64,000 bases of DNA from Candidatus Nitrosocosmicus franklandus (GCF_900696045.1 NZ_LR216287.1:1779854-1843853), one strand, 5' to 3'; positions 1 through 64,000 are shown, counted from the stretch's first letter. Notes: generated by a model from the sequence alone, not told the origin. Numbers and translations: made by a program.

Positions 1-1
1 A

Positions 2-121
2 CATCTGGAAACTGTCATTTATTTTGAATATTATAACCATGCCAAAATCATACATGGATACTCGGATGTTTCTAGTTTCGAATTAGATTACAAATCAACT
101 CGTTATGATTCGAATGCGTAA
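2..121 (+). pseudogene. C-terminal tail of an integrase-like (rve) transposase, cut by the window edge
   Basis: An open frame runs from the first bases of the window to a TAA and encodes 39 residues. The segment YFEYYNHAKIIHGYSDVSSFE resembles the YxxYYNxxRxHxxLxYxSPxxFE tail of IS3-type transposases with an rve integrase core. The catalytic part would lie to the left, outside the window, so whether the gene is intact cannot be judged. The Arg usually found in YYNxxRxH is Ile here, which hints at divergence or decay. The call rests on this short motif only. Confidence 0.35.
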
Positions 122-394
122 CTATTATATGATATCAATATAACTTAAGTTATTGTAGTAATGCAACCCTTCATAAAAAGTTGTTTGTAGAGGTCAAAGG
201 GATTGATTACAGGATTATCAAAAACTGGTATTGTACCCTATCGACTTAAAAGCATCTTTCTAAATTAATACAAGAAATTTATCTGATACTATTCCTAGGT
301 TTATTCTCTTACACCACTTGATCTAAAAGCAATAAATTCTAGAAATTATGCAAGAGTACTAGTATAAGAACTATTATGTCTAAACGATCATACT

Positions 395-1468
395 GTGTTA
401 GAATATTTTAGCAAAGAATTGGAATTTTTTCCAGTACAAAAACTTATTGTTGTTGGCCTTGGTCAACTTGGTCTTCCAGTTGCAAAATATGTTAAAGAAC
501 ATGGATTTGATACCTATGGTTACGATATTAATCAAAAAGCCATGCAGTCAGCTGAATCAAAATATGGGATAAAACCTGCTACAAACTTTGGTGACTTTGA
601 CGTACTTATTATCTGTGTTTCTACACACAGACCAGATGACATGTTCTCACCCCAAGTAGAGGGATTAATGTCAGTTGTAGAAAAGATATCAAGGGAAGCA
701 AAGACCGGTGCACTCATATCAATTGAAAGTACAATTCCAAAAGGCACATCAAAAAGAGTATTTGAGAAATTAGATCACAGACTTCACGTAGTACATGCAC
801 CTCACAGGTGGTATGCATTAGAAGAAGACATTCACGGTGTCAATCAGCTGCGAATAATAGGTGGTGTTAGTAGATGTTGTCTGCAACATGGACTCAACTT
901 TTATGATGGAAGACTACTCGACAAAGAAGATAAAGCAGTAACAATGATGCCAAATGCATCTTCATCACCATCCTCATCACCATCCTCCTCCACAATGGTA
1001 GACAACTCTTTGTCAGTAGCAACAACTTTGGAAGCAAAAAGCAAAACAAAAACTTCAAGCTCTATTACTACTAAATTAAACAAAAAAAGAAGCCTAGGTA
1101 TACCAATGCATCCAGTATCTTCAGTTGAAGTAGCTGAATTAACAAAAATAATTGAAAACGCACATAGATACCTTCAGATAGCATTTGCAGAAGAACTGTA
1201 TCTTTACTGTAAATCAAATGGCATAAGCTTTCCAGAGTTGAGGGAATCTCTTAACACCAAATGGAATGTTGAGATACTAGAACCAAGAGATGGAATAGGA
1301 GGTCACTGCCTACCCAAAGATACAAAGATGTTTATCAATTCATCAAACACAATAAAGAGCAAGATTTTACAAGCAGCAATGGAGATAGATGAAGACTACC
1401 GAGCGTATAGAGCTCAATTAGATGAGAAAAAACGGCTCTGTTCATTTAACGATAAACCTATAGCTTGA
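395..1468 (+). CDS. UDP-glucose/GDP-mannose dehydrogenase family protein, C-terminus replaced by an IS element
   Basis: NAD-dependent nucleotide-sugar dehydrogenase family, which oxidises a UDP-hexose to the uronate for surface polysaccharide or glycoprotein glycans. The N-terminal Rossmann motif GLGQLGLPVAKYV (about residues 22-34) and the catalytic GGHCLPKD motif with its Cys (about residue 300) are both present. At 357 aa it is shorter than the usual 420-450 aa and lacks the C-terminal UDP-binding domain. A Ser/Pro/Thr-rich linker (about residues 188-230) sits between the NAD domain and the central helical domain. The last 11 codons are IS sequence: the insertion at 1434 replaced the original end. 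Excising the IS and one target copy gives a 355-aa protein ending SKSFNGCV with TAA at 2135-2137. The start at 395 is TTG. A glycosyltransferase lies downstream. Confidence 0.75.
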   Translation: MLEYFSKELEFFPVQKLIVVGLGQLGLPVAKYVKEHGFDTYGYDINQKAMQSAESKYGIKPATNFGDFDVLIICVSTHRPDDMFSPQVEGLMSVVEKISREAKTGALISIESTIPKGTSKRVFEKLDHRLHVVHAPHRWYALEEDIHGVNQLRIIGGVSRCCLQHGLNFYDGRLLDKEDKAVTMMPNASSSPSSSPSSSTMVDNSLSVATTLEAKSKTKTSSSITTKLNKKRSLGIPMHPVSSVEVAELTKIIENAHRYLQIAFAEELYLYCKSNGISFPELRESLNTKWNVEILEPRDGIGGHCLPKDTKMFINSSNTIKSKILQAAMEIDEDYRAYRAQLDEKKRLCSFNDKPIA

Positions 1469-2100
1469 AGATGTCCTATTTCTTTTATGATTAGCAGAAA
1501 CAGAACACCTTCAAGGTATGTGTATTATGGCTTACATTTGTACTTTTCAGGTTTATCTTTAAGAAAAGCCTCGGAAAGATTGTCTCAGATGTATAAAAGA
1601 AACCATGTCTCCATCTGGAATTGGATTCAAAAATACAGGCCTCAAAAATTGAAAGCATCAAGAAGAAGAATTCTAGAATATATTGTAGACGAGACAATGT
1701 TGAAGGTAGGGTCAGAATACATCTGGCTTTGGGTGGCGATAGAGCCTGCAAACAGACAGATCCTCGCACTTTCTATATCCAAAGAGAGAAACATGTTTGT
1801 TGCAGAAAGATATCTTTCTAATTTGATCAAAGTTCATGGAAAGCACCCAGTTTCTACAGATGGTGGGACTTGGTATCCCATGGCTTGTCAGTTTCTCAAA
1901 CTCGATCACCATATTCATTCCTCTTACGAGAAAAGTGTAATCGAAAGAACGATGCAATATATCAAGGATAGAACCGAAAGTTTCGATGACTATTTTCCTT
2001 GTAGAATAAAGAACTGCAAGTTAAAGCATGTACGGAATTGGCTGCGGCTCTTTGTAGACTATCATAACAATGAAATAAAACATGTTAACTGAACAGAGCC
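1434..2100 (+). mobile_element. IS6-type insertion sequence, copy 1 (667 bp)
   Basis: The element is bounded by imperfect inverted repeats, GGCTCTGTTCATTTAAC at the left and GTTAACTGAACAGAGCC at the right, which match over 17 bp with one difference. Flanking 8-bp direct repeats GAAAAAAC lie at 1426-1433 and 2101-2108, the target duplication length typical of the IS6 family. One transposase gene fills the interior. By eye the sequence differs from copy 2 at only two positions (the 5' leader at about 1460 and a silent Ser codon), so insertion was recent. It truncates the preceding dehydrogenase gene. Confidence 0.93.
1487..2092 (+). CDS. IS6-family-like DDE transposase (copy 1)
   Basis: A 201-aa transposase beginning with an HTH-like segment (about residues 20-50: GLSLRKASERLSQ ... 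HVSIWNWIQKY). The catalytic core follows, with D68 in YIVDET, D125 in VSTDGGTWY and E153 in VIERTMQYIKDRT as the DDE candidates. Length is slightly below the 210-240 aa usual for IS6/IS26 transposases, but both element ends and the reading frame are intact. The start ATG at 1487 lies 53 bp inside the element. The protein is identical to that of copy 2 and roughly four fifths identical to copy 3. Confidence 0.92.
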   Translation: MISRNRTPSRYVYYGLHLYFSGLSLRKASERLSQMYKRNHVSIWNWIQKYRPQKLKASRRRILEYIVDETMLKVGSEYIWLWVAIEPANRQILALSISKERNMFVAERYLSNLIKVHGKHPVSTDGGTWYPMACQFLKLDHHIHSSYEKSVIERTMQYIKDRTESFDDYFPCRIKNCKLKHVRNWLRLFVDYHNNEIKHVN

Positions 2101-2241
2101 GAAAAAACATTCTAAATCTTTTAATGGTTGTGTGTAATAGTCATATTTCTGTCACTTTTTCATAGTTTTGTTATCATACGAATCATTGTCATAAATTATA
2201 GTGCATATATATAAACAATTATTGATATACATTATATAGAC

Positions 2242-2409
2242 ATGCTTGGAACACTTTGGACAATTATTTTAGTTATAGTTGCAATTATTGTAATAGTACT
2301 TTTACTACGGTTTCTTTTTGGAATACTCGTCATAGCTCCAGTAGGCTTGGAATTCATTGACTCTGATCTGACGATCAATCCAGCCTTGTCAAAAGTCATA
2401 AATGTATAG
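2242..2409 (+). CDS. Short single-span membrane protein (55 aa)
   Basis: ATG to TAG encodes 55 residues: a strongly hydrophobic helix (about residues 6-34, rich in Ile/Val/Leu) followed by a short tail. A TATA-like run (ATATATATAAA, about 2206-2216) sits 26-36 bp upstream of the ATG, which fits a leaderless archaeal promoter. No family is recognised. It lies between the IS copy and the glycosyltransferase on the same strand. Function is unknown; the promoter fit and hydrophobic pattern are the only support. Confidence 0.5.
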   Translation: MLGTLWTIILVIVAIIVIVLLLRFLFGILVIAPVGLEFIDSDLTINPALSKVINV

Positions 2410-2607
2410 TTTTTTTGGTAGTGGACTTCTTGGTTTCTATAGTACCTATTTAAGGATATGTATCCATAAATAGGAAATAGGGACTTAATTATATTAATAA
2501 ATAATTGTAACCAATAGAGTGAACTATGATCTTTATTTAAATCCCAAGAAGGGAAATTCCTTGGTATGATCGTTATAAGATTTTATGAACAAATGAATAT
2601 GAAATAA

Positions 2608-3957
2608 TTGAGAGCAAATTTTATTTATTCAAATTTAAATCCCTGCGGGGGCGGTGAACGTTTCACATTAGTTACCATGAAGGCAGTGTACGAGATGGGA
2701 CTAGAAATAGACTTAACGACGCTAGAGCAACCGAATTTATCCAAATTAGAAAATGCATATGGAAATGATTTGGCATCCATTGCAAAGAAAATTAAAAAAA
2801 TTAATCTTTTGAGTATGTTTGACGAACAAAGCATACGTCAAACATTACAACAAGATAATTATGATTTGATTATTAATACTCATGGTGATTTAGATCCATA
2901 TTTCCATTCGTCATTGAATGCTAACAACATGATTGTCTATTGTCACTATCCATCTGCCAAGTTATTTTTAGAAAATAACAATCTTGATTATTTGTCTTAT
3001 CATCTTAAAATCGATCGACTGCCGTCTATTTCTGTATCTAATCAAGATACATCAAACCCCATAATATCTTTCGGGAATTCTAGTCAACTAATGTCACAAA
3101 TAGTTGAATCATCAGGAACTGAGACTAGTATTATGAGTCACAGTGATTATAGAAATCAATATGCAATATGGGTCAAGAAAGCTTTTGATTCTATGATCAG
3201 AAACTCCTTTTTGATGACAAACTCTAATTACAGCAAAGCTGCCATACAAAAAGAATACGGTACAAATAACGATATTCTTGTCCTAAGCCCACCAGTAGAC
3301 GTAGACACAATCATTTCAAAAATAAAAATAGAACAGCGTTTTGATTCATCATTATCATCACAAGTAAATTACAGCGATGAAAATGGCATCCTAGTCATCT
3401 GTAGAATCGAACCAAGTAAAAGAATTGAGAACGCCATTTATCTTGCAAAGATATTAAAAGAAAGAAAAATTAAGACCAAGCTAAACATAGCAGGGAGTTT
3501 AGAACCTTTTTATCAGGATTATTACCATGATCTACTCCAGTTAATATCAAAACTTGATCTATCAGATACTGTGAAATTGCATACAGATGTAAGTTTTGAA
3601 GAACTAATTGAGCTGATGAAAAAAAGCAAAATCTTCTTTCATCCTAGAGAAGGAGAGCATTTTGGAATGTCGATTGTAGAGGCTATGAGTGCTGGATTAA
3701 TTCCCATTGTACCTACCGTAGGCGGACAATCAGAATTCGTTCCTGTTGAATATCAATACAAGTCGTTAGAAGATGCAAGCCAAATAGTATCACAACTACT
3801 AACAAATATGTCAAAAGAAGAGATGATAAAAGAAAGTATCAAGATGAGAGACATTGCCAAGAATTTTTCAGAGACAAACTACAAGAGACAATTTCAGTTG
3901 ATTGTTAGTCGAATGCTATATGTTCAATCTAATCTCAGGTTAAGTTCTCATAAATAG
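2608..3957 (+). CDS. Glycosyltransferase family 4 (ALG11-like)
   Basis: A 449-aa GT-B fold glycosyltransferase. The N-terminus YSNLNPCGGGERFTLVTMKA matches the start of ALG11/archaeal mannosyltransferase-like GT4 proteins. The C-terminal donor-binding half carries ILVICRIEPSKRIENAI (about residue 270) and the E-x7-E motif EGEHFGMSIVEAM (about residue 350) that contacts the nucleotide-sugar. It probably adds a hexose to a lipid-linked or surface glycan at the cytoplasmic membrane face. TTG is the only start that fits, since the ATGs just upstream run into TAA. With the dehydrogenase at 395 it suggests a remnant of a surface-glycan cluster. The acceptor cannot be read from sequence. Confidence 0.85.
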   Translation: MRANFIYSNLNPCGGGERFTLVTMKAVYEMGLEIDLTTLEQPNLSKLENAYGNDLASIAKKIKKINLLSMFDEQSIRQTLQQDNYDLIINTHGDLDPYFHSSLNANNMIVYCHYPSAKLFLENNNLDYLSYHLKIDRLPSISVSNQDTSNPIISFGNSSQLMSQIVESSGTETSIMSHSDYRNQYAIWVKKAFDSMIRNSFLMTNSNYSKAAIQKEYGTNNDILVLSPPVDVDTIISKIKIEQRFDSSLSSQVNYSDENGILVICRIEPSKRIENAIYLAKILKERKIKTKLNIAGSLEPFYQDYYHDLLQLISKLDLSDTVKLHTDVSFEELIELMKKSKIFFHPREGEHFGMSIVEAMSAGLIPIVPTVGGQSEFVPVEYQYKSLEDASQIVSQLLTNMSKEEMIKESIKMRDIAKNFSETNYKRQFQLIVSRMLYVQSNLRLSSHK

Positions 3958-4741
3958 GCTTTCATATGTTATATGATCAGATTTCAAACTTTTTGTTACA
4001 ACATAAGATAACATTTCATGAGAATTCGATACTTGTAGTTTTGACATATCTAAAGATAAATATGGCATTCAACGAAACAAGTAAGATATTAATGACATTG
4101 TTTTACTAGGTTTATAGTCTTTCTAGTAATGAATCTTTAGAACTATTATCTTAGACTCAAGCATCAACTAAAGCAAATTAAAATAAGTTTATCTCTTCCT
4201 TGAGTTTATTTTAAAATTGTATTCTCAAGACACGTTAGAATCATCAGTAACAGTGAGCAATCTGGGTATCTTATCATAGATAGTTAGTTGTTACCTATTA
4301 GTTTATTTCAATTATGGCCATTATATTTAAACTAACAGAGATGTCTACATATAGGAAGTTATTCTTTTATCATAGAGTACGTTACTGTTTAAATAAGATA
4401 TTTGAATTATTTGTGATAAACTTCAAGTATAATTATAAATTGAGAGATGTTTTGTTACGAATTTATCATGTTATTTGAAATGGTATTGTGCATAGGGTTA
4501 TAATGCATCTTTATGATTTTTTGTAGCATTTATCGAAACTATGCACAACGAATAGCCGTTTTACGATGGGGTTTTAACACTATATTGAGAGACCAATACA
4601 TACTGACATTAAATTCGAAATATAAGATTCAATAATGAAATTACACGTTATCTTATGTATAGAGTGTCTGTTAATAAGGCATAATTAATTCTTAATTTTC
4701 TAGGATTAATATTATTAGTTAGTCCTGCTGTTATTAATGAT
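3958..4741. other. Non-coding AT-rich stretch
   Basis: About 780 bp with stops in all frames. No repeat, RNA gene or convincing short gene was seen. The last 80 bp (TTAATATTATTAGTTAG region) should hold the promoter of the operon at 4742. Confidence 0.5.
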
Positions 4742-5011
4742 ATGAGCGAATTCGCCTACATCCGATTCCTAAGCTTGGATTTGCTTACCGAAGAAGAAAA
4801 AAATAACAAAAATGAAATAATTGAACTTACTGAACAGGTTTTGGATGCAGAGGGAATCGAATGTGATTCAAAAATCTCAAAGGTTTCCGAAGAAAAACTA
4901 AAGGAAATTCTAAAAGAAGTGAGAAAGATTCGAAAGAAGAGAAGAATGAATTACGATGAGGAAGATGAATCATCTACCATTACTATTGAGGAAACTCGCG
5001 AACAAAGATGA
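4742..5011 (+). CDS. Small highly charged protein of unknown function (89 aa)
   Basis: An 89-aa protein dominated by Glu and Lys. The stretch EEKLKEILKEVRKIRKKRRMNYDEEDE (about residues 47-73) probably forms an amphipathic or coiled-coil helix with an acidic tail. No known domain is recognised. The stop codon overlaps the start of the next gene by ATGA, so the two are translationally coupled and probably act together; the partner is a membrane protein. It may be a cytoplasmic partner of that protein, but this is inference from gene order only. Confidence 0.6.
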   Translation: MSEFAYIRFLSLDLLTEEEKNNKNEIIELTEQVLDAEGIECDSKISKVSEEKLKEILKEVRKIRKKRRMNYDEEDESSTITIEETREQR

Positions 5012-5367
5012 GTGATAACCATAGTAGCAGGAAAGATAAAAATAATCGTCTGCTTGCTAGAAGTAGTACTGTGACATGGCCATTAATTGGAGGCATAGTT
5101 GTAATAGCATTTAGTATATTGTTACTGACTTTGCGCGCCGTAGTACCGTCACTTGTTATAATGCTGGCAGGTATATCGCTCATTGTTTATTGGTTATATC
5201 TTATAAATACTAAAAATCAAAGAATCAAATCAAAAATAGATAAGAAATGTCTATGTGCAATATGCGAACATACAGAATCTAATTTATGTATTCAACAAAA
5301 ATGCATATGTTGTTCAATAGCCAAAGGGGATAAAATAGTTGGTCATACAAATAACCCCTTACAGTAA
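5008..5367 (+). CDS. Two-span membrane protein with a C-terminal Cys-rich tail
   Basis: A 119-aa protein: a basic N-terminus, two transmembrane helices (about residues 25-46 and 50-68), then a Cys-rich tail with CLCAIC, CIQQKC and ICC groups and a His (about residues 82-103), a likely metal site. The tail resembles the short Cys/His protein at 54268 (CxxCxH ... C ... C.C). ATGA overlap with the 89-aa gene upstream indicates an operon. The family is not recognised. The positively charged segments suggest the Cys tail is cytoplasmic, which would suit zinc rather than exposed copper; this is inferred. Confidence 0.6.
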   Translation: MSDNHSSRKDKNNRLLARSSTVTWPLIGGIVVIAFSILLLTLRAVVPSLVIMLAGISLIVYWLYLINTKNQRIKSKIDKKCLCAICEHTESNLCIQQKCICCSIAKGDKIVGHTNNPLQ

Positions 5368-5424
5368 CCCCTTGAAGTTATATCAGGATATTTATCTAAT
5401 GTGTTATCCGTATAGAGAGATCAG

Positions 5425-6489
5425 ATGAATAAATTATTCCAAAATTCCTTTCCCTTTACAGTATGTATTATATGGTCTGCATTTCTGATAGGTATTTTAG
5501 TATTTTTTGCAAACAGTTTTTCTGGTTTACCTTTTTTATTCTCCACCGCATTAGGACAGGAGGCATCCATTACCATCAATACTCCCGATTTAATTAATAA
5601 AGCGAAATATCTGAATAATGTTGGAAACTATACTGGAGCCTTAGCTTATTTTGAAAAGGTATTGATTGCAGAGCCTAATAATACTGAGGCATTACACGGT
5701 AAAGGGTTGACCATTGATAATTTTGGTAATCATACAGAAGCTGTTGACATCTATGATAAAATTTTGGAAATCGAACCTGATAACATGGACGCACTAGCTA
5801 GCAAAGGTGTAGTATTATATAATACTGGTAACAAGGAAGAGGCCATTAAAAATTTTGAAAAGGTATTGACATTAAATTATAGTTCAAGTAATCGTTCGTT
5901 CTTTAATTGGGGTGTATCACACTATGGACTAGGAAACTATCAAAATGCAATAGAGTCATTTAGGAAAGCGTTACAAATCGATCCGAACAATAGTCTGACA
6001 TTAAATAATCTTGGTTTTGCATTGGATATATCAGGTAAGTATGAAGAAGCCATAAAATATTTTGATCTTGCAGCCTTGATCAACTCTAACAGTGCTAATG
6101 CATTTTATGGTAAAGCTTTAGCTGTTGGTCATTTGGGTAACCAAACTAAAGCCCTTGAGTTATTGAATAAGGCTCTTTCTATAAACAATAACAATACATT
6201 TGCACTAGTTGGCAAAGCTGACTACTTGTATAAACTACGAAACTTTACAGGTGCCACGCTATATGCTGATAAGGCACTGGAAATAGATCCTATTAATACC
6301 AATGCTCTAATTGTAAAAGGATTTGCCCTGGGTATATCTGGTAATCACTCAGAAGCCTTACGATACTTTAACCAAGCACTTGAGAATGATGTAAAGAACA
6401 TGGATGCCTTATATGGCAAAAGAATAATTCTAAACGAATTAGGTAATCATACAGAAGTGGCAAAGTATATCGAGAATAAATCTCGATAA
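5425..6489 (+). CDS. Membrane-anchored or secreted TPR-repeat protein
   Basis: 354 aa. A hydrophobic N-terminal segment (about residues 8-32, then LGQEAS) is a signal peptide or anchor. After it come about eight tetratricopeptide repeats of 34 residues (residues 55-350) with the W/L-G-Y/F-A-P pattern, for example YFEKVLIAEPNNTEALHGKG and SFRKALQIDPNNSLTLNNLG. TPR arrays are scaffolds for protein-protein contacts; this one would face outside the membrane. The regular spacing and uninterrupted frame suggest a functional gene. No partner is obvious; the two genes upstream are on the same strand 57 bp away and may be co-transcribed. Confidence 0.85.
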   Translation: MNKLFQNSFPFTVCIIWSAFLIGILVFFANSFSGLPFLFSTALGQEASITINTPDLINKAKYLNNVGNYTGALAYFEKVLIAEPNNTEALHGKGLTIDNFGNHTEAVDIYDKILEIEPDNMDALASKGVVLYNTGNKEEAIKNFEKVLTLNYSSSNRSFFNWGVSHYGLGNYQNAIESFRKALQIDPNNSLTLNNLGFALDISGKYEEAIKYFDLAALINSNSANAFYGKALAVGHLGNQTKALELLNKALSINNNNTFALVGKADYLYKLRNFTGATLYADKALEIDPINTNALIVKGFALGISGNHSEALRYFNQALENDVKNMDALYGKRIILNELGNHTEVAKYIENKSR

Positions 6490-7837
6490 AGTGTAATCAA
6501 GATGCGAGGTAATAAAATACGCGCAAAATACCTTCCTCTTTCCTTTACCTTTCTCTATTTTTCTACTGATGTATATGTTTGTATTTATCTTCTATTTTCT
6601 GATGTTAAACATGGTATAAAGAAAGAAGGAGATCGATCACTTTGTTCAAAACAAACCTTTGATTTTTGTCATATATTTATTTTATCATTTAAAAGGCCTT
6701 AAATATAAATGTGGGGTAATTATATATGTTAAGTTTTTCAATTCCTGAGACTATGTTCTTTGCAAAACCTATTGGCATTCATAATGCTATATGTTAAAAA
6801 TATTGAATTCCTGAGATACATGATCCTTGTTTGCCGATGAGGAATCTATAAGACATGTCTATACAGGAAAAGGGAGTTTTAGAAATAGATTCAATTTAAT
6901 AATAACATGCCTTTGTTTATAGACATAGAAAATACTCTATTCTAAATGATACAGATTTGTGTCAATCATTTATTCAATAGTATGATGACTAAATGACCTG
7001 ACTGGTTACTTGATTTTGACAAAGTAATGTTAATGGATCAACTGTGTAAACTGTCTTGCTTTGTATTCTTATAACCTCTCTTTTTTCAAATGGACGAAAT
7101 ATGTGTTTGTTTATACTCGCTAATTTATTGTTTCCGCCAAAGAAATCAAATCACATCTGTTAATATGTTAATTTTTATCTTTTTGGTTTATCATCATAGT
7201 TATCACTATTAAAAATATTAGATAAAGAAATATCAGAGTAGATCTTGAATAGGTCATATTTTTTTTCTTTAATTAATGGAGTATTATCAGTTTACCGTCT
7301 TGAAAAATGATCCTTATCTGGACCAATTGCGAATCTTATTCATTATTGATTATTCATAAAGAACTTCGTAGCCTCTTGGGAAGATATAGTTAATACCACT
7401 ACATATATCCATATGATGAGAATGCTAAAGCAGTTATTATTAAATCAACCAGCAATAGATATTTTGTAATGGCTTATGGCCTCCTGCAATTTCAGATCGG
7501 TACCGATACAGGTAGTCAAGCCATAGAACATGATTCTTCATATCGAGCTAAGACTGTGATCTGATTGATAAATAACAACGGTAAAAAGAATTGCAGTTAA
7601 TAATAAGCAAAATCCTATTTACCCAACTAATTACAAAATGTCCATGGTCGATCGACATCGTACTTATATTGCAGTTTCATAAAATTGACCTTTTAATCTA
7701 GTTTAAAGTGATCCAAGCCATTGACAAATAAATACTGAAAAGTTTTATTTGGATCGAAGTCAAAAACTAAAAAGGTAATGATTCCAAGTATCTCGAAATC
7801 TACTAGTCTTTTATAACTTGTTTAGCAAGATATTATC
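6490..7837. other. Long non-coding stretch with one possible structured element
   Basis: About 1.35 kb without a convincing gene. A 66-codon open frame at 6502 has no family resemblance or coding bias and is left out. The only structure noted is nested pairing at 7470-7523, listed separately. The end carries the promoter of the C2H2 protein gene. Confidence 0.45.
7470..7523. repeat. Nested inverted repeats around a 12-bp palindrome
   Basis: TGGCTT (7470-7475) pairs with AAGCCA (7518-7523), and CCTG (7483-7486) with CAGG (7509-7512). Inside them ATCGGTACCGAT (7496-7507) is a perfect palindrome. The stretch is also visibly richer in G and C than its surroundings. It may be a small structured RNA or a protein-binding site. 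Chance is not excluded. Confidence 0.25.
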
Positions 7838-8554
7838 ATGTCTAGTATTAATGAAAACGAAACAGAATCGTCCGCCATAATTAAAGAAATTATTCCAGGT
7901 AAAAATAATGACTTTAACGAGAAATCCATTAGCCAGAATGACAACAGCAATAATAATAATCCCATACCCTCCATTCAAAGATATGATGAACAAGAATCTG
8001 CGCAAGCTGTAACTGAATTCCTAGATGAGAAAGAAAAACTGATGAATAAAAGTACGAATGAAGCGGAGGATCATACTCCTAATTCGAATCAAGCGACTAT
8101 CAACAATACTAGGAAAGTAATGAACCATGCATCAAAGGATACCAGAGAAAGCCATCTAGAAATCCAGAAACAATTTCCTGATCCCTTTCAATCGATCTTT
8201 ACCCCATACTTTCAAAACACACAGAACCAATTTAAGAATAACCAAGACTACTTCAATAACATATTAGAATTATATGGTAAGATAGTAAACAATTACGTAG
8301 AAAGCGCTTTAGCTTTCAATACAATTTTCAATGAAGCAGTATCTTCAAGTATGAATTCTTGGAGAAATGCGTTTGATACATCATCATCATCATCATCGAT
8401 TAATCGAAGAGGTAGTTTCAAAGTAGATAGCGGAAGAAATTCAGACGAAAATTCAACAGACGTGAAGGCAACATTTTCCTGTGAAACATGCGGACAAATT
8501 TTTGACTCTAGACAAAATTTAAAGGAACATACCAGCATCACTCACTACAAATAA
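7838..8554 (+). CDS. C2H2 zinc-finger protein with a low-complexity N-terminus
   Basis: 238 aa. Residues 1-100 are polar, Asn/Glu/Ser-rich and probably disordered. The middle (about residues 118-180, DPFQSIFTPYFQ ... VNNYVESALAFNTIFNEAVSSSMNSW) is predicted helical and reminiscent of phasin-like helices. A Ser run encoded by (CAT/TCA) repeats follows. The last 27 residues form a classical C2H2 finger: C-x2-C-x5-F-x6-L-x2-H-x4-H (FSCETCGQIF ... LKEHTSITH). Single C2H2 fingers occur in archaeal regulators and could bind DNA, RNA or protein. A weak stem-loop (8635-8649) lies about 80 bp past the stop. Function is unknown beyond the finger. Confidence 0.75.
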   Translation: MSSINENETESSAIIKEIIPGKNNDFNEKSISQNDNSNNNNPIPSIQRYDEQESAQAVTEFLDEKEKLMNKSTNEAEDHTPNSNQATINNTRKVMNHASKDTRESHLEIQKQFPDPFQSIFTPYFQNTQNQFKNNQDYFNNILELYGKIVNNYVESALAFNTIFNEAVSSSMNSWRNAFDTSSSSSSINRRGSFKVDSGRNSDENSTDVKATFSCETCGQIFDSRQNLKEHTSITHYK

Positions 8555-9203
8555 TTTTTTATACAGCACAACTATTGTCATTTGTTGTAGAAAGAATCAT
8601 CCAATTGTAATTTGAGACAGAAGCACCAAAAAAGGCTAAGCACATTAGCTTATTTCAATCCAATTGACATGTGGTTTCAATATTGTAGGTAATATTCAAC
8701 TGTTAGGTTGTAAGATAGAAGGCATCCAAAAGATATTGATAAACACTTACTAGACATTGATTTCATATAAGTAATATAGAGTATAACTGGTATCAAATAA
8801 TGGATATCGCAAGTATTATCTGAATCTTAATTTAAATCTCAGGATTGAATGCTTAGTAATGTATTGACTTTGTATTTCTCGTTACACCTCATAATCAACA
8901 TCAAACTATTTGTAAACATGATTACTTGATTCCTTGTTAATACTCTATTAATAGAGAATGCATATTCCGATTCTAGAAATTATACGCCACCACTACCAAC
9001 TGGCATTCTCGAGAACTGATAATTGCCCTTCTTATTGCCAGATAGAGTTTTTAATATAGCTGAAGACAAGTGAAAATTACAACTTGTTTGAACCCGCTCT
9101 AATAAAACATGTACAAAACACTCTAATTCTAGCGTAATTTTAATCTGAACGATATGGTGAATGATAGTTAGAAGCTTTATAAGCATTTTAGTAGATAGAT
9201 CTC
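8555..9203. other. Intergenic stretch without a clear gene
   Basis: About 650 bp. A minus-strand open frame (8980-9186) ends in a Gly-rich peptide (FSRMPVGSGGV) but has no recognisable domain and its upstream part looks random, so it is not called. A GCTAA/TTAGC hairpin with a 5-nt loop lies at 8635-8649. Confidence 0.4.
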
Positions 9204-11069
9204 ATGTTAAAAATAGATAAAGAAAACTATTACGAAGTAATTCGACTTTATCTACATGGATACTCCATGGCAGAGGTGTCAAGGATAATTGGTACAGTTT
9301 CCAAAACAACGGTCTATAATATCGTTCATGACTGGTTTAAGAAAGTCTCTTCTGGAAATATAGAAGATGTAAGATTCTTTATGCGAGTCTTGAGAGAAAA
9401 AGGGATAACCATAGAGGATTGTAATGAGGGTTTTAGAACGCAACAAATGTTAAAAGAATTTGAAATTCCCGAAGAGCCTTATGACTGGATAACAGAAGGA
9501 AATGAATTTGCCGCCGTCGATGGTCAAGGTAGCAGTTGTAATAGCAATCACAGTCTCTATCATCCAGACGAGTCAAAATTGATTTCAAAGAAAGAATCCC
9601 TTTTAGATATAATCCCCCATAGTAGAAAAAATATTCAGACATATAGAAAGAAAAAAGACGAGATGTTTGGAAAGTCAAAACTAGGCATAAATCCAGTCTC
9701 ATATTTTGTGCAAACACTATACAATGAATGCAAAACTCACAGGGTAACTCCCCCAATAGCAGTCAAGTGGACAAGAGACATACTAGACTTCTTTTCAGTC
9801 AAGAATTCTTCTCTCGGTTCGTATCCAAACTTAAATGAGCAAATACTTGAAGATATGCCTGAACGTAACAAGGACAGCTATAAAGGTGATGATAATAGCA
9901 ACCAAGCTAATTACATAATCTCATATACTGAATATAGTAGTATTTCAACTGTTCAAAAAGATCCGAGTGTCAATGAATTCGATCTACCGCTTGTTTCAAA
10001 GGTATCTTTTTTTATTGATCGGAAGAAGGCTGAAATTAACAAGTTATTGGAGTTAGAAGAAAAGGTGAGAGTCAAGATACGAGAACAGGTTAAACAAAGG
10101 GCCAACATAGAATCGAAAATCCAAAACCTCGTAGGAAAGTATGAAGAAAAATTTCGTTATTTGGAACAATATAAAAATCTAGAGCAGGAATTATACGCTA
10201 AATACAAATTAAAGCTTGACAACGAGATGAGCCATTTTGTAAAGCAATTTTTGATTTTAAACATTACGACTACGAACCTTGGCGTATAACATCAGAATAC
10301 AAAAATATAGAATCATTAAAGCAATCTAAAATATCTCTGCAAGAAGACATCAAAGAACAAAGATCAGTAAGAGACCACTTATCAAGACAGATTTCTATTC
10401 TTAAGAATCAATTATGTTTTTGCACTCAGGAAATTAGTACCTACAAAGATCTATGTGGTTATGGTTTTGGGTTAAAGGAGTTAAAAATAGTACGACAAAC
10501 ACTTGTACAAATTGCGGTTGCAAATCATATGAGACCCGAAGAAGTAGGAAAAAAATTTCTAAAGGATATAGAAGACCAAATATGATGACAAGGTTGGATT
10601 CGAAAATATAATTGAGGAATTGAAAACGGAAAAGATAAAGATAAAAGAAGAGATTCCATTGCATAAAAGCACGTTAACACTGCAGGCTTTGGCAAGTGTT
10701 TCTCTTTTAAATTTACATAATAACGGAGTAACCGACATAGATATTATTTTACTAAATAGCTTAGTATCAGAGTGTATAGATACTGATTCTTTTTCTAATG
10801 TGTTAGATAATCAAAATGATGACAATTATGACAACAATGAGATGTACTTTTCAAAACACATGAACAATAATAACATTAACCAAAGTAACTCCAACAAACA
10901 ATTCGGTAACATGCAAAACAATCTCTGCAAATGGAAAATATTTATACAAAAATTGAGAAAAATAAAAAATTCAAATTCCTTGATAAAAAGCAAGAGTCTG
11001 CATCCAAATACTCTTGTTGACCAGACAAATGAATTGACTGACAGAAAGCAGGGTCTTGAGTCATTATAA
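9204..11069 (+). pseudogene. HTH-coiled-coil protein gene broken by two frameshifts
   Basis: Three consecutive open segments encode one continuous protein of about 620 aa. Segment 1 (9204-10289) has an N-terminal helix-turn-helix (about residues 14-44, GYSMAEVSRIIGTVSKTTVYNIV), a central region with INPVSYFVQTLYNECKTH, and the start of a long coiled coil. At the T-run near 10248-10256 the frame shifts: the second frame continues FKHYDYEPWRITSEYKN ... KKFLKDIED until TGA at 10583. At the A-run near 10578-10580 it returns to the first frame and continues DDKVGFENIIEELKTEKIKI to TAA at 11067-11069. Both shifts sit in homopolymers, so sequencing error is possible, but neighbouring genes are also decayed. 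The family appears to be a DNA-binding, SMC-like coil protein of unknown role. Confidence 0.65.
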
Positions 11070-11558
11070 GGAAATGAATAATTCATTCAAGCAAATTTAC
11101 CATCTTTTTTTTGAAGCGACCTGCCTGATTATGGAGATCCAATATCTAAGATCAGTTTGATTATTCATACACTGTGAGCGCTCTTTTATTAATTCACATA
11201 TTGTTTGGTATGAGAGAATTATAGAATTCTATTTGGATCCAAGAATAACTTAACATGGCAAGCAATTCTATAATCATCGATCTTATTGCATTTAATGCTC
11301 TTATGATGATATTGGTATCAGGCTCCGTGATCCATGAGAAACATAGTGAAAATATTGTTCTTAATATGGAGACTTGATTTTTGAAGATAACGTTATTTTA
11401 GGTATTATTTGACATAACCTATGTATATAGAACCATAACTTAAAGTGAATTTTTGCAGTCGATCAATATTTTTAGAAGGTATATTCAGTTAATATATTTA
11501 ACTTCGAGACTGCTGAGATTCTATAGTCGATAATGATCACAATAATGTTGTATATGTA
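11070..11558. other. Intergenic stretch between two converging decayed genes
   Basis: About 490 bp, AT-rich, with no open frame of note and no RNA gene seen. Confidence 0.45.
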
Positions 11559-13372
11559 TCATGACATTTCATATATGGACGGACGGTTATCATTCAGAAA
11601 GTGACAAACTAAATGCGAAGGTTGTACCCTTTTCATTTTCATTATTTTGAACCCAAATTTGTCCGCCATGTGCCTCGATGATGCTCTGAAATATACAACC
11701 CTAAGCCAGTGCCTTGGCTTGATTTGGAAGTAAATTTGGTAAATAGTCAGCAAAATATCAGCATCTATTCCCATCCATCTGTCTCTTATTGATACTATAA
11801 CCCACTTCATCATATTCGTTACATCATCCTGGTTTTCCTTAACATCATTTGTTGTTGTTGGTTTGACTACTCTATTGTCAACAGGTGTATGTTTATAGTC
11901 TATAGCATTTTTCTGAACCTTCTTGACTGTAATAGTAATGGGTTTGCCATCTGAAAATTTTATGGCATTTGTTATTAGATTTGTCAAAACTTCGACTATT
12001 CTTATCTTGTCAGCAAAAACCATTATTGGATCTTTCGTAGATTCAAAATTGATTCTAACGTTTTTTAAGTTACTTAATAAAGGATTTAATATATTTCCAC
12101 TGTTAATATCCTTTAAAACGTTTTGAATTTTCTCATTCAAATCAAAATACTCTTTATGAAGATCAAATTTCTGACTTTCAATTCTTGATATATCTAAAAT
12201 ATTATTTACAAGTTTCTCAAGTCTCTGTGAGTTTCAATATGTTGAAACAAGGCTATCTTTGAATTGTCGTCGTTTGTTATTGTCTTTAGCCAATTCGTCA
12301 AATTCCTTATCAAAACTGTCTTGCTTTTGCTCTTCTGATCTTGCGAAAAGGGGTGGAAGACAAGTCATTTCAATCAGCTCAAGATTTCCACCTATCGCTT
12401 GTGAAGGCGTTCTTAACTCATGAGCAGCAATATTGATAAATTCTTTTTGCGCCTTGTCTTGGAGGGTTAGGTACTCATTTGTTTTTCTCAATTTATCCGC
12501 TGTTTCTTTTAGTTGAGTTGTTTTTTGTTTGACCACTCCTTGCAGTGTATTATTCCATTTTAGTAATATGATTGCAATGATTCCTGTCACAGCAAGAATT
12601 AATATGATTATGAGAAAATTGGTTATCTGTTGATTATCAATCAATAACGCAACATCATCAGCTAAGATATGAGGAATGGTAATAATTAAAGTTCCAATAC
12701 TATTTGTGAATTGAGGATCTCTGTTAATTCCTGGTCCAATCACTGGTTCGTATGCTATTATTGTTCTTGTATTCCCAAAATTAAATTCACTCATACCGCC
12801 TTCCGAATTTAGTGCTTCATTTATTATATCATTAAATTCCCCAGCTCTATCTTTCAAAATCGATCTTAAATAAGGTTGAAAGTCGTTACCGAAGATATGT
12901 CTGCCAATATAAGTTTGATTCTATGAATATATTATGGAGCCGTTTTTGTTTATTAATGCTATCTCACCGTTGAATTTGGGATGTACTTGGCCTTCAAGAT
13001 AATTTCCAAGAGTTTTTGCTTCAATAGATGCAACTATAACTCCTTGAAAGGATGTCGAATTGATGATGGGTTGTGAATCTGATGAGGTCGTTTGATTCAT
13101 TCCTATAATAGGATATGAAATGTAGATTCTAGGTATATTATCATTAGAATCTATAACAGTGCTTATATAAGGAGTTGGATTCTCTCTTGGAATCTGATAG
13201 TACTCTCTCTTAGGTCAATATCTATGTAACCTTTGTTCGGTTCTATGTTTATTTGTAAATCATTTATAACAAGCTCGAATTTGATTTGCCGTTTGTGTAA
13301 AATAATTATACGAAAATATTGCCGCTAAGATCGATGATATAAAAACGATGGATAGAATGGAGTCTTTTTACT
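11559..13372 (-). pseudogene. Decayed Cache-domain sensor histidine kinase
   Basis: Read on the minus strand, fragments in order give a full sensor kinase. First comes an N-terminal membrane span (13372-13280, SILSIVFISSILAAIFSYNYF), then an extracellular Cache segment (about 13260-12700, including IPRENPTPYISTVIDSND, FQGVIVASIEAKTL and YIGRHIFGNDFQPYL). A second span (NFLIIILILAVTGIIAIILL) follows, then a HisKA domain with the phospho-acceptor in IAAHELRTP (about 12420) and an HATPase domain with the N-box LTNLITNAIKF and a G2 box (GTGLGLYIS) that is readable only in another frame. Damage: frameshifts near 13270, 13190 and 11740, in-frame stops near 12920 and at 12234-12236 (TGA between SLVSTY and NSQRLEKL), and more shifts in the last 150 bp. 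It cannot yield a working kinase; an orphan input module is conceivable but unlikely. Confidence 0.8.
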
Positions 13373-14414
13373 GTAATCCAATAACCAGAATATTTTATCA
13401 AAGTTAATATGTTTTGGTCAAGATTAACCTGGGTTGTACATTTGATTCTAGGAATAGTCCAATAATAATATTCATGACGCTTATCCTAAAGGCTCATCGT
13501 GTTGTATTGTTTATACGAATAGGAAAATAAGGTATTTTATCAACTAAGGTCAACAAAAGAATTTTCAAACTCACAAATGAAAATGTTGTGATAATAATGC
13601 GTCCATCAAGGTATAGATTAGATTACTGTTAACAATGTCAAATCTTATAACGTTATAATATATGAAAGAAATATGGCAAATTTGTTCAGAAAATTGAAAA
13701 ATATTAAAAAAGCTGATTACTTATGCTCATAATATATCATGAGAATAAGCAATCGTTATGCATTTGCCTTTTCGATTTGCAGATTTATCGTGAACTATTT
13801 GTAAATACAGAATATTCTGATAGAATGGTGATGTGAGACTGAAAACCTCATCTTTCGAATCATTAGTTTATGACATCTTCCAATACTCTACTAGAACCTA
13901 TAGATTTCAAATATAATGTGTCCTTATTTTAGGAATTTAAATTTATATTGGTCAAGTATTTTTATGGCTATGTGTCTATATAGAGCTCGAAAATACCTGT
14001 GGTAAAAGGTGTAGCTATAATCGTAAATAAGCGAAATTTCTATGAAGTTGCATTTATTATTTTTCAAAATCAATAACCAGATTCAATAAAAGCAATATGA
14101 CAGAATAAACAATACTTATTTAAATCAGAGAATAAATCCTAAATAAAGTAATTGTTTGTTATATTTAGAAATATCTTATATTTTTTCTTTTATCTAATTC
14201 ATTGTATACGGTTGTTTCTTAACGGTCAATAGACGATGATATATTTCGAAATCTGTCTGAGATGATAATAAAAGTATATAATTATAATATGTCATATTCA
14301 GTAAATACTGACAAGTACTTTGTACTTGTAAGCGTTTTGTGAGACAGAAACACCTTATAGTTACCTCTAATATATAGAGTAACCCCTACTACCAACTTTT
14401 CATATTTTATTATA
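13373..14414. other. Non-coding stretch
   Basis: About 1 kb of AT-rich sequence with frequent stops in all frames. It separates the decayed kinase from the secreted protein at 14415. The promoter for the latter should lie near 14380-14405 (CATATTTTATTATA). Confidence 0.45.
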
Positions 14415-14786
14415 ATGGTATATAAAATATGTTATACTAGATGTATCATGCTAGTAGGTATTCTGATGATAATTACTTTAGCTCTTATTCCATTAACATA
14501 CGCTGTTTATGCCCAAGATACGGAGGAGGGTGGAATATTGGACCTCTTTGATGGCCAATCGGATAGTAATTCTAATGTTTCTTTCGTACCTGGAGAAAAT
14601 ATGCAGGGAGCATACTCTGGAGAACTTAGAACTACTCCTGGACTAGAGAATGAACTTAATAATACAATTGGAAATCGAACTCAAACCATGGATCCAAATT
14701 TTGAAATCAAATCTATAGAAGAATATGAGAGTAATTCCTCTGATTGGACCAAAATAGATCCCTTCCCTGAAGGAAGATCTGACTAA
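14415..14786 (+). CDS. Small secreted protein of unknown function
   Basis: 123 aa. A signal peptide spans about residues 12-34 (MLVGILMIITLALIPLTYAVYA, then QDTEE), with the AQ cleavage style shared by other exported proteins in this window. The mature part is acidic, Asn/Ser-rich and contains N-x-S/T sequons typical of archaeal surface glycoproteins. No domain is recognised. It stands alone, so context does not help. Confidence 0.6.
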   Translation: MVYKICYTRCIMLVGILMIITLALIPLTYAVYAQDTEEGGILDLFDGQSDSNSNVSFVPGENMQGAYSGELRTTPGLENELNNTIGNRTQTMDPNFEIKSIEEYESNSSDWTKIDPFPEGRSD

Positions 14787-15207
14787 TGAGAACAAAGTAA
14801 TAATTAGTTCCAAATTTGTCCCAAGACTAGAGCTTTACGTACACGAATAGTTGCGAAACTGATTTCATGAAATCAATACAAATATCATAGCACTTCCATA
14901 TCTACAATACCTTCGCCTCATAAAACAGTGTGTTTGCACAACAATAAAGTTACCATTGAACCGTAAACCAAAGATAATTGAAGATGGTAGGAATGTTGTG
15001 TCGCAAATATGTATTTTAAAAACACGAGATTTACTCGGTTAAATCTATCTATGAAACTTGTTGACTAAATTGGAATTGAGATATTCTACAATTTTGTGAA
15101 ATTAATAAATCTTCTCAATAACATGGTATCTTATTTCATCCAACTGGTGGTATAATAATAAAATCGTTAACCCACTAATATTAATAGTATAAATTCAAAT
15201 AAGTGTA
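14787..15207. other. Intergenic stretch
   Basis: About 420 bp, AT-rich, no supported feature. The region just before 15208 would contain the marC promoter. Confidence 0.4.
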
Positions 15208-15845
15208 ATGGTATTCGATATAGGTGCTGTAACATTATATGATTTTATTTTATTCATGAATATCTCTGGAGATGGCCTTTTAAAAGCCAAGCCACTATAT
15301 CTCTTTTTGCTGTAATTAATCCGATAGGTACCATACCATTATTTGTAAGTATTACTCATAAAATGCAAGAAAAAGAACGAAATAGTATAGTAAAAACCAC
15401 CGTTATTACTGCAGGGGGTTTATTAATGATCTTTGCCATTGCAGGAACGCAAATTCTGTCCATATTTGGGATAACACTATCAAGCTTCATGATTGCTGGT
15501 GGAATACTTCTTTTTGTGGTTTCTATAGAACTGTTAACTCATGGTGGCTGGAGATTTGGGGGAACTATTTCTGATGAATCTGGTGTAGTTCCGTTAGCAT
15601 TTCCCCTACTGGCTGGTCCAGGTGCTATAACAACTGTGATATTGTCTTTCCAAACATCAGGGTTAATGGTAACATTACTTTCAATCGCGATTGTGATTGG
15701 GATTACTTGTGTGATATTCTTTCTAACCGGATCGATATATCGGATACTTGGCAGACGTGGTTCATTGATCATTACTAGGATTCTAGCGGTTCTGGTCGCA
15801 GCAATTGCTGTACAGTACGTAGTGGATGGGTTGAAAACAATGTAA
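15208..15845 (+). pseudogene. MarC-family membrane protein gene with a 5-bp duplication frameshift
   Basis: MarC proteins are small six-span membrane proteins with unsettled transport roles. The probable start ATG at 15208 reads MVFDIGAVTLYDFILFM up to about 15285. AAGCC then occurs twice in tandem (15284-15288 and 15289-15293) and shifts the frame, giving a stop within 40 bp. Removing one copy fuses this to the downstream frame LFAVINPIGTIPLFVSITHKMQEKER, the hallmark MarC N-terminal motif, and then to the open stretch 15363-15845 with further membrane helices and FPLLAGPGAITTVI. An internal start at 15363 would drop the first helix and the NPIGTIP motif. It is probably inactivated by the duplication unless reads are wrong. 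Confidence 0.75.
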
Positions 15846-16292
15846 CCTAAATATGCATTTTATAATAATGGCTATCATCAGCATGAAATTTGAGCTGACA
15901 CTGACATCTTGTAACTATAATACAACTGAAAGGAGCATTTTTTTTGTGTTTGTAGCGAATATGTGTTTATTTGAATTATCCGGACAAGATTATATCCTTC
16001 ATACATATAAACCAGATATAGGATCAGTTTAGATGATAATCTTGGTAACTTATATAAGTAAATTACTATTTCTATTTTATTACAATTCAATATGTATCTG
16101 GTAATTACATGAACATGAGATTAATGATGGTGAGGGTAAATTAAAAACTATTACAAAAGTTGTTTCAAAACTTTAGACTAAAATATCAGAAGAAAAAGTT
16201 ACCGAGTTCTAGTCAAAATACTTCATTTTTGTTGAATAATAAGTTATTAGAAAGAAAAAAAATGTTGTATATCGATTGTCTGTCTTGATTGA
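15846..16292. other. Intergenic stretch between converging genes
   Basis: About 450 bp between the marC remnant and the end of the multicopper oxidase operon. No gene or repeat is recognised; a T-rich run at 15938-15944 might serve in termination. Confidence 0.4.
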
Positions 16293-19091
16293 TCATCCCT
16301 CTGCTGATAGTGGGTTCTGTTGCTTCTCGGTTAATAGACTCTTCCAATGATCTGGAAGGTTTTGCACCCAGCCATTGTAAACATTGGGTATCGCCAACAC
16401 ACCTTGTCCCCCTGTTCCTTCCAACCCTGATATTTTGTCATCCGTTTTGGTATCGTTTGATGCCACAAGTAAAACCTTTCCTGCAATCATTGCATCTGTA
16501 GGATTACCATCATTGTTTGGATCGCCGTCTACTACTATGGCCTCATTTGAAAATGTACTGGAAACATATGCGTAGTATCCACCTCCCTTCTTTGCACCGA
16601 AATTAACTCCATGACATCCAGGATCGCATGGTAATTCTTTTACTATTTGGTCAGTTTCAGTATCCAGTATTGTGATTGTACCGCCGGTATTTGCTGTTAC
16701 CATGTACTGGCCATCTGGACTGACCGGAGTTTGTATTGGAAGGAAACCAGTAGGTCCTGTTGTATTACCTGTTATTGGATCATAATTTGCAAGCAAATCA
16801 ATCTGTTTTATTAGACTTGCATTGGTAGTATTTATGACACTCAAAGTGCTATCAAAAAAGTCAGCAACGTATGACTTACTGCCATCTGGTATCATTCCAA
16901 CTGCTACTGGAGATACTCCGGTTTTTACTTTTCCAATTATTTTATCTTGCATCATGTCATATATGGTTGTGGTCCCAGTAAGTGCGTCTGGAGTTACCAT
17001 GTATCTGTCATCCGAACTCATCCAGTGACCATGAGGATGGGTTGAAGGTGAGGCTGGAGGTTGTAGCAAGATAAAATCCGTAAGGTTGAATTCTGGATTT
17101 GGCGAAACTACAGTAACTCCGTCTTCTCCGTTTAACGCGATATATAGTTCGTCTGTTTTAGTTCCGGTCATTACATGAGATGGATCATCTCCTACCTGTA
17201 CATCCTTTACGAGTTTTCCTGTTGTGCGATCAAAGATGGTTGTTCTGTTATCAAACCACTGAGTTTGGTAAATGAGGTCTTGATTCTTGTCTGTCCACAT
17301 GTTATGAGGATTATTCATGTTGATCTCGGGGAGTGAAACCTTCTTACTTACCTTCCATGTGGTGCCGTTAATTGCAGTAGCGGTTCCTGGTTTTGTCTTG
17401 CCAGCGGTTTTCTCAAATTGTGTATCAATCCATATTTCTCCAACTGCGGGAATCGATGGGTTTGATAGTGGAGTCAGCGTAATATTTTGACCGAAAGTAT
17501 CCTCTAACACGTCCTTGACATTGACAACAGTTCCATTCGTAACTCTCGCATCTACGTTTGGATAGGAAACATACCATGGTTGGGAGACATTTGTATAATC
17601 CTGCCAGTTTGATGGAGAAGTTGCAACAAAAAATGTCCTTAATAACTTTAGGGCTAACTCACTATTTGTAGGAATAGTAGCTCCATTTACTAAAGTGAGT
17701 TCTTCACCCAAGTCCAATCCCTCTGTATCTGGATCGTCAACAATAACTGCGGCAAGCATGAAGGGGTGAAGACTACATGCGAATACGTATAATCCCGGTT
17801 CGACTAATTTGACTATTGCTCCTCCCTTATAGGCCATCATTTGACTAAATGGCATATTGCTGGCGTTCTTGGGATGAATGATGCTTGATACGGTATGCAC
17901 GCCATTTGTGCTATCCATCATAAAGTAAACCGTACCAGATTTATTGATCACCGCCAAAGATTCGCTACCTGTGTTTGATATGTCTCCTTTAAGGTTTGCA
18001 AACCACTTACCCGGTTCATCGCTAATTGAGAAGGATGCAAAATTCTTGTAAGGTGATGCTCCCGGTATGCTTTTTTGCTCACCTGACCTGTTTTCGGAAG
18101 AGATATTCTCTTGTGATGCTTTTGCAGGAAGTACTTTAAATGTAGACATCATGCCTGCTTCCATGTGCGAAAAGACATGACAATGGAATTGCCAGTCGCC
18201 AGGACCCACTCCGTCTCCTGCATCTACGACAAATACGTGACTGGTACCTGGATGTATCTCTTTTACATCAATAATATTACTAGTACCTGGATCAACCCAT
18301 CTGTGGGCATGCAAATGGAATGTATGAGAGTGACCATTGGGGTTTGACGATGGACCAATGCCAACTACGTGGAAACGGATCTTTTGATCTTCTTCTGCTA
18401 CTGGTACCGGGTTTGTCCATAATGGAGTTTGGGTACCATTGCTACCAATTTCTAATCCCCAAAACGCAGACCCTACCATAAACAATAGAACTTCTTTATC
18501 CAGTTCGTTAAGAGAAATTGAAGTAATTTTTCCATTTACTAAGGCTTCAATCATCTTGTCTTGCGGATTTACTATCACTACACCATAAAGTCCTCTGTCC
18601 CCTAACTCATCGTCCTGATATACAAAAGTTCCAGGATTAGATGCGACAAAGTTTTCTCTGGTGGTATTTCCGTCTAGATGATTGATGATCACATGAGCGC
18701 TATCACCCTCATTTATCACAATGGCCGGTCCTGGGATAGTGGCAAGTGGGCTATAGCTACTTGTAACATTTAATCTTGTACCATTGCCACCATCAATCAG
18801 ATGCTGAACCATCTTATATGCTGGTTCGCCATCGGGTAACAGTTCTTCTTTGAGAACTATATTATGAGTATTTAGATTATTTTTGGTTATGTTGCTTCCA
18901 TCACTATTAGTGATATTTGATGATAAAGTATCGAAAACCTTGTCATCATTTTTATTTGTTTGACCTACTGATGTAAGTGGTTCTATGCCCTTAACTACCC
19001 CAGAGGGTATTAGGATAGGGGCAAGCAGCAGTATAGCCATTGTTGTCGAGAGAAAGAATTTGGTGGTTAGCAGATTTTTCCTTGTATTCAT
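16293..19091 (-). CDS. Secreted multicopper oxidase-plastocyanin-beta-propeller fusion (split MCO subunit B)
   Basis: 932 aa from the ATG at 19091, chosen because a strong AGGAGGA ribosome site (19103-19109) lies just upstream and a signal peptide follows (LLTTKFFLSTTMAILLLAPILIPSG). An upstream ATG at 19139 would place 16 extra residues before it. Domains in order: cupredoxin 1 (about 110-175) without copper ligands (HLDGNTT and YQDDELGDRG replace HxHG and HxH). Cupredoxin 2 (about 180-325) has the complete HxxHxH (H256, H259, H261) and HCHxxxHxxxxM (H303, C304, H305, H309, M314) motifs. A plastocyanin-like domain (about 355-460) has type-1 ligands H399, C439, H442, M445. A C-terminal beta-propeller (about 570-890) has YVTN/NHL-like blades such as YMVTANTGGTITILDTETDQ. 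The gene upstream carries the two motifs missing here. Substrate is unknown. Confidence 0.85.
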   Translation of the reverse strand: MNTRKNLLTTKFFLSTTMAILLLAPILIPSGVVKGIEPLTSVGQTNKNDDKVFDTLSSNITNSDGSNITKNNLNTHNIVLKEELLPDGEPAYKMVQHLIDGGNGTRLNVTSSYSPLATIPGPAIVINEGDSAHVIINHLDGNTTRENFVASNPGTFVYQDDELGDRGLYGVVIVNPQDKMIEALVNGKITSISLNELDKEVLLFMVGSAFWGLEIGSNGTQTPLWTNPVPVAEEDQKIRFHVVGIGPSSNPNGHSHTFHLHAHRWVDPGTSNIIDVKEIHPGTSHVFVVDAGDGVGPGDWQFHCHVFSHMEAGMMSTFKVLPAKASQENISSENRSGEQKSIPGASPYKNFASFSISDEPGKWFANLKGDISNTGSESLAVINKSGTVYFMMDSTNGVHTVSSIIHPKNASNMPFSQMMAYKGGAIVKLVEPGLYVFACSLHPFMLAAVIVDDPDTEGLDLGEELTLVNGATIPTNSELALKLLRTFFVATSPSNWQDYTNVSQPWYVSYPNVDARVTNGTVVNVKDVLEDTFGQNITLTPLSNPSIPAVGEIWIDTQFEKTAGKTKPGTATAINGTTWKVSKKVSLPEINMNNPHNMWTDKNQDLIYQTQWFDNRTTIFDRTTGKLVKDVQVGDDPSHVMTGTKTDELYIALNGEDGVTVVSPNPEFNLTDFILLQPPASPSTHPHGHWMSSDDRYMVTPDALTGTTTIYDMMQDKIIGKVKTGVSPVAVGMIPDGSKSYVADFFDSTLSVINTTNASLIKQIDLLANYDPITGNTTGPTGFLPIQTPVSPDGQYMVTANTGGTITILDTETDQIVKELPCDPGCHGVNFGAKKGGGYYAYVSSTFSNEAIVVDGDPNNDGNPTDAMIAGKVLLVASNDTKTDDKISGLEGTGGQGVLAIPNVYNGWVQNLPDHWKSLLTEKQQNPLSAEG

Positions 19092-19102
19092 GTTGATCAA
19101 TC

Positions 19103-19109
19103 TTCCTCC
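19103..19109 (-). promoter_or_regulatory. Strong ribosome-binding site deciding the start of MCO subunit B
   Basis: On the minus strand AGGAGGA lies 11-12 nt before the ATG at 19089-19091, close to the stop codon of the upstream gene (19111-19113). It favours the signal-peptide start over the in-frame ATG at 19139 and implies coupled translation of the two oxidase genes. Confidence 0.75.
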
Positions 19110-19110
19110 T

Positions 19111-20166
19111 TTAGATTTTTGCTTGTTCACGGTTATCACCTACTGTGCTATTTAGGCTGATAACTGAAAAATTCCCCTTCATGCCCCCAAGTAAGTTTAT
19201 CTCTGAATTGTCATAGTATGTACCATTTCTATCTGCCTTAATAGTAAAAACGTGATTTGCAAGCGGTCCAATCACATGCGAATTGATAACCTTATTGGTT
19301 CCAGGCTTTAACCATTTAATACCGTCAATGGTAAAATTATGAAAGTCGTTACCTATAGATTGGATATTGAATCGAACAATGCTGTCTTTGTTGGTAGTTA
19401 AAGTTGGATTCACACCGAGATTTGAGTGCTTTCCGCCCTTGGTGTAATCAATTTCAGAACCCCAAATTACATCATCATTGACGAACAAGATAAAGTCTTT
19501 GTCAATGTCACTTGTGCTCACATTTTTGGGAATACCGTCTACTAATGCAGGTATTCTGTCACTTGACGGATTTATTATGATACTTGAAAAAAGACCTACA
19601 GTCTCAAGTCCATCCATACTTTTTCCTAAAGCATTTCTTCCTATGGTGTGATCATGAAATGGCCATGAACCAGCAGTACCATTCGCAGCGTCCCATTCAT
19701 AAGTATATGGATTCGTAGGTGAGGCAGCCTGATCAGAAACCTTATTCAGATCTTTTAATGTTCCATCACTGGTTATTTTGTAATGGGCACCATGGGTATG
19801 GACGCTAGGATATCCCCACCCCATCTCATTTACGAGAGTAATTTTTACTTTATCTCCCTCATTAACAACAATAGTTGGTCCAGGGATGGTGGGTTTGTCC
19901 TCATATTTTGATGTTATGTCAACGGTGTTATTATTTATTAGATCTCTGATTAAATAATTATTCATCTTGTATGCAATTCGATCTGAGCTTAGTTCAGCCA
20001 CCCCAATTTCAATCTCATGTGACTTGGGATGATCTTCTTGCTTTACCTTTGAATTAGATTGAGCGAGCACACTTACAATACTACTTGGTAAGAAACTTGA
20101 AATTATCAAACCAACAGTAAATGCTGTAAGTATGTGCTCAAATTTAGGTAACTTGTACATTTTCAT
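19111..20166 (-). CDS. Secreted two-cupredoxin protein (split MCO subunit A)
   Basis: 351 aa with a signal peptide (about residues 10-36, ending VSVLAQ). Cupredoxin 1 (about 85-200) has the first two multicopper oxidase motifs: VHTHGAHY (H123, H125, H128) and PFHDHTIG (H171, H173). Asp replaces the type-1 Cys of a nitrite-reductase-like site, as in the first domain of laccases. Cupredoxin 2 (about 210-340) keeps only one His (GNDFHNFTI, H276) and ends GGMKGNFSV without HCH, so it cannot hold a type-1 or trinuclear copper alone. It is first gene of an operon with subunit B, 19 nt apart from that gene's ATG. By motif content the two proteins should build one trinuclear site together. Confidence 0.82.
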   Translation of the reverse strand: MKMYKLPKFEHILTAFTVGLIISSFLPSSIVSVLAQSNSKVKQEDHPKSHEIEIGVAELSSDRIAYKMNNYLIRDLINNNTVDITSKYEDKPTIPGPTIVVNEGDKVKITLVNEMGWGYPSVHTHGAHYKITSDGTLKDLNKVSDQAASPTNPYTYEWDAANGTAGSWPFHDHTIGRNALGKSMDGLETVGLFSSIIINPSSDRIPALVDGIPKNVSTSDIDKDFILFVNDDVIWGSEIDYTKGGKHSNLGVNPTLTTNKDSIVRFNIQSIGNDFHNFTIDGIKWLKPGTNKVINSHVIGPLANHVFTIKADRNGTYYDNSEINLLGGMKGNFSVISLNSTVGDNREQAKI

Positions 20167-21468
<1,302 letters not shown>

Positions 21469-21516
21469 AAATTGAACGTTTAAAACCACACTCAAATAAG
21501 TAGATAGGTATCATAC

Positions 21517-21813
21517 ATGATGATTATAGTATTAGGAAAATTTCCAGCAGTATATCAGGGTAAGGAAGAGGAATTTGAAAAATGGTTTAACTGGTCAAAT
21601 CAACTCCTAAAAGGAACACCCGGATTAATTTCAAGAAGACTTGTAAAAGACAGAACCGGAAATTACTTTGCAATAGTCGAATTTGATTCCTTTGATGCCT
21701 TTAAGGCTATGCATTCTAGTGACGTACACAAATTGATTCATAAAAAAGCTTCTCTGTTATTGAACGGTATGCCTAAACCAGAAATCTTTGAGGTGATAAA
21801 CACAATATCATGA
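21517..21813 (+). CDS. ABM-domain (antibiotic biosynthesis monooxygenase-like) protein
   Basis: 98 aa forming one dimeric ferredoxin-like ABM fold: beta strand (MIIVLGKFPAVY), helix (KEEEFEKWFNWSNQLLKGTPGLISRRLVKD), strand (YFAIVEFDS), helix (FDAFKAMHSSDVHKLIHKKASLLL). Members include quinol monooxygenases, heme-degrading proteins and many uncharacterised stress proteins; no cofactor-specific residues can be assigned here. It probably shares a transcript with the ferredoxin gene upstream (48 bp gap). A second intact ABM gene lies at 57839 and a broken one at 44725. Confidence 0.78.
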   Translation: MMIIVLGKFPAVYQGKEEEFEKWFNWSNQLLKGTPGLISRRLVKDRTGNYFAIVEFDSFDAFKAMHSSDVHKLIHKKASLLLNGMPKPEIFEVINTIS

Positions 21814-21953
21814 TTGTAAATTCCAGATTAAATATTAAAACTCTTGCAGACATTATTTCTGAGTTGGTCGATTAAATTTGCACGATAAATGTGTAGTTAT
21901 CAAAAAAATAGATATTATTGTCTATAATAACAAATTAGCCATAAATGCTACAA

Positions 21954-22547
21954 TTATTTCATCCATTCTTGTTCTTCTAAATAGTCTATTAGTTTAAGCA
22001 TTTCCTGAATCCTTATTTCTCCACCTACCTGGTTTTTGCATACTTCATAGTGTTCTAGCAGCCGCTTATCCTCATCTAAGGATAGAGATTTGCTAGCTTC
22101 TATCAAATTAAAGAATTTATCCTCTTTCCCTGTGTGGTCGTCTATAAAAACAGCATATGATTTTAGGAACCTCGCTACTGGCTCTTTTAGTTTGGATTCA
22201 TCAGTGTTTGGTAACGTTTTGTTTCGATTTTTAATACGACTTTCCTTTAAAACCTTTATTTCTCTTCTTAGCATATTCGCTATCCTCCTTCCTAACTCAT
22301 GTTCAATCAAAAACTTGCGAATATCTTCTGCAAAATCATCTTTTCCCTTTGTTTCGGGGAAGTAGGCTTTTTCTTCCTTTCCGTGATGAAAGTTATCTAC
22401 AAACTCTTCTATGATTACAGAAATAATTTCAATATGCTCTAAGGGAACTTCTCTATTTGAATACAAATTATCTGAACATTTTTGTGCAATATTTCTTACT
22501 CTTCTTATTGTAATATGATCGTTTTTTAGATTTGTAGTAGAACTCAA
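21954..22547 (-). CDS. Hemerythrin-like HHE-domain protein
   Basis: 197 aa, all-helical, with His/Glu pairs in the positions of a hemerythrin di-iron site: KNDHITIRR near the start, FVDNFHHGKEEKAYFP (about residues 50-65, the HxxxE motif), FLIEHELGRR (about 87-97), and FIDDHTGKEDKFF (about 132-144, again HxxxE). Family members bind O2 or NO, or sense oxygen and iron, in the cytoplasm. The gene stands alone and is convergent with the ABM gene. Confidence 0.85.
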   Translation of the reverse strand: MSSTTNLKNDHITIRRVRNIAQKCSDNLYSNREVPLEHIEIISVIIEEFVDNFHHGKEEKAYFPETKGKDDFAEDIRKFLIEHELGRRIANMLRREIKVLKESRIKNRNKTLPNTDESKLKEPVARFLKSYAVFIDDHTGKEDKFFNLIEASKSLSLDEDKRLLEHYEVCKNQVGGEIRIQEMLKLIDYLEEQEWMK

Positions 22548-22806
22548 AGCAATAATATAACTAATTAATGATACTTTTATCTTTATTTCATGTAATCGAA
22601 TTATCTTGATTTTTGCTTGTTCAAAAATCGATTTAACTGTTTTGTGTATTATTAGAAGGTGCCTATATGTACTATAATCACCAATCCTTGAAATTACTCA
22701 AAGTGGTGAAAGTATTCTAACCTGGATTTCGAAATCTCATTTTTATTCAAAAATGGTAATAACAAGTTAACTGATCATTATAAAGTATAAACATTGTCTT
22801 ATAAAT

Positions 22807-23385
22807 ATGAGCATGAATGATAAAATAAAGATACTAGGATTCGCTGGAAGCCTAAGGAAAGAATCCTTCAATAAAGCACTTTTGCACAATGCCGTTAGTC
22901 TTGTCCCGGATAATTCAACCCTAGAAATTTTTGAACTTGCTGGCATTCCTCCATTCAATCAAGACACAGAGAAAAACATGCCCGATAAGGTGCGAGAATT
23001 CAAATCCAAAATACGTAATGCAGATGCAATTTTGATTAGTACTCCGGAATACAATTATTCCATACCCGGTGTGTTAAAAAATGCTATTGATTCTGCTTCA
23101 AGACCATATGGGGACAATCCTTTTGACGGTAAACCGGTCGCAATAATGAGTGCCTCTGTAGGGATGTTGGGAGGATCGAGGGCACAGTATCACCTGCGTC
23201 AAATCTTTGTCTTTCTGAATATGTATCCAATTAATAGACCCGAAGTTATGGTCAACTTTGCAGCAGATAAATTTGACTCCAATGGGAATCTAATGGATGA
23301 AAATTCGAAAAAACTGATAGGTATGTTAATTAGTAATCTTGTAGATTGGGCCATACTGCTGAAAAATAAAAAAGTCCAATCTTGA
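22807..23385 (+). CDS. NADPH-dependent FMN reductase (azoreductase/quinone reductase type)
   Basis: 192 aa, flavodoxin-like fold. The FMN phosphate loop GSLRKESFNKALL (about residues 14-26) and the isoalloxazine motif PEYNYSIPGVLKNAIDSASRP (about residues 78-98) match the YieF/ChrR/azoreductase group of NAD(P)H:FMN or quinone reductases. It probably reduces quinones, azo compounds or metals by two electrons, limiting redox cycling in the cytoplasm. The gene stands alone with an AT-rich promoter. The MhqO/MhqD-like pair at 47-49 kb could belong to the same quinone defence. Confidence 0.88.
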   Translation: MSMNDKIKILGFAGSLRKESFNKALLHNAVSLVPDNSTLEIFELAGIPPFNQDTEKNMPDKVREFKSKIRNADAILISTPEYNYSIPGVLKNAIDSASRPYGDNPFDGKPVAIMSASVGMLGGSRAQYHLRQIFVFLNMYPINRPEVMVNFAADKFDSNGNLMDENSKKLIGMLISNLVDWAILLKNKKVQS

Positions 23386-23592
23386 TTTTATTTGCCTTTT
23401 AAAGGAAAAAACAACTGTTTTGTAATAAATTTATTGATTTTGTAGTTGTATTAGTAATAATAAAGCAGAGATGCTTCAAACCTTTGAATTATAAATTTCA
23501 ATAGAAAGAAAACGATCAAACTCTATGTTATTGCAATAAATCGAGTTTACTTTAATAGTTATTAAAAAAATAAGAATTTGTATTTGTTTTTC

Positions 23593-23832
23593 TTAATCTT
23601 TTATCTTGTATAGATTTTCTGCATCTTCTTTAGATACATTAAACCATAAATTATGACCATCATATCTCTCCGCCAGGTTTTTTGGAATAGAGTATACTTC
23701 TTTGTCAACTATACCGGCTTTGGTAATTACAAATTCTTGTTGTATTTCTTGAACTTCTCCAAGGTCTGCATCATTCAAACCTCTGGCTTCCTTTTTTACA
23801 ACTTCTGTCCAATTGATATTATTAGTACTCAT
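23593..23832 (-). CDS. PRC-barrel-like (DUF2171-type) small protein
   Basis: 79 aa from the ATG at 23832 (MSTNNINW); the longer frame begins at 23871 but lacks support. The core WTEVVKKEARGLNDADLGEVQEI followed by strand-rich KAGIVDKEVYSIPKNLAERYDGHNLWFNVS matches small PRC-barrel-like beta proteins that occur as stress or RNA-metabolism accessories. No catalytic residue is evident. The gene lies between the FMN reductase and the lipase on the lipase strand. Confidence 0.6.
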   Translation of the reverse strand: MSTNNINWTEVVKKEARGLNDADLGEVQEIQQEFVITKAGIVDKEVYSIPKNLAERYDGHNLWFNVSKEDAENLYKIKD

Positions 23833-23995
23833 GAATATTTGTGTTCTCTCTACTTTAAATATATGCACCAAAATGCTTAATAATATGATTCCATTTCTAA
23901 GTAATTCTTGATATCAAAGACTGTCTAATATGCCTCATAAATAATTTACACTGCATTGTAGATTGTCCTTTCTTGCAAAGTTTCAAAAAGAAAGA

Positions 23996-24820
23996 TCAGT
24001 AACCTCTCAAAAGTATTTCCTTGGCTAAATCATATTCATACTCGCCCAATAAGTTGGAATGGCAACTGTTGCTGTTTCCAAGGTTTTCTGCATAATCTAG
24101 TGACTCAACGCTTGATAACGAGACCATTCCATCATTAGGCTTTGGAAGCATATTATATCCTATCTCATGGGTTGTATAAAACGTTGAAAGATCACAGTTT
24201 CCTGTTCCCGGTTTCCAGTCTCCAGAAATAGTGTAATAATTAGTAAATTGGTTCTGCTCTACTACTGTACTTGGGGATCCTGGCCTCAAGTCGTACACGG
24301 CTGGAGTACATATTTCGTTATTTTGTGCTAGCGGAGAACCTGAATTTGGGGTTCCAATCATTATTAGGTTTGCTACATCCTGTGTGTTATTGGCTAGATA
24401 TACTCTAGCGTCGAGGCCACCTTTGCTATGCCCTATTATGTTAACCTTTTTCTGACCTGTTTTATCCTTTATGTCTCCGATTTGAACAGATAGTTCATGT
24501 GCATGATCTGTGGCAGATCCGCATTTATCATCTGATTGTTTGAATGTAATTGGAAAGACTGGAATGTTGTCTTTCTTTAGCCGGTCTTCCCACTTTTTCC
24601 ACACCGAAGCATCTGTCATATAACCATGTATTAGTAGAACAGGAAGTGGGGATGATACATTCATATTTTCTTCGTCAGTAACAATATCAGTATTTGATGT
24701 ACTGGCTTGTTGACCATGTGCTGAATAAACAAAAAATACTGTACCAACCATTATCGCAATGACGAGAGTAATAAGCGTCGTAAACTTATAGCTTTTTTTT
24801 GTCTTGTTGTTTGATAACAT
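23996..24820 (-). CDS. Secreted alpha/beta-hydrolase (lipase-like)
   Basis: 274 aa. A signal peptide or anchor spans about residues 13-37 (FTTLITLVIAIMVGTVFFVYSAHGQ). The alpha/beta-hydrolase core has the oxyanion HG motif in PVLLIHGYM (about residue 65), the nucleophile elbow GHSKGG (Ser about residue 130), an acid in PNDGMVSLSS (about 229-238) and a catalytic His candidate in SNSCHSNLLG (about 251-260). The layout is that of triacylglycerol lipases/esterases that work outside the cell. Four Cys in the mature part could form disulfides. Substrate cannot be told. Confidence 0.85.
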   Translation of the reverse strand: MLSNNKTKKSYKFTTLITLVIAIMVGTVFFVYSAHGQQASTSNTDIVTDEENMNVSSPLPVLLIHGYMTDASVWKKWEDRLKKDNIPVFPITFKQSDDKCGSATDHAHELSVQIGDIKDKTGQKKVNIIGHSKGGLDARVYLANNTQDVANLIMIGTPNSGSPLAQNNEICTPAVYDLRPGSPSTVVEQNQFTNYYTISGDWKPGTGNCDLSTFYTTHEIGYNMLPKPNDGMVSLSSVESLDYAENLGNSNSCHSNLLGEYEYDLAKEILLRGY

Positions 24821-25617
24821 ATTGTTTTAGGCATTTTATAGGTTATAAGCTCTGTATATCTAACTTGTTATCATTACAAAGATCAAAGTCTTATGCAAAG
24901 AAAGATAAAACAATAAATTATTATAGGTTATTTTGGTAAAAATATGAAATATCTAGTTTAGGTTCACGACCTACTTTTGGATTATTTGTCGATAAATTAC
25001 TATTTTCCAATAAATTATTCATTTTATAGCACTGTTGGACCAATAGCTGAAAAGGGAATTATACTTGTTCTAAATCCAATACATAAGGTGATCACTTTAG
25101 CTCTTTTCTTATGAGACGTTGCCGGATATTCAGATGACTATGACAAGAGTGAATATATCCATTCCTATACTTTTACTTTATCTGTTTTATGATGGTTAAT
25201 ATTTCTAAATTGATGTATCAAATAGTTTTTCACCGGATCTTGTAGCTATATTATGTCTATGAATGCAAAATTCTGCTATTATTAATTCAGATCATGTATG
25301 ATATTTTCGCAACAGTTCATAAATAATTTTTATATGTCTAACCAAGATGTTCAAACCTGTAATCCGTTTATCCTGATAATGAAATCCCCTAAATCAGTCA
25401 AATCGTTGAAGATTTCACTGGATACTTCTTTCAATACTAGTATTTTTTTGTAGTTTTAGCATACAAGTCAATAAGCGAATGATAATCATGGTATATGCAT
25501 GATTAATGTTGTTAACACTAATAAAAACTATATATACTTCTAACATATTGTTTGTTTTATTACATAAAGTAAAATTTATATTTCAACTTATAGATAGGAT
25601 CAATTGGTGATTTCATT
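24821..25617. other. Intergenic stretch between divergent genes
   Basis: About 800 bp, AT-rich. Short open runs (for example around 25030-25110) show no recognisable domain. Promoters for the divergent lipase and membrane-protein genes must lie at its two ends. Confidence 0.4.
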
Positions 25618-26046
25618 ATGAACACAAGAGAGTTTGTAACTAAAATCATCAAAAATAATCGTTATAACATTATTCAGAAGATAAAAATGATACCTAAACT
25701 GTTATCAGCTGCATTGATATCTGTGTTAGGCTTGATTTCTTTGGCTTCAGTACCTAATGGAGTAATCTCAACATATGCTCAGAATATTCAAGAGCAAAGC
25801 CTATTACAGACTTCTGATCCGTGGTATCAATCTTTTGAAATAGCGCGTTCTAAAGTAGAAGCAGCCTCATCAGCAGGAGCATTTGGAAATGGCGTTCCAG
25901 GTTTACATAATCTATCTGTTAATGAAATTCTGTTGATTTTTGGTATAACTGTCATGGGAAGCTTGCTTGTTTTTATAGCCGTTAGAATGTGGTGGTCTCG
26001 TATGAGAAGTGTAGGAAGACAAAGAAATATTCTTACTTATAGATAA
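25618..26046 (+). CDS. Two-span membrane protein of unknown function
   Basis: 142 aa. A hydrophobic N-terminal segment (about residues 25-52, ending STYAQ) is a signal peptide or first span. A mature part without known domain (WYQSFEIARSKVEAASSAGAFG) follows, then a C-terminal helix (about 95-122, ILLIFGITVMGSLLVFIAVRMWW) and a basic cytoplasmic tail (RSVGRQRNI). The fold would expose about 45 residues outside. The start at 25618 (ATG) gives a long basic leader; a later ATG at residue 23 (MIPKLL) would give a more normal signal peptide. Confidence 0.6.
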   Translation: MNTREFVTKIIKNNRYNIIQKIKMIPKLLSAALISVLGLISLASVPNGVISTYAQNIQEQSLLQTSDPWYQSFEIARSKVEAASSAGAFGNGVPGLHNLSVNEILLIFGITVMGSLLVFIAVRMWWSRMRSVGRQRNILTYR

Positions 26047-26069
26047 TTTTTTCATTATGGTGGTGTCAA

Positions 26070-26183
26070 ATGCTGAAACCTATACTCTGCAAAGACAATA
26101 ATAATAGTCCTCGTCGTATATATGAGGTCAAATTAAAGGAGGGTGTCGAGATTACTCTCTATAAGAAGGAGTACTGGTGCTAA
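26070..26183 (+). CDS. Very short basic protein (37 aa)
   Basis: ATG to TAA encodes 37 residues with balanced composition (KDNNNSPRRIYEVKLKEGVEITLYKKEYWC). It ends in Cys and precedes the zinc-ribbon gene at 26242 on the same strand by 58 bp. No family is recognised and no ribosome site is obvious. It could be a real microprotein or chance. Confidence 0.35.
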   Translation: MLKPILCKDNNNSPRRIYEVKLKEGVEITLYKKEYWC

Positions 26184-26241
26184 CAGAGGTAAGGACAATG
26201 ACGATTTTTCTATGTAACGGAACCTTGGGGGTTATATATTT

Positions 26242-26463
26242 ATGAGCTGTAATGGTATTTGTGTACGATTCAAAGCAAAAAAGGACCCTGCCATTTCTTC
26301 ATGGTATGCCCAAGGACAAAAAAGATGTAGTATTTGTGAAATTTTCATACAATGGAATGAAAACCAATATTGTCCTTGTTGTAACTATAAGCTTAGGACA
26401 AGATCATTTCGTGGGTTTGGAATGAGAAAAAAATATAGAGAAAAAACAATAAAGAGATATTAG
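26242..26463 (+). CDS. Small zinc-ribbon protein of a thaumarchaeal multicopy family
   Basis: 73 aa: SCNGICVRFKA at the start, then CSIC and CPCC knuckles (KRCSICEIFI about residue 29, YCPCCNYKLR about residue 48), and a basic tail. Two CxxC pairs predict one zinc ion. The paralogue at 52405 shares the order SCxGICxRFKA ... GQKRCxxCxIxIxWN ... CPCCxxxLR. Such short zinc ribbons are common in Nitrososphaeria and are proposed nucleic-acid or protein binders; no function is proved. Confidence 0.8.
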   Translation: MSCNGICVRFKAKKDPAISSWYAQGQKRCSICEIFIQWNENQYCPCCNYKLRTRSFRGFGMRKKYREKTIKRY

Positions 26464-26938
26464 ATAGCATTTATAGAAATCAATTGGATTAAGCTTTTGA
26501 TGCTCCGTATTATTGGTCTTGAAAATTATCAATTTTCTATAAATGTACATAGGGGTTTCTGGCTTGTTTTTTCTCTTTCTTTGAAACGATTAGCTAGTTA
26601 TTTTCAAGTGCAAGATTAAATTGAAGATAAATTATTTTAATCATCCTAATATCTTTACTGCTTAATTGCTTCATTTGCAAAATAATCTGTCATCTTTCAT
26701 GTTCAAGATATAAAATGCATTTTTGCAACAAGTGGCATATCGCCTCTATCTAGGTAGGATTTAGTAGGAAAGAAATTTCAAGCGAGTGACTTTTCTAGCA
26801 TGTTGTAACTACAAATTAAAGCTTGTAATTGATTCTTTGATCAAGTTTGATAATGGTCGCATCAAATGGATTGATAATACTAGATGAAGTGGACCTTTTG
26901 GGATATAATTTAATATAAAAGGAAATAGAAGTTAGTTA
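26464..26938. other. Intergenic stretch upstream of the CBS gene
   Basis: About 475 bp with no supported gene. TATA-like TTTAATATAAAAG at 26908-26920 lies about 20-30 bp before the CBS start and fits an archaeal promoter for a leaderless mRNA. Confidence 0.45.
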
Positions 26939-27439
26939 ATGGGCTTAGAATCGATTGGTATATCAGAAATTGCTAATAAAAATGTAAAAGTAATCGATCA
27001 AGAACAAAACATTTTTGACACATCAAAAGTTATGATGGATAATAACATAGGTTCAGTAGTCGTAGTTGATAATAATGAGAGCAAAAATCCTGTAGGCATT
27101 ATTACTGAACGGGATATAGTTAGGATAGTGAGCACATTTTCATTGGCCGACCTAGAAGTACCTGTCAGAAAACTCATGAGCTCTCCATTAATTACGCTCT
27201 CACATAATGCATCTGTTTTAGATGCAATGAAATTAATGTATGAGCAAAAGATAAGAAGGGTAATTATTCTAGGAGGAAACAGTCTTGTTGGTATAGTGAC
27301 CGAACATGATATATTTAAATTCTTGATGGGTAATAGAGAATTAATTACTACTGTCATGTCTGAAGATTTTCCAATACCTCAAAAAGAGGTTTATTATGAT
27401 TTCTCGCGTTTTTGGTTTAGTAATTCTTTTTATAAGTGA
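26939..27439 (+). CDS. Tandem CBS-domain protein
   Basis: 166 aa made of one CBS pair (Bateman module). The first CBS (about residues 12-65) contains IGSVVVVDNN and GIITERDIVRIV; the second (about residues 78-130) contains KIRRVIILGGNSLVGIVTEHDIFKFL. Such modules bind AMP, ATP or SAM and act as energy sensors on partner enzymes or channels. There is no fused effector domain. The C-terminal tail (VYYDFSRFWFSN) is aromatic. It stands alone, so the partner is unknown. Confidence 0.9.
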   Translation: MGLESIGISEIANKNVKVIDQEQNIFDTSKVMMDNNIGSVVVVDNNESKNPVGIITERDIVRIVSTFSLADLEVPVRKLMSSPLITLSHNASVLDAMKLMYEQKIRRVIILGGNSLVGIVTEHDIFKFLMGNRELITTVMSEDFPIPQKEVYYDFSRFWFSNSFYK

Positions 27440-28008
27440 AAATAATAACAGTAGAAAGCATGACATCGGATACTTAATCAATAATTTTTGAATGGAAGTG
27501 AGAGAAATAATATATTTATGAGCAGATATAGGGAACCGAACAATATTATATTTCACATTTAAAAGATCTTAACCAAATAAGGGACTTATAAGAGCAGTTA
27601 CATAAACACATATAATCACTTTTTTAAATACTATTGTGTAGAGTTATCATAAAGGATTGTGAGGAATTATATCACACACAAGTCCGGAAGTTGATCCAAA
27701 CCTTTTCATCAAACATTGTAGTTCCAGGTTGCAATCAATGTCTGTGTCTTTCCAATTAGCAACATACTGTACCTTAGATAACTTCATCTGTCTGCGGTAG
27801 TGTAAACTACTCTAATTAAAGTTGTCTGGCGATCTTTCTAATATATTCGATAGAACTTTCCCGCTCGTTTGATGGATCTAATATTGGATTTTTTATTATT
27901 TTGAAATCCAATAATCCTGTCAAGATGCTTTATCTTTGATTTTGTTACATTAGATTTCCATGCAACCATGAACCAACGATCAAAGATTATGGGTAACTAA
28001 ATACTTGT
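27440..28008. other. Intergenic stretch
   Basis: About 570 bp. A 45-codon open run at about 27663-27797 has no recognisable features. No RNA gene or repeat was seen. Confidence 0.4.
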
Positions 28009-29862
28009 ATGACCTTGATTATTTATATGAATGAATATCGGAATTACAAAACAGCCGAAATTGTAGCTGAAGCCCTGATTGATTGGAATGTAAACGTTGT
28101 ATTCGGTTTGCCTGGAGATGGCATTAACGGTTTTATTGAGGCACTTAGACAAAGGCAAGATAAAATCAAATTTGTTTTGGTAAGACATGAAGAATCGGCT
28201 GCGTTTATGGCTTGTGCCTACGCTAAATATACAAAGAAACTTGGTGTATGTGTTGCCACATCCGGACCTGGTGCGATACATCTCATGAATGGGCTGTACG
28301 ATGCTAAACTTGATAGCACTCCTGTATTGGCTATTACGGGAACCACTTATTCAGATCTTATGGGCTCAAGTTATCAGCAAGATGTAAATCTATTGCAATT
28401 ATTTTCTGATGTGGCTGTATATAATAATATAATAAACTCACCAGAACATGCAGAAATGGCTGTAGATATTGCCTGTAGAAACGCTTTGGGCCGTAGAGGC
28501 GTGAGTCATTTAACCATTCCAATAGATGTCCAGGAACAGAAATTAAAAGGAAAATATTCACCTCATAAGGTAAAAGGTCATACCTCGGACAACTTTAATC
28601 ATGAAATTATTCCAAGCTCAGACCTGTTGAAAAAGGCTGCAGATATACTAAATGAAGGAAATAAAATCGTAATCTTGGTAGGTCAGGGCGCTTTAGATGC
28701 AGGTAAAGATGTTACTATGGTTTGTGAACGATTAAACGCCCCGGTAGTTAAAGCCCTATTAGGAAAAGCAGTGATCTCTGATTATAGTCAATACAACCTT
28801 GGTGGCATTGGAATGTTAGGAACAAGTCCTGCCAGCGATGCCATGAATGAAGCCGATACAATATTGATGATAGGAACTTCCTTTCCATATATCGAATATC
28901 TTCCAAAACCTGGACAGGCAAGAGGAATTCAGATTGATATTGTTCCTGAGAGAATAGGATTGCGTTACCCTGTGGATATTGGATTAGTTGGGGATGCCAA
29001 ACTAACATTAAAGGCTTTAATTCCAATGTTAAAGGTAAGGCAGAAAAAAGACAATGAATTTTTGGAATCAAAACAAAAAGAAATGAAGACATGGGAAAGT
29101 CGTCTAAAAGAACAAGGCAGTCGTACTGACAAACCCATTAAACCTCAAGTTATCGCCACCGCTGTATCTAATGAATTAGATGATGATGCAATTGTCTCGG
29201 TAGATAGCGGAACAAACACCATTTGGGCCGCTCGTTATATTTATGTTCATGACAAAATGAAATTCTCCTTATCTGGTACATTGGCGACGATGGGGTGTGG
29301 ATTACCTTACGCAATAGCCGCCCAAATCGCATATCCTGAACGACAATGCGTGGCTTTTGTTGGAGATGGAGGTTTCACAATGTTGATGGGCGAGTTTGCA
29401 ACTGCAGTTCAGTACGATTTACCAATCAAGGTAATAATAATAAAAAATAATACGTTGGGTATGATAAGATGGGAACAAATGGCTTTCCTGGGAAATCCAG
29501 AGTACGCCGTAGAGTTTACACCAATAAACTTTGCAAAGTTCGCTGAAGCATGTGGTGGAAAAGGTTATACTATCAGGGATCCGAGCGATGTGGGATCGAT
29601 GGTTCACACAGCAATGGATGAGAAAGTACCAACAATTATTGAAGTTTATGTAGATCCATTTGATCCTCCAATGCCCCCAAAAGTGGAACCCGAGTTTGTA
29701 AAAAATATAGCAGAATCGTTTGCAAGAGGACAGCCTTATGCATCCAGGATTGGTTTGACTCTATACAGAAATCAAATTCATGAAACATTAAGAGGTCTTC
29801 ATCATCATAATTCATTGAAAAATCATGATCATAAACGTTCTTATGGTGATTCGCAGTCTTAA
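28009..29862 (+). CDS. Thiamine-diphosphate enzyme, pyruvate oxidase / acetolactate synthase-like
   Basis: 617 aa with the three domains of the POX/AHAS family. The N-terminal PYR domain has VVFGLPGDGINGF (about residue 33) and the catalytic Glu in RHEESAAFMACAYAKYT (about residue 65). The central domain is Rossmann-like. The C-terminal PP domain has the ThDP-Mg motif GDGGFTMLMGEF ... IIIKNN (GDG-x(n)-NN, about residues 448-478). Closest by pattern are pyruvate oxidase/quinone-dependent pyruvate dehydrogenase-like proteins, but substrate and FAD use cannot be fixed by eye. ATG 28009 and ATG 28027 (MNEYRN) are both possible starts. The tail (HHHNSLKNHDHKRS) is His-rich. Interleaved inverted repeats follow the stop. 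Confidence 0.88.
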   Translation: MTLIIYMNEYRNYKTAEIVAEALIDWNVNVVFGLPGDGINGFIEALRQRQDKIKFVLVRHEESAAFMACAYAKYTKKLGVCVATSGPGAIHLMNGLYDAKLDSTPVLAITGTTYSDLMGSSYQQDVNLLQLFSDVAVYNNIINSPEHAEMAVDIACRNALGRRGVSHLTIPIDVQEQKLKGKYSPHKVKGHTSDNFNHEIIPSSDLLKKAADILNEGNKIVILVGQGALDAGKDVTMVCERLNAPVVKALLGKAVISDYSQYNLGGIGMLGTSPASDAMNEADTILMIGTSFPYIEYLPKPGQARGIQIDIVPERIGLRYPVDIGLVGDAKLTLKALIPMLKVRQKKDNEFLESKQKEMKTWESRLKEQGSRTDKPIKPQVIATAVSNELDDDAIVSVDSGTNTIWAARYIYVHDKMKFSLSGTLATMGCGLPYAIAAQIAYPERQCVAFVGDGGFTMLMGEFATAVQYDLPIKVIIIKNNTLGMIRWEQMAFLGNPEYAVEFTPINFAKFAEACGGKGYTIRDPSDVGSMVHTAMDEKVPTIIEVYVDPFDPPMPPKVEPEFVKNIAESFARGQPYASRIGLTLYRNQIHETLRGLHHHNSLKNHDHKRSYGDSQS

Positions 29863-30236
29863 TTTTTTTGTCATATTGTTGATGTATAATTAAATACTAT
29901 TATTGGTAAGAATGATGCTACTACAAAAGGACTGATAAGATGACAGTCCTCTTATCATTAGTATGTGATGATAACTTGTAAAAACTGGAAATGAGAAAAA
30001 ACATAGTAATTATATAACAGTACTAGAACAGTAACATTATATGATCCAAAACTTTACGGATCAAATGCAATATTTGATGCAATTAGTAATGATGTTTTTT
30101 AAAAAATCCATCTGCGGCTCTAAAATGCTCACTATATAAACGGAATTTAGTTAATTGATGTTCATAGTAAATTTCTGTCATGCAAATAAAAGTCTAGAAT
30201 CATAGCAAATTTATTAAGATATGTAATTTTTTATCC
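29863..30236. other. Intergenic stretch with a terminator candidate
   Basis: About 370 bp. The interleaved inverted repeats at 29928-29957 are listed separately. The remainder has no supported feature. Confidence 0.45.
29928..29957 (+). terminator. Interleaved inverted repeats after the ThDP enzyme gene
   Basis: AGGACTG (29928-29934) pairs with CAGTCCT (29944-29950), and TGATAAG (29933-29939) pairs with CTTATCA (29951-29957). Each 7-bp stem is perfect; because they interleave, the RNA can form either hairpin, or a pseudoknot if the two shared bases give way. The position 66 bp past the stop suggests transcription termination or mRNA 3'-end control. Confidence 0.4.
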
Positions 30237-30743
30237 TTGAGATTGGACCTACGAGTTATTTTAGTGCCTTATGATGGTTCCCATTTTTCTGAAAATGCTT
30301 TGGAGTATGCAGTTTATTTGGCCAAAGCGATATTTTTGGGCGATCCAAAAAAACGAATTATCAAGATAGTAATGTTACATGTGGTGCAAGAAATACCCAT
30401 TGCTAAAACTCTTTTAGATAAAATGAAAATTGGTCGTAAAATTAAGAAATCATCTTTAGATGAACATGCTGATGGTGTATATCAAGAAACAACAAATCTA
30501 ATGCAAAAAGATATGGACGAAAAAAAAGAGAGGTATAAACACATCGACGGAATCAAATTAGAATCGCTAATTCTTTATGGCGATCCCGCTAATCAAATCG
30601 TAGACTATTCTAATAATAACAGGGTTGATCTAATAGTTATGGGAAGTAATGGGCTGCAGGGCCTGGCTAAATTCAAAGGACTAGGCAGTGTATCAAGAAA
30701 AGTTTCGGAAGCAGTTTCACATCCTATGACAATAATAAGATAA
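30237..30743 (+). CDS. Universal stress protein (UspA)
   Basis: 168 aa. The Usp fold starts VILVPYDGSHFSENALEYAVYLA (about residues 8-30) and ends in the nucleotide-binding signature VMGSNGLQGLAKFKGLGSVSRKV (about residues 135-157), followed by HPMTIIR, so it is of the ATP-binding type. A charged insertion (about 50-90, KKSSLDEHADGVYQE) is longer than in the paralogue at 32316. The start is TTG. Usp proteins act in the cytoplasm under stress or starvation, often as dimers. Confidence 0.9.
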   Translation: MRLDLRVILVPYDGSHFSENALEYAVYLAKAIFLGDPKKRIIKIVMLHVVQEIPIAKTLLDKMKIGRKIKKSSLDEHADGVYQETTNLMQKDMDEKKERYKHIDGIKLESLILYGDPANQIVDYSNNNRVDLIVMGSNGLQGLAKFKGLGSVSRKVSEAVSHPMTIIR

Positions 30744-31035
30744 CAGAGTTTGTAATGCCATTGAAATGCTGTTAGTATGCGAGCATATCTTTAAGTCATC
30801 GTTTTACTACCAATATTTCGAACTTTTGAACAAAGGGATCACCTATTGCACATCTTTAGTGAGTATCGATTTTGTATATTGAAATTAAATCTGTAATGGA
30901 TTTGATAATCCTACTGATGCTAACTATTTGTCTGCAACCAGAATTTCTTTAATTTTCTGCTCTTGATTGTTGTCGTTGTCGTCGTTATTGTTGCTTGAAT
31001 ATTGCTATATGTATTATCACATAAAACAAAAAATT

Positions 31036-31992
31036 TTAACCAAAAAATAATTTTTTCAAGGGTACCATTAGACCGTAATATGCCAAATTATAAAAAGCTG
31101 CCAAGGCACCTACTTCCGTTCCAAAAAACTGGGATGCAAATACAATAACGAGGGTGTTATTTATATAACTCATGATTACAAATGAAGCAGCTTTAGATGA
31201 TTTGTCTTTTTTTTCTCCTATTATGTATGATGCAATGTATCCTATAAACCCATAAACGAAGAACAAGACAAAAGATGCAATAATCATTATTATTACAAAT
31301 GGGTATTCAGAAATGAAATAATTGGAAAATTTTGAATATATTCCTAGATTCATGAATGCTATCAAAAGAACAGAAGGAAAGAAGGATCTTTCCTCAATTT
31401 TCTTAGCTACTTTTGGGATCTTATCCTTTACTACCCACCCGGCAAATAAAGGCAAGAAAAGAGCTTCAGCTAATAGGATTATCATATCTATAAGAGGGAT
31501 ATGGAATTTTTCTGTATCGATTAAAAAATATACTAATGACGGCAGAGAAAACGGAACGACAATAGATGATGATATTATCATTCCCACGACTAACGGCAAT
31601 TGATGACTTTTTTCAAACAGGTTAATCACAAACGGTGCTCCTAGTCCAGTCGATATTCCTGATAGCAGTAATACTGGGATCGCAAGAGACGGATAAATCA
31701 TATTTGTAACTCCAAATAAAAAGAGTGGGATTGCCAAAAGCTTGATCGTGGTAAACAAAATGATGGGGATGGGTCTTTTGAACTGTAATCCTAATTGTTG
31801 CGGATCCATTTTTATTAAATTTAAGAATAACAAGGATCCCAGTAGAACCAGAAGATAAGGTTCGAATATTATTCCAAATGATGGTACAAAGATACCCATT
31901 ACTGTAGAAACAGCAATTGCAATCAGTAGAATTGAATCACTTTTCTCTAATTTTGACATCTTTGAATCAGTATCGACTCTGCTTTTTGGCAC
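31036..31992 (-). CDS. BASS-family (bile acid:sodium symporter-like) transporter
   Basis: 318 aa with nine to ten predicted membrane helices. The core VLLLSGISTGLGAPFVINL and the later SYINNTLVIVFASQFFG resemble the crossed-helix motifs of the SBF/BASS superfamily, which moves organic anions with Na+. ACR3 arsenite carriers belong to the same clan, but the usual ACR3 Cys is not seen, so arsenite export is not supported. The N-terminus is polar and basic (SRVDTDSKMSK). It lies between two UspA genes on the opposite strand. Substrate unknown. Confidence 0.75.
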   Translation of the reverse strand: MPKSRVDTDSKMSKLEKSDSILLIAIAVSTVMGIFVPSFGIIFEPYLLVLLGSLLFLNLIKMDPQQLGLQFKRPIPIILFTTIKLLAIPLFLFGVTNMIYPSLAIPVLLLSGISTGLGAPFVINLFEKSHQLPLVVGMIISSSIVVPFSLPSLVYFLIDTEKFHIPLIDMIILLAEALFLPLFAGWVVKDKIPKVAKKIEERSFFPSVLLIAFMNLGIYSKFSNYFISEYPFVIIMIIASFVLFFVYGFIGYIASYIIGEKKDKSSKAASFVIMSYINNTLVIVFASQFFGTEVGALAAFYNLAYYGLMVPLKKLFFG

Positions 31993-32315
31993 TTTCTTGC
32001 TCTTTTTTCTTTATTCGCGATGTATTTTAATAGTATCATTATTGAAATAATGATAATAATAATGCGATATTGGGAGTGTCCTGATGCTTATGTAATGACT
32101 TTTAATTGTATCTACCGACTCTTCTGTTAATGTGGTGTTGCTACCAACAACAGTTACAACAACAATAACAATTACAATGACTTATATAAGTGGCTTTAAT
32201 ATCTTCTCGAAATAACACTACTAATCAACAAACCAAGGTCAGTAAAGCCATTTTTCTTTTTAATGGGGGGGTGATATGTATATTGCTTATATTCCTCTAT
32301 ACTCATTGTTAGTTG
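31993..32315. other. Divergent intergenic region with a short repeat-rich tract
   Basis: About 320 bp between the transporter and the second UspA gene. It contains a low-complexity AAC/CAA-type tract at 32144-32180 (repeated ACAACA units) and a G-run at 32267-32273. Both promoters must lie here. Confidence 0.45.
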
Positions 32316-32783
32316 ATGCTCTATAAACGCATACTAGTACCATTTGATACTTCAGAGCTGTCAATTAAGGCTTTGGAAAAAGCTATAGAATTGGCAATGT
32401 TGAATCAATCGGAAGTTTTCATATTACATGTAGTTAGCGAAATACCGTTACCAATTCATTATTCAAAAATAGAGTCAAAAAACAATGAGGTAATTATAAC
32501 TCCATTAGTAAATAAGCTCCATAATGAGATGAAGAATGAAATGGCTGAGATTCTCAAGGACGTGAAAAACAAATATGCTAAACACAATATTTCGATAACT
32601 ACCGAAATTATAATAGGCGATCCGGCAGATACCATTGTTAATTTTACTAAACAAAATAACATTGATCTCATTGTTATGGGTAGTATTGGGCGTAAAGGAC
32701 TTTCAGGACTATTTAAAAAATTAGGAAGTGTTGCACGGAAAGTTGCAGAAGAAGTATCTTGTGCTCTGTTAATAGTAAGATAG
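32316..32783 (+). CDS. Universal stress protein (UspA)
   Basis: 155 aa from the ATG at 32316 (MLYKRILVPFDTSELS); the frame also allows TTG 32313, one codon earlier. Typical Usp layout: RILVPFDTSELSIKALEKAIELA at the start, FILHVVSEIPLP, and the ATP-binding signature VMGSIGRKGLSGLFKKLGSVARKV (about residues 121-144) with a final LLIVR. It is a paralogue of the protein at 30237, with the same EIP motif after strand 2. Both surround the BASS transporter, which suggests a stress-linked transport unit. Confidence 0.9.
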   Translation: MLYKRILVPFDTSELSIKALEKAIELAMLNQSEVFILHVVSEIPLPIHYSKIESKNNEVIITPLVNKLHNEMKNEMAEILKDVKNKYAKHNISITTEIIIGDPADTIVNFTKQNNIDLIVMGSIGRKGLSGLFKKLGSVARKVAEEVSCALLIVR

Positions 32784-32937
32784 ATGAAAGCCTCTTAACA
32801 CCAGCTATTAGTTATCTGATTAACATGTTATAAGAAATAGCCAAATTAAAAAATCAGATTAAGCAATTTTGTATAGATATCTTTAATACCTTTTTTGATC
32901 ATATATATCCTGAAAAAAAGGAAAGTTAAAAAAAGAC

Positions 32938-33246
32938 TTGTCCGAAACGTCCAAAACATCTGAGAAGAATACTGACTTGTCTACCCTAGATCTAGGTACC
33001 ATGGAGTTTATGAAATGGTTAATATCAAAAGAGACTGATTCTGGGAATACTTTGATAGCAGTCAAAGACTATTTTGATAATAAATATGTCATTTTGTTTG
33101 ATAAGAGCATTTTAAAAAATGTGATTGTAGCGTATAGGGAAGGGATGCCATATTGCATGACCTGTAATACCGATGATTGCGGTCATGTAGGTTTTGCTAT
33201 TTGTCTAAAACAAAGTTATGATAGAAACGGCCAGCTAGATTATTAG
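32938..33246 (+). CDS. Small protein with a C-terminal CxxCxxxxCxH motif
   Basis: 102 aa from TTG 32938. The body (LGTMEFMKWLISKETDSG ... YVILFDKSILKNVIVAYREG) is globular with no known fold. The end contains YCMTCNTDDCGHVGFAICLKQ (about residues 72-92), with C-x2-C-x4-C-x-H spacing that can bind zinc. A later ATG at 33001 (MEFMKW) is an alternative start. It follows the UspA gene by 155 bp on the same strand. Function is unknown. Confidence 0.6.
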   Translation: MSETSKTSEKNTDLSTLDLGTMEFMKWLISKETDSGNTLIAVKDYFDNKYVILFDKSILKNVIVAYREGMPYCMTCNTDDCGHVGFAICLKQSYDRNGQLDY

Positions 33247-33282
33247 AAAAAATTGACTATGAGATAGTTTTATGTCGTTTAT

Positions 33283-33304
33283 TCTACCCTCTTGAGAGGA
33301 TAGA
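33283..33304. terminator. Stem-loop between convergent genes
   Basis: TCTACCCTC and GAGGATAGA pair over 9 positions with one A/C mismatch around a TTGA loop. It lies between the end of the CxxC protein gene (33246) and the end of the antiporter gene (33479), so it could stop transcription from either side. Confidence 0.45.
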
Positions 33305-33478
33305 AAAGGAAAATACTGACGATTAATTCAAAATATTCTAAAAATATTTACAAATATTCTATTTTCTATAAAAAGTTAAAAAGATAAGATTTTTATTAAA
33401 ATATTCTTTCACTGATAGATATAGATTTTTAGATTGGACATAAAGTAGGTATTTTGATTTTTGAACTTTGATTTATTC

Positions 33479-34753
33479 TCAAGGAGGTTTGTTTGAAGTT
33501 TCGTCAGGACTTGAAGGTTGCACTTGACTGCTACGTTCGTCTTCTTTGTTTTGTACCTTGGTAATCTTCTGAGTAAATTTCCATCCATACTTTATGACAT
33601 AAGGAGCAATGAATGTTGTTATAATTGTCATCGTACCAATCATTGGTAGAATAATAGGATTTGCCGCTCCGACATCAATTCCTCCTTTTGCTACTACTAG
33701 TGCTATTTCACCACCAGATGATGAACATCCCAATGCAGCTCTTGTCGAAGTGAGGTTACTTAATTTTTGGAGTCTGGCTGCAAGGTAAACAGTCATGAAT
33801 TTTGCACCAATTGAAACTCCTATCAATATCAATGCAGGGACTATAAACTGGGGAATCAGTGAAAAGTCCATGAGCGCACCAACCGATACAAAGAACAATG
33901 CTGCAAAAATGTCTTTTACTGGATTAGCCAAAACACTTGTTACAGCATGAGATCTAGACTCTGCAACAAGAACACCTGCAAAAAATGCACCTGCAGCAAC
34001 AGATATTCCCAGTTGAAATGATACAAAGGCCAATGTAAAAGCCAGTCCTACAGCTGCAACTATTAGAACGTCGTGTTGGTTGGTTCTTGCAACTATGTCA
34101 ATTAGTTTGGGAATAATTTTGGAGCCTACTACTAGCACTCCTGCAATAAAACCTATGGTTATTCCAACAGATATTATGATTTCGTTAAGAGAGAATTCTC
34201 CACTCGCACCTGTGGATTGAAATATGGCCAATAGTGAGATTATGAGGATATCTTCGATTATTGTTGTACCCAGGATCAATGTAGCTGATTCGTCTTTCAT
34301 CATTTTGAGTTCTCCAAGAACTCTCATTATGATAACAGTGCTAGTTACTGATATAGCAAGAGCAACAAAAAGACTATCGTAAAATCCTAATCCTAATGAT
34401 TGTGCAACTATAAAACCTATGGCTAAAGTACCAAAGGCTTCGCTTGAAGCTATTACAATTGCCTTTCTTCCAACTTCTTTTAATTTTTGAATAGGAAATT
34501 CCATTCCAACAGTAAAAAGTAAGAGGATTACTCCCATCTCTGCGAATAAGTTGAGTACTTCTAGGTTATGGATAAGACTAAATGGTGGACTATAAGGACC
34601 GATTACGATGCCTGCAACGATGAATCCTATAACCATAGGTTGCTTTAGCTTGTAAAAAGCCAAAGTCATTGCAGAGGCAACAATCATTATAACTGCAAAA
34701 TCTTGTAATATCTGTCCTATTGATGCTTCCACAATAAGAATAGGAAATAGCAT
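33479..34753 (-). CDS. Kef-type cation:proton antiporter (CPA2 family)
   Basis: 424 aa, about 12 membrane helices. Family signatures: KLKQPMVIGFIVAGIVIGP (helix 2), EMGVILLLFTVGMEF (helix 3), ALAISVTSTVIIMRVL (helix 5), and the late FAALFFVSVGALMDFSL. The ion-binding region includes LGTTIIEDILIISLLAIFQ. The C-terminus is hydrophilic (QNKEDERSSQVQPSSPDETSN) and lacks a fused TrkA-N/RCK domain, so control must come from elsewhere. It exchanges K+ or Na+ for H+ at the cytoplasmic membrane. The gene downstream of it on the map (34800) is on the same strand and would precede it in transcription. Confidence 0.9.
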   Translation of the reverse strand: MLFPILIVEASIGQILQDFAVIMIVASAMTLAFYKLKQPMVIGFIVAGIVIGPYSPPFSLIHNLEVLNLFAEMGVILLLFTVGMEFPIQKLKEVGRKAIVIASSEAFGTLAIGFIVAQSLGLGFYDSLFVALAISVTSTVIIMRVLGELKMMKDESATLILGTTIIEDILIISLLAIFQSTGASGEFSLNEIIISVGITIGFIAGVLVVGSKIIPKLIDIVARTNQHDVLIVAAVGLAFTLAFVSFQLGISVAAGAFFAGVLVAESRSHAVTSVLANPVKDIFAALFFVSVGALMDFSLIPQFIVPALILIGVSIGAKFMTVYLAARLQKLSNLTSTRAALGCSSSGGEIALVVAKGGIDVGAANPIILPMIGTMTIITTFIAPYVIKYGWKFTQKITKVQNKEDERSSQVQPSSPDETSNKPP

Positions 34754-34799
34754 TATTTATAGAGTTAAGTTCAGAGAAAAAATGACGATCTTTATAAAA

Positions 34800-35273
34800 T
34801 TAATATGTTTTTTGGTAACTGTTATACTCATGGATTTTGTTCAAGGATTTTTCGATCGACTTTTTGACTTCAACTAGTAACTCTTTTAGTATCTTTTTGT
34901 CAAGTTCGTTTTTCTTGGTCCACTCTAATTCACTGTTATAGTATTTCATCCATGAATATGTTCTTTGTATTATTTGAAATAAATGGAAGTCTAAAAGAGA
35001 ATGTTTGCCCGCAATTATAACTGCGTCCCACATATCAGTAAGAAATGGTCGATAATTTTCGTTTTCTATAGATTCGTTTACAAATTTATTTCTGTGTTTC
35101 AAATCATCTTCTACAAATTTGAGAATGTTTTCTAAAGACTTTTGATCTTGCATTCTACTGGATCGCTGAAAAGCCCAGTGCTCGATATATATGGAAAACC
35201 ATATTATTCCTGCCAATAGAACCATTTCTATTGTCAAAGAATCCCATTGGATGGCCATTGTTGATATTTCCAT
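34800..35273 (-). CDS. Single-span membrane protein with a helical cytoplasmic domain
   Basis: 157 aa. One membrane helix (about residues 13-30, IEMVLLAGIIWFSIYIEHW) is followed by a mostly helical, charged domain (about 40-150) with a coiled-coil-like end (KILKELLVEVKKSIEKSLNKI). No domain family is recognised. The gene is 46 bp upstream of the Kef antiporter gene on the same strand, so the two may form an operon. It could be an accessory subunit, by gene order only. In-frame ATG at residue 6 is an alternative start. Confidence 0.6.
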   Translation of the reverse strand: MEISTMAIQWDSLTIEMVLLAGIIWFSIYIEHWAFQRSSRMQDQKSLENILKFVEDDLKHRNKFVNESIENENYRPFLTDMWDAVIIAGKHSLLDFHLFQIIQRTYSWMKYYNSELEWTKKNELDKKILKELLVEVKKSIEKSLNKIHEYNSYQKTY

Positions 35274-35853
35274 AGTATTTCATCAAATTCAGTCTTAAAT
35301 ATTCTGCCTTTCGAAAATAATGACCATAGAGCATAAACAAAGTATGTTGCTGACTAAAAAATTAGCCTTGTTAACTCTGAATAGTAAGGACGTATCATTA
35401 TTCATTCATTCATTTGTTTAGATCAAGAATATTGTTGTCCATTGATGTAGAGGTTGAAGTTGTTTTAGCATCATTATTTTCTTTTTTTATCTTTATGATC
35501 TCTATTTAGATACTAAATTTCATATGAAACTAATAATAGGATCTAAATAATACAATAAAGATCGGATTTACTTTCGAAATATGATGAATATTTGATTGCT
35601 TTAGATACGATTTCTTCCTTTTTGAATAAATCTCTTGCAAAAACGGTGTATTGTACAACCTTACTCATTTTAGGTTTATGGTTGCCTTCAAAATATTTTA
35701 CTAACTATTATATTTCATTCCAGCTATTAATTGATACTTTGAATCGAGTCCTATCACCTGAACTTACACTATACGAAGGAAGGATGTCTTACAAAAATGA
35801 GAAATCTGTAAAAAATAAATGATTATAACATATGATAGATAATATTATGTGGA
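35274..35853. other. Intergenic region before the glutamate dehydrogenase gene
   Basis: About 580 bp. A 76-codon open frame at 35592-35822 lacks domain or coding signs and is not called. TATA-like TTATAACATATGATAG sits 15-35 bp before the dehydrogenase ATG. Confidence 0.45.
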
Positions 35854-37215
35854 ATGGTAAACTCTGATTCAGTTTTGTCACATTCAAATCTAGTATCTAA
35901 TGTAAAAGACTTTCAAGCTGACAAAAGTTTCGGATGGTATGAAATAGATGAGTGGGGTCCAGAAAAAGTATTACAGGTATATGATCCTGACACAGGTATG
36001 AGGGGAGTATTGGTTATCGACAATACATCTACAGGTCCTGGCAAAGGGGGTATAAGGTTTGCAGAAAGCGTTACTCCTGCAGAAGTGTTTAAGCTTGCAA
36101 GAACTATGACTTGGAAATGTGCTTCAGCAGGATTACCATTTGGTGGTGCTAAAGGAGGAATTATTGCAAACCCTGGTAAGGTTAATCAAGTAGAGTGGAT
36201 GAAATCTTTTGCTAAAATGATTAGTCCTTATTGTCCTTCACAGTATATTGCAGCTACTGATGTTGGTACAACCGAATTGGATATGGCCGTATTTGCACAT
36301 GAGATAGGTGATATGAGAGCTTGTACAGGGAAGCCACAGGAACTTGGTGGAATTCCTCACGAGTTAGGCACAACTGGATATGGTGTAAGCGTTGCACTAA
36401 GAACTACTTTAGATTTTTTAAAGGACATTAAGCGCAAGGGATTAAGGACTTCTAAATCCATTATTGATCTTTCAAATAATTTGGATAAAAAAAGCAGCGA
36501 TATTAGGGTAGTTATCCAGGGATTTGGTAATGTAGGTTCGTTTACTGCTAAATATCTAAATGATTTAGGTATAAAAGTTATCGGCGTGAGTGATATATCG
36601 GGATTTGTATTTGATGAAAAAGGTCTGGATATCCCTCAGTTAATGAATGATATGAAAGACAAGTCTAAATTAAGCGATCTATTAGCAGATAGTAACAAAC
36701 AACAGAATCAAAAATACCGTTATAATATTTTGGATAAAGACGAAATTTTTATTGTAGAATCGGATATTTTTATTCCTGCAGCGTTGACTGGCGTTATAAA
36801 TGATACTACTGCTCCCAAGTTATTGAATAACAATGTTAAAGTCATTGTAGAGGGTGCAAATATTCCTACTACCCCAACAGCTGATCAATTTCTGGTGTCC
36901 AACAATATCTTGATTATACCCGATTTTCTTGCGAATTCTGGTGGTGTTATTGGTTCATTTGTTGAGTATCAGGGCCGAACTGAAAAGGAAGCATTTGATC
37001 TAATAGAATATAAAATTACAAATAATGTTAAAAGAGCACTTTACGACTCGCTATTGTTCTCAGATCAGGAAGGAGGTACCAACTCCGAATTCAACATTAG
37101 AAAGGTTGCTATGGAAACAGCCAAGCAAATCGTATATAGAGCAATGTTGTTAAGAAAAGGTGCGATAAGTGTTGCAAGAGAAGCCTATGGTAGAAAGGAA
37201 CGAGTTATTTATTAA
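35854..37215 (+). CDS. gdhA: Glutamate dehydrogenase (Glu/Leu/Phe/Val dehydrogenase family)
   Basis: 453 aa. It interconverts 2-oxoglutarate plus ammonium and glutamate with NAD(P)H and links ammonia assimilation to the TCA cycle in the cytoplasm. Catalytic Lys in LPFGGAKGGI (about residues 104-113), GPGKGGIRFAESVTP (about 54-70), and the nucleotide-binding GFGNVGSFTAKYL (about residues 225-237). The late motif FLANSGGVIGSFVEYQG is also conserved. The length is longer than the usual 415-430 aa because of an insertion rich in Lys/Asn (about 270-300). Leu/Phe dehydrogenases are shorter (about 360 aa), so glutamate is the best substrate guess. Confidence 0.9.
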   Translation: MVNSDSVLSHSNLVSNVKDFQADKSFGWYEIDEWGPEKVLQVYDPDTGMRGVLVIDNTSTGPGKGGIRFAESVTPAEVFKLARTMTWKCASAGLPFGGAKGGIIANPGKVNQVEWMKSFAKMISPYCPSQYIAATDVGTTELDMAVFAHEIGDMRACTGKPQELGGIPHELGTTGYGVSVALRTTLDFLKDIKRKGLRTSKSIIDLSNNLDKKSSDIRVVIQGFGNVGSFTAKYLNDLGIKVIGVSDISGFVFDEKGLDIPQLMNDMKDKSKLSDLLADSNKQQNQKYRYNILDKDEIFIVESDIFIPAALTGVINDTTAPKLLNNNVKVIVEGANIPTTPTADQFLVSNNILIIPDFLANSGGVIGSFVEYQGRTEKEAFDLIEYKITNNVKRALYDSLLFSDQEGGTNSEFNIRKVAMETAKQIVYRAMLLRKGAISVAREAYGRKERVIY

Positions 37216-37409
37216 AGACATAATTTTATTTCTTTTTGAAGTAAATTTGGAAAATGATATTCAAATCACTTTAATATCCGAAAGAACTCATTCAAATCTA
37301 TTTTTTTAGGGTGTGAACCTGCCGTCATTCAGTGCTTGATAACACTTCATTCTATAGATGTGGATTGTTACTATGGGCCCATCTATCATGGAAGTCAAAA
37401 TAAATGAGA

Positions 37410-38414
37410 TTATATGAATGCCGTAATAGATAGTTTAACGACATATTGGGAAGGTGGACCACAACCTGGTGGACTTGTTGTTCCCGTATAAGTTTTTTCT
37501 TGAATATCTTTTCCATTAGAGGAGATGGTCAAATTTCTTAGGGATTCAGACAAAAATTCAAACTTATCCATAAATACTATTCCGTTACATCCTGTCGGTA
37601 TTAAAGCGGGTGTTAAGGATCTAATGATGTTGATGCCTTGAACCAAATCTGTAACATTGTAAGACTGTTCCATTAACTGAATTAAGGTATCTCTAATACT
37701 GGTTAGTGTGAATGGTGTTGTACCGTCTTCCTTATCTACTCCTAATATGTACACCTTAAGAGTATCATTTTTATTGTCCAGTAAAAATGGACCTATTCTT
37801 AGATCAGCTGTTATATTCGAACCATCAGCTCTAAATCCTAGGTATTTAGTTGCCGTCAAAGGGTTATCGTCATTTTTCTGTCCACTTAAACCTATGTACA
37901 GTTTATCAGATGTGGGGGAACGAGGTATATTGATTAATATATTTTCTATAGATACATACACCTTTAGGGGATCGTGTATAGCAGGGTTATATTTGGTCAA
38001 CATATTGAGCGGATAAATATTGTTTGATTCTGTAGTAGAGGAGATCGTGTTTATAGTTATATTTTCTTTCGAATCACCTATCAAAAGATCAAAAGAAATA
38101 TTCCCCCCAACCGTATTGTTAAATAAAGGATTACTTATCCATTCTCCAGTTATCCTGTTGTTAGATTTATCTAGAGTTCCGCTAAAGATATTTACTATTG
38201 TGCCTTGTCCATTGCCTGAGTCTTCAGTACCTAATATCCAAACAGTATTGTTTATTTGTTTGATCTGATAAATATCTCGCATGTCTGATATGTAAATACC
38301 ATCAATATCATTACTGTTATTTGCTGACGATTGCGCATAGACATGTTCAACTACAAACAAACAGGAAACTAAAAGTAAGACGATCATTAAATAATAGGAA
38401 GTAACTTTCACCAT
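37410..38414 (-). CDS. Secreted protein of unknown function
   Basis: 334 aa with a signal peptide (about residues 7-28, LMIVLLLVSCLFVVEHVYAQ). The mature part begins with a segment typical of beta-barrel-like exported proteins (DGIYISDMRDIYQIKQINNTVWILG ... GEWISNP). A second strand-rich region follows (VYVSIENILINI ... LKVYILGVDKEDG). Many N-x-S/T sequons suggest N-glycosylation. No enzyme motif is seen. It ends with hydrophobic VVKLSITAFI. Probably surface-exposed. Confidence 0.65.
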   Translation of the reverse strand: MVKVTSYYLMIVLLLVSCLFVVEHVYAQSSANNSNDIDGIYISDMRDIYQIKQINNTVWILGTEDSGNGQGTIVNIFSGTLDKSNNRITGEWISNPLFNNTVGGNISFDLLIGDSKENITINTISSTTESNNIYPLNMLTKYNPAIHDPLKVYVSIENILINIPRSPTSDKLYIGLSGQKNDDNPLTATKYLGFRADGSNITADLRIGPFLLDNKNDTLKVYILGVDKEDGTTPFTLTSIRDTLIQLMEQSYNVTDLVQGINIIRSLTPALIPTGCNGIVFMDKFEFLSESLRNLTISSNGKDIQEKTYTGTTSPPGCGPPSQYVVKLSITAFI

Positions 38415-39172
38415 TTTCTATGGTCTATAATCTCGTGTGTTAGATTTAAGTTTAAACTATAATAACAAATGACAAACTAATATAGAATATTATTTTCTCC
38501 TTCTCTCCTCTTCTCCTCATTCGATACTCTTAAATGAATGGATGAATCCTCTCTCTATCTCTCTCTTTCATACAACTTGATATCACATCTTTTGTGATTT
38601 TGTATTGTGTCAAACAAATCTAAATACGACTCATATGATACTGACAGAAAGATGTTTAGGTTGACGATCAATACCTGGAGATGGAGATTATCAAAGATTG
38701 TTCTTGGTCTTAAACTTACTTGCCACCTAGAATAATTCCTGATTTTAAAATAAAAACTTGCTGTATGTGGAGTGGGAGAATGAATGGTGAACAAAACATT
38801 GACGTTTTGATGTTACTGTCCATATTATGGAAAAACTTGTGGGTTACGGTTGATTAGATTTTAGGAGAAAAGTCTATGATGGAATCAAGATATGGGTTAT
38901 AATTCAAAGAACTAGAAACAAAAATCATTAACTTAAAAACTAATCCACCTTCTTAACTTACAATAAGTTATTAAATATCATATCAAGAAAGAGCCCAAAA
39001 AAAACCCTGTCGCTTGAGAGATTTACAAATACAACATAGTATTAGTCAAAAAGATCAAGATAAATTAGACATTGAAAATGAAGATTTGCAGAACTACTGA
39101 ATAGTTTTTTTATGATTTCAGTGAGACAAAAGTTTGATGCAACATCAATTTAACAAATAAATAGATTATTGC
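38415..39172. other. Intergenic stretch with a CT-rich microsatellite
   Basis: About 760 bp. A CT-rich low-complexity tract (TCCTCTCTCTATCTCTCTCTTTC) lies at 38546-38568, with a related CTCCTTCTCTCC tract at 38497-38518. Remaining sequence has no supported gene. Confidence 0.5.
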
Positions 39173-39712
39173 TCAGTAAGGATCACTAAACTTGAAAACA
39201 ATTGTATTATCAGTAATGATGAACTCGAACTTTTTCTGAAAGGTTTCCTGTAATAAGTAACTATAAATTTCTTTAATTAGCAATGAATACTTTTTACCCA
39301 TATCGTGCTGAATTATAAATGTGTGAACATTTTCTTTTATCTCGTATTTATATGGAAATGCTGATATTTTTGACCAGTTTTCAACGATATCTATAAATGA
39401 AGAAATGGTGAACTCGCCTCTTAGCAAAAGTCCCACCTCTACAAAGTCCTTTTTAGCCATATCGATAGCCACATCGGATAGCTCCGACTCTGTAAGCTTA
39501 TCAATTAACCTAGATAAAGTATTCTTTGGGACTTGGTGTAGTTTAGCTTGTGCAGCATACATGTGCCACTCTGTATGTTCTTTGAAAATTTGGTTAACGA
39601 GCGTATTTAAACTCACATGCTTTTTTTGGGATTCTTGTCGTAATTTTGAGAGAAGACTTGAAGGAATCCTGAAGGTTATGCCTTCTGTAGGCTGTCTTTC
39701 TATCTTATTCAA
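39173..39712 (-). CDS. Ribbon-helix-helix DNA-binding protein with unknown C-terminal domain
   Basis: 179 aa from TTG 39712. The N-terminus GITFRIPSSLLSKLRQESQKKHVSLNTLVNQIFKEH (about residues 10-45) is a typical CopG/Arc ribbon-helix-helix: one strand and two helices. The rest (about 60-179), ending in strand-rich KFEFIITDNTIVFKFSD, is a separate domain that may bind a ligand or partner. RHH proteins repress promoters or act as antitoxins; no toxin gene is adjacent, so a stand-alone regulator is more likely. It is divergent from the LLM gene at 39897, which could be its target. Confidence 0.75.
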   Translation of the reverse strand: MNKIERQPTEGITFRIPSSLLSKLRQESQKKHVSLNTLVNQIFKEHTEWHMYAAQAKLHQVPKNTLSRLIDKLTESELSDVAIDMAKKDFVEVGLLLRGEFTISSFIDIVENWSKISAFPYKYEIKENVHTFIIQHDMGKKYSLLIKEIYSYLLQETFQKKFEFIITDNTIVFKFSDPY

Positions 39713-39896
39713 CTATAAAAAGGCACTCCCAGACAAAACAATACGCATTTATTGATCAAATACTTGGTTAAATTATTTGCCTAGATTTAGTCATAACTAT
39801 GTTCATGTAATCACAAAGTAATTTTTTAACCTAATGTAATTCATTTGATTACAATATATTCCTACTTCTTAAATGAACATGATTTGAATTTTATTT

Positions 39897-40829
39897 ATGA
39901 AAGTTGGAATAACTTTACCTAATGTTGGTCCACAGGCGACGGTCGAAAATATTTCATATATCGCAAGACGAGCTGAACATGAAGGATTTGATTCATTGTG
40001 GACTATAAGAAGGATTTTATGGCCAATAGAACCCCAAACACCTTATCTTGTAACTTCTGATGGTAGTTTGCCAAAAGAATATCAATATGTTTTGGATGCA
40101 CTTGATGTCTTGGCATATGTATCAGCAATTACTAACAATATTTCCCTCGGAACACATGTTGAGGATATGTTCTTTTTTACACCAATTATTCTCGCAAAAC
40201 GGTTTGTTACTCTGGATGTGTTGTCTAATGGTAGAATAATATCTGGATTAGGAATCGGGTGGTCAAAAGATGAATATCAAGCATCTAATATTCCGTTTAA
40301 TAATCGTGCAGAAAGAGCAGATGAATTTATCTTTATCATGAAGAAAATCTGGACCGATAATGTTGTAAATCATAAAGGAAAATACTATACAATTCCTCCA
40401 TCAAGGATAGATCCGAAACCAATTCAAAATAACATACGTGTTTATCTAGGCGGTGCAGCACCAGGAACATTTGCTAGAATAAGAAAATTTGGTCTAAGTG
40501 GATGGATTGGTGCCCTAGTTGGAGGCTGGGAGTATGTTGAGAAGATAATTGAAGGAATAAGATTATCTAATGATAATGGTAATAAAGATCATAATAAATT
40601 TCAAGTAATAATGGTTACTTTTCCAAATATAATAGATAATCAATCCTCTTCATCTAATAATGAAAGAGCTCCATTTACGGGTACTATTGATCAAATAGGA
40701 GAGGATATTAACAGACTTAAGACAATGGGTGTTGAACATATTGTATTTAATTATAATTTTGTACCCATCGGAAAAGATCCTCTAAAGGTTATTGAGGTTA
40801 GTAAAGAATTAGCTAGATTTACAAAATAA
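39897..40829 (+). CDS. LLM-class (probably F420-dependent) oxidoreductase
   Basis: 310 aa, TIM-barrel of the luciferase-like monooxygenase family. Start KVGITLPNVGPQATVENISYIARRAEHEGFDSLWTIRR, then ALDVLAYVSAITNNISLGTHV (about residues 62-83) and LSNGRIISGLGIGWSKDEYQA (about 112-132) with the Gly/Trp-rich cofactor loop. Nitrososphaeria make coenzyme F420, so hydride transfer with F420 is more likely than FMNH2-dependent oxygenation. Substrate unknown. Divergent from the RHH protein gene. Confidence 0.85.
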   Translation: MKVGITLPNVGPQATVENISYIARRAEHEGFDSLWTIRRILWPIEPQTPYLVTSDGSLPKEYQYVLDALDVLAYVSAITNNISLGTHVEDMFFFTPIILAKRFVTLDVLSNGRIISGLGIGWSKDEYQASNIPFNNRAERADEFIFIMKKIWTDNVVNHKGKYYTIPPSRIDPKPIQNNIRVYLGGAAPGTFARIRKFGLSGWIGALVGGWEYVEKIIEGIRLSNDNGNKDHNKFQVIMVTFPNIIDNQSSSSNNERAPFTGTIDQIGEDINRLKTMGVEHIVFNYNFVPIGKDPLKVIEVSKELARFTK

Positions 40830-41397
40830 AATTTTCTACTTAAATTTAAGAAGCATGCATATTTCAACAAAAAATATTTAAATTGGATTATACTGTATTT
40901 TCGCATTACTTGTGAGTTTTTTTTGATACAACTAATACTATCACAGGCTTTATTGTTTACTGTTTAAGTTATTGATTGTGTCAAATATCACTATAATTAG
41001 AATACTAACTAGATAGCTAATGATGGCTCTTATCCAAAGAATCATGGTTTATGTTACTATATCTCATAGTTGGAAATACACATGACCAAAGTTTCATGTA
41101 CGATGAGGTGTAAATTTGAATTTTTCAGGCTTGACTAGTCTGAGGTTAATAAGATTATTTCAATCCTCAGGTTTAACACTTTTTACAATTCACTATCTTG
41201 AGTTAAGTTAACCCAGTCTTATTAATAATAGACTTTGCAAGTTGACGAAACAAAAAACCAAGAATGATAACGAGAGATTACTTAAAATTATTCAATATTC
41301 ATTATTATAGAGACATTTTAAACTAGAAAATAATATGTATAATTAGACTCGGATAATTAAAGACATATATTTTAGCTGTTCTGACTTTCAGACGTAA
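40830..41397. other. Intergenic stretch
   Basis: About 570 bp, AT-rich. No gene, RNA or repeat supported. A TATA-like TAATATGTATAATTAG lies at about 41330-41345, some 55 bp before the Cache protein start. Confidence 0.4.
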
Positions 41398-42486
41398 TTG
41401 AAAAATCCAAAATCATTGCATGTAAGTAAGAATATAAGACCTTTGTTTTACCTACTAACAGGTCTAATCTCTACCATTTTGGTCGGCTCCCTATCGACAG
41501 AAACAAGTCAAAATACATTTGCTCAATTATCTCTCAATAATTCTATTGATTTCAGTAGTTTTGCAAATAACGAGACTAAGTTTGATTCATCGATATACAA
41601 TTCAACTAATAGTTCGACATCAGCTAATCCAATTACCATGATTCAAGATCCTCCACTCTCTTCTCAAGTGCCCTCTACTTCTAACTATGAAGAATCATTG
41701 ATTAGCTTGGCATCCTACGCGATCGAAAAAAGACTCGAAAAACCCAAAGCAATTCTTGAAGTCTTGAGTAAGTTACCAGAGGTACAAAACTTTTCGTTTG
41801 TTAACCATGTTAATAAAGATGAAGTACCAGGAATCCCTGCAGAAGACGAATCAGAAAAAAGACAGATAGCCCGTTATATACTATCAAATCATCCTATGGA
41901 TTTTGTTTCAGTATTGTTTCTTTTGCCTAATGGTGATGTATACTTGTTAGAGCCATTTGCCCGTCAACAAAATTTGTCAACTAATAATTTATCATTCAGG
42001 GACTATTATCAAGGTGTAATATCTACTAATGACGCATATCTTGGCAACGTAATTACCTCAGCAGCCTCAGGGTTAAAACAAGTACAGTTAGCAGTTCCGC
42101 TTTACGCAGAATCTTCGTTCAATGAGACATACGATAACAGAAACACACCCTCGCAATCTAACATTACGGGTATTTTATCAACGGGATTGAATTTGCAATT
42201 ATTCACTGATATTTTGAATATTGCCAACAATGGAGGTAACAGTAATGATGATAGTAATATTGTATTGATGGATGGAAATGGTACAATAATAACACAGTCT
42301 AGTAAAAATTCGACAAACCTATTTGAAGGAAATGATGGTCTAATTGCTGATCTAAAGTCATATAAACTTGCATTAAATGGGGAAAATGGTACTATGGTCG
42401 AGGAGATAGGTGGAATTGAAAGAAAGATATCTTATACTCCTGTGAAAGCAATATCAAACACATGGGCACTTCTTCTGATAAAGTAG
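41398..42486 (+). CDS. Orphan secreted Cache-domain sensor protein
   Basis: 362 aa from TTG 41398. A signal peptide or N-terminal anchor (about residues 17-43, LFYLLTGLISTILVGSL ... NTFAQ) is followed by a Ser/Asn-rich linker and a Cache (PDC) domain (about 95-350). The domain has typical motifs: FLLPNGDVYLLEP, LSFRDYYQGVISTNDAYLGNVITS and IVLMDGNGTIITQS. It ends in SNTWALLLIK. No second membrane span, kinase, or chemotaxis domain follows, so it is a ligand-binding half without output. It may act as a binding partner for a separate kinase. The same kind of Cache fold occurs in the broken kinase at 11.6-13.4 kb. Confidence 0.75.
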   Translation: MKNPKSLHVSKNIRPLFYLLTGLISTILVGSLSTETSQNTFAQLSLNNSIDFSSFANNETKFDSSIYNSTNSSTSANPITMIQDPPLSSQVPSTSNYEESLISLASYAIEKRLEKPKAILEVLSKLPEVQNFSFVNHVNKDEVPGIPAEDESEKRQIARYILSNHPMDFVSVLFLLPNGDVYLLEPFARQQNLSTNNLSFRDYYQGVISTNDAYLGNVITSAASGLKQVQLAVPLYAESSFNETYDNRNTPSQSNITGILSTGLNLQLFTDILNIANNGGNSNDDSNIVLMDGNGTIITQSSKNSTNLFEGNDGLIADLKSYKLALNGENGTMVEEIGGIERKISYTPVKAISNTWALLLIK

Positions 42487-42811
42487 TAGTCAACCCCGTA
42501 CTACTCCCTATCCATCATTTTTGAGAGATATTATCAGTGACAAACTTAGTGGATGTAGATTTGAGATTCTACCAAAAATGATGATATCAACCAATATGGA
42601 TGATTTTTCATCTTAGTGCTTTATCATTTCCCTCTCTTTCTCTTTCTTTATCATTTAAAGATTGTAATAATACTTTGTAGTAACAAATCTGGGACTGGGA
42701 TTGCCTTTATATCAATAATTAAGAGTTTAACAGCTCTGAGCGAAAAGAAAGAAATTTGCTATTTTGAAAAATTATCGATACGATAGAATAAGAATCTGTG
42801 TGTACTCTATT
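42487..42811. other. Intergenic stretch between convergent genes
   Basis: About 325 bp. A CT-rich run (CCCTCTCTTTCTCTTTCTTT) lies at 42631-42650. No gene supported. Confidence 0.4.
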
Positions 42812-43201
42812 TTATACACTGGAAATATGGGCTCCCTTTCTGGCCTTTGAGTATTTATCTATGAGTTCATCTAGCTGGTCAAGGCTTATTGGTTTATGCA
42901 AAACTTCCTTTATTCCTACCTCCTTATAGTCACTAAAATTATCCATATCTAGCTTGGCTGCTGTTATTACAACCAAGTTCTTTTCTCGCACACCCTGTTT
43001 TTTTAACTGATCTAAAATATCAAATCCTGAATATTCTGGTATTGCCATATCTAATAGGATGAGATCATACTCTTGTTTTTGAATTTCGAGAAGTCCTTGT
43101 AGACCTTCGCTGGCTACTTTGCATTTCACCCCTTCGATATTACAGTAGTCTGATATTGCTTCCAACGTATCACTACTGTCATCAATTGCCAGTAAATTCA
43201 A
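42812..43201 (-). CDS. Single-domain response regulator (CheY-like receiver)
   Basis: 129 aa, one receiver domain. The acidic pair D7 and D8, phospho-acceptor D51 in LILLDMAIPEYSG, T80 in VVITAA and K103 in LHKPIS are all in place, so phosphorylation chemistry should work. No output domain is present. It may relay phosphate to a target or control a partner by binding. There is no intact kinase gene in this window; the Cache-only gene lies close by on the opposite strand. Confidence 0.9.
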   Translation of the reverse strand: MNLLAIDDSSDTLEAISDYCNIEGVKCKVASEGLQGLLEIQKQEYDLILLDMAIPEYSGFDILDQLKKQGVREKNLVVITAAKLDMDNFSDYKEVGIKEVLHKPISLDQLDELIDKYSKARKGAHISSV

Positions 43202-43759
43202 TGTGTTTTTAGTTATTGAATGTTATTTATAAATTTTACATATAGTTTAAATGATTCAAGAAAAACTTGAATCAACAAAAACAGTTACATCTACCCATAA
43301 TTTGATCGATGATCTCGTTATGATGTGAAATGAGGTGGTATCTTACGGATTTCGTATTAAGATCATAATAACTAGTTTCAGATATAGACTAGGTAGATCC
43401 CAATGTTGTCTATTTAGTACCTAGACTGTTCATACATGGCAATTTCTTCGAAAGACGTTTCTCGTATATGTTGAAGTAAATTGTTTGTAAACCATCAAAC
43501 TCGGTAATCTTTCTAAAAATATCTAGAATGGTTGAGAACCTTTGAACAGGAGAATTGCTTTTTTTATTTTTGTGAGGTGGTCAGGTATGATTACACTAAA
43601 TTAGCTGTAAAAACCTTTTCGTTCTTAATATTGGGATTACTAAGAGTGTAACAAGAGCAACTTTGGATATTCTAAAGATCTGAGGAGCAGAAAGAGAGAG
43701 AAAGAAAATGAGCAAGGAATCCAAATTGATAAATATAGGTATGTAACATGTGATTGGGT
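43202..43759. other. Intergenic stretch
   Basis: About 560 bp, AT-rich. A 68-codon minus-strand frame at 43596 shows no protein features. No RNA or repeat was recognised. Confidence 0.4.
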
Positions 43760-44179
43760 TTATTTTATGGCAATTGGAAGTTCCTCCCATTGATATGTAC
43801 AAACATTACTGTGGATCTCTTGACAAAGACTTGTGACACTAATGGTATAATTTCCCGGCTCTATCTCATTGGGAATTGAAGGAATGGTAGAAAAATTTCC
43901 ATTCGAGTCACTTGTAACATTAGCTGAAGTTAATTTATCTTGTTTATTCTCAAGAAATACTTGTACTAATACATCTGAGGCAGGCATATTGTTATACTCT
44001 ACCCAACCATTCACATCTATTGTTTCACTCGAGTAAAATTCGTTTTTATCCAGATATGGTATGGGTTTAGATATATGTGTAGCAGAAGCGTCTTGAGAAT
44101 CTGAAACAATCATGTTTAAGGATGTGGTCAACACCAATACTAACAGTAAAAAAGGTCTTACAATTCTTTTGTTCATCAA
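43760..44179 (-). CDS. Small secreted protein with an Ig-like/carboxypeptidase-regulatory-like domain
   Basis: 139 aa. The signal peptide (about residues 6-33, VRPFLLLVLVLTTSLNMIVS ... SATH) is followed by a beta-sandwich-like domain: IDVNGWVEYNNMPASDVLVQVFLENKQ ... ANVTSDSNGNFSTIPSIPNEIEPGNYTISVTS. This pattern (substituted strand, DSNGNF turn, EPGNYT) is usual in surface protein domains of Big/CarboxypepD-reg type. Two Cys near the end (SLCQEIHSNVC) could form a disulfide. Probably part of the cell surface. Confidence 0.65.
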   Translation of the reverse strand: MMNKRIVRPFLLLVLVLTTSLNMIVSDSQDASATHISKPIPYLDKNEFYSSETIDVNGWVEYNNMPASDVLVQVFLENKQDKLTSANVTSDSNGNFSTIPSIPNEIEPGNYTISVTSLCQEIHSNVCTYQWEELPIAIK

Positions 44180-44724
44180 CTAATCTTTGATTAGGTGTTT
44201 ACATGTAAATCTATCACTAACCGGACGGATTACGGATGGATTCCTATTCTAGTTAACTTTCATGAATATCTTGATTGCGTAATCGAGTATGATCTGATCC
44301 GATCTGAAGAATTGTTGGTTTTATCCTATGTATAGCCAACGCTTTACTCGATGTTATTTTATTAGCCTTCTTGTTGTTATTACTGTAAATAGGGTTTTTG
44401 ACTCAACACTTGGTTAATGCGTGTATGTGGATGTTAATTAAGATTGTTCTTACTGTAAAGAGCTTTATTGGCATATAAGCCTCCATTCTGTGTAAAAAGA
44501 ATGGCATTTGATTTATGACGGTGTGCCAAATCCCTACATTAGAATACAAACTCAATTGATTACCAATACAATTGGTTTTAACAATAATTATATTTTTTTT
44601 CTCTATATTTATGTTCTTCTACACCTTAGATCTTGTTGTTAACTTCATATCTAGTTACTTAGTTTGAATAGGTGTACAAGTATTTTAATTTCTTAAAAGT
44701 CTTGTTTAGTCTTACTATAGTAGT
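44180..44724. other. Intergenic stretch
   Basis: About 545 bp without supported features. It separates the secreted protein from the ABM remnant and is AT-rich throughout. Confidence 0.4.
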
Positions 44725-45045
44725 ATGAATATGATACAAGAAGATAGAAAGGATGTAACTCTAATAGGCATTTTACTGTGGAGGTTCATCTAGTCAATGA
44801 AAACTAATCGAAATGCAGAAAGATGCTATCAAACAAATAACGAAAAAATATGATGGATTTATTTCAGCCTACATTCACATAAGTATGGATGGGATCAAAG
44901 TACTAAGTTACATACAATGGGAAAATAAAGATGCAATTGAAAAAATGCTTAATGATACTAAGGTGATAATACACATATGCATGACATTGATAAACTTGCC
45001 AAAGTAGATAAAAGTTTATGCAAGGTTGCGTATGTGGATAAATAG
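44725..45045 (+). pseudogene. Broken ABM-domain protein gene next to IS copy 2
   Basis: Pieces in order give an ABM protein like the one at 57839: MNMIQEDRKDVTLIGI (from 44725), FTVEVHLVNEN in another frame, then KQITKKYDGFISAYIHISMDGIKVLSYIQWENKDAIEKM (from about 44828). After a further shift near 44968 comes MHDIDKLAKVDKSLCKVAYVDK ending with TAG at 45043-45045. At least two frameshifts separate the parts and a TAA interrupts the second. The last base of the stop is the first of the target duplication of IS copy 2, so the IS did not itself cause the frameshifts. Confidence 0.65.
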
Positions 45046-45052
45046 TTAAATC

Positions 45053-45719
45053 GGCTCTGTTCAGTTAACATGTTTTATTTCATTGTTATGATAGTCTACA
45101 AAGAGCCGCAGCCAATTCCGTACATGCTTTAACTTGCAGTTCTTTATTCTACAAGGAAAGTAATCATCGAAACTTTCGGTTCTATCCTTGATATATTGCA
45201 TCGTTCTTTCGATTACACTTTTCTCGTAAGAAGAATGAATATGGTGATCGAGTTTGAGAAACTGACAAGCCATGGGATACCAAGTCCCACCATCTGTAGA
45301 AACTGGGTGCTTTCCATGAACTTTGATCAAATTAGAAAGATATCTTTCTGCAACAAACATGTTTCTCTCTTTGGATATAGAAAGTGCGAGGATCTGTCTG
45401 TTTGCAGGCTCTATCGCCACCCAAAGCCAGATGTATTCTGACCCTACCTTCAACATTGTCTCGTCTACAATATATTCTAGAATTCTTCTTCTTGATGCTT
45501 TCAATTTTTGAGGCCTGTATTTTTGAATCCAATTCCAGATGGAGACATGGTTTCTTTTATACATCTGAGACAATCTTTCCGAGGCTTTTCTTAAAGATAA
45601 ACCTGAAAAGTACAAATGTAAGCCATAATACACATACCTTGAAGGTGTTCTGTTTCTGCTAATCATAAAAGAAATAGGACATCTTCAAGCTATGGGTTTA
45701 TCGTTAAATGAACAGAGCC
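45053..45719 (-). mobile_element. IS6-type insertion sequence, copy 2 (667 bp)
   Basis: Same length and ends as copy 1, in the opposite orientation. The 8-bp direct repeats GTTAAATC flank it (45045-45052 and 45720-45727), so it arrived by its own transposition. Only two base differences from copy 1 were found by eye. Together with copy 1 it forms an inverted pair bracketing about 43 kb, and with copy 3 a direct pair bracketing four genes. Confidence 0.93.
45061..45666 (-). CDS. IS6-family-like DDE transposase (copy 2)
   Basis: 201 aa, identical in sequence to the copy 1 transposase, with the same DDE candidates (D68, D125, E153) and N-terminal HTH-like part. Intact frame and both inverted repeats present, so the element should be able to transpose or supply transposase to the other copies. 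Confidence 0.92.
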   Translation of the reverse strand: MISRNRTPSRYVYYGLHLYFSGLSLRKASERLSQMYKRNHVSIWNWIQKYRPQKLKASRRRILEYIVDETMLKVGSEYIWLWVAIEPANRQILALSISKERNMFVAERYLSNLIKVHGKHPVSTDGGTWYPMACQFLKLDHHIHSSYEKSVIERTMQYIKDRTESFDDYFPCRIKNCKLKHVRNWLRLFVDYHNNEIKHVN

Positions 45720-45964
45720 GTTAAATCTATCCTGTTGTAATTTATTTCATAAATGTTCGAGTGTTCTTATACTGAATGTTATATTTAATACTAGTAGTGG
45801 GTATTGTACGTATACTTGTGAATGATAACCAATTTGTATATTTAAAAATGAACCTTCTCTTTCCTAATAATTATCGAGTTGGACGAATGCGATTAAAAGA
45901 TCATTACTTTTGATTACTTCCCAAATACTACAATACTTAATTATTACGGTGATGTTGACATGTT

Positions 45965-46249
45965 ATGTTGTCTGAACAAAATGGGTATACAACTCAGTGT
46001 GAGCATGTTAAGAATGTCGATTTGGATATAAAGGGCAATACAAATGGATGTGAAGAATGTGAGAAGATCGGATCAGACTGGGTACATTTAAGATTATGTC
46101 TTACATGTGGTCATGTAGGTTGTTGTGATAATTCTAAAAATAAGCACGGAACTAAACACTTTCAAAGCACCAAACATCCCGTCATAAAATCATACGAACC
46201 TCAGGAAAACTGGAAATGGTGTTTTGTTGATCATGTTTTTATTGAATAG
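45965..46249 (+). CDS. UBP-type zinc-finger protein
   Basis: 94 aa that consist almost entirely of a UBP (ZnF-UBP/BUZ) finger. The sequence runs CEHVKNVDL ... NGCEECEKIGSDWVHLRLCLTCGHVGCCDNSKNKHGTKHFQSTKHPVIKS, with about eight Cys and five His in the usual order. In eukaryotes the fold binds the free C-terminus of ubiquitin; in archaea and bacteria stand-alone copies are of unknown role and may bind small-modifier or peptide C-termini. It is the first of two genes pointing right, 20 bp before the DUF5996 gene, and lies inside the IS-flanked block. Confidence 0.88.
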   Translation: MLSEQNGYTTQCEHVKNVDLDIKGNTNGCEECEKIGSDWVHLRLCLTCGHVGCCDNSKNKHGTKHFQSTKHPVIKSYEPQENWKWCFVDHVFIE

Positions 46250-46269
46250 GGGGTGGAAAAATATTATTG

Positions 46270-47193
46270 ATGCTTAGTAATGAATGGCCATCCCTGCCTT
46301 TTGGAGAATGGAAGGATACTTGTCAAACCCTTCATATGTGGACACAGATTGTAGGCAAAATCCGTCTTGCTTTAACGCCATTAGAGAACCATTGGTGGAA
46401 TACTACCCTTTACATAACTCCAACGGGACTCAGTACCTCAACTATTTATTATAAAGATCGATTACTAAAAATCGACTTTGATTTTAATTCTCATTTGTTA
46501 TTAATTACCGTATCTGGCAATCAACGAAAAGAAATTCCGTTAAGATCGATATCTGTAGCAGAGTTCTATGAAGAGGTAATGACTGCACTCAATGATCTTA
46601 AAATAAATGTGGATATATGGACAACTCCAGTAGAAGTAGAAGAAAGAATTCCATTTGAGAGAGACTATAGACATCATACTTATGATCCTGTGTATGCCCA
46701 TAGGTTCTGGAAGGTTTTAGCTCAATCTTCTCGTGTTTTCACAGACTTTCGATCAAAGTTTATCGGCAAAGTTAGCCCAGTACACTTTTTTTGGGGTGCA
46801 TTTGATTTGGCCGTTACGAGATTTTCAGGAAGGAGCGCTCCAGTTCATCCGGGTGTTCCAAATTGTCCGCCACATGTAATGGTAGAAGCATATTCTCATG
46901 AAGTTAGTAGTTGTGGTTTTTGGCCAGGTGCAGAAGGGTCAGGAGGAGAGGACTCAGTAATTGAACCTTTCTATTATTCTTATGCATATCCGGAGCCCAA
47001 TGACTTTAAGAATTTCGAAATCTCACCAAAAGAAGCGTTTTACAATTCTAATTTGGGTGAGTTTATTTTACCATATGAGGAGGTACAAAAATCAAGCACA
47101 CCTGATTCCTTTTTGATGGATTTTCTTCAAAGCACCTACACAGCTGCAGCAACAACTGCAAATTGGGATCGAAGCAAACTAGAACGCCAGTAA
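46270..47193 (+). CDS. DUF5996 family protein
   Basis: 307 aa from ATG 46270; TTG 46267 one codon earlier is possible. The start WPSLPFGEWKDTCQTLHMWTQIVGKIRL and then NHWWNTTLYITPTGLSTSTI match the DUF5996 family, which is widespread in bacteria and some archaea. Later motifs include FWKVLAQSSRVFTDFRSKF and SPVHFFWGAFDLAVTRFSGR. Function of the family is not known; aromatic and His/Trp-rich motifs suggest an enzyme or ligand pocket. It probably shares a transcript with the UBP-finger gene and faces the MhqD-like gene, with tail-to-tail ends. Confidence 0.85.
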   Translation: MLSNEWPSLPFGEWKDTCQTLHMWTQIVGKIRLALTPLENHWWNTTLYITPTGLSTSTIYYKDRLLKIDFDFNSHLLLITVSGNQRKEIPLRSISVAEFYEEVMTALNDLKINVDIWTTPVEVEERIPFERDYRHHTYDPVYAHRFWKVLAQSSRVFTDFRSKFIGKVSPVHFFWGAFDLAVTRFSGRSAPVHPGVPNCPPHVMVEAYSHEVSSCGFWPGAEGSGGEDSVIEPFYYSYAYPEPNDFKNFEISPKEAFYNSNLGEFILPYEEVQKSSTPDSFLMDFLQSTYTAAATTANWDRSKLERQ

Positions 47194-47877
47194 TCATCTG
47201 AAGTTTCTGTCCAACCACTCTTTTGCATACACGATATCTGGTTCTGTAAGATTGTGACCTGATTGTTGCCATTGCAGAGTTACATTTGCTCCGCTTTTTT
47301 TCAACAAATCAAATAGGTTTTGTGTTTGGCTCCTTGATACTATCGGATCTGACACTCCAGCAGATAAAAGAATTTTTTTGTCAGATAGATCAGGTAACGA
47401 AGTTGGAACAAAAGGAACCATTGCCCTAAAGAGGATAGCTCCACTTAGTGTTTCTGGAAACGAGAGAAGTAAACTTGCTGCTATATTTGCACCGTTAGAG
47501 AAACCTACTGCAATTGTTTTGTTTGTATCAAAGTAGTAAATATTTGATGCCTCTTTAACAAAATCAGCCAATTCTTTGGTCCTAAACTTTAGGTCTTCTT
47601 TATCAAATATGCCCTCTGCAAGTCGTCTAAAAAACCTCGACATTCCATTTTCTAATACCTTTCCTCGAGGGCTCAAAAGTGATGCAGTGGAAGAGATCAT
47701 TTTGCCAACTTGTATTAGATCGTCTTCATTTCCACCTGTACCATGAAGCAACAATAGAATTAATGAATCTGACTGATTGTCCTTGTGTCCATGTGTTTTA
47801 CCAGAGCTGCCTACACCCTGCTTCTGCTGTAGTGGGGGAGAAGGGATAAAACGGTGTTTAAAACCAAGATCATTCAT
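47194..47877 (-). CDS. MhqD-like alpha/beta-hydrolase (phospholipase/carboxylesterase family)
   Basis: 227 aa. Motifs: oxyanion LLLLHGTGGNEDDL (about residues 39-52), nucleophile GFSNGANIAASLL (Ser about residue 125), acid in LSAGVSDPIVS (about 171-181) and His in QQSGHNLTEPD (about 204-214). The family includes B. subtilis MhqD, induced by hydroquinones and catechols together with the ring-cleaving dioxygenase MhqO. Here it overlaps the dioxygenase gene by ATGA, so both are one operon and translationally coupled. It probably hydrolyses a ring-cleavage or quinone-derived ester in the cytoplasm. Confidence 0.85.
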   Translation of the reverse strand: MNDLGFKHRFIPSPPLQQKQGVGSSGKTHGHKDNQSDSLILLLLHGTGGNEDDLIQVGKMISSTASLLSPRGKVLENGMSRFFRRLAEGIFDKEDLKFRTKELADFVKEASNIYYFDTNKTIAVGFSNGANIAASLLLSFPETLSGAILFRAMVPFVPTSLPDLSDKKILLSAGVSDPIVSRSQTQNLFDLLKKSGANVTLQWQQSGHNLTEPDIVYAKEWLDRNFR

Positions 47878-48983
47878 TTTCTCTTCTCTCTTTCAGTCAA
47901 ACCCTTATCGGTTTGATTAGATGATGAATAATTAGTAAATTTGTCAAGTGATGGTATATTGATCTTTGGAAGTACTTGCTCAAGATATTTACGGTCGGGT
48001 TCTAACCATTGAGGGAGCAGTAGCTTTTGTCCTAGCTCGTCTTCATTCTGATCTACAAGAAAACCCGGTGGATCGGTTGCTATTTCAAATAATATACCTC
48101 CAGGTTCTCTAAAATATACCGAATGAAAATATCTTCTATCTATTACGGGGGTAGCATTAAGACCTGTATTGACTATTCTTTTGCGTAAATCTAATTGACT
48201 TTCGTCGTTGGGGGTGCGCCATGCAATATGGTGAACACTACCTAATCCCATATAACCGCGCCGGGTATCTGGCAAACATATGAGATCTACACTAGAAGGA
48301 GAATTCAAGAGATCAAGTTTCCGTTTTTCTTTGTTACTGTAGAAGTTATCGATCATTTTTTCTTTGTCTTTGATTTCGAATCGAAATCTATTCCCCTCTT
48401 TCTTTGTATTTGAAAAACCCATGTTTTCGGTCAGGAGATCGGCTGTTCTCTCGTATCCTTCTAAGGAAAGGGTAGCTGAATAAAAACCTCTGGTAGCGTA
48501 TTCTTCTGGAACAGGACCTTTTCTCCAAACATATTCTTTTCTTTCTTCAGCAATTTTATGTGCCACAAGTTCTATCTCCATGCCATCTGGATCATAAAGG
48601 GTAATCACTTGTTCATTATCTTCTCCGTCGTCGAACCTCTTTATTGGACCGGCATAACTAATCTCGTGGCTTTTTAGTCTGTTAAGCCAATATTCTATAG
48701 CGTGCTCCGGAATTGAGAAGGATGTAGTAATCACTTGACCAGTTCCTCTAAATCCCTTTGGCATTGTGTACCAAGGAAAAAATGTCAGGATAGTACCTGG
48801 CCTTCCTATATTATCTCCATAATAGAAATGGTATGTTGTTGGATCATCAAAATTAACCGTAAGCTTTACTAGCCGCAATCCTAAAAAACCGGTATAAAAG
48901 TCAATATTTTTTTGGGGGTTTCCTGCTATAGCAGTAATGTGATGTATCCCCAGAATCCCTTTGTGATTGTTTTTACTTTTCAT
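47874..48983 (-). CDS. MhqO-like ring-cleaving dioxygenase (VOC superfamily)
   Basis: 369 aa with two vicinal-oxygen-chelate halves. Half 1: GIHHITAIAGNPQKNIDFYTGFLGLRLVK (His 15 region), GRPGTILTFFPW, DPDGMEIELVAHK (Glu ligand). Half 2: FYSATLSLEGYERTADLLTENMGF, LGSVHHIAWRTPNDESQ and YFREPGGILFEIATDPPG. The metal ligands H (HHIT or HHIAW) and E (FEIATD) fit Fe(II) extradiol or hydroquinone dioxygenases such as MhqO/PcpA-like enzymes. It cleaves aromatic diols with O2. Its promoter lies in the 48 bp before IS copy 3: TTTATA sits about 25-30 bp upstream of the ATG. Confidence 0.88.
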   Translation of the reverse strand: MKSKNNHKGILGIHHITAIAGNPQKNIDFYTGFLGLRLVKLTVNFDDPTTYHFYYGDNIGRPGTILTFFPWYTMPKGFRGTGQVITTSFSIPEHAIEYWLNRLKSHEISYAGPIKRFDDGEDNEQVITLYDPDGMEIELVAHKIAEERKEYVWRKGPVPEEYATRGFYSATLSLEGYERTADLLTENMGFSNTKKEGNRFRFEIKDKEKMIDNFYSNKEKRKLDLLNSPSSVDLICLPDTRRGYMGLGSVHHIAWRTPNDESQLDLRKRIVNTGLNATPVIDRRYFHSVYFREPGGILFEIATDPPGFLVDQNEDELGQKLLLPQWLEPDRKYLEQVLPKINIPSLDKFTNYSSSNQTDKGLTEREKRK

Positions 48984-49031
48984 AGTAATATTTTCTACCT
49001 ATGGTATAAATGTCTGCTAATCTGATAAAAC

Positions 49032-49698
49032 GGCTCTGTTCACTTAATATGTTTTATTTCTCTGTTATGATAGTCAATAAATAACCGCAGCCAATTGTGT
49101 ACATGCTTTAACTTGCAGTTCTTTACTCTGCAGGGAAAGTAATCATCGAAACTTTCTGTTCTATCCTTGATATATTGCATCGTTCTTTCAATGATGCTTT
49201 TCTCATAAGGGGAATGGTTGTGATGTTTGAGTCCCAAGAACTTACAGGCCATTGGGTACCATGTACCACCATCCGTAGAAACTGGATGTTTTCCATTAAA
49301 TTTTACTAAACCACCAATGAATCTTTCAGCAACAAACATGTTTCTTTCCTTAGAGATAGATAGTGCGAGAATTTGTCTGTTTTTGGGCTCTATTGCTACC
49401 CATAGCCAGATGTATTCTGATCCCACCTTTAACATCGTTTCATCTACAATATACTCCAGAACCTTTCTTCTGCGTGACTGCATCTTTTGGGGTTTGTACT
49501 TTTGAATCCAGTTCCAGATGGAAACATGATTTCTTTTGAAAAGTTGAGATAGTCTTTCGGAGGCTCTCCTGAGAGAAAGACCTGAAAAGTATAGATGTAG
49601 TGCATAATATACATACTTTGAAGGCGTTCTGTTTCTAGTAAGCATAAAAGAAATGGAATGCTTTCAAGCTATAGGATTATCGTTAACTGAACAAAGCC
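49032..49698 (-). mobile_element. IS6-type insertion sequence, copy 3 (667 bp, divergent)
   Basis: Same length and layout as copies 1 and 2. The ends are GGCTCTGTTCACTTAA at 49032 and GTTAACTGAACAAAGCC at 49682-49698 (one base off the usual end). No matching 8-bp flanks are found: GATAAAAC on one side, AAAGAATC on the other, so either the duplication has decayed or recombination replaced a flank. Clearly older than the other two copies. Confidence 0.88.
49040..49645 (-). CDS. IS6-family-like DDE transposase (copy 3)
   Basis: 201 aa with intact frame and all DDE motifs (YIVDET, VSTDGGTWY, IIERTMQYIKDRT). By eye roughly four fifths identical to the transposases of copies 1 and 2, with mostly conservative changes spread along the protein, as expected for a different subfamily of the same IS rather than for decay. 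It may still be functional. Confidence 0.9.
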   Translation of the reverse strand: MLTRNRTPSKYVYYALHLYFSGLSLRRASERLSQLFKRNHVSIWNWIQKYKPQKMQSRRRKVLEYIVDETMLKVGSEYIWLWVAIEPKNRQILALSISKERNMFVAERFIGGLVKFNGKHPVSTDGGTWYPMACKFLGLKHHNHSPYEKSIIERTMQYIKDRTESFDDYFPCRVKNCKLKHVHNWLRLFIDYHNREIKHIK

Positions 49699-49782
49699 AA
49701 AGAATCTATAGGATTAGCATAAATAGTACAAGAACGTCTAATATCTAAGTTGAGTGTAAGGGAAAGCACTTTTATTCTTAAT

Positions 49783-49791
49783 TGGAGGAGG
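49783..49791 (+). promoter_or_regulatory. Strong ribosome-binding site before the 49800 gene
   Basis: GGAGGAGGG ends 8 bp upstream of ATG 49800. It decides this start over the in-frame TTG at 49782, which overlaps the site itself. Clear sites of this type are rare in the window. Confidence 0.65.
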
Positions 49792-49799
49792 GTGTCTTT

Positions 49800-50357
49800 A
49801 TGCTAGACTTCTTCGAAATGGAGCGAGTGATAGAAGAACTTGCAAAATCCTATCCTGCTCAGTGTGCTACTACTTGGTTCAAGATAACTAAAAATCACAA
49901 ACCCTCTGAGGAAGAGTATCGCAAAAAAGTAGTCGAGTATATGAAAATTTTTGAATATTTGTTAGCTACTTATCCACAAGGCCCTGATACAGATAAACTC
50001 AAAGAAATTGTCAAAAAGTGTTTGGCAAAAGAAATAGAAAGAGTCCTTAAAGGAGACAATAAGGAAGTAGAAAGGAGATATAAACACTATGTGATCAATT
50101 CTCCTTCTCTTGTTCATTTGGAAGACCCTGTCAAAGAAGTCTCTAAACAACAAAAACAACAATCACATCTACAGAAATTTACTGATATTACTGCCAAAAT
50201 TTCAATAAAAAAAAGACAGAAAAATAAAGATAACTCACTAGTGGAAAAAGAAAAAGAAGAAGTAAATCAAGAAAATCAATTTGAAAAAGATGTTATTGTA
50301 GTAACTAACCGTCGCCGCAAAAAGAGGTCAACTAATGCTTCTACTACAACAGGCTAG
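49800..50357 (+). CDS. Charged protein of unknown function
   Basis: 185 aa from ATG 49800. The N-terminal part (about residues 1-100, LDFFEMERVIEELAKSYPAQCATTWFKITKNHKPSEEEYRKKV) is predicted helical with a compact pattern. The C-terminal part is very basic and Lys/Gln-rich (SIKKRQKNKDNSLVEKEKEEV ... RRRKKRS) and probably disordered, with a possible nucleic-acid-binding tail. No family recognised. The gene starts 102 bp from the end of IS copy 3 and may belong to mobile or accessory DNA. Confidence 0.65.
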   Translation: MLDFFEMERVIEELAKSYPAQCATTWFKITKNHKPSEEEYRKKVVEYMKIFEYLLATYPQGPDTDKLKEIVKKCLAKEIERVLKGDNKEVERRYKHYVINSPSLVHLEDPVKEVSKQQKQQSHLQKFTDITAKISIKKRQKNKDNSLVEKEKEEVNQENQFEKDVIVVTNRRRKKRSTNASTTTG

Positions 50358-50581
50358 CAGTAACAATTCTATTTATAATATTTTTGTCGTTGATATGTGT
50401 TTTGGTTAACCAGTCTTGTTAATATCAAGATAATTGACCAAATTTAGTTAACCTAAAACCATTTTGAGGATAATCCAATAGAACAAAAAACGTAAGTCTG
50501 ACTAACATTTGTAAATAATTTTTCCCTCTGCTTTCTGTTCTTCTATTTTGTAGCTAAATGAGTCCTAATACTTTATCGTGA

Positions 50582-50749
50582 ATGAAGATGTCCAAAAATG
50601 ATATAACACATGTGAGATTTTCATTCATTGGGATCATAATGTTCATTGGCCACGCTGTGAATGCATCTAAAAGCATAGGGTTTCGTAGTGTAGGAATAAA
50701 AGTGCAGAAAAAAATTAGTAATCAAGCATTATCAATCATTGAGCAGTAA
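50582..50749 (+). CDS. Possible short membrane protein (55 aa)
   Basis: ATG to TAA encodes 55 residues with one hydrophobic helix (HVRFSFIGIIMFIGHAV, about residues 10-26) and a basic second half (KSIGFRSVGIKVQKKI). Its composition looks protein-like, and there is no other gene nearby. No family recognised and no ribosome site seen. Treat as a hypothesis. Confidence 0.35.
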   Translation: MKMSKNDITHVRFSFIGIIMFIGHAVNASKSIGFRSVGIKVQKKISNQALSIIEQ

Positions 50750-51318
50750 TATTATTATTGGTAACATTTGTAAATATAACTTGTACTAAATAGCTAATAA
50801 GGAATGGACAAGAGTGGATAATGTGGAAAAATAAAACTAGAAAACTTGCAAAATCTTACTTTCTTGAATTGAATTCATCTATACTGTTGTTTGTATTTCC
50901 AAAAACCAAACACCTACGTTTTAAATCAACAATTCCTGCCAAATTTAACTCATATTGTTATGATCGGCAAGCAAACCCTTATTGTCTACAAAAATTTTTT
51001 GCTCGTTTGTCGACTTATTAACGTCTCCTCTGCCTCTTCCTTCTCCTTCGCGGGAGGGCGAGATTGTTGTGTTATTCTTTCTTACTTTACCACAGATATA
51101 ATTTGTCCATTCTTCTATGTTCGATTTTGTTATCAATAATGGTAATATATACTCGTATTTAAAACAAATTAAGATTATTATTCATATTATGTTCACTAGT
51201 GGTTGAACTATCAGATAAAGATACTAAGAACCATTACCGTGATAACTAAAAGGAATTTCTAGAATAAAAATCCATTGTTGTTTGTTATGTGTTAGTGATA
51301 TAACACTAGGTGTATTAA
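50750..51318. other. Non-coding stretch
   Basis: About 570 bp. Overlapping open frames of 60-80 codons between 50820 and 51140 on both strands look like shadows, with no coding bias. No RNA or repeat recognised. Confidence 0.4.
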
Positions 51319-51417
51319 TTAACTTTCATTTGATGTTCTTGCAATAACTCTGTGTCTTCCTAGCTCTTTCTTCCTCTTGATATTTGACTCATTTTCAGTA
51401 ATTGCTTCTGCTAACAT
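51319..51417 (-). CDS. Possible microprotein (32 aa)
   Basis: On the minus strand ATG (51415-51417) to TAA (51319-51321) encodes MLAEAITENESNIKRKKELG and then RHRVIARTSNES, a charged, helix-prone peptide without biased low-complexity sequence. It looks more protein-like than the surrounding frames. Nothing else supports it. Confidence 0.25.
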   Translation of the reverse strand: MLAEAITENESNIKRKKELGRHRVIARTSNES

Positions 51418-51619
51418 CTTTTTCTCTTCTTTTTAATCTTAAATTCATATTTCAATTATAGCCATCAACGTTATCATCCAAGCAGTTTGATACTAAAAGA
51501 CCTTATTTCCATCGCAATGTATCAATCATTCTGGAAAAGAAGGTAACATTTGTGATTACTTTAACTTAGTAAATTGTTACTTTATAAAACCTTATATAAC
51601 TTGCAAAATATAGAATATT

Positions 51620-51745
51620 ATGTCAGCAATTAACGATGAAGATGAAGCTACGATTGCAAACCAGCCAAAACGATCAAAAAGCAATAATCATGTCTATTTT
51701 CAAAATGAAATTATCCTAAAGAAAAAAAATGATCGGTTCTCATGA
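51620..51745 (+). CDS. Possible microprotein (41 aa)
   Basis: ATG to TGA encodes 41 hydrophilic residues (MSAINDEDEATIANQPKRSK ...). The sequence TTTATAAAACCTTATATAAC (51580-51600) lies 20-40 bp upstream and would make a good archaeal promoter, which is the main argument for a real gene or RNA here. No family recognised. Confidence 0.3.
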   Translation: MSAINDEDEATIANQPKRSKSNNHVYFQNEIILKKKNDRFS

Positions 51746-52404
51746 GTTAGTCATTTTAAAATATAAAATACTAATTCAGTCATCTGATGTAGATATGCTT
51801 GAATTCTAACGCATCTGGCTTTTAATGAAGCTTGGGTAAAACATAAAGTTATAATGACATAAATTTACATAATCATATCATGATAGGTTTGTACGTGGAT
51901 TTAGTAAATATGCGATCGTAGTTTGTTGCTATCTTTGATAAGATATTAAAGTCATTCAAGATTTTAACTAACTGACTTTAAATCTAAATTCATTATAATA
52001 CGTTTGTTTTATTGCAATAATCTCAATTAATTGTACCAAAGAAGAGTAATCTTATATTGTTTTTAAAAACCTCAATGTTCTTATACTAAGAAATATGCAT
52101 GATTGTATGAGAAAATTTATAGAAGTAGTTAATAAGCGAAATCAGACTCAAAACCCCTAGAATGGTTCTACTCGGATTAGAAAAAATTTAGATGGGATCC
52201 GGTTTATTGAAGTCTTTCAAAATGGCAGTTGGAGATTCTTACGTAACTATTAGCCGTTTGTCAAATTTATATTGAGAGTATAACTAAAATGTGATTTTCT
52301 CTCATAATATCGAGAATACGTTTGAATGTAATTGTTGCAGCGAGGTTTTATCATATTCTATTTTAACCGCACTCAACTTAAATATCTGATGATAAAAAGA
52401 AGAG
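51746..52404. other. Non-coding stretch
   Basis: About 660 bp, AT-rich, stops in all frames. Nothing supported. Confidence 0.4.
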
Positions 52405-52644
52405 TCATATCATGAGAATTCCTGTCTGATCTCTATTGTTCTTGGCATCGTTGAATTTGAGTTTTAACTTACCGTTTCTGGGTTTATATCTTAATCTCGT
52501 GCCACAGCAGGGACAAAATACAGAAATGTTCCAATTAATATAAATATCGCATCGTTGACACCGTTTCTGGCCCTTTATATATCTACCTTTGCTTATGCTC
52601 TCCCCTATAGCTTTGAACCTAATACAAATTCCTTTACAACTCAT
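52405..52644 (-). CDS. Small zinc-ribbon protein, paralogue of the 26242 gene
   Basis: 79 aa. SCKGICIRFKA at the start, KRCQRCDIYINWN (about residues 27-39) and FCPCCGTRLRYKPRNGKLK (about 43-62) match the protein at 26242 position by position, with two CxxC knuckles for one zinc. The tail (KFNDAKNNRDQTGILMI) differs. It is the only well-supported gene in about 3 kb. Confidence 0.82.
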   Translation of the reverse strand: MSCKGICIRFKAIGESISKGRYIKGQKRCQRCDIYINWNISVFCPCCGTRLRYKPRNGKLKLKFNDAKNNRDQTGILMI

Positions 52645-53648
52645 AAGAAACTATATCTATGGTTAATTATACTACCACAATAAAAATATTCCTGTAGAAA
52701 GTAATAAGAAGCAATTTTTTTGACATTTTAGTATGGATGTTTCCCTCATAGAAAGAAATCTGATCAAGATCTTGTGTTTAGCAAATACGGTGATACCAAT
52801 GCTTATTGTCCAGATATCTATACCTAAACTATGGATTCAAGTAGGCAAAAATGTGTAAGCAATTATCGAGTTAGACGCAACGTATACTATTCTAGTCAGT
52901 ATTTTGAGCACTTTATATCAGTCTTAAATTATAAATATGTGGTATCATAACAACCCGATTAACTATTTGCTAGGCACGAAAATTGTTTAAAATGATACTT
53001 GTAGTCTTATAGAACGCTTTGAATTTTGTCTATATAGTATCTAATTAGAAATTCTAGTACTTTAGGAAATTTATATTTAGCAAAACAAACACAATGTAAC
53101 CAATTAATTTAGACATCATGTTTGATGATAAATTGAGTAGTTCTACTGTAATATCAAAATTCAGGAAAAATCTATAAACTCCTCTAATATATATTGGTTT
53201 GAGTGACTCTTAGAGCAATTAATGTCAAATTTGATTGAATCATTCTTGGATTTAGTCTTAAAATCAGAATATTGGATACGTATAAAGCGTAAAAATAGTA
53301 CCGCATATTTTACATTTTAACATCAAGATGGGCATATTCTTTCTATACTTTGCTATTATTCATCAGACTTGTTATTAACTTTGCACGGTTCTATTTGGGT
53401 AATGGAAGATATTTGCCTCTTGAGCTTTATTTTTTGGTTGTTAATTCAACCCATGGTAAACTAAGACCAAGATTATTACTTTTCAACAAACGAATATAGC
53501 CTAAACTTACAATTTTACGTTGAATTCAATTATATTTAGTGTTTAAAAGAAGGATAACATATATCTTAATCGAATTGCGACATCATTTCCTTAATAAGTA
53601 CCAATGTGTATATAATATGTGCAAAATAAAAAATATACCAATGGTCTA
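52645..53648. other. Long non-coding stretch
   Basis: About 1 kb of AT-rich sequence. No open frame of more than 60 codons, no RNA gene, and no repeat were seen. Confidence 0.45.
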
Positions 53649-53756
53649 ATGATGTCAATACCTTCTCTTTACAAGGCCATTGAAGCCTTTGAGACAGAAG
53701 ATCAAACAATGAATGCTTTTTCTAGTAATAAAATATCTGATGTTATTGTCCAATAA
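53649..53756 (+). CDS. Possible short upstream ORF (35 aa)
   Basis: ATG-ATG start to TAA encodes MMSIPSLYKAIEAFETEDQT and 15 more residues, ending 21 bp before the 53778 gene on the same strand. The helix-like SLYKAIEAFE and the position suggest a leader peptide or small operon partner, but no family is known. Confidence 0.3.
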   Translation: MMSIPSLYKAIEAFETEDQTMNAFSSNKISDVIVQ

Positions 53757-53777
53757 ATTAGGTTAAATAAATCTTAG

Positions 53778-54128
53778 ATGATACAATTGATCAGAAAATG
53801 TGACATAAAAAAGTATCATCTGGATAGAAATGATATTCTGCTAACTACAAATTTGAGTTTGGAAATAGAACTTTCGGAGGACAAAACCGATAATGAAACC
53901 GCTTTAGACATTTACCCTAATTCTTTATTTAACAAGAAAGTTAGTTTGTCGGATTATAGCTTTGTTGGGTTTATGATGGAAGAAACTGATTCAAAAATAG
54001 TGGTTTTTGGAGATTACGAACAAAGATATGATATTCCAAAATCAAAAATAAGGCAAGTTAATGATAACAATGTTATTATTGACATGGATTGGGTCGGGTT
54101 TGTTTCATATAAGATAAGTAATGACTAA
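53778..54128 (+). CDS. PRC-barrel-like small protein of unknown function
   Basis: 116 aa. The C-terminal half (GFMMEETDSKIVVFGDYEQRYDIPKSKIRQVNDNNVIIDMDW, about residues 64-105) follows a strand-rich PRC-barrel-like pattern with the IPKSKI turn often seen in such proteins of Nitrososphaeria. The N-terminal half (CDIKKYHLDRNDILLTTNLSLEIEL) is also beta-rich. Cytoplasmic. The precise role is unknown; members of the group often accompany stress or photosynthetic-like redox systems elsewhere, but no such genes are near. Confidence 0.55.
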   Translation: MIQLIRKCDIKKYHLDRNDILLTTNLSLEIELSEDKTDNETALDIYPNSLFNKKVSLSDYSFVGFMMEETDSKIVVFGDYEQRYDIPKSKIRQVNDNNVIIDMDWVGFVSYKISND

Positions 54129-54267
54129 ATAGTGGAATCATGACATTTCAAGATTGGATGAACCAAATTAAAGCGAAAATATTTCTCGGTTATAATAGTT
54201 CTTTATTTTTGTAGCAAAACTATGTAAGAATGTGGTTACAGATAGTTAATAACATATCATATTAATA

Positions 54268-54411
54268 ATGAATATGAACAATCTAGATAATCCTCAAACA
54301 CCTCTATGCAAAAACTGCACACATACCAAGGGTGAACACCGAAATGAACCGAATGGACCAAAATTTTACGATCATAGATGTCTACTTTGCAAATGCCAGC
54401 AATTTACATAA
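54268..54411 (+). CDS. Short Cys/His-rich (zinc-binding) protein, 47 aa
   Basis: ATG to TAA encodes 47 residues: LCKNCTHTKGEH at the start (C-x2-C-x-H) and CLLCKCQQF at the end (C-x2-C-x-C), separated by a polar loop with another His. Five Cys and two to three His in 30 residues make zinc binding very likely. The same order occurs in the tail of the membrane protein at 5008. TTAATAATG context; no ribosome site is obvious. Confidence 0.65.
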   Translation: MNMNNLDNPQTPLCKNCTHTKGEHRNEPNGPKFYDHRCLLCKCQQFT

Positions 54412-55172
54412 TATGTATTTCTACGAAAGAAAGTAGAGTTCAATCGTCTTAACTTAAATTTATAGAAAGATCTTAAATGTTAATTTATCTATCATTTGAT
54501 CCATTTGTCATTATTGACAACTTTTTACTATATTATTCAATCTCTATGCAGAACAATTGTCTATGAAAATTGGATTGTTATTATACTTTTCGAGTGTTAG
54601 ATCATAAAGAAATATCAGACTATCCTAAATCATATTTTAATTGTAAACCCAAGTAGGATACAAAAACGATGGAAGAGTAGACAGACATGTTAGAAACATC
54701 GATTATAACTCAAATGAAATATTTAAGACTCAAGAAGAATGTCTAAACTGAAAAGCAACAAAAGAATTTGAAATAATATCTCACACACAATGGAATAAAA
54801 TACGAATTATTATATTACTATTAATAAAATTGATAGTAAAAGAGGAAACATACGAAGAAAAGATAGTTAAATGTATATCTATGGTCGGCCGTATGCACAA
54901 GCTCCTCCGCTAGTTGTTTTGCTACTTGAATAGTAAAGGGGAATTCAATGAGACTTCTAAGGGTAATAATTCCTTTTCAAATCTGATCAATTATATTAAG
55001 TCACTCATGTTTTACAACGACTAATTCAATAAGGATGATTCCACTCTAATTCTAGAATAATAATAATAGCAGCTTAATTACATTATGAAGAAGCTAAATG
55101 TAAAAAGCAGGAAAAGTGGAAAAGATCATATAAAACGAAATTTTGTAATAGTTTATTCCTAAGAATAGATAT
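54412..55172. other. Non-coding stretch
   Basis: About 760 bp, very AT-rich except for a short GC-richer patch at 54884-54912 (GGTCGGCCGTATGCACAAGCTCCTCCGC region). That patch could be part of a small RNA, but no clear stem is visible. Confidence 0.35.
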
Positions 55173-55382
55173 ATGCTATTATTATTAGTTAGAATAAATT
55201 GTCCCCATTGTCTAAATGAATATCAAGTCGTCTTTCAAAGCATAAATGGTTTTACGAAAGATATTAAATCGGCTTATGAAATTTATTATCAGAACTGTCC
55301 TCATTGTGGCAAACCTATTGCAGGTTTGTATCTACATCCTATCCCTGGATGTGAATTTGATTTTGAAAAGAGAAAGAACTAG
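55173..55382 (+). CDS. Small zinc-ribbon protein with two CPHC knuckles
   Basis: 69 aa. NCPHCLNEYQV (about residues 9-19) and NCPHCGKPIAGLYL (about 41-54) form two C-P-H-C knuckles of a classic zinc ribbon; between them SINGFTKDIKSAYEIYY. It ends PGCEFDFEKRKN. Such proteins often act in transcription or translation as accessory factors, but this one is not assignable. It stands alone after a long gap. Confidence 0.7.
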   Translation: MLLLLVRINCPHCLNEYQVVFQSINGFTKDIKSAYEIYYQNCPHCGKPIAGLYLHPIPGCEFDFEKRKN

Positions 55383-55601
55383 TAAAATTCTATAGAGAGA
55401 TAGTATAGTAATCCAAATTCTAATCTTAATCAGTTTGTTTTACAATCTTGCAAAAGGGATGAACTAATAAGGTAAGTTGTAACTTAGGTATCTTTCAATA
55501 TTTTTTCGCGTCTAAATGTCTACCTGCATGCATACTGTATTTTTTACCTATCTTATTCTCTTCGTCTAACATAGAACACGTGAAAATATCACAGATTTAT
55601 C

Positions 55602-56108
55602 TCACTTTCTCAAAGCGAATAGGTGGATGTATTTTACAATTATATTTATGATTGCGTATGAGAGCACCGAAGCTACAAGAGATGACAGTGTAGCTGCCTC
55701 TATTGCTGAGTATTCTAATTTTAATAGTTGTATTATGAGAAGAAATCTTGTTATATTATTCACAGCATCAAATATGGTGCTAGCGAACATCATTTTTATC
55801 AATATTTGTCTTAATGCGATAAAGTTGATTTTTCCAGTCAATCGCTTTGTGTAATTTCGCTTATTATCAGTATGAAAAAGAATTGCAAAAATAATCTTAT
55901 AAGACAAGAACCCTGTGATTACCGTCACAGCAGAATTAACTACAAGATTGAAAGAAATTTCTGCAAAGTAATGTGCAACAATAATACTAATTAGAAATCC
56001 TGCCGAACCTGAAATTAGTAAATTTTTATTGAGCGAAATGGTACTATAGTACTTTTCATAAGCATTTGTGAAGAATCCGTTGATTTTCTTCTGAGTTATT
56101 GATTTCAC
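55602..56108 (-). CDS. Four-span membrane protein
   Basis: 168 aa with about four hydrophobic helices (residues about 28-48, 54-80, 108-130, 138-162) and short basic loops (HTDNKRNYTKRLTGK). No recognised motif. An amphipathic N-terminal helix (KSITQKKINGFFTNAYEKYYS) precedes the first span. It is possibly related to small GtrA-like or DUF-type membrane proteins, but this is unproved. Confidence 0.6.
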   Translation of the reverse strand: MKSITQKKINGFFTNAYEKYYSTISLNKNLLISGSAGFLISIIVAHYFAEISFNLVVNSAVTVITGFLSYKIIFAILFHTDNKRNYTKRLTGKINFIALRQILIKMMFASTIFDAVNNITRFLLIIQLLKLEYSAIEAATLSSLVASVLSYAIINIIVKYIHLFALRK

Positions 56109-56471
56109 CTAACTTGATTAAAGATATTTAATAAATTATTTAAACCTGCTAGATCTTGCTCTTTCATTAATTATCTACTTCTATTTTTTTTCGATATTTT
56201 CATTTTATAATTTATGGTTTTCAAGATCCGGTGCACCTATATAATACTAACACGCGGCACCACATTTTTGATGATAGCTTTATGCCTTAGTACTGAAGTT
56301 TTCTATCAATAAGGATTTTTACTTTTACCTTAATGATATGACGAGAAAATCGTCCGAGAGACGTTCAACATATGTCGTTTTTACTTCGTCTGCGGCGTAT
56401 TTCGTTAAATATAGTAGGTGTATTATCTATTTATTACAAAATCGGTATTATTTCATATATAATAAAATAAA
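56109..56471. other. Intergenic stretch
   Basis: About 360 bp with no supported gene. It includes the end of the secreted-protein gene transcript and the promoter for the membrane protein. Confidence 0.4.
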
Positions 56472-57038
56472 TTATTGTAAAATTTGGGTGGAATTTATGA
56501 ATTTTGGATTTGCGCTAATACCATATATTAGAGACGAATTTCCAAAGTGATAGTCTACACTTTCTGGATCAATCGTTACTATAAAAATATTACCGTTACT
56601 CGATCTTTCTATTGTAGTGGGAACTTCGACTACAGGACCCTCGCTTAAACTTATTGTGGATGTACCATTAAATATGGTGGAATTGTTATCGGGATCTTGT
56701 GTTGCATTCAATACAACAAATTCGGTTAAAGTATGAGTATGTCTACCAGTACCATCAGGTTTTATCATCTCAATAGCAGCTTTAAATGATCCAGAGGATT
56801 GGTTAAAATAGGTAGTATTTTCGAATACATCATTGGTTAAGATTGATCTCCAATTTCCTGTTAATACCCAGTCTACATTGCCAGTATCGTTTTCTGTGAT
56901 TCCTACAAGAGGTCCGAAAACATATTTGTGATTCAGTAAATCGGATGGAATGGCAAATATCCAATTTGATGTCTGTCCTATTGATAAAAGGCCGGACATT
57001 AATAAAGCAATCACCAAAACTGTATTAAGATTCTTCAT
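56472..57038 (-). CDS. Secreted protein, paralogue of the 59954 gene
   Basis: 188 aa from ATG 57038 (MKNLNTVLVIALLMSGLLSI is the signal peptide); the longer frame would start at GTG 57059. The mature domain is beta-rich with the block GNWRSIL ... FKAAIEMIKPDGTGRHTHTLTEFVV, then GTSTISLSEGPVVEVPTTIE and FIVTIDPESVDYHFGNS. The gene at 59954 has GMWSLDI ... FTMIKPDGSLSHNHIINNF ... VPITV ... HFSG in the same order. Conserved His (HxH and HF) suggest a metal site exposed outside the cell. No public family recognised by eye. Confidence 0.7.
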   Translation of the reverse strand: MKNLNTVLVIALLMSGLLSIGQTSNWIFAIPSDLLNHKYVFGPLVGITENDTGNVDWVLTGNWRSILTNDVFENTTYFNQSSGSFKAAIEMIKPDGTGRHTHTLTEFVVLNATQDPDNNSTIFNGTSTISLSEGPVVEVPTTIERSSNGNIFIVTIDPESVDYHFGNSSLIYGISANPKFINSTQILQ

Positions 57039-57838
57039 TAATATTATATAACTAAACACCTAATTAATTCTAAGGTATCAATTGCAAACAAATGCAAACA
57101 TTTACCTTTATTTTTTACCATACTCATAGCAGTGAATCGATTCTAGAATTAAACAAAAGTAATTATTTAAACAAGATCCTCGGATGAGTGATTATATACT
57201 ATGATATACAAAAGATACTGTCTCATTTGGTTGCTGCGCTGATCAATGATCTGTTAAATCCAAATGAGGTGTAATAAGGCTGCTGCTATGGGGTCATATA
57301 TTGGTCACCCATGAGGAAAATAAAAAACATGTGGGATGTCTAGTATTCTGTACAATAGTATTGCCAACATACTTGTAGAGTAAGTAGCATGGCCTCAATA
57401 GTGACCTTATTGCTTTTATGCAGTATGTAGTTAAATGAAAACATGCCAAACTTCTTTATCTAAAAAAGATTGTATTATCTAGGTTTGTTTACTTGGATGT
57501 CTGTGCCTATTGGAACCGATTGATTTAGCACATTTTTGTAAGAGAGAAATCGAATTATATACTAAAATAAATTCAGATAATCAGCTGATATGGTTTACTG
57601 TAGACACGTAATAGGAATCCAATTTCGAAATAGCTTATTCTGATGTTGAAATGGTTATGGGCTATGATGCGACTTGATGTAAATTATTTGCTTTACAATT
57701 TTGGATTCGTTAAAATTTCATTTTACTAATATTATCTTTAAACTATTCTGACTCAACTAGATGTATTTTGGTCTGTATCCTCGCGGGATTTATTAATAAG
57801 TTTTTATTTCAAGGTCATAAATAATAATCTCATAAAAT
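57039..57838. other. Divergent intergenic region
   Basis: About 800 bp between the secreted protein and the ABM gene, both reading outward. No gene or RNA supported. AT-rich runs at both ends fit promoters. Confidence 0.4.
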
Positions 57839-58165
57839 ATGACTACGATTAAGGTAGACAAGGATGTCGTCACTCTGATTAATGTGTTCACGGTTGATCC
57901 ATCGAAACAACAAGAAGTAGTGGACGCTCTTGTCGAAACCACCAATAAAGTATGGCGTCTTCAAGATGGATACATTTCCGCAAGTATTCATAAAAGCCAG
58001 GATAAGAAGCGAGTAGTAAACTACGTTCAGTATAAAGGAAAAGAAACATTTGATAAAAGGCTTGATAATCCTGAGGCAATAATTCATATGAACAAAGTAT
58101 TGTCTATGGCCAAAGCAGATGGCCATTTGTATGATGTAGTTTTTACGGATAGCAAGGAAGAATAA
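57839..58165 (+). CDS. ABM-domain protein
   Basis: 108 aa. DVVTLINVFTVDPSKQQEVVDALVETTNKVWRLQDGYISASIHKSQDKKRVVNYVQYKGKETFDKRL is a complete ABM ferredoxin-like fold, followed by HMNKVLSMAKADGHLYDVVFTD. It is the intact counterpart of the broken ABM gene at 44725 and a more distant relative of 21517. Role unknown; many such proteins are dimeric oxygenases or cofactor-free quinol monooxygenases. Confidence 0.85.
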   Translation: MTTIKVDKDVVTLINVFTVDPSKQQEVVDALVETTNKVWRLQDGYISASIHKSQDKKRVVNYVQYKGKETFDKRLDNPEAIIHMNKVLSMAKADGHLYDVVFTDSKEE

Positions 58166-58875
58166 TCTGACTAATTCCCAATTGCATCGGAAATTATTTC
58201 GGTATTCTGCCAAAAAAATCTTTGTTATCTATGATTATCTTGTATTAATTTTGATTTATTAGAAAACCAATCTTGATAATAAATTGATTAATTTACTTGT
58301 ATTCAAGAATTTTTGTATTGTGGGTGGTGGGTCAATGATGTGAAAAAGTGTTATGATTGTTGTTGTTTCTGTTGCAAAGAATTAAAGATTCAGAGGTGCC
58401 TTTTATGGCATTTTGACATCAAATTGATAATTTAAAAAGCGTCATATTTTTAATCAATAATGATAATGGCAATGATAATAAAGGCTGCTTAGTTACTTAC
58501 TCGCTTGTGATCTTTCTGATCAAAACCTTGTTATCCTTGCAACTAACAGCAATGCTTTAAAGATAACAGTGATAGCATTCTGAGTAATGGTGTCAATCCA
58601 ATCAGTTTAAAACCACACTAATGGCACTTGCATAATGATATTCTAGTCGGTTATTCAGAACGGAGATCTATAATAAGCTATTGCAGGAAGTGAAAACTTT
58701 TTTTGAAAAGTACCTAGATTGAGAATGTTTCAATTATTTGCCATAGTCTAGATAGGTGATAATAAACAAGAATTGATTAGATCAAAATACGAGAGTTAAT
58801 AAAAAAGACAATCAATATTGTTAGGATTTTAAGATTTCCGGACTTTATTATCTTCTAACTAAAAAATGTAATTAT
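58166..58875. other. Intergenic stretch between convergent genes
   Basis: About 710 bp. No open frame, RNA or repeat supported. It contains a G-rich patch (GTGGGTGGTGGGTC) at about 58320-58334. Confidence 0.4.
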
Positions 58876-59355
58876 TTACTGCATTGACTTTCCAAAATCC
58901 CATGCGGAGAAAAACTTGGGTGTAATTTCGATTATGATCTGTATACCTTTTCTAGTATTTTCCATAATTGTTTGAGCCAGGGGGTTGTCCTTAGTGCCCA
59001 AGTATTTTAAGATTATTTTTTCTACTATAGGTATGTTCCAATCTGCGTTTTCAGAAATTCTGGCTATCCCTCTTCCCTTCGCTCCTTTATATGGAAAGTT
59101 TTCATCATCGATTGAGAAATAGACCTTGTCTGGATTCTTATATAGATTGAGAGCTTTTCGCGTCGTCTTAGGGGTTGCTACATAAATTTTGCCTGGTTCC
59201 TTAACATAAAGAAACCATAGTGGTTGAATACTGGGATATCCATCTTCGTCAACGGTAGCTAACTGTAGGTTGAGTTTACTTTGAAGAAGAAAGTCATTAA
59301 CTTCATCTTCTGTGACCTTGTTTGGCATGCCGGGAATAGATCGAATTACTTTCAA
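58876..59355 (-). CDS. PPOX-class (pyridoxamine 5'-phosphate oxidase-like) flavin/F420 protein
   Basis: 159 aa split-barrel. NLQLATVDEDGYPSIQPLWFLYV (about residues 31-53) and IYVATPKTTRKALNLYKNPDKVYFSIDDE (about 60-88), followed by GRGIARI, are the classic PPOX signature for binding FMN, F420 or heme. In this lineage F420-dependent reductases are common, so that cofactor is plausible, but specificity is not visible. Cytoplasmic dimer expected. Start ATG at 59355; ATG at residue 10 (MPNKVTEDE) also possible. Confidence 0.85.
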   Translation of the reverse strand: MKVIRSIPGMPNKVTEDEVNDFLLQSKLNLQLATVDEDGYPSIQPLWFLYVKEPGKIYVATPKTTRKALNLYKNPDKVYFSIDDENFPYKGAKGRGIARISENADWNIPIVEKIILKYLGTKDNPLAQTIMENTRKGIQIIIEITPKFFSAWDFGKSMQ

Positions 59356-59953
59356 TGTAGATACGAATTCTCTGTTCGTTATAAGTATTATTTAGCATTA
59401 TACTATGAGTGTTATTCAGGAGCAAAGTTGTTGTTACAAATTCACATTTTGTCACAAATAGTTTGACACACATGTATCTAGGTCTCTTATTATGTTCTGA
59501 TCGATATGATTAAAGAGGACCAATGTCCCGTCTGGGGTCCTTGGATTTCTGAAAATTAAATAACATATGCTATGATTTCAACTATGCTGTTTATTTCTGT
59601 AGTTATTTATTCACTGTTTCTACCGTAAGTTATTACATATATGCAATGGTGATTACCATATTATTCTCCCACTGATGTGTCTTGTTATTCTTGCATTGGT
59701 ATTTTTAATGACTACCTTCGCACTATCGATCATTTAGAAAACACATTTTGACTTGTGAATGCTACTCATATCCATCAGTAAGTAAGAATATTTTGGATTA
59801 CTCTGGGATTCTTTTGCTTGTTAAAATCAACTGACATATTATTAGACTACAAATGTTTTCTTATAAAAAAGACATGTTTTTATTTTCTATTAATTATGTT
59901 GATTCCATCACTAATTGCGTTAGGAATGGTTTGAGTTGAAAAAGACAATTAGT
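59356..59953. other. Intergenic stretch
   Basis: About 600 bp. A GGACC/GGTCC pair spans 59515-59541 (GAGGACCAATGTCCCGTCTGGGGTCCTTGG), a possible hairpin. Otherwise nothing supported. Confidence 0.35.
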
Positions 59954-60811
59954 CTAATGCATAGAATGGTTTAATGAATAAGGCTGGGAAGTGCTATTTG
60001 TATAAAGTGGCGTCTCATTATTTGTTAAATTGTTGCTGTTTGAGTCACCATCTGTATCACTGCCCTCTAGACCCATTCCGCTAATAAGAGTACCAAACAT
60101 TTCGTTTTCACCGGAAAAATGGCCGCCTGTTTTATTAACGTCTATCATTAGACCTAATACCTTTTTACCCATTAGATGAACAGTAATTGGAACCTGGTTA
60201 AATTCAATTGCGCTATCTGAATGAATGTCTGCAACTCCAGTAATTACAATATCATTACCTGCAAAAATAACATTCTCTGACTTGAAATTATTTATTATAT
60301 GATTGTGAGATAAACTTCCATCCGGCTTTATCATCGTAAAATTTGCATCAAAATATGCTGTCATATTTGACGAGTTATCGTTTTTGTTTTCACTGTCTTT
60401 GATGTCAAGACTCCACATACCTCCCTGAATCCAAGCTACTATGTTATCTTGAATTTGGTTATTTGCAAAATGGCCAGACGCTTTTACTATGCTTGTATTA
60501 TCTTGTTGGATTATCGTACTATTGTAGTTTAATACGTGATCCAAATTAGAAATATGCGAACTTACCTGTGCGTATACCGAATATTTCCATGCCGATGATA
60601 GTGATGATAGCGATGATGATGATGACGAAGGCAAAATCTGGACTTTATTATCCAGAATTGGTTCAAAATATAGTATACTACTATATATCGATAGTAAAAT
60701 GGATATTAATACAACTGAGTAATGTAACTGATAGTTATTATTATGCAAACTGTACTGTTCTATCCATTTTATGAATAAATCTATTTCGCATTGTTCATAC
60801 AATTTATTCAA
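59954..60811 (-). CDS. Exported protein, paralogue of the 56472 gene
   Basis: 285 aa from TTG 60811. A hydrophobic segment (about residues 32-53, VVLISILLSIYSSILYFEPI) is an uncleaved anchor or signal. A Ser run (from GAT/GATG repeats) follows, then the conserved domain: GGMWSLDI, FTMIKPDGSLSHNHIINNF, VADIHSDSAIEFNQVPITVHL, IDVNKTGGHFSG. These blocks line up with the protein at 56472. A disordered Asn/Ser/Gly tail ends NHSMH. The His of SHNH and HF could bind metal. The gene is divergent from the secreted protein at 60878, 66 bp apart. Confidence 0.68.
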   Translation of the reverse strand: MNKLYEQCEIDLFIKWIEQYSLHNNNYQLHYSVVLISILLSIYSSILYFEPILDNKVQILPSSSSSSLSSLSSAWKYSVYAQVSSHISNLDHVLNYNSTIIQQDNTSIVKASGHFANNQIQDNIVAWIQGGMWSLDIKDSENKNDNSSNMTAYFDANFTMIKPDGSLSHNHIINNFKSENVIFAGNDIVITGVADIHSDSAIEFNQVPITVHLMGKKVLGLMIDVNKTGGHFSGENEMFGTLISGMGLEGSDTDGDSNSNNLTNNETPLYTNSTSQPYSLNHSMH

Positions 60812-60877
60812 TAATAATTTTCAAACCCTATCTCGAAATGATTCGTGATAATATTCTTTTACGCTGTACTAATTTTA

Positions 60878-61105
60878 ATGGTTAAGCGCTTGACAACTCC
60901 TTTATTGTTCGTCATAATGTTGTTTGTATCCGGGGTACTCTCTGTGACTAACCCAATCGCCGTAGTCGGACAAATAAACATAACAGCAACTGATGATTCT
61001 GGTGGTTCTGCAGAAATGCGTATTGATGAAGCTTTAAAGGCCTTGCAATCCAATAACAACACTGGCGCAACTATGCATGCTCAAGAGGCTCAAAAAAGCC
61101 TATAG
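60878..61105 (+). CDS. Small secreted protein (75 aa)
   Basis: 75 aa from ATG 60878 (MVKRLTTPLLFVIMLFVSGV); a longer frame would start at GTG 60845, but the ATG gives a regular signal peptide ending AVVGQ. The mature part is 45 aa: TATDDSGGSAEMRIDEALKALQSNNNTGATMHAQEAQKSL, helical, with a His/Met segment (ATMHAQEA). Its gene lies back-to-back with the 59954 gene, so both may be controlled together. Function unknown. Confidence 0.6.
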   Translation: MVKRLTTPLLFVIMLFVSGVLSVTNPIAVVGQINITATDDSGGSAEMRIDEALKALQSNNNTGATMHAQEAQKSL

Positions 61106-61639
61106 GCTTGGATTATACTGACAATTCATCTTTTTTTATTGTTGAAATACTCAATTGAGATTTTTATGAAGAGAAGTCAATCATTGTCATAAGACAGTTA
61201 TAGTAATTAATTGTTAATTTGGTTGCTTGGTGCATTATCAATAACGTTATATTCGTTTTAGACCGTCTAGCTTTTCATTCAAGCAAAGTATTTTGAGGAT
61301 AATGCCAGTATATTTTCCTAGTCTGATTTATTAATTCGACTCATGTGTAGACAAATCCTATTCGGATCATCTGTGAAGCCTTCTTTTTGTCACTTTTGTT
61401 GATGTTGTATTATACTGATTTTCACTAACTAGATCCACTGATTAGTGTTTTAGTTTGATCATTGCTGAAGATGAACCATTCGATGAATAAATAATGAAAG
61501 CCGTTATATTTGCATATTAAACATTATTACTCAGTTAGTCTTGCAAACATTCGTTCATATCTGAAAGAGAATGTCACTTTAATTCTGACAACCAAATATT
61601 CTCAGCGATTTGCATCCAAAACACTCATCCTATTAAGTT
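61106..61639. other. Intergenic stretch
   Basis: About 530 bp, AT-rich. No gene, RNA or repeat supported. Confidence 0.4.
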
Positions 61640-62266
61640 TTGATTTACACAAATAGAGTAAAGGGATGTTTTATTATTAAACAACTTGCCAATAAAATTT
61701 ATGACTTTGTAGTTGATGATGCTGTAGAGGAAATAGGTAATTCAAAGCATGGATTACACTGTTTGATCGTTTATCCTAATCTTGAAACTTTCAGAGTATT
61801 CTATAGTAAGTATATAGAAAGACAAATCAATAAAGAAAATGAAATAATTCTATTCTGTCCTTTCTATGAAACGGTAGGTACAGCTAGACGAAATCTCTCA
61901 ATGAAACAAATACATACAGATGAACTTCAATACGAACGTGATGTTTCATTGATAATTTTTGATTCTTTAGATCAGTATTTTGGGAAGATGTCTGTAAGAG
62001 AGTTTATAGGCAGATTAGTCGAGTTCTCTGTTGAGGATAAGAAGAAGTACGGTGTTTCTATTCTGTCTGATATGGGCTGCTTCTTTTTCAAAATGCGTCA
62101 CAGACAGTTGATGGATTATGAATTTTCACTACCTGTACAATTTGACATGCCTCTGAAAGGACTTTGTGTATATAACGAGCTTGATTTCGATAATAGACTT
62201 TCTGATGAACAAAAACTAGATATGGTAAATCATCATGGATTATCAATAAGGCTTCAATCTGTCTAA
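61640..62266 (+). CDS. MEDS-domain sensory protein
   Basis: 208 aa from TTG 61640. HGLHCLIVYPNLETFRVFYSKYIERQI (about residues 37-63) and NENEIILFCPFYETVGTARRNLS (about 66-88) are the two signatures of the MEDS domain (methanogen/methylotroph DcmR sensory domain), a degenerate RecA/KaiC-like fold that senses an unknown ligand. The rest, SLIIFDSLDQYFGKMSVREFIGRLVEF and LPVQFDMPLKGLCVYNELDFD, completes the domain. No fused output domain is present. The gene is convergent with a receiver protein gene 47 bp away, which suggests a two-part signalling set. Confidence 0.82.
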   Translation: MIYTNRVKGCFIIKQLANKIYDFVVDDAVEEIGNSKHGLHCLIVYPNLETFRVFYSKYIERQINKENEIILFCPFYETVGTARRNLSMKQIHTDELQYERDVSLIIFDSLDQYFGKMSVREFIGRLVEFSVEDKKKYGVSILSDMGCFFFKMRHRQLMDYEFSLPVQFDMPLKGLCVYNELDFDNRLSDEQKLDMVNHHGLSIRLQSV

Positions 62267-62313
62267 GTGTGCCACAGCAGATATGATATATTCGATATAG
62301 ATTAAACAATTTA

Positions 62314-62694
62314 TCATTTGTCAAATGTCTCTTCAATCATCTTTTTAAATGTGGATAATTTTATCGGCTTTTGTATGACTCTATCTATTTTTACTGATTG
62401 ATATATATCATTACTTTCCAAGCCAATTGTATCAAATGCGGTCATTAAAAATATTTTTACTGAATTGTTCAATTCTCTTATTTTTCTAGCTAATTCCAAC
62501 CCGCACATCCCAGGCATTCTTAAATCTGTAATGATCAACGAAAATTTCTGCTCATTCTCTCTAAAATAATCAAATGCTAATAAGGGGTTAGTGAATGATA
62601 ATACATCCATCCCACTAGCTTGAAAATAATTCTTATAAAGAGTGGCTAGTTCAGGTTCATCATCTACAATAAGAATAGATAATGGATTTTGCAT
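62314..62694 (-). CDS. Single-domain response regulator (CheY-like receiver)
   Basis: 126 aa from ATG 62694 (MQNPLS). Acidic pair in ILIVDDEPEL (D11, D12), phospho-acceptor D57 in LIITDLRMPGMCG, Thr in IFLMTAF and Lys in VIQKPIKLS, so the active site is complete. No output domain. It faces the MEDS gene tail-to-tail. A kinase partner is not in the window. Confidence 0.9.
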   Translation of the reverse strand: MQNPLSILIVDDEPELATLYKNYFQASGMDVLSFTNPLLAFDYFRENEQKFSLIITDLRMPGMCGLELARKIRELNNSVKIFLMTAFDTIGLESNDIYQSVKIDRVIQKPIKLSTFKKMIEETFDK

Positions 62695-62700
62695 TATCAA

Positions 62701-63140
62701 CCACTCAATTGAGAAAATTGTTCAACTATTTATTAAACTTGTTTTTATGTTAATAGATAATTCAACTATAATAACAACATCATTGACGCTCCTAGCTAAT
62801 GCAGTATGAAACGGATATGTTTAATCTACAAATCGCTCATATTTGTCTATAACATCCAATAATTAACTACATTGAATTTATTAGTCGATTCTTATCTGAG
62901 GATTTTTATGCCATTTACTTGTAGTTTATTATAACAAAAAATATTTGATTTGCTTTTTAGATAGGTAATGAAAAGTGTAAGATAGATATCGACTCTGATC
63001 AAATCAGTACATTTTTGAAAACCACCATATGATTCTTGTATATCAATATAATACATTTTTCTAATATGGTGTTCTTATGATATTGGGCACTTTTATAGTG
63101 GTCATCAAATTTGGCTCAAATACCAAAGGCTAAAAAATCA
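62701..63140. other. Intergenic stretch
   Basis: About 440 bp between the receiver gene and the winged-helix remnant. AT-rich, nothing supported. Confidence 0.4.
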
Positions 63141-63396
63141 ATGGACAGAAACAAACAACCCAACATTAACTATGATTCAATATATGCCGCTTTAACTTAT
63201 TTAATATCCAGTCCCATTAACTAAACACCGCATATCACCTAACAAAAATGTATTATCATCTTTGATATCTTACCGACTTATTAGTCCAGTAAACGACAAG
63301 AGTTTGTTGATAAATAATAAATACGAAAAAATAACTCATTATACAATATCTCAAAAAGGGATAGAGTACATCAAAAGGTATGGATATCTCAGATAA
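63141..63396 (+). pseudogene. Remnant of a winged-helix (Sso10a-like) DNA-binding protein
   Basis: ATG 63141 starts MDRNKQPNINYDSIYAALTY and LISSPIN and then meets TAA near 63221. The next frame continues with VLSSLISYRLISPVNDKSLLIN and ends ITHYTISQKGIEYIKRYGYLR with TAA at 63394-63396. The start and end match archaeal winged-helix regulators (YDxIYAALxYL ... YxIxxKGIEYIxxY), about 85 aa long. At least one frameshift separates them, so the gene is probably dead. Confidence 0.5.
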
Positions 63397-63442
63397 CTGT
63401 TGTTTGATTAGATTATTTCTCTTTAGAACCTGATTTCAATAA

Positions 63443-63922
63443 TCATATTTGTTGTTTCACCATTTCCTTGATCAAATAACTATGACAACGATTTTCATCT
63501 TTGCAATGACAGAATAGAGTGACAGTACCATCTCTCGATAATGTTCCATATCTTTGATTCGAAAGTAGAAATTCATTTCGGGATTATTGGTTTTAGTCAG
63601 GATTATGGACTGCAAGCCTATCCTCAACAAGGGAGCCCAAGGCGTGTAGGGCTTTTAATACTAAAGGATTCTTCAATATTTTTGATCTATATCTACGAGA
63701 GTATTTTTCCCAATTTATTTTCTTGTCTTTTAAATACTATTTCCAAAGTGATCTACTTGGAGCCAATTCCTTCCGCCAGATATGCCAATTCCCACCTTCT
63801 TTACACAGATATCTTTGTCTGAATTTAGCAATTAGGATTATAAGACCATCTGATTTTTCTAAGGGTTCTTTGAGAGATTTAAGTTTTATGACATCATTGA
63901 CACTTGCCATATACTTGCACAT
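63443..63922 (-). pseudogene. DUF488-family gene with three in-frame stops
   Basis: One minus-strand frame of 160 codons reads like a DUF488 protein from end to end. It begins MASVNDVIKLKSLKEPLEKSDGLIILIAKF, continues WRKELAPSRSLWK, YLKDKKINWEKYSRRYRSKI and LKALHALGSLVEDRLAV, and ends DGTVTLFCHCKDENRCHSYLIKEM with the family CxxCKDxxxCH end motif. TAG interrupts after LWK (63737-63739, where Trp/Tyr is expected), and two TAA codons follow after VHNPD and NQ (about 63585-63596). The reading frame is otherwise unshifted. DUF488 proteins are small cytoplasmic proteins of unknown role. Confidence 0.75.
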
Positions 63923-64000
63923 TAGACATGAACCCTCTGTTTAAGATTATTTAAATAATAATAATAATATACATCTTTCCGACCCAATAACTTCTGTTGT

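Follow-up and report, generated by a model that had tools for sequence, protein, structure and literature searches.

Two adjacent genes with complementary copper motifs in ammonia oxidizers, probable chains of a heteromeric two-domain multicopper oxidase

Results

Gene organization and motif content

The window (the whole stretch of 64,000 nucleotides that was analysed) comes from the genome of an ammonia-oxidizing archaeon, 2.84 Mb in a single contig. Two genes, arranged on the minus strand in the order A then B and both with intact reading frames, encode proteins with multicopper-oxidase domains (Table 1). A preliminary description of the locus had placed them 19 nt apart, and this spacing is correct: the TAA of A ends at position 19111 and the ATG of B starts at 19091, with a Shine-Dalgarno-like AGGAGG inside the 19-nt spacer.

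Table 1. Features of the A-B locus and its surroundings (positions in the window; T1, T2 and T3, copper types 1 to 3; fractions refer to the motif census)
Feature	Position	Strand	Remarks
MarC-family membrane protein	15363-15845		Neighbour
Subunit B	16293..19091	-	932 aa: degenerate cupredoxin domain 1, active domain 2, plastocyanin-like domain, beta-propeller
B beta-propeller, C-terminal	16341..17444	-	About aa 550-917; conserved H596, H639, H687, H689, H827
B plastocyanin-like domain	17727..18044	-	About aa 350-455; conserved type-1 ligands H399, C439, H442, M445
B motif 4, HCHVFSHMEAGM	18150..18185	-	aa 303-314; predicted T3 His and T1 Cys/His/Met; 55/55 B
B motif 3, HTFHLH	18309..18326	-	aa 256-261; predicted T1, T2 and T3 ligands; 55/55 B
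B domain 1	18558..18743	-	About aa 117-178; motif-1 loop wholly absent in alignment; motif 2 reads QDD
AGGAGG, Shine-Dalgarno-like	19105..19110	-	Between A and B
Subunit A	19111..20166	-	351 aa; two multicopper-oxidase domains, the first active and the second devoid of copper motifs; signal-like helix at the N terminus
A degenerate motif 4, YDNSEINLLGGM	19180..19215	-	aa 318-329; no Cys
A degenerate motif 3, HNFTID	19324..19341	-	aa 276-281; T2/T3 His 0/55 A
A motif 2, HDH	19648..19656	-	aa 171-173; predicted T3 ligands; both His 55/55 A
A motif 1, HTHG	19789..19800	-	aa 123-126; predicted T2 and T3 copper ligands; H102/H104 equivalents 55/55 A, 0/55 B
Ferredoxin-like neighbour (4Fe-4S)	20911..21468	+	Matches NFRAN_2032
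ABM-domain neighbour	21517..21813	+	Matches NFRAN_2033
Hemerythrin-domain protein	21954-22547		Neighbour
NADPH-dependent FMN reductase	22807-23385		Neighbour

A carries motifs 1 and 2 of a multicopper oxidase (HTHG and HDH) and has HNFTID and YDNSEINLLGGM at the positions of motifs 3 and 4, with no HCH in its second domain; B keeps motifs 3 and 4 (HTFHLH and HCHVFSHMEAGM). Both observations agree with the preliminary description. Its further statement that B has lost motifs 1 and 2 holds as well, motif 1 being absent and motif 2 reading QDD, but the HLDG that it had offered as the altered motif 1 is not a clear mutated counterpart of HTHG and lies at the edge of a shortened motif-1 stretch. 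When aligned with single-chain relatives and with the sequence of a solved two-domain laccase, each chain lacked the motif pair of the other. In Pfam searches, Cu-oxidase_3 (N-terminal oxidase domain) was the sole oxidase domain above cut-off in A, and Cu-oxidase_2 (C-terminal) alone among oxidase domains exceeded the cut-off in B. Neither chain has the full set of four motifs that would be expected in each chain of a type-B two-domain oxidase: A has 1 and 2 only, B has 3 and 4 only. Type-1 ligands occur, among the oxidase domains, in domain 2 of B alone; A lacks the Cys, and no type-1 set was seen in domain 1 of A or of B.

The His-rich propeller of B may have a metal site of its own. Compared with NCBIfam model NF052460 (lactonase-type, clade III nitrous oxide reductase), the C-terminal half of B scored 41.5 bits, below the cut-off of 700. 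The propeller also contains a CxxxCH stretch and gives a weak match to the hydrazine synthase beta model.

Conservation of the copper ligands

Ligand positions were scored in a census of 55 A proteins, 55 B proteins and 21 single-chain relatives from many archaeal and bacterial genomes, using the numbering of S. coelicolor SLAC, with the roles of the eight His and of Tyr108 taken from PMC3918160. All 21 single-chain relatives have all eight His. In A, each of the four cluster His of domain 1 is present in 55/55 proteins and each of the four of domain 2 in 0/55. B has the four domain 2 cluster His and the Cys, His, His and Met of the type-1 site in 55/55; of its domain 1 cluster His, three positions are empty throughout (0/55), the position of H156 is still His in 13/55, and no B protein has two or more. 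The second sphere is divided as well. The equivalent of Tyr108 is found in 54/55 A and 0/55 B, and the residue that we take to be Asp259 in 55/55 B and 4/55 A.

Mean identity within groups was.62 for domain 1 vs.52 for domain 2 in A, and.64 for domain 2 vs.47 for domain 1 in B; in the single chains the values were.61 (domain 1) and.58 (domain 2). In both chains the active domain is more strongly conserved than the degenerate one. The degenerate domains provide an internal control, as the half-site that is not needed has gone, and this argues that the retained half-sites are under selection.

These ligand patterns bear on an alternative in which B would transfer electrons through type-1 copper and have no trinuclear site, A would serve as a structural partner or deliver copper, and no O2 would be reduced. 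B indeed has type-1 ligand sets in domain 2 and in the plastocyanin-like domain, and a complete trinuclear set is present in neither chain. However, this alternative leaves unexplained the four domain 2 cluster His of B that do not serve type-1 copper and the four domain 1 His of A, all of them invariant, when their counterparts in the degenerate domains are almost all lost (apart from the H156 position of some B proteins). In the absence of a shared site the retained His should have drifted likewise, which counts against the electron-transfer role and makes it improbable.

Predicted folds

Both domains of the single-chain model of A (pLDDT 86) superimposed on the small laccase Ssl1, with Z 25.7 and an rmsd of 2.0 for 238 residues. 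In the single-chain model of B (pLDDT 86.5), Foldseek matched the first part to small laccases (E 5e-17 over about 306 alignment columns), and the C-terminal part resembled two propellers, one of the YVTN type (Z 38) and that of N2O reductase (Z about 30). A and B are thus both predicted to contain two cupredoxin domains with the small-laccase fold. In these models the degenerate domains appear to be still folded, as expected if they still build the oligomer. Two-domain small laccases were also the nearest solved structures in PDB sequence searches with the oxidase parts. No solved structure of the A-B pair was found in searches with A, B and N. europaea A, which returned, for the oxidase part, two-domain laccases and other multicopper proteins only.

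Co-occurrence of the two genes

Of 70 Nitrososphaeraceae genomes, 13 had A, and the identical 13 had the oxidase part of B. In the family of N. europaea (125 genomes), A was present in 72 and B in the identical 72 plus one further genome, G488; the genomes in these sets are not independent of phylogeny, and motifs were read individually in the census proteins rather than across all 72 genomes. In G488 (L247; Nitrosomonadaceae), A is undetectable and B consists of shifted fragments, a decayed remnant. The co-occurrence in related genomes that the preliminary description had proposed as a check was therefore found: no genome of the two families has A without B, and the lone B is shredded. The gap between A and B is mostly < 50 nt, and some pairs overlap. 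Distances among A proteins mirror those among B proteins with r =.91 over 52 pairs (0/2000 permutations), a figure that in part reflects shared species history.

G488 represents a natural loss of the A-B pair. One extra B without an adjacent A was noted (G081:C14; L073 5567-8713), in a genome with two complete A-B pairs, and one A fragment (L218), again in a genome that also has a complete pair. Odd relatives were seen at L076/L077 (G142) and L082 (G110); they comprise a B-like protein without domain 1 and with Ile at the position of the axial Met, a complete copy with a frameshift, and a domain 1 of the A type that runs straight into a propeller, apparently by deletion.

A second alternative holds that A and B form separate homotrimers with unrelated tasks, their half-sites binding copper in other ways (for example as a NirK-like type-2 copper in A). 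Both chains keep the two-domain laccase fold, which is able to trimerize in known members. Nevertheless, unrelated tasks leave the exact complementarity of the retained motifs unexplained, domain 2 of A lacks the partner His in 55/55 proteins, and the perfect co-occurrence, the adjacency and the decay of B where A is gone all argue against independent enzymes. We regard separate homotrimers as slightly less probable still than the electron-transfer role of B.

The split could also be an artefact of assembly or reading frame, or reflect ordinary paralogues in decay, and a few related loci are in fact frameshifted or truncated (L077, L078, L082). The pattern is, however, fixed across archaeal and bacterial genera and in closed as well as draft genomes, with strongly conserved retained half-sites. 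The preliminary description had named an assembly error, visible in full-length homologues, as a finding that would overturn its reading; instead, full-length homologues in many genomes show the split. This recurrence rules out error or decay, to which we assign practically no weight.

Distribution and origin of the split

When 400 genomes of the class were searched by a tblastn-type method, the adjacent A-B pair was found in other Nitrososphaeraceae. In Nitrosopumilaceae all four motifs stand in a single chain, which is either a free protein of 350 aa or a long form of 1044-1195 aa in which one single oxidase is fused to a plastocyanin domain and a propeller. Species genomes were then scanned with aligned A proteins as the query. 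Many ammonia-oxidizing bacteria proved to have the pair, among them Nitrosospira, Nitrosovibrio and Nitrosomonas (N. europaea, L208, being one), as did one Chromatiales MAG and one Pseudomonadales MAG. In the methanotrophs Methylomicrobium, Methylocaldum, Methyloglobulus and Methylothermaceae the two-domain oxidase is unsplit, and plastocyanin and propeller are encoded together by a separate gene that follows it. Among the loci read, no natural A-B fusion gene was seen.

The arrangement of an unsplit oxidase with a separate plastocyanin-propeller gene was read at loci L174-L180, L184 and L216, from methanotrophs and related gammaproteobacterial MAGs. At five archaeal loci (L095, L096, L097, L098, L083) the plastocyanin-propeller part is a separate protein of ~630-655 aa without an oxidase part, and no adjacent A/B pair was seen in these genomes.

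In a tree of 129 rows, A formed one clade (SH-aLRT 99) and B another (100), each containing both archaeal and bacterial members and with the single-chain forms outside. In an archaeal-only tree A and B were again each one clade (100/99 and 97/99). On the simplest reading, a single split would have preceded the spread of the pair between bacteria and archaea. As to where the duplication falls relative to the single-chain lineages, A and B were recovered as sisters with support of 58/22, and the alternatives (p-AU 0.41 and 0.23) were not rejected.

Discussion

We consider it probable, at roughly 0.86, that A and B depend on each other as the two chains of a heteromeric type-B two-domain multicopper oxidase, with one trinuclear site between domain 1 of A and domain 2 of B. 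The preliminary description had suggested obligate partners that build a single site, and the comparative evidence, namely co-occurrence and homologues with the same split, supports this suggestion. In type-B two-domain oxidases the type-1 copper lies in domain 2, and the trinuclear site is shared between domain 1 of one monomer and domain 2 of its neighbour (PMC13151041). Known two-domain laccases are built in this way, and a site at the A-B interface would fit the architecture. SLAC loses much of its activity when any one of the eight His is mutated (PMC3918160).

A closed ring of three two-domain chains cannot alternate between A and B, and a standard trimer would therefore be A2B or AB2 with one working site. 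The 'trimer of AB' that the preliminary description had given as an example for modelling needs this correction. An open A-B dimer is a possible alternative assembly.

The gene for a complete two-domain oxidase would have been duplicated, followed by complementary loss, A retaining the domain 1 half of the trinuclear site and B the domain 2 half together with the type-1 copper. A single trinuclear copper site would then form where domain 1 of A meets domain 2 of B. The type-1 copper of B would receive electrons from the substrate, possibly by way of the plastocyanin domain in the same chain, and pass them through the His-Cys-His bridge to the trinuclear site, where O2 would be reduced to water outside the cytoplasmic membrane.

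A and B are almost certainly NFRAN_2029 and NFRAN_2030, published as members of the MCO3 lineage of ammonia-oxidizing archaea (AOA), since the ferredoxin-like and ABM-domain neighbours match the NFRAN_2029-2033 cluster and genus and gene order are the same. According to the article on Ca. N. franklandianus, NFRAN_2029 and NFRAN_2030 are 'two copies' of MCO3 and among the most induced genes in biofilm, for which its authors suggest a role in cell-surface modification (PMC12448741). The complementary split is not mentioned in its main text (PMC12448741). The A/B split would mean that these two highly induced AOA genes are not simply copies of one enzyme, as they had been read, and it defines a testable enzyme in the model nitrifiers N. 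europaea and Ca. N. franklandianus. It would also be a clean case of duplication and complementary degeneration turning a homo-oligomer into an obligate hetero-oligomer, with unsplit relatives surviving for comparison.

Some steps of archaeal ammonia oxidation are not yet settled, and copper oxidases count as candidates for them. A more speculative proposal, against which we judge the odds to lie, is that the pair forms a nitrifier-specific multi-centre copper complex, comprising the split-site oxidase, an on-board plastocyanin relay and a His-rich propeller possibly with its own metal site. This complex would have passed as a whole between bacterial and archaeal ammonia oxidizers and would act on an intermediate or by-product of ammonia oxidation.

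We know of no multicopper oxidase with a trinuclear site shared by two gene products, and none was present in the literature searched. Likewise, no paper was found that deals with trinuclear sites in heteromers or with the pair of N. europaea; this absence is weak evidence, as most subscription papers lay outside the search. Ceruloplasmin and hephaestin, with six domains, have at most one trinuclear site in a body of six cupredoxins, the other interfaces being without ligands (PMC3600357). An A2B or AB2 ring would resemble them, except that one polypeptide there corresponds to two genes here. The heterodimeric fungal laccases of the POXA3 type likewise have a second subunit. In contrast to A and B, however, their large subunit is described as the laccase itself, and the small subunit as a separate small protein that raises stability and activity (PMC3129051, PMC10741624), with no mention of complementary motifs. 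The small laccases SLAC, Ssl1 and CjMCO, which are type-B two-domain multicopper oxidases, share with A and B the fold, the type-1 copper in domain 2 and the expected inter-chain trinuclear site. These enzymes are homotrimers with four motifs per chain, whereas in A and B the motifs are divided over two genes and B has plastocyanin and propeller domains in addition.
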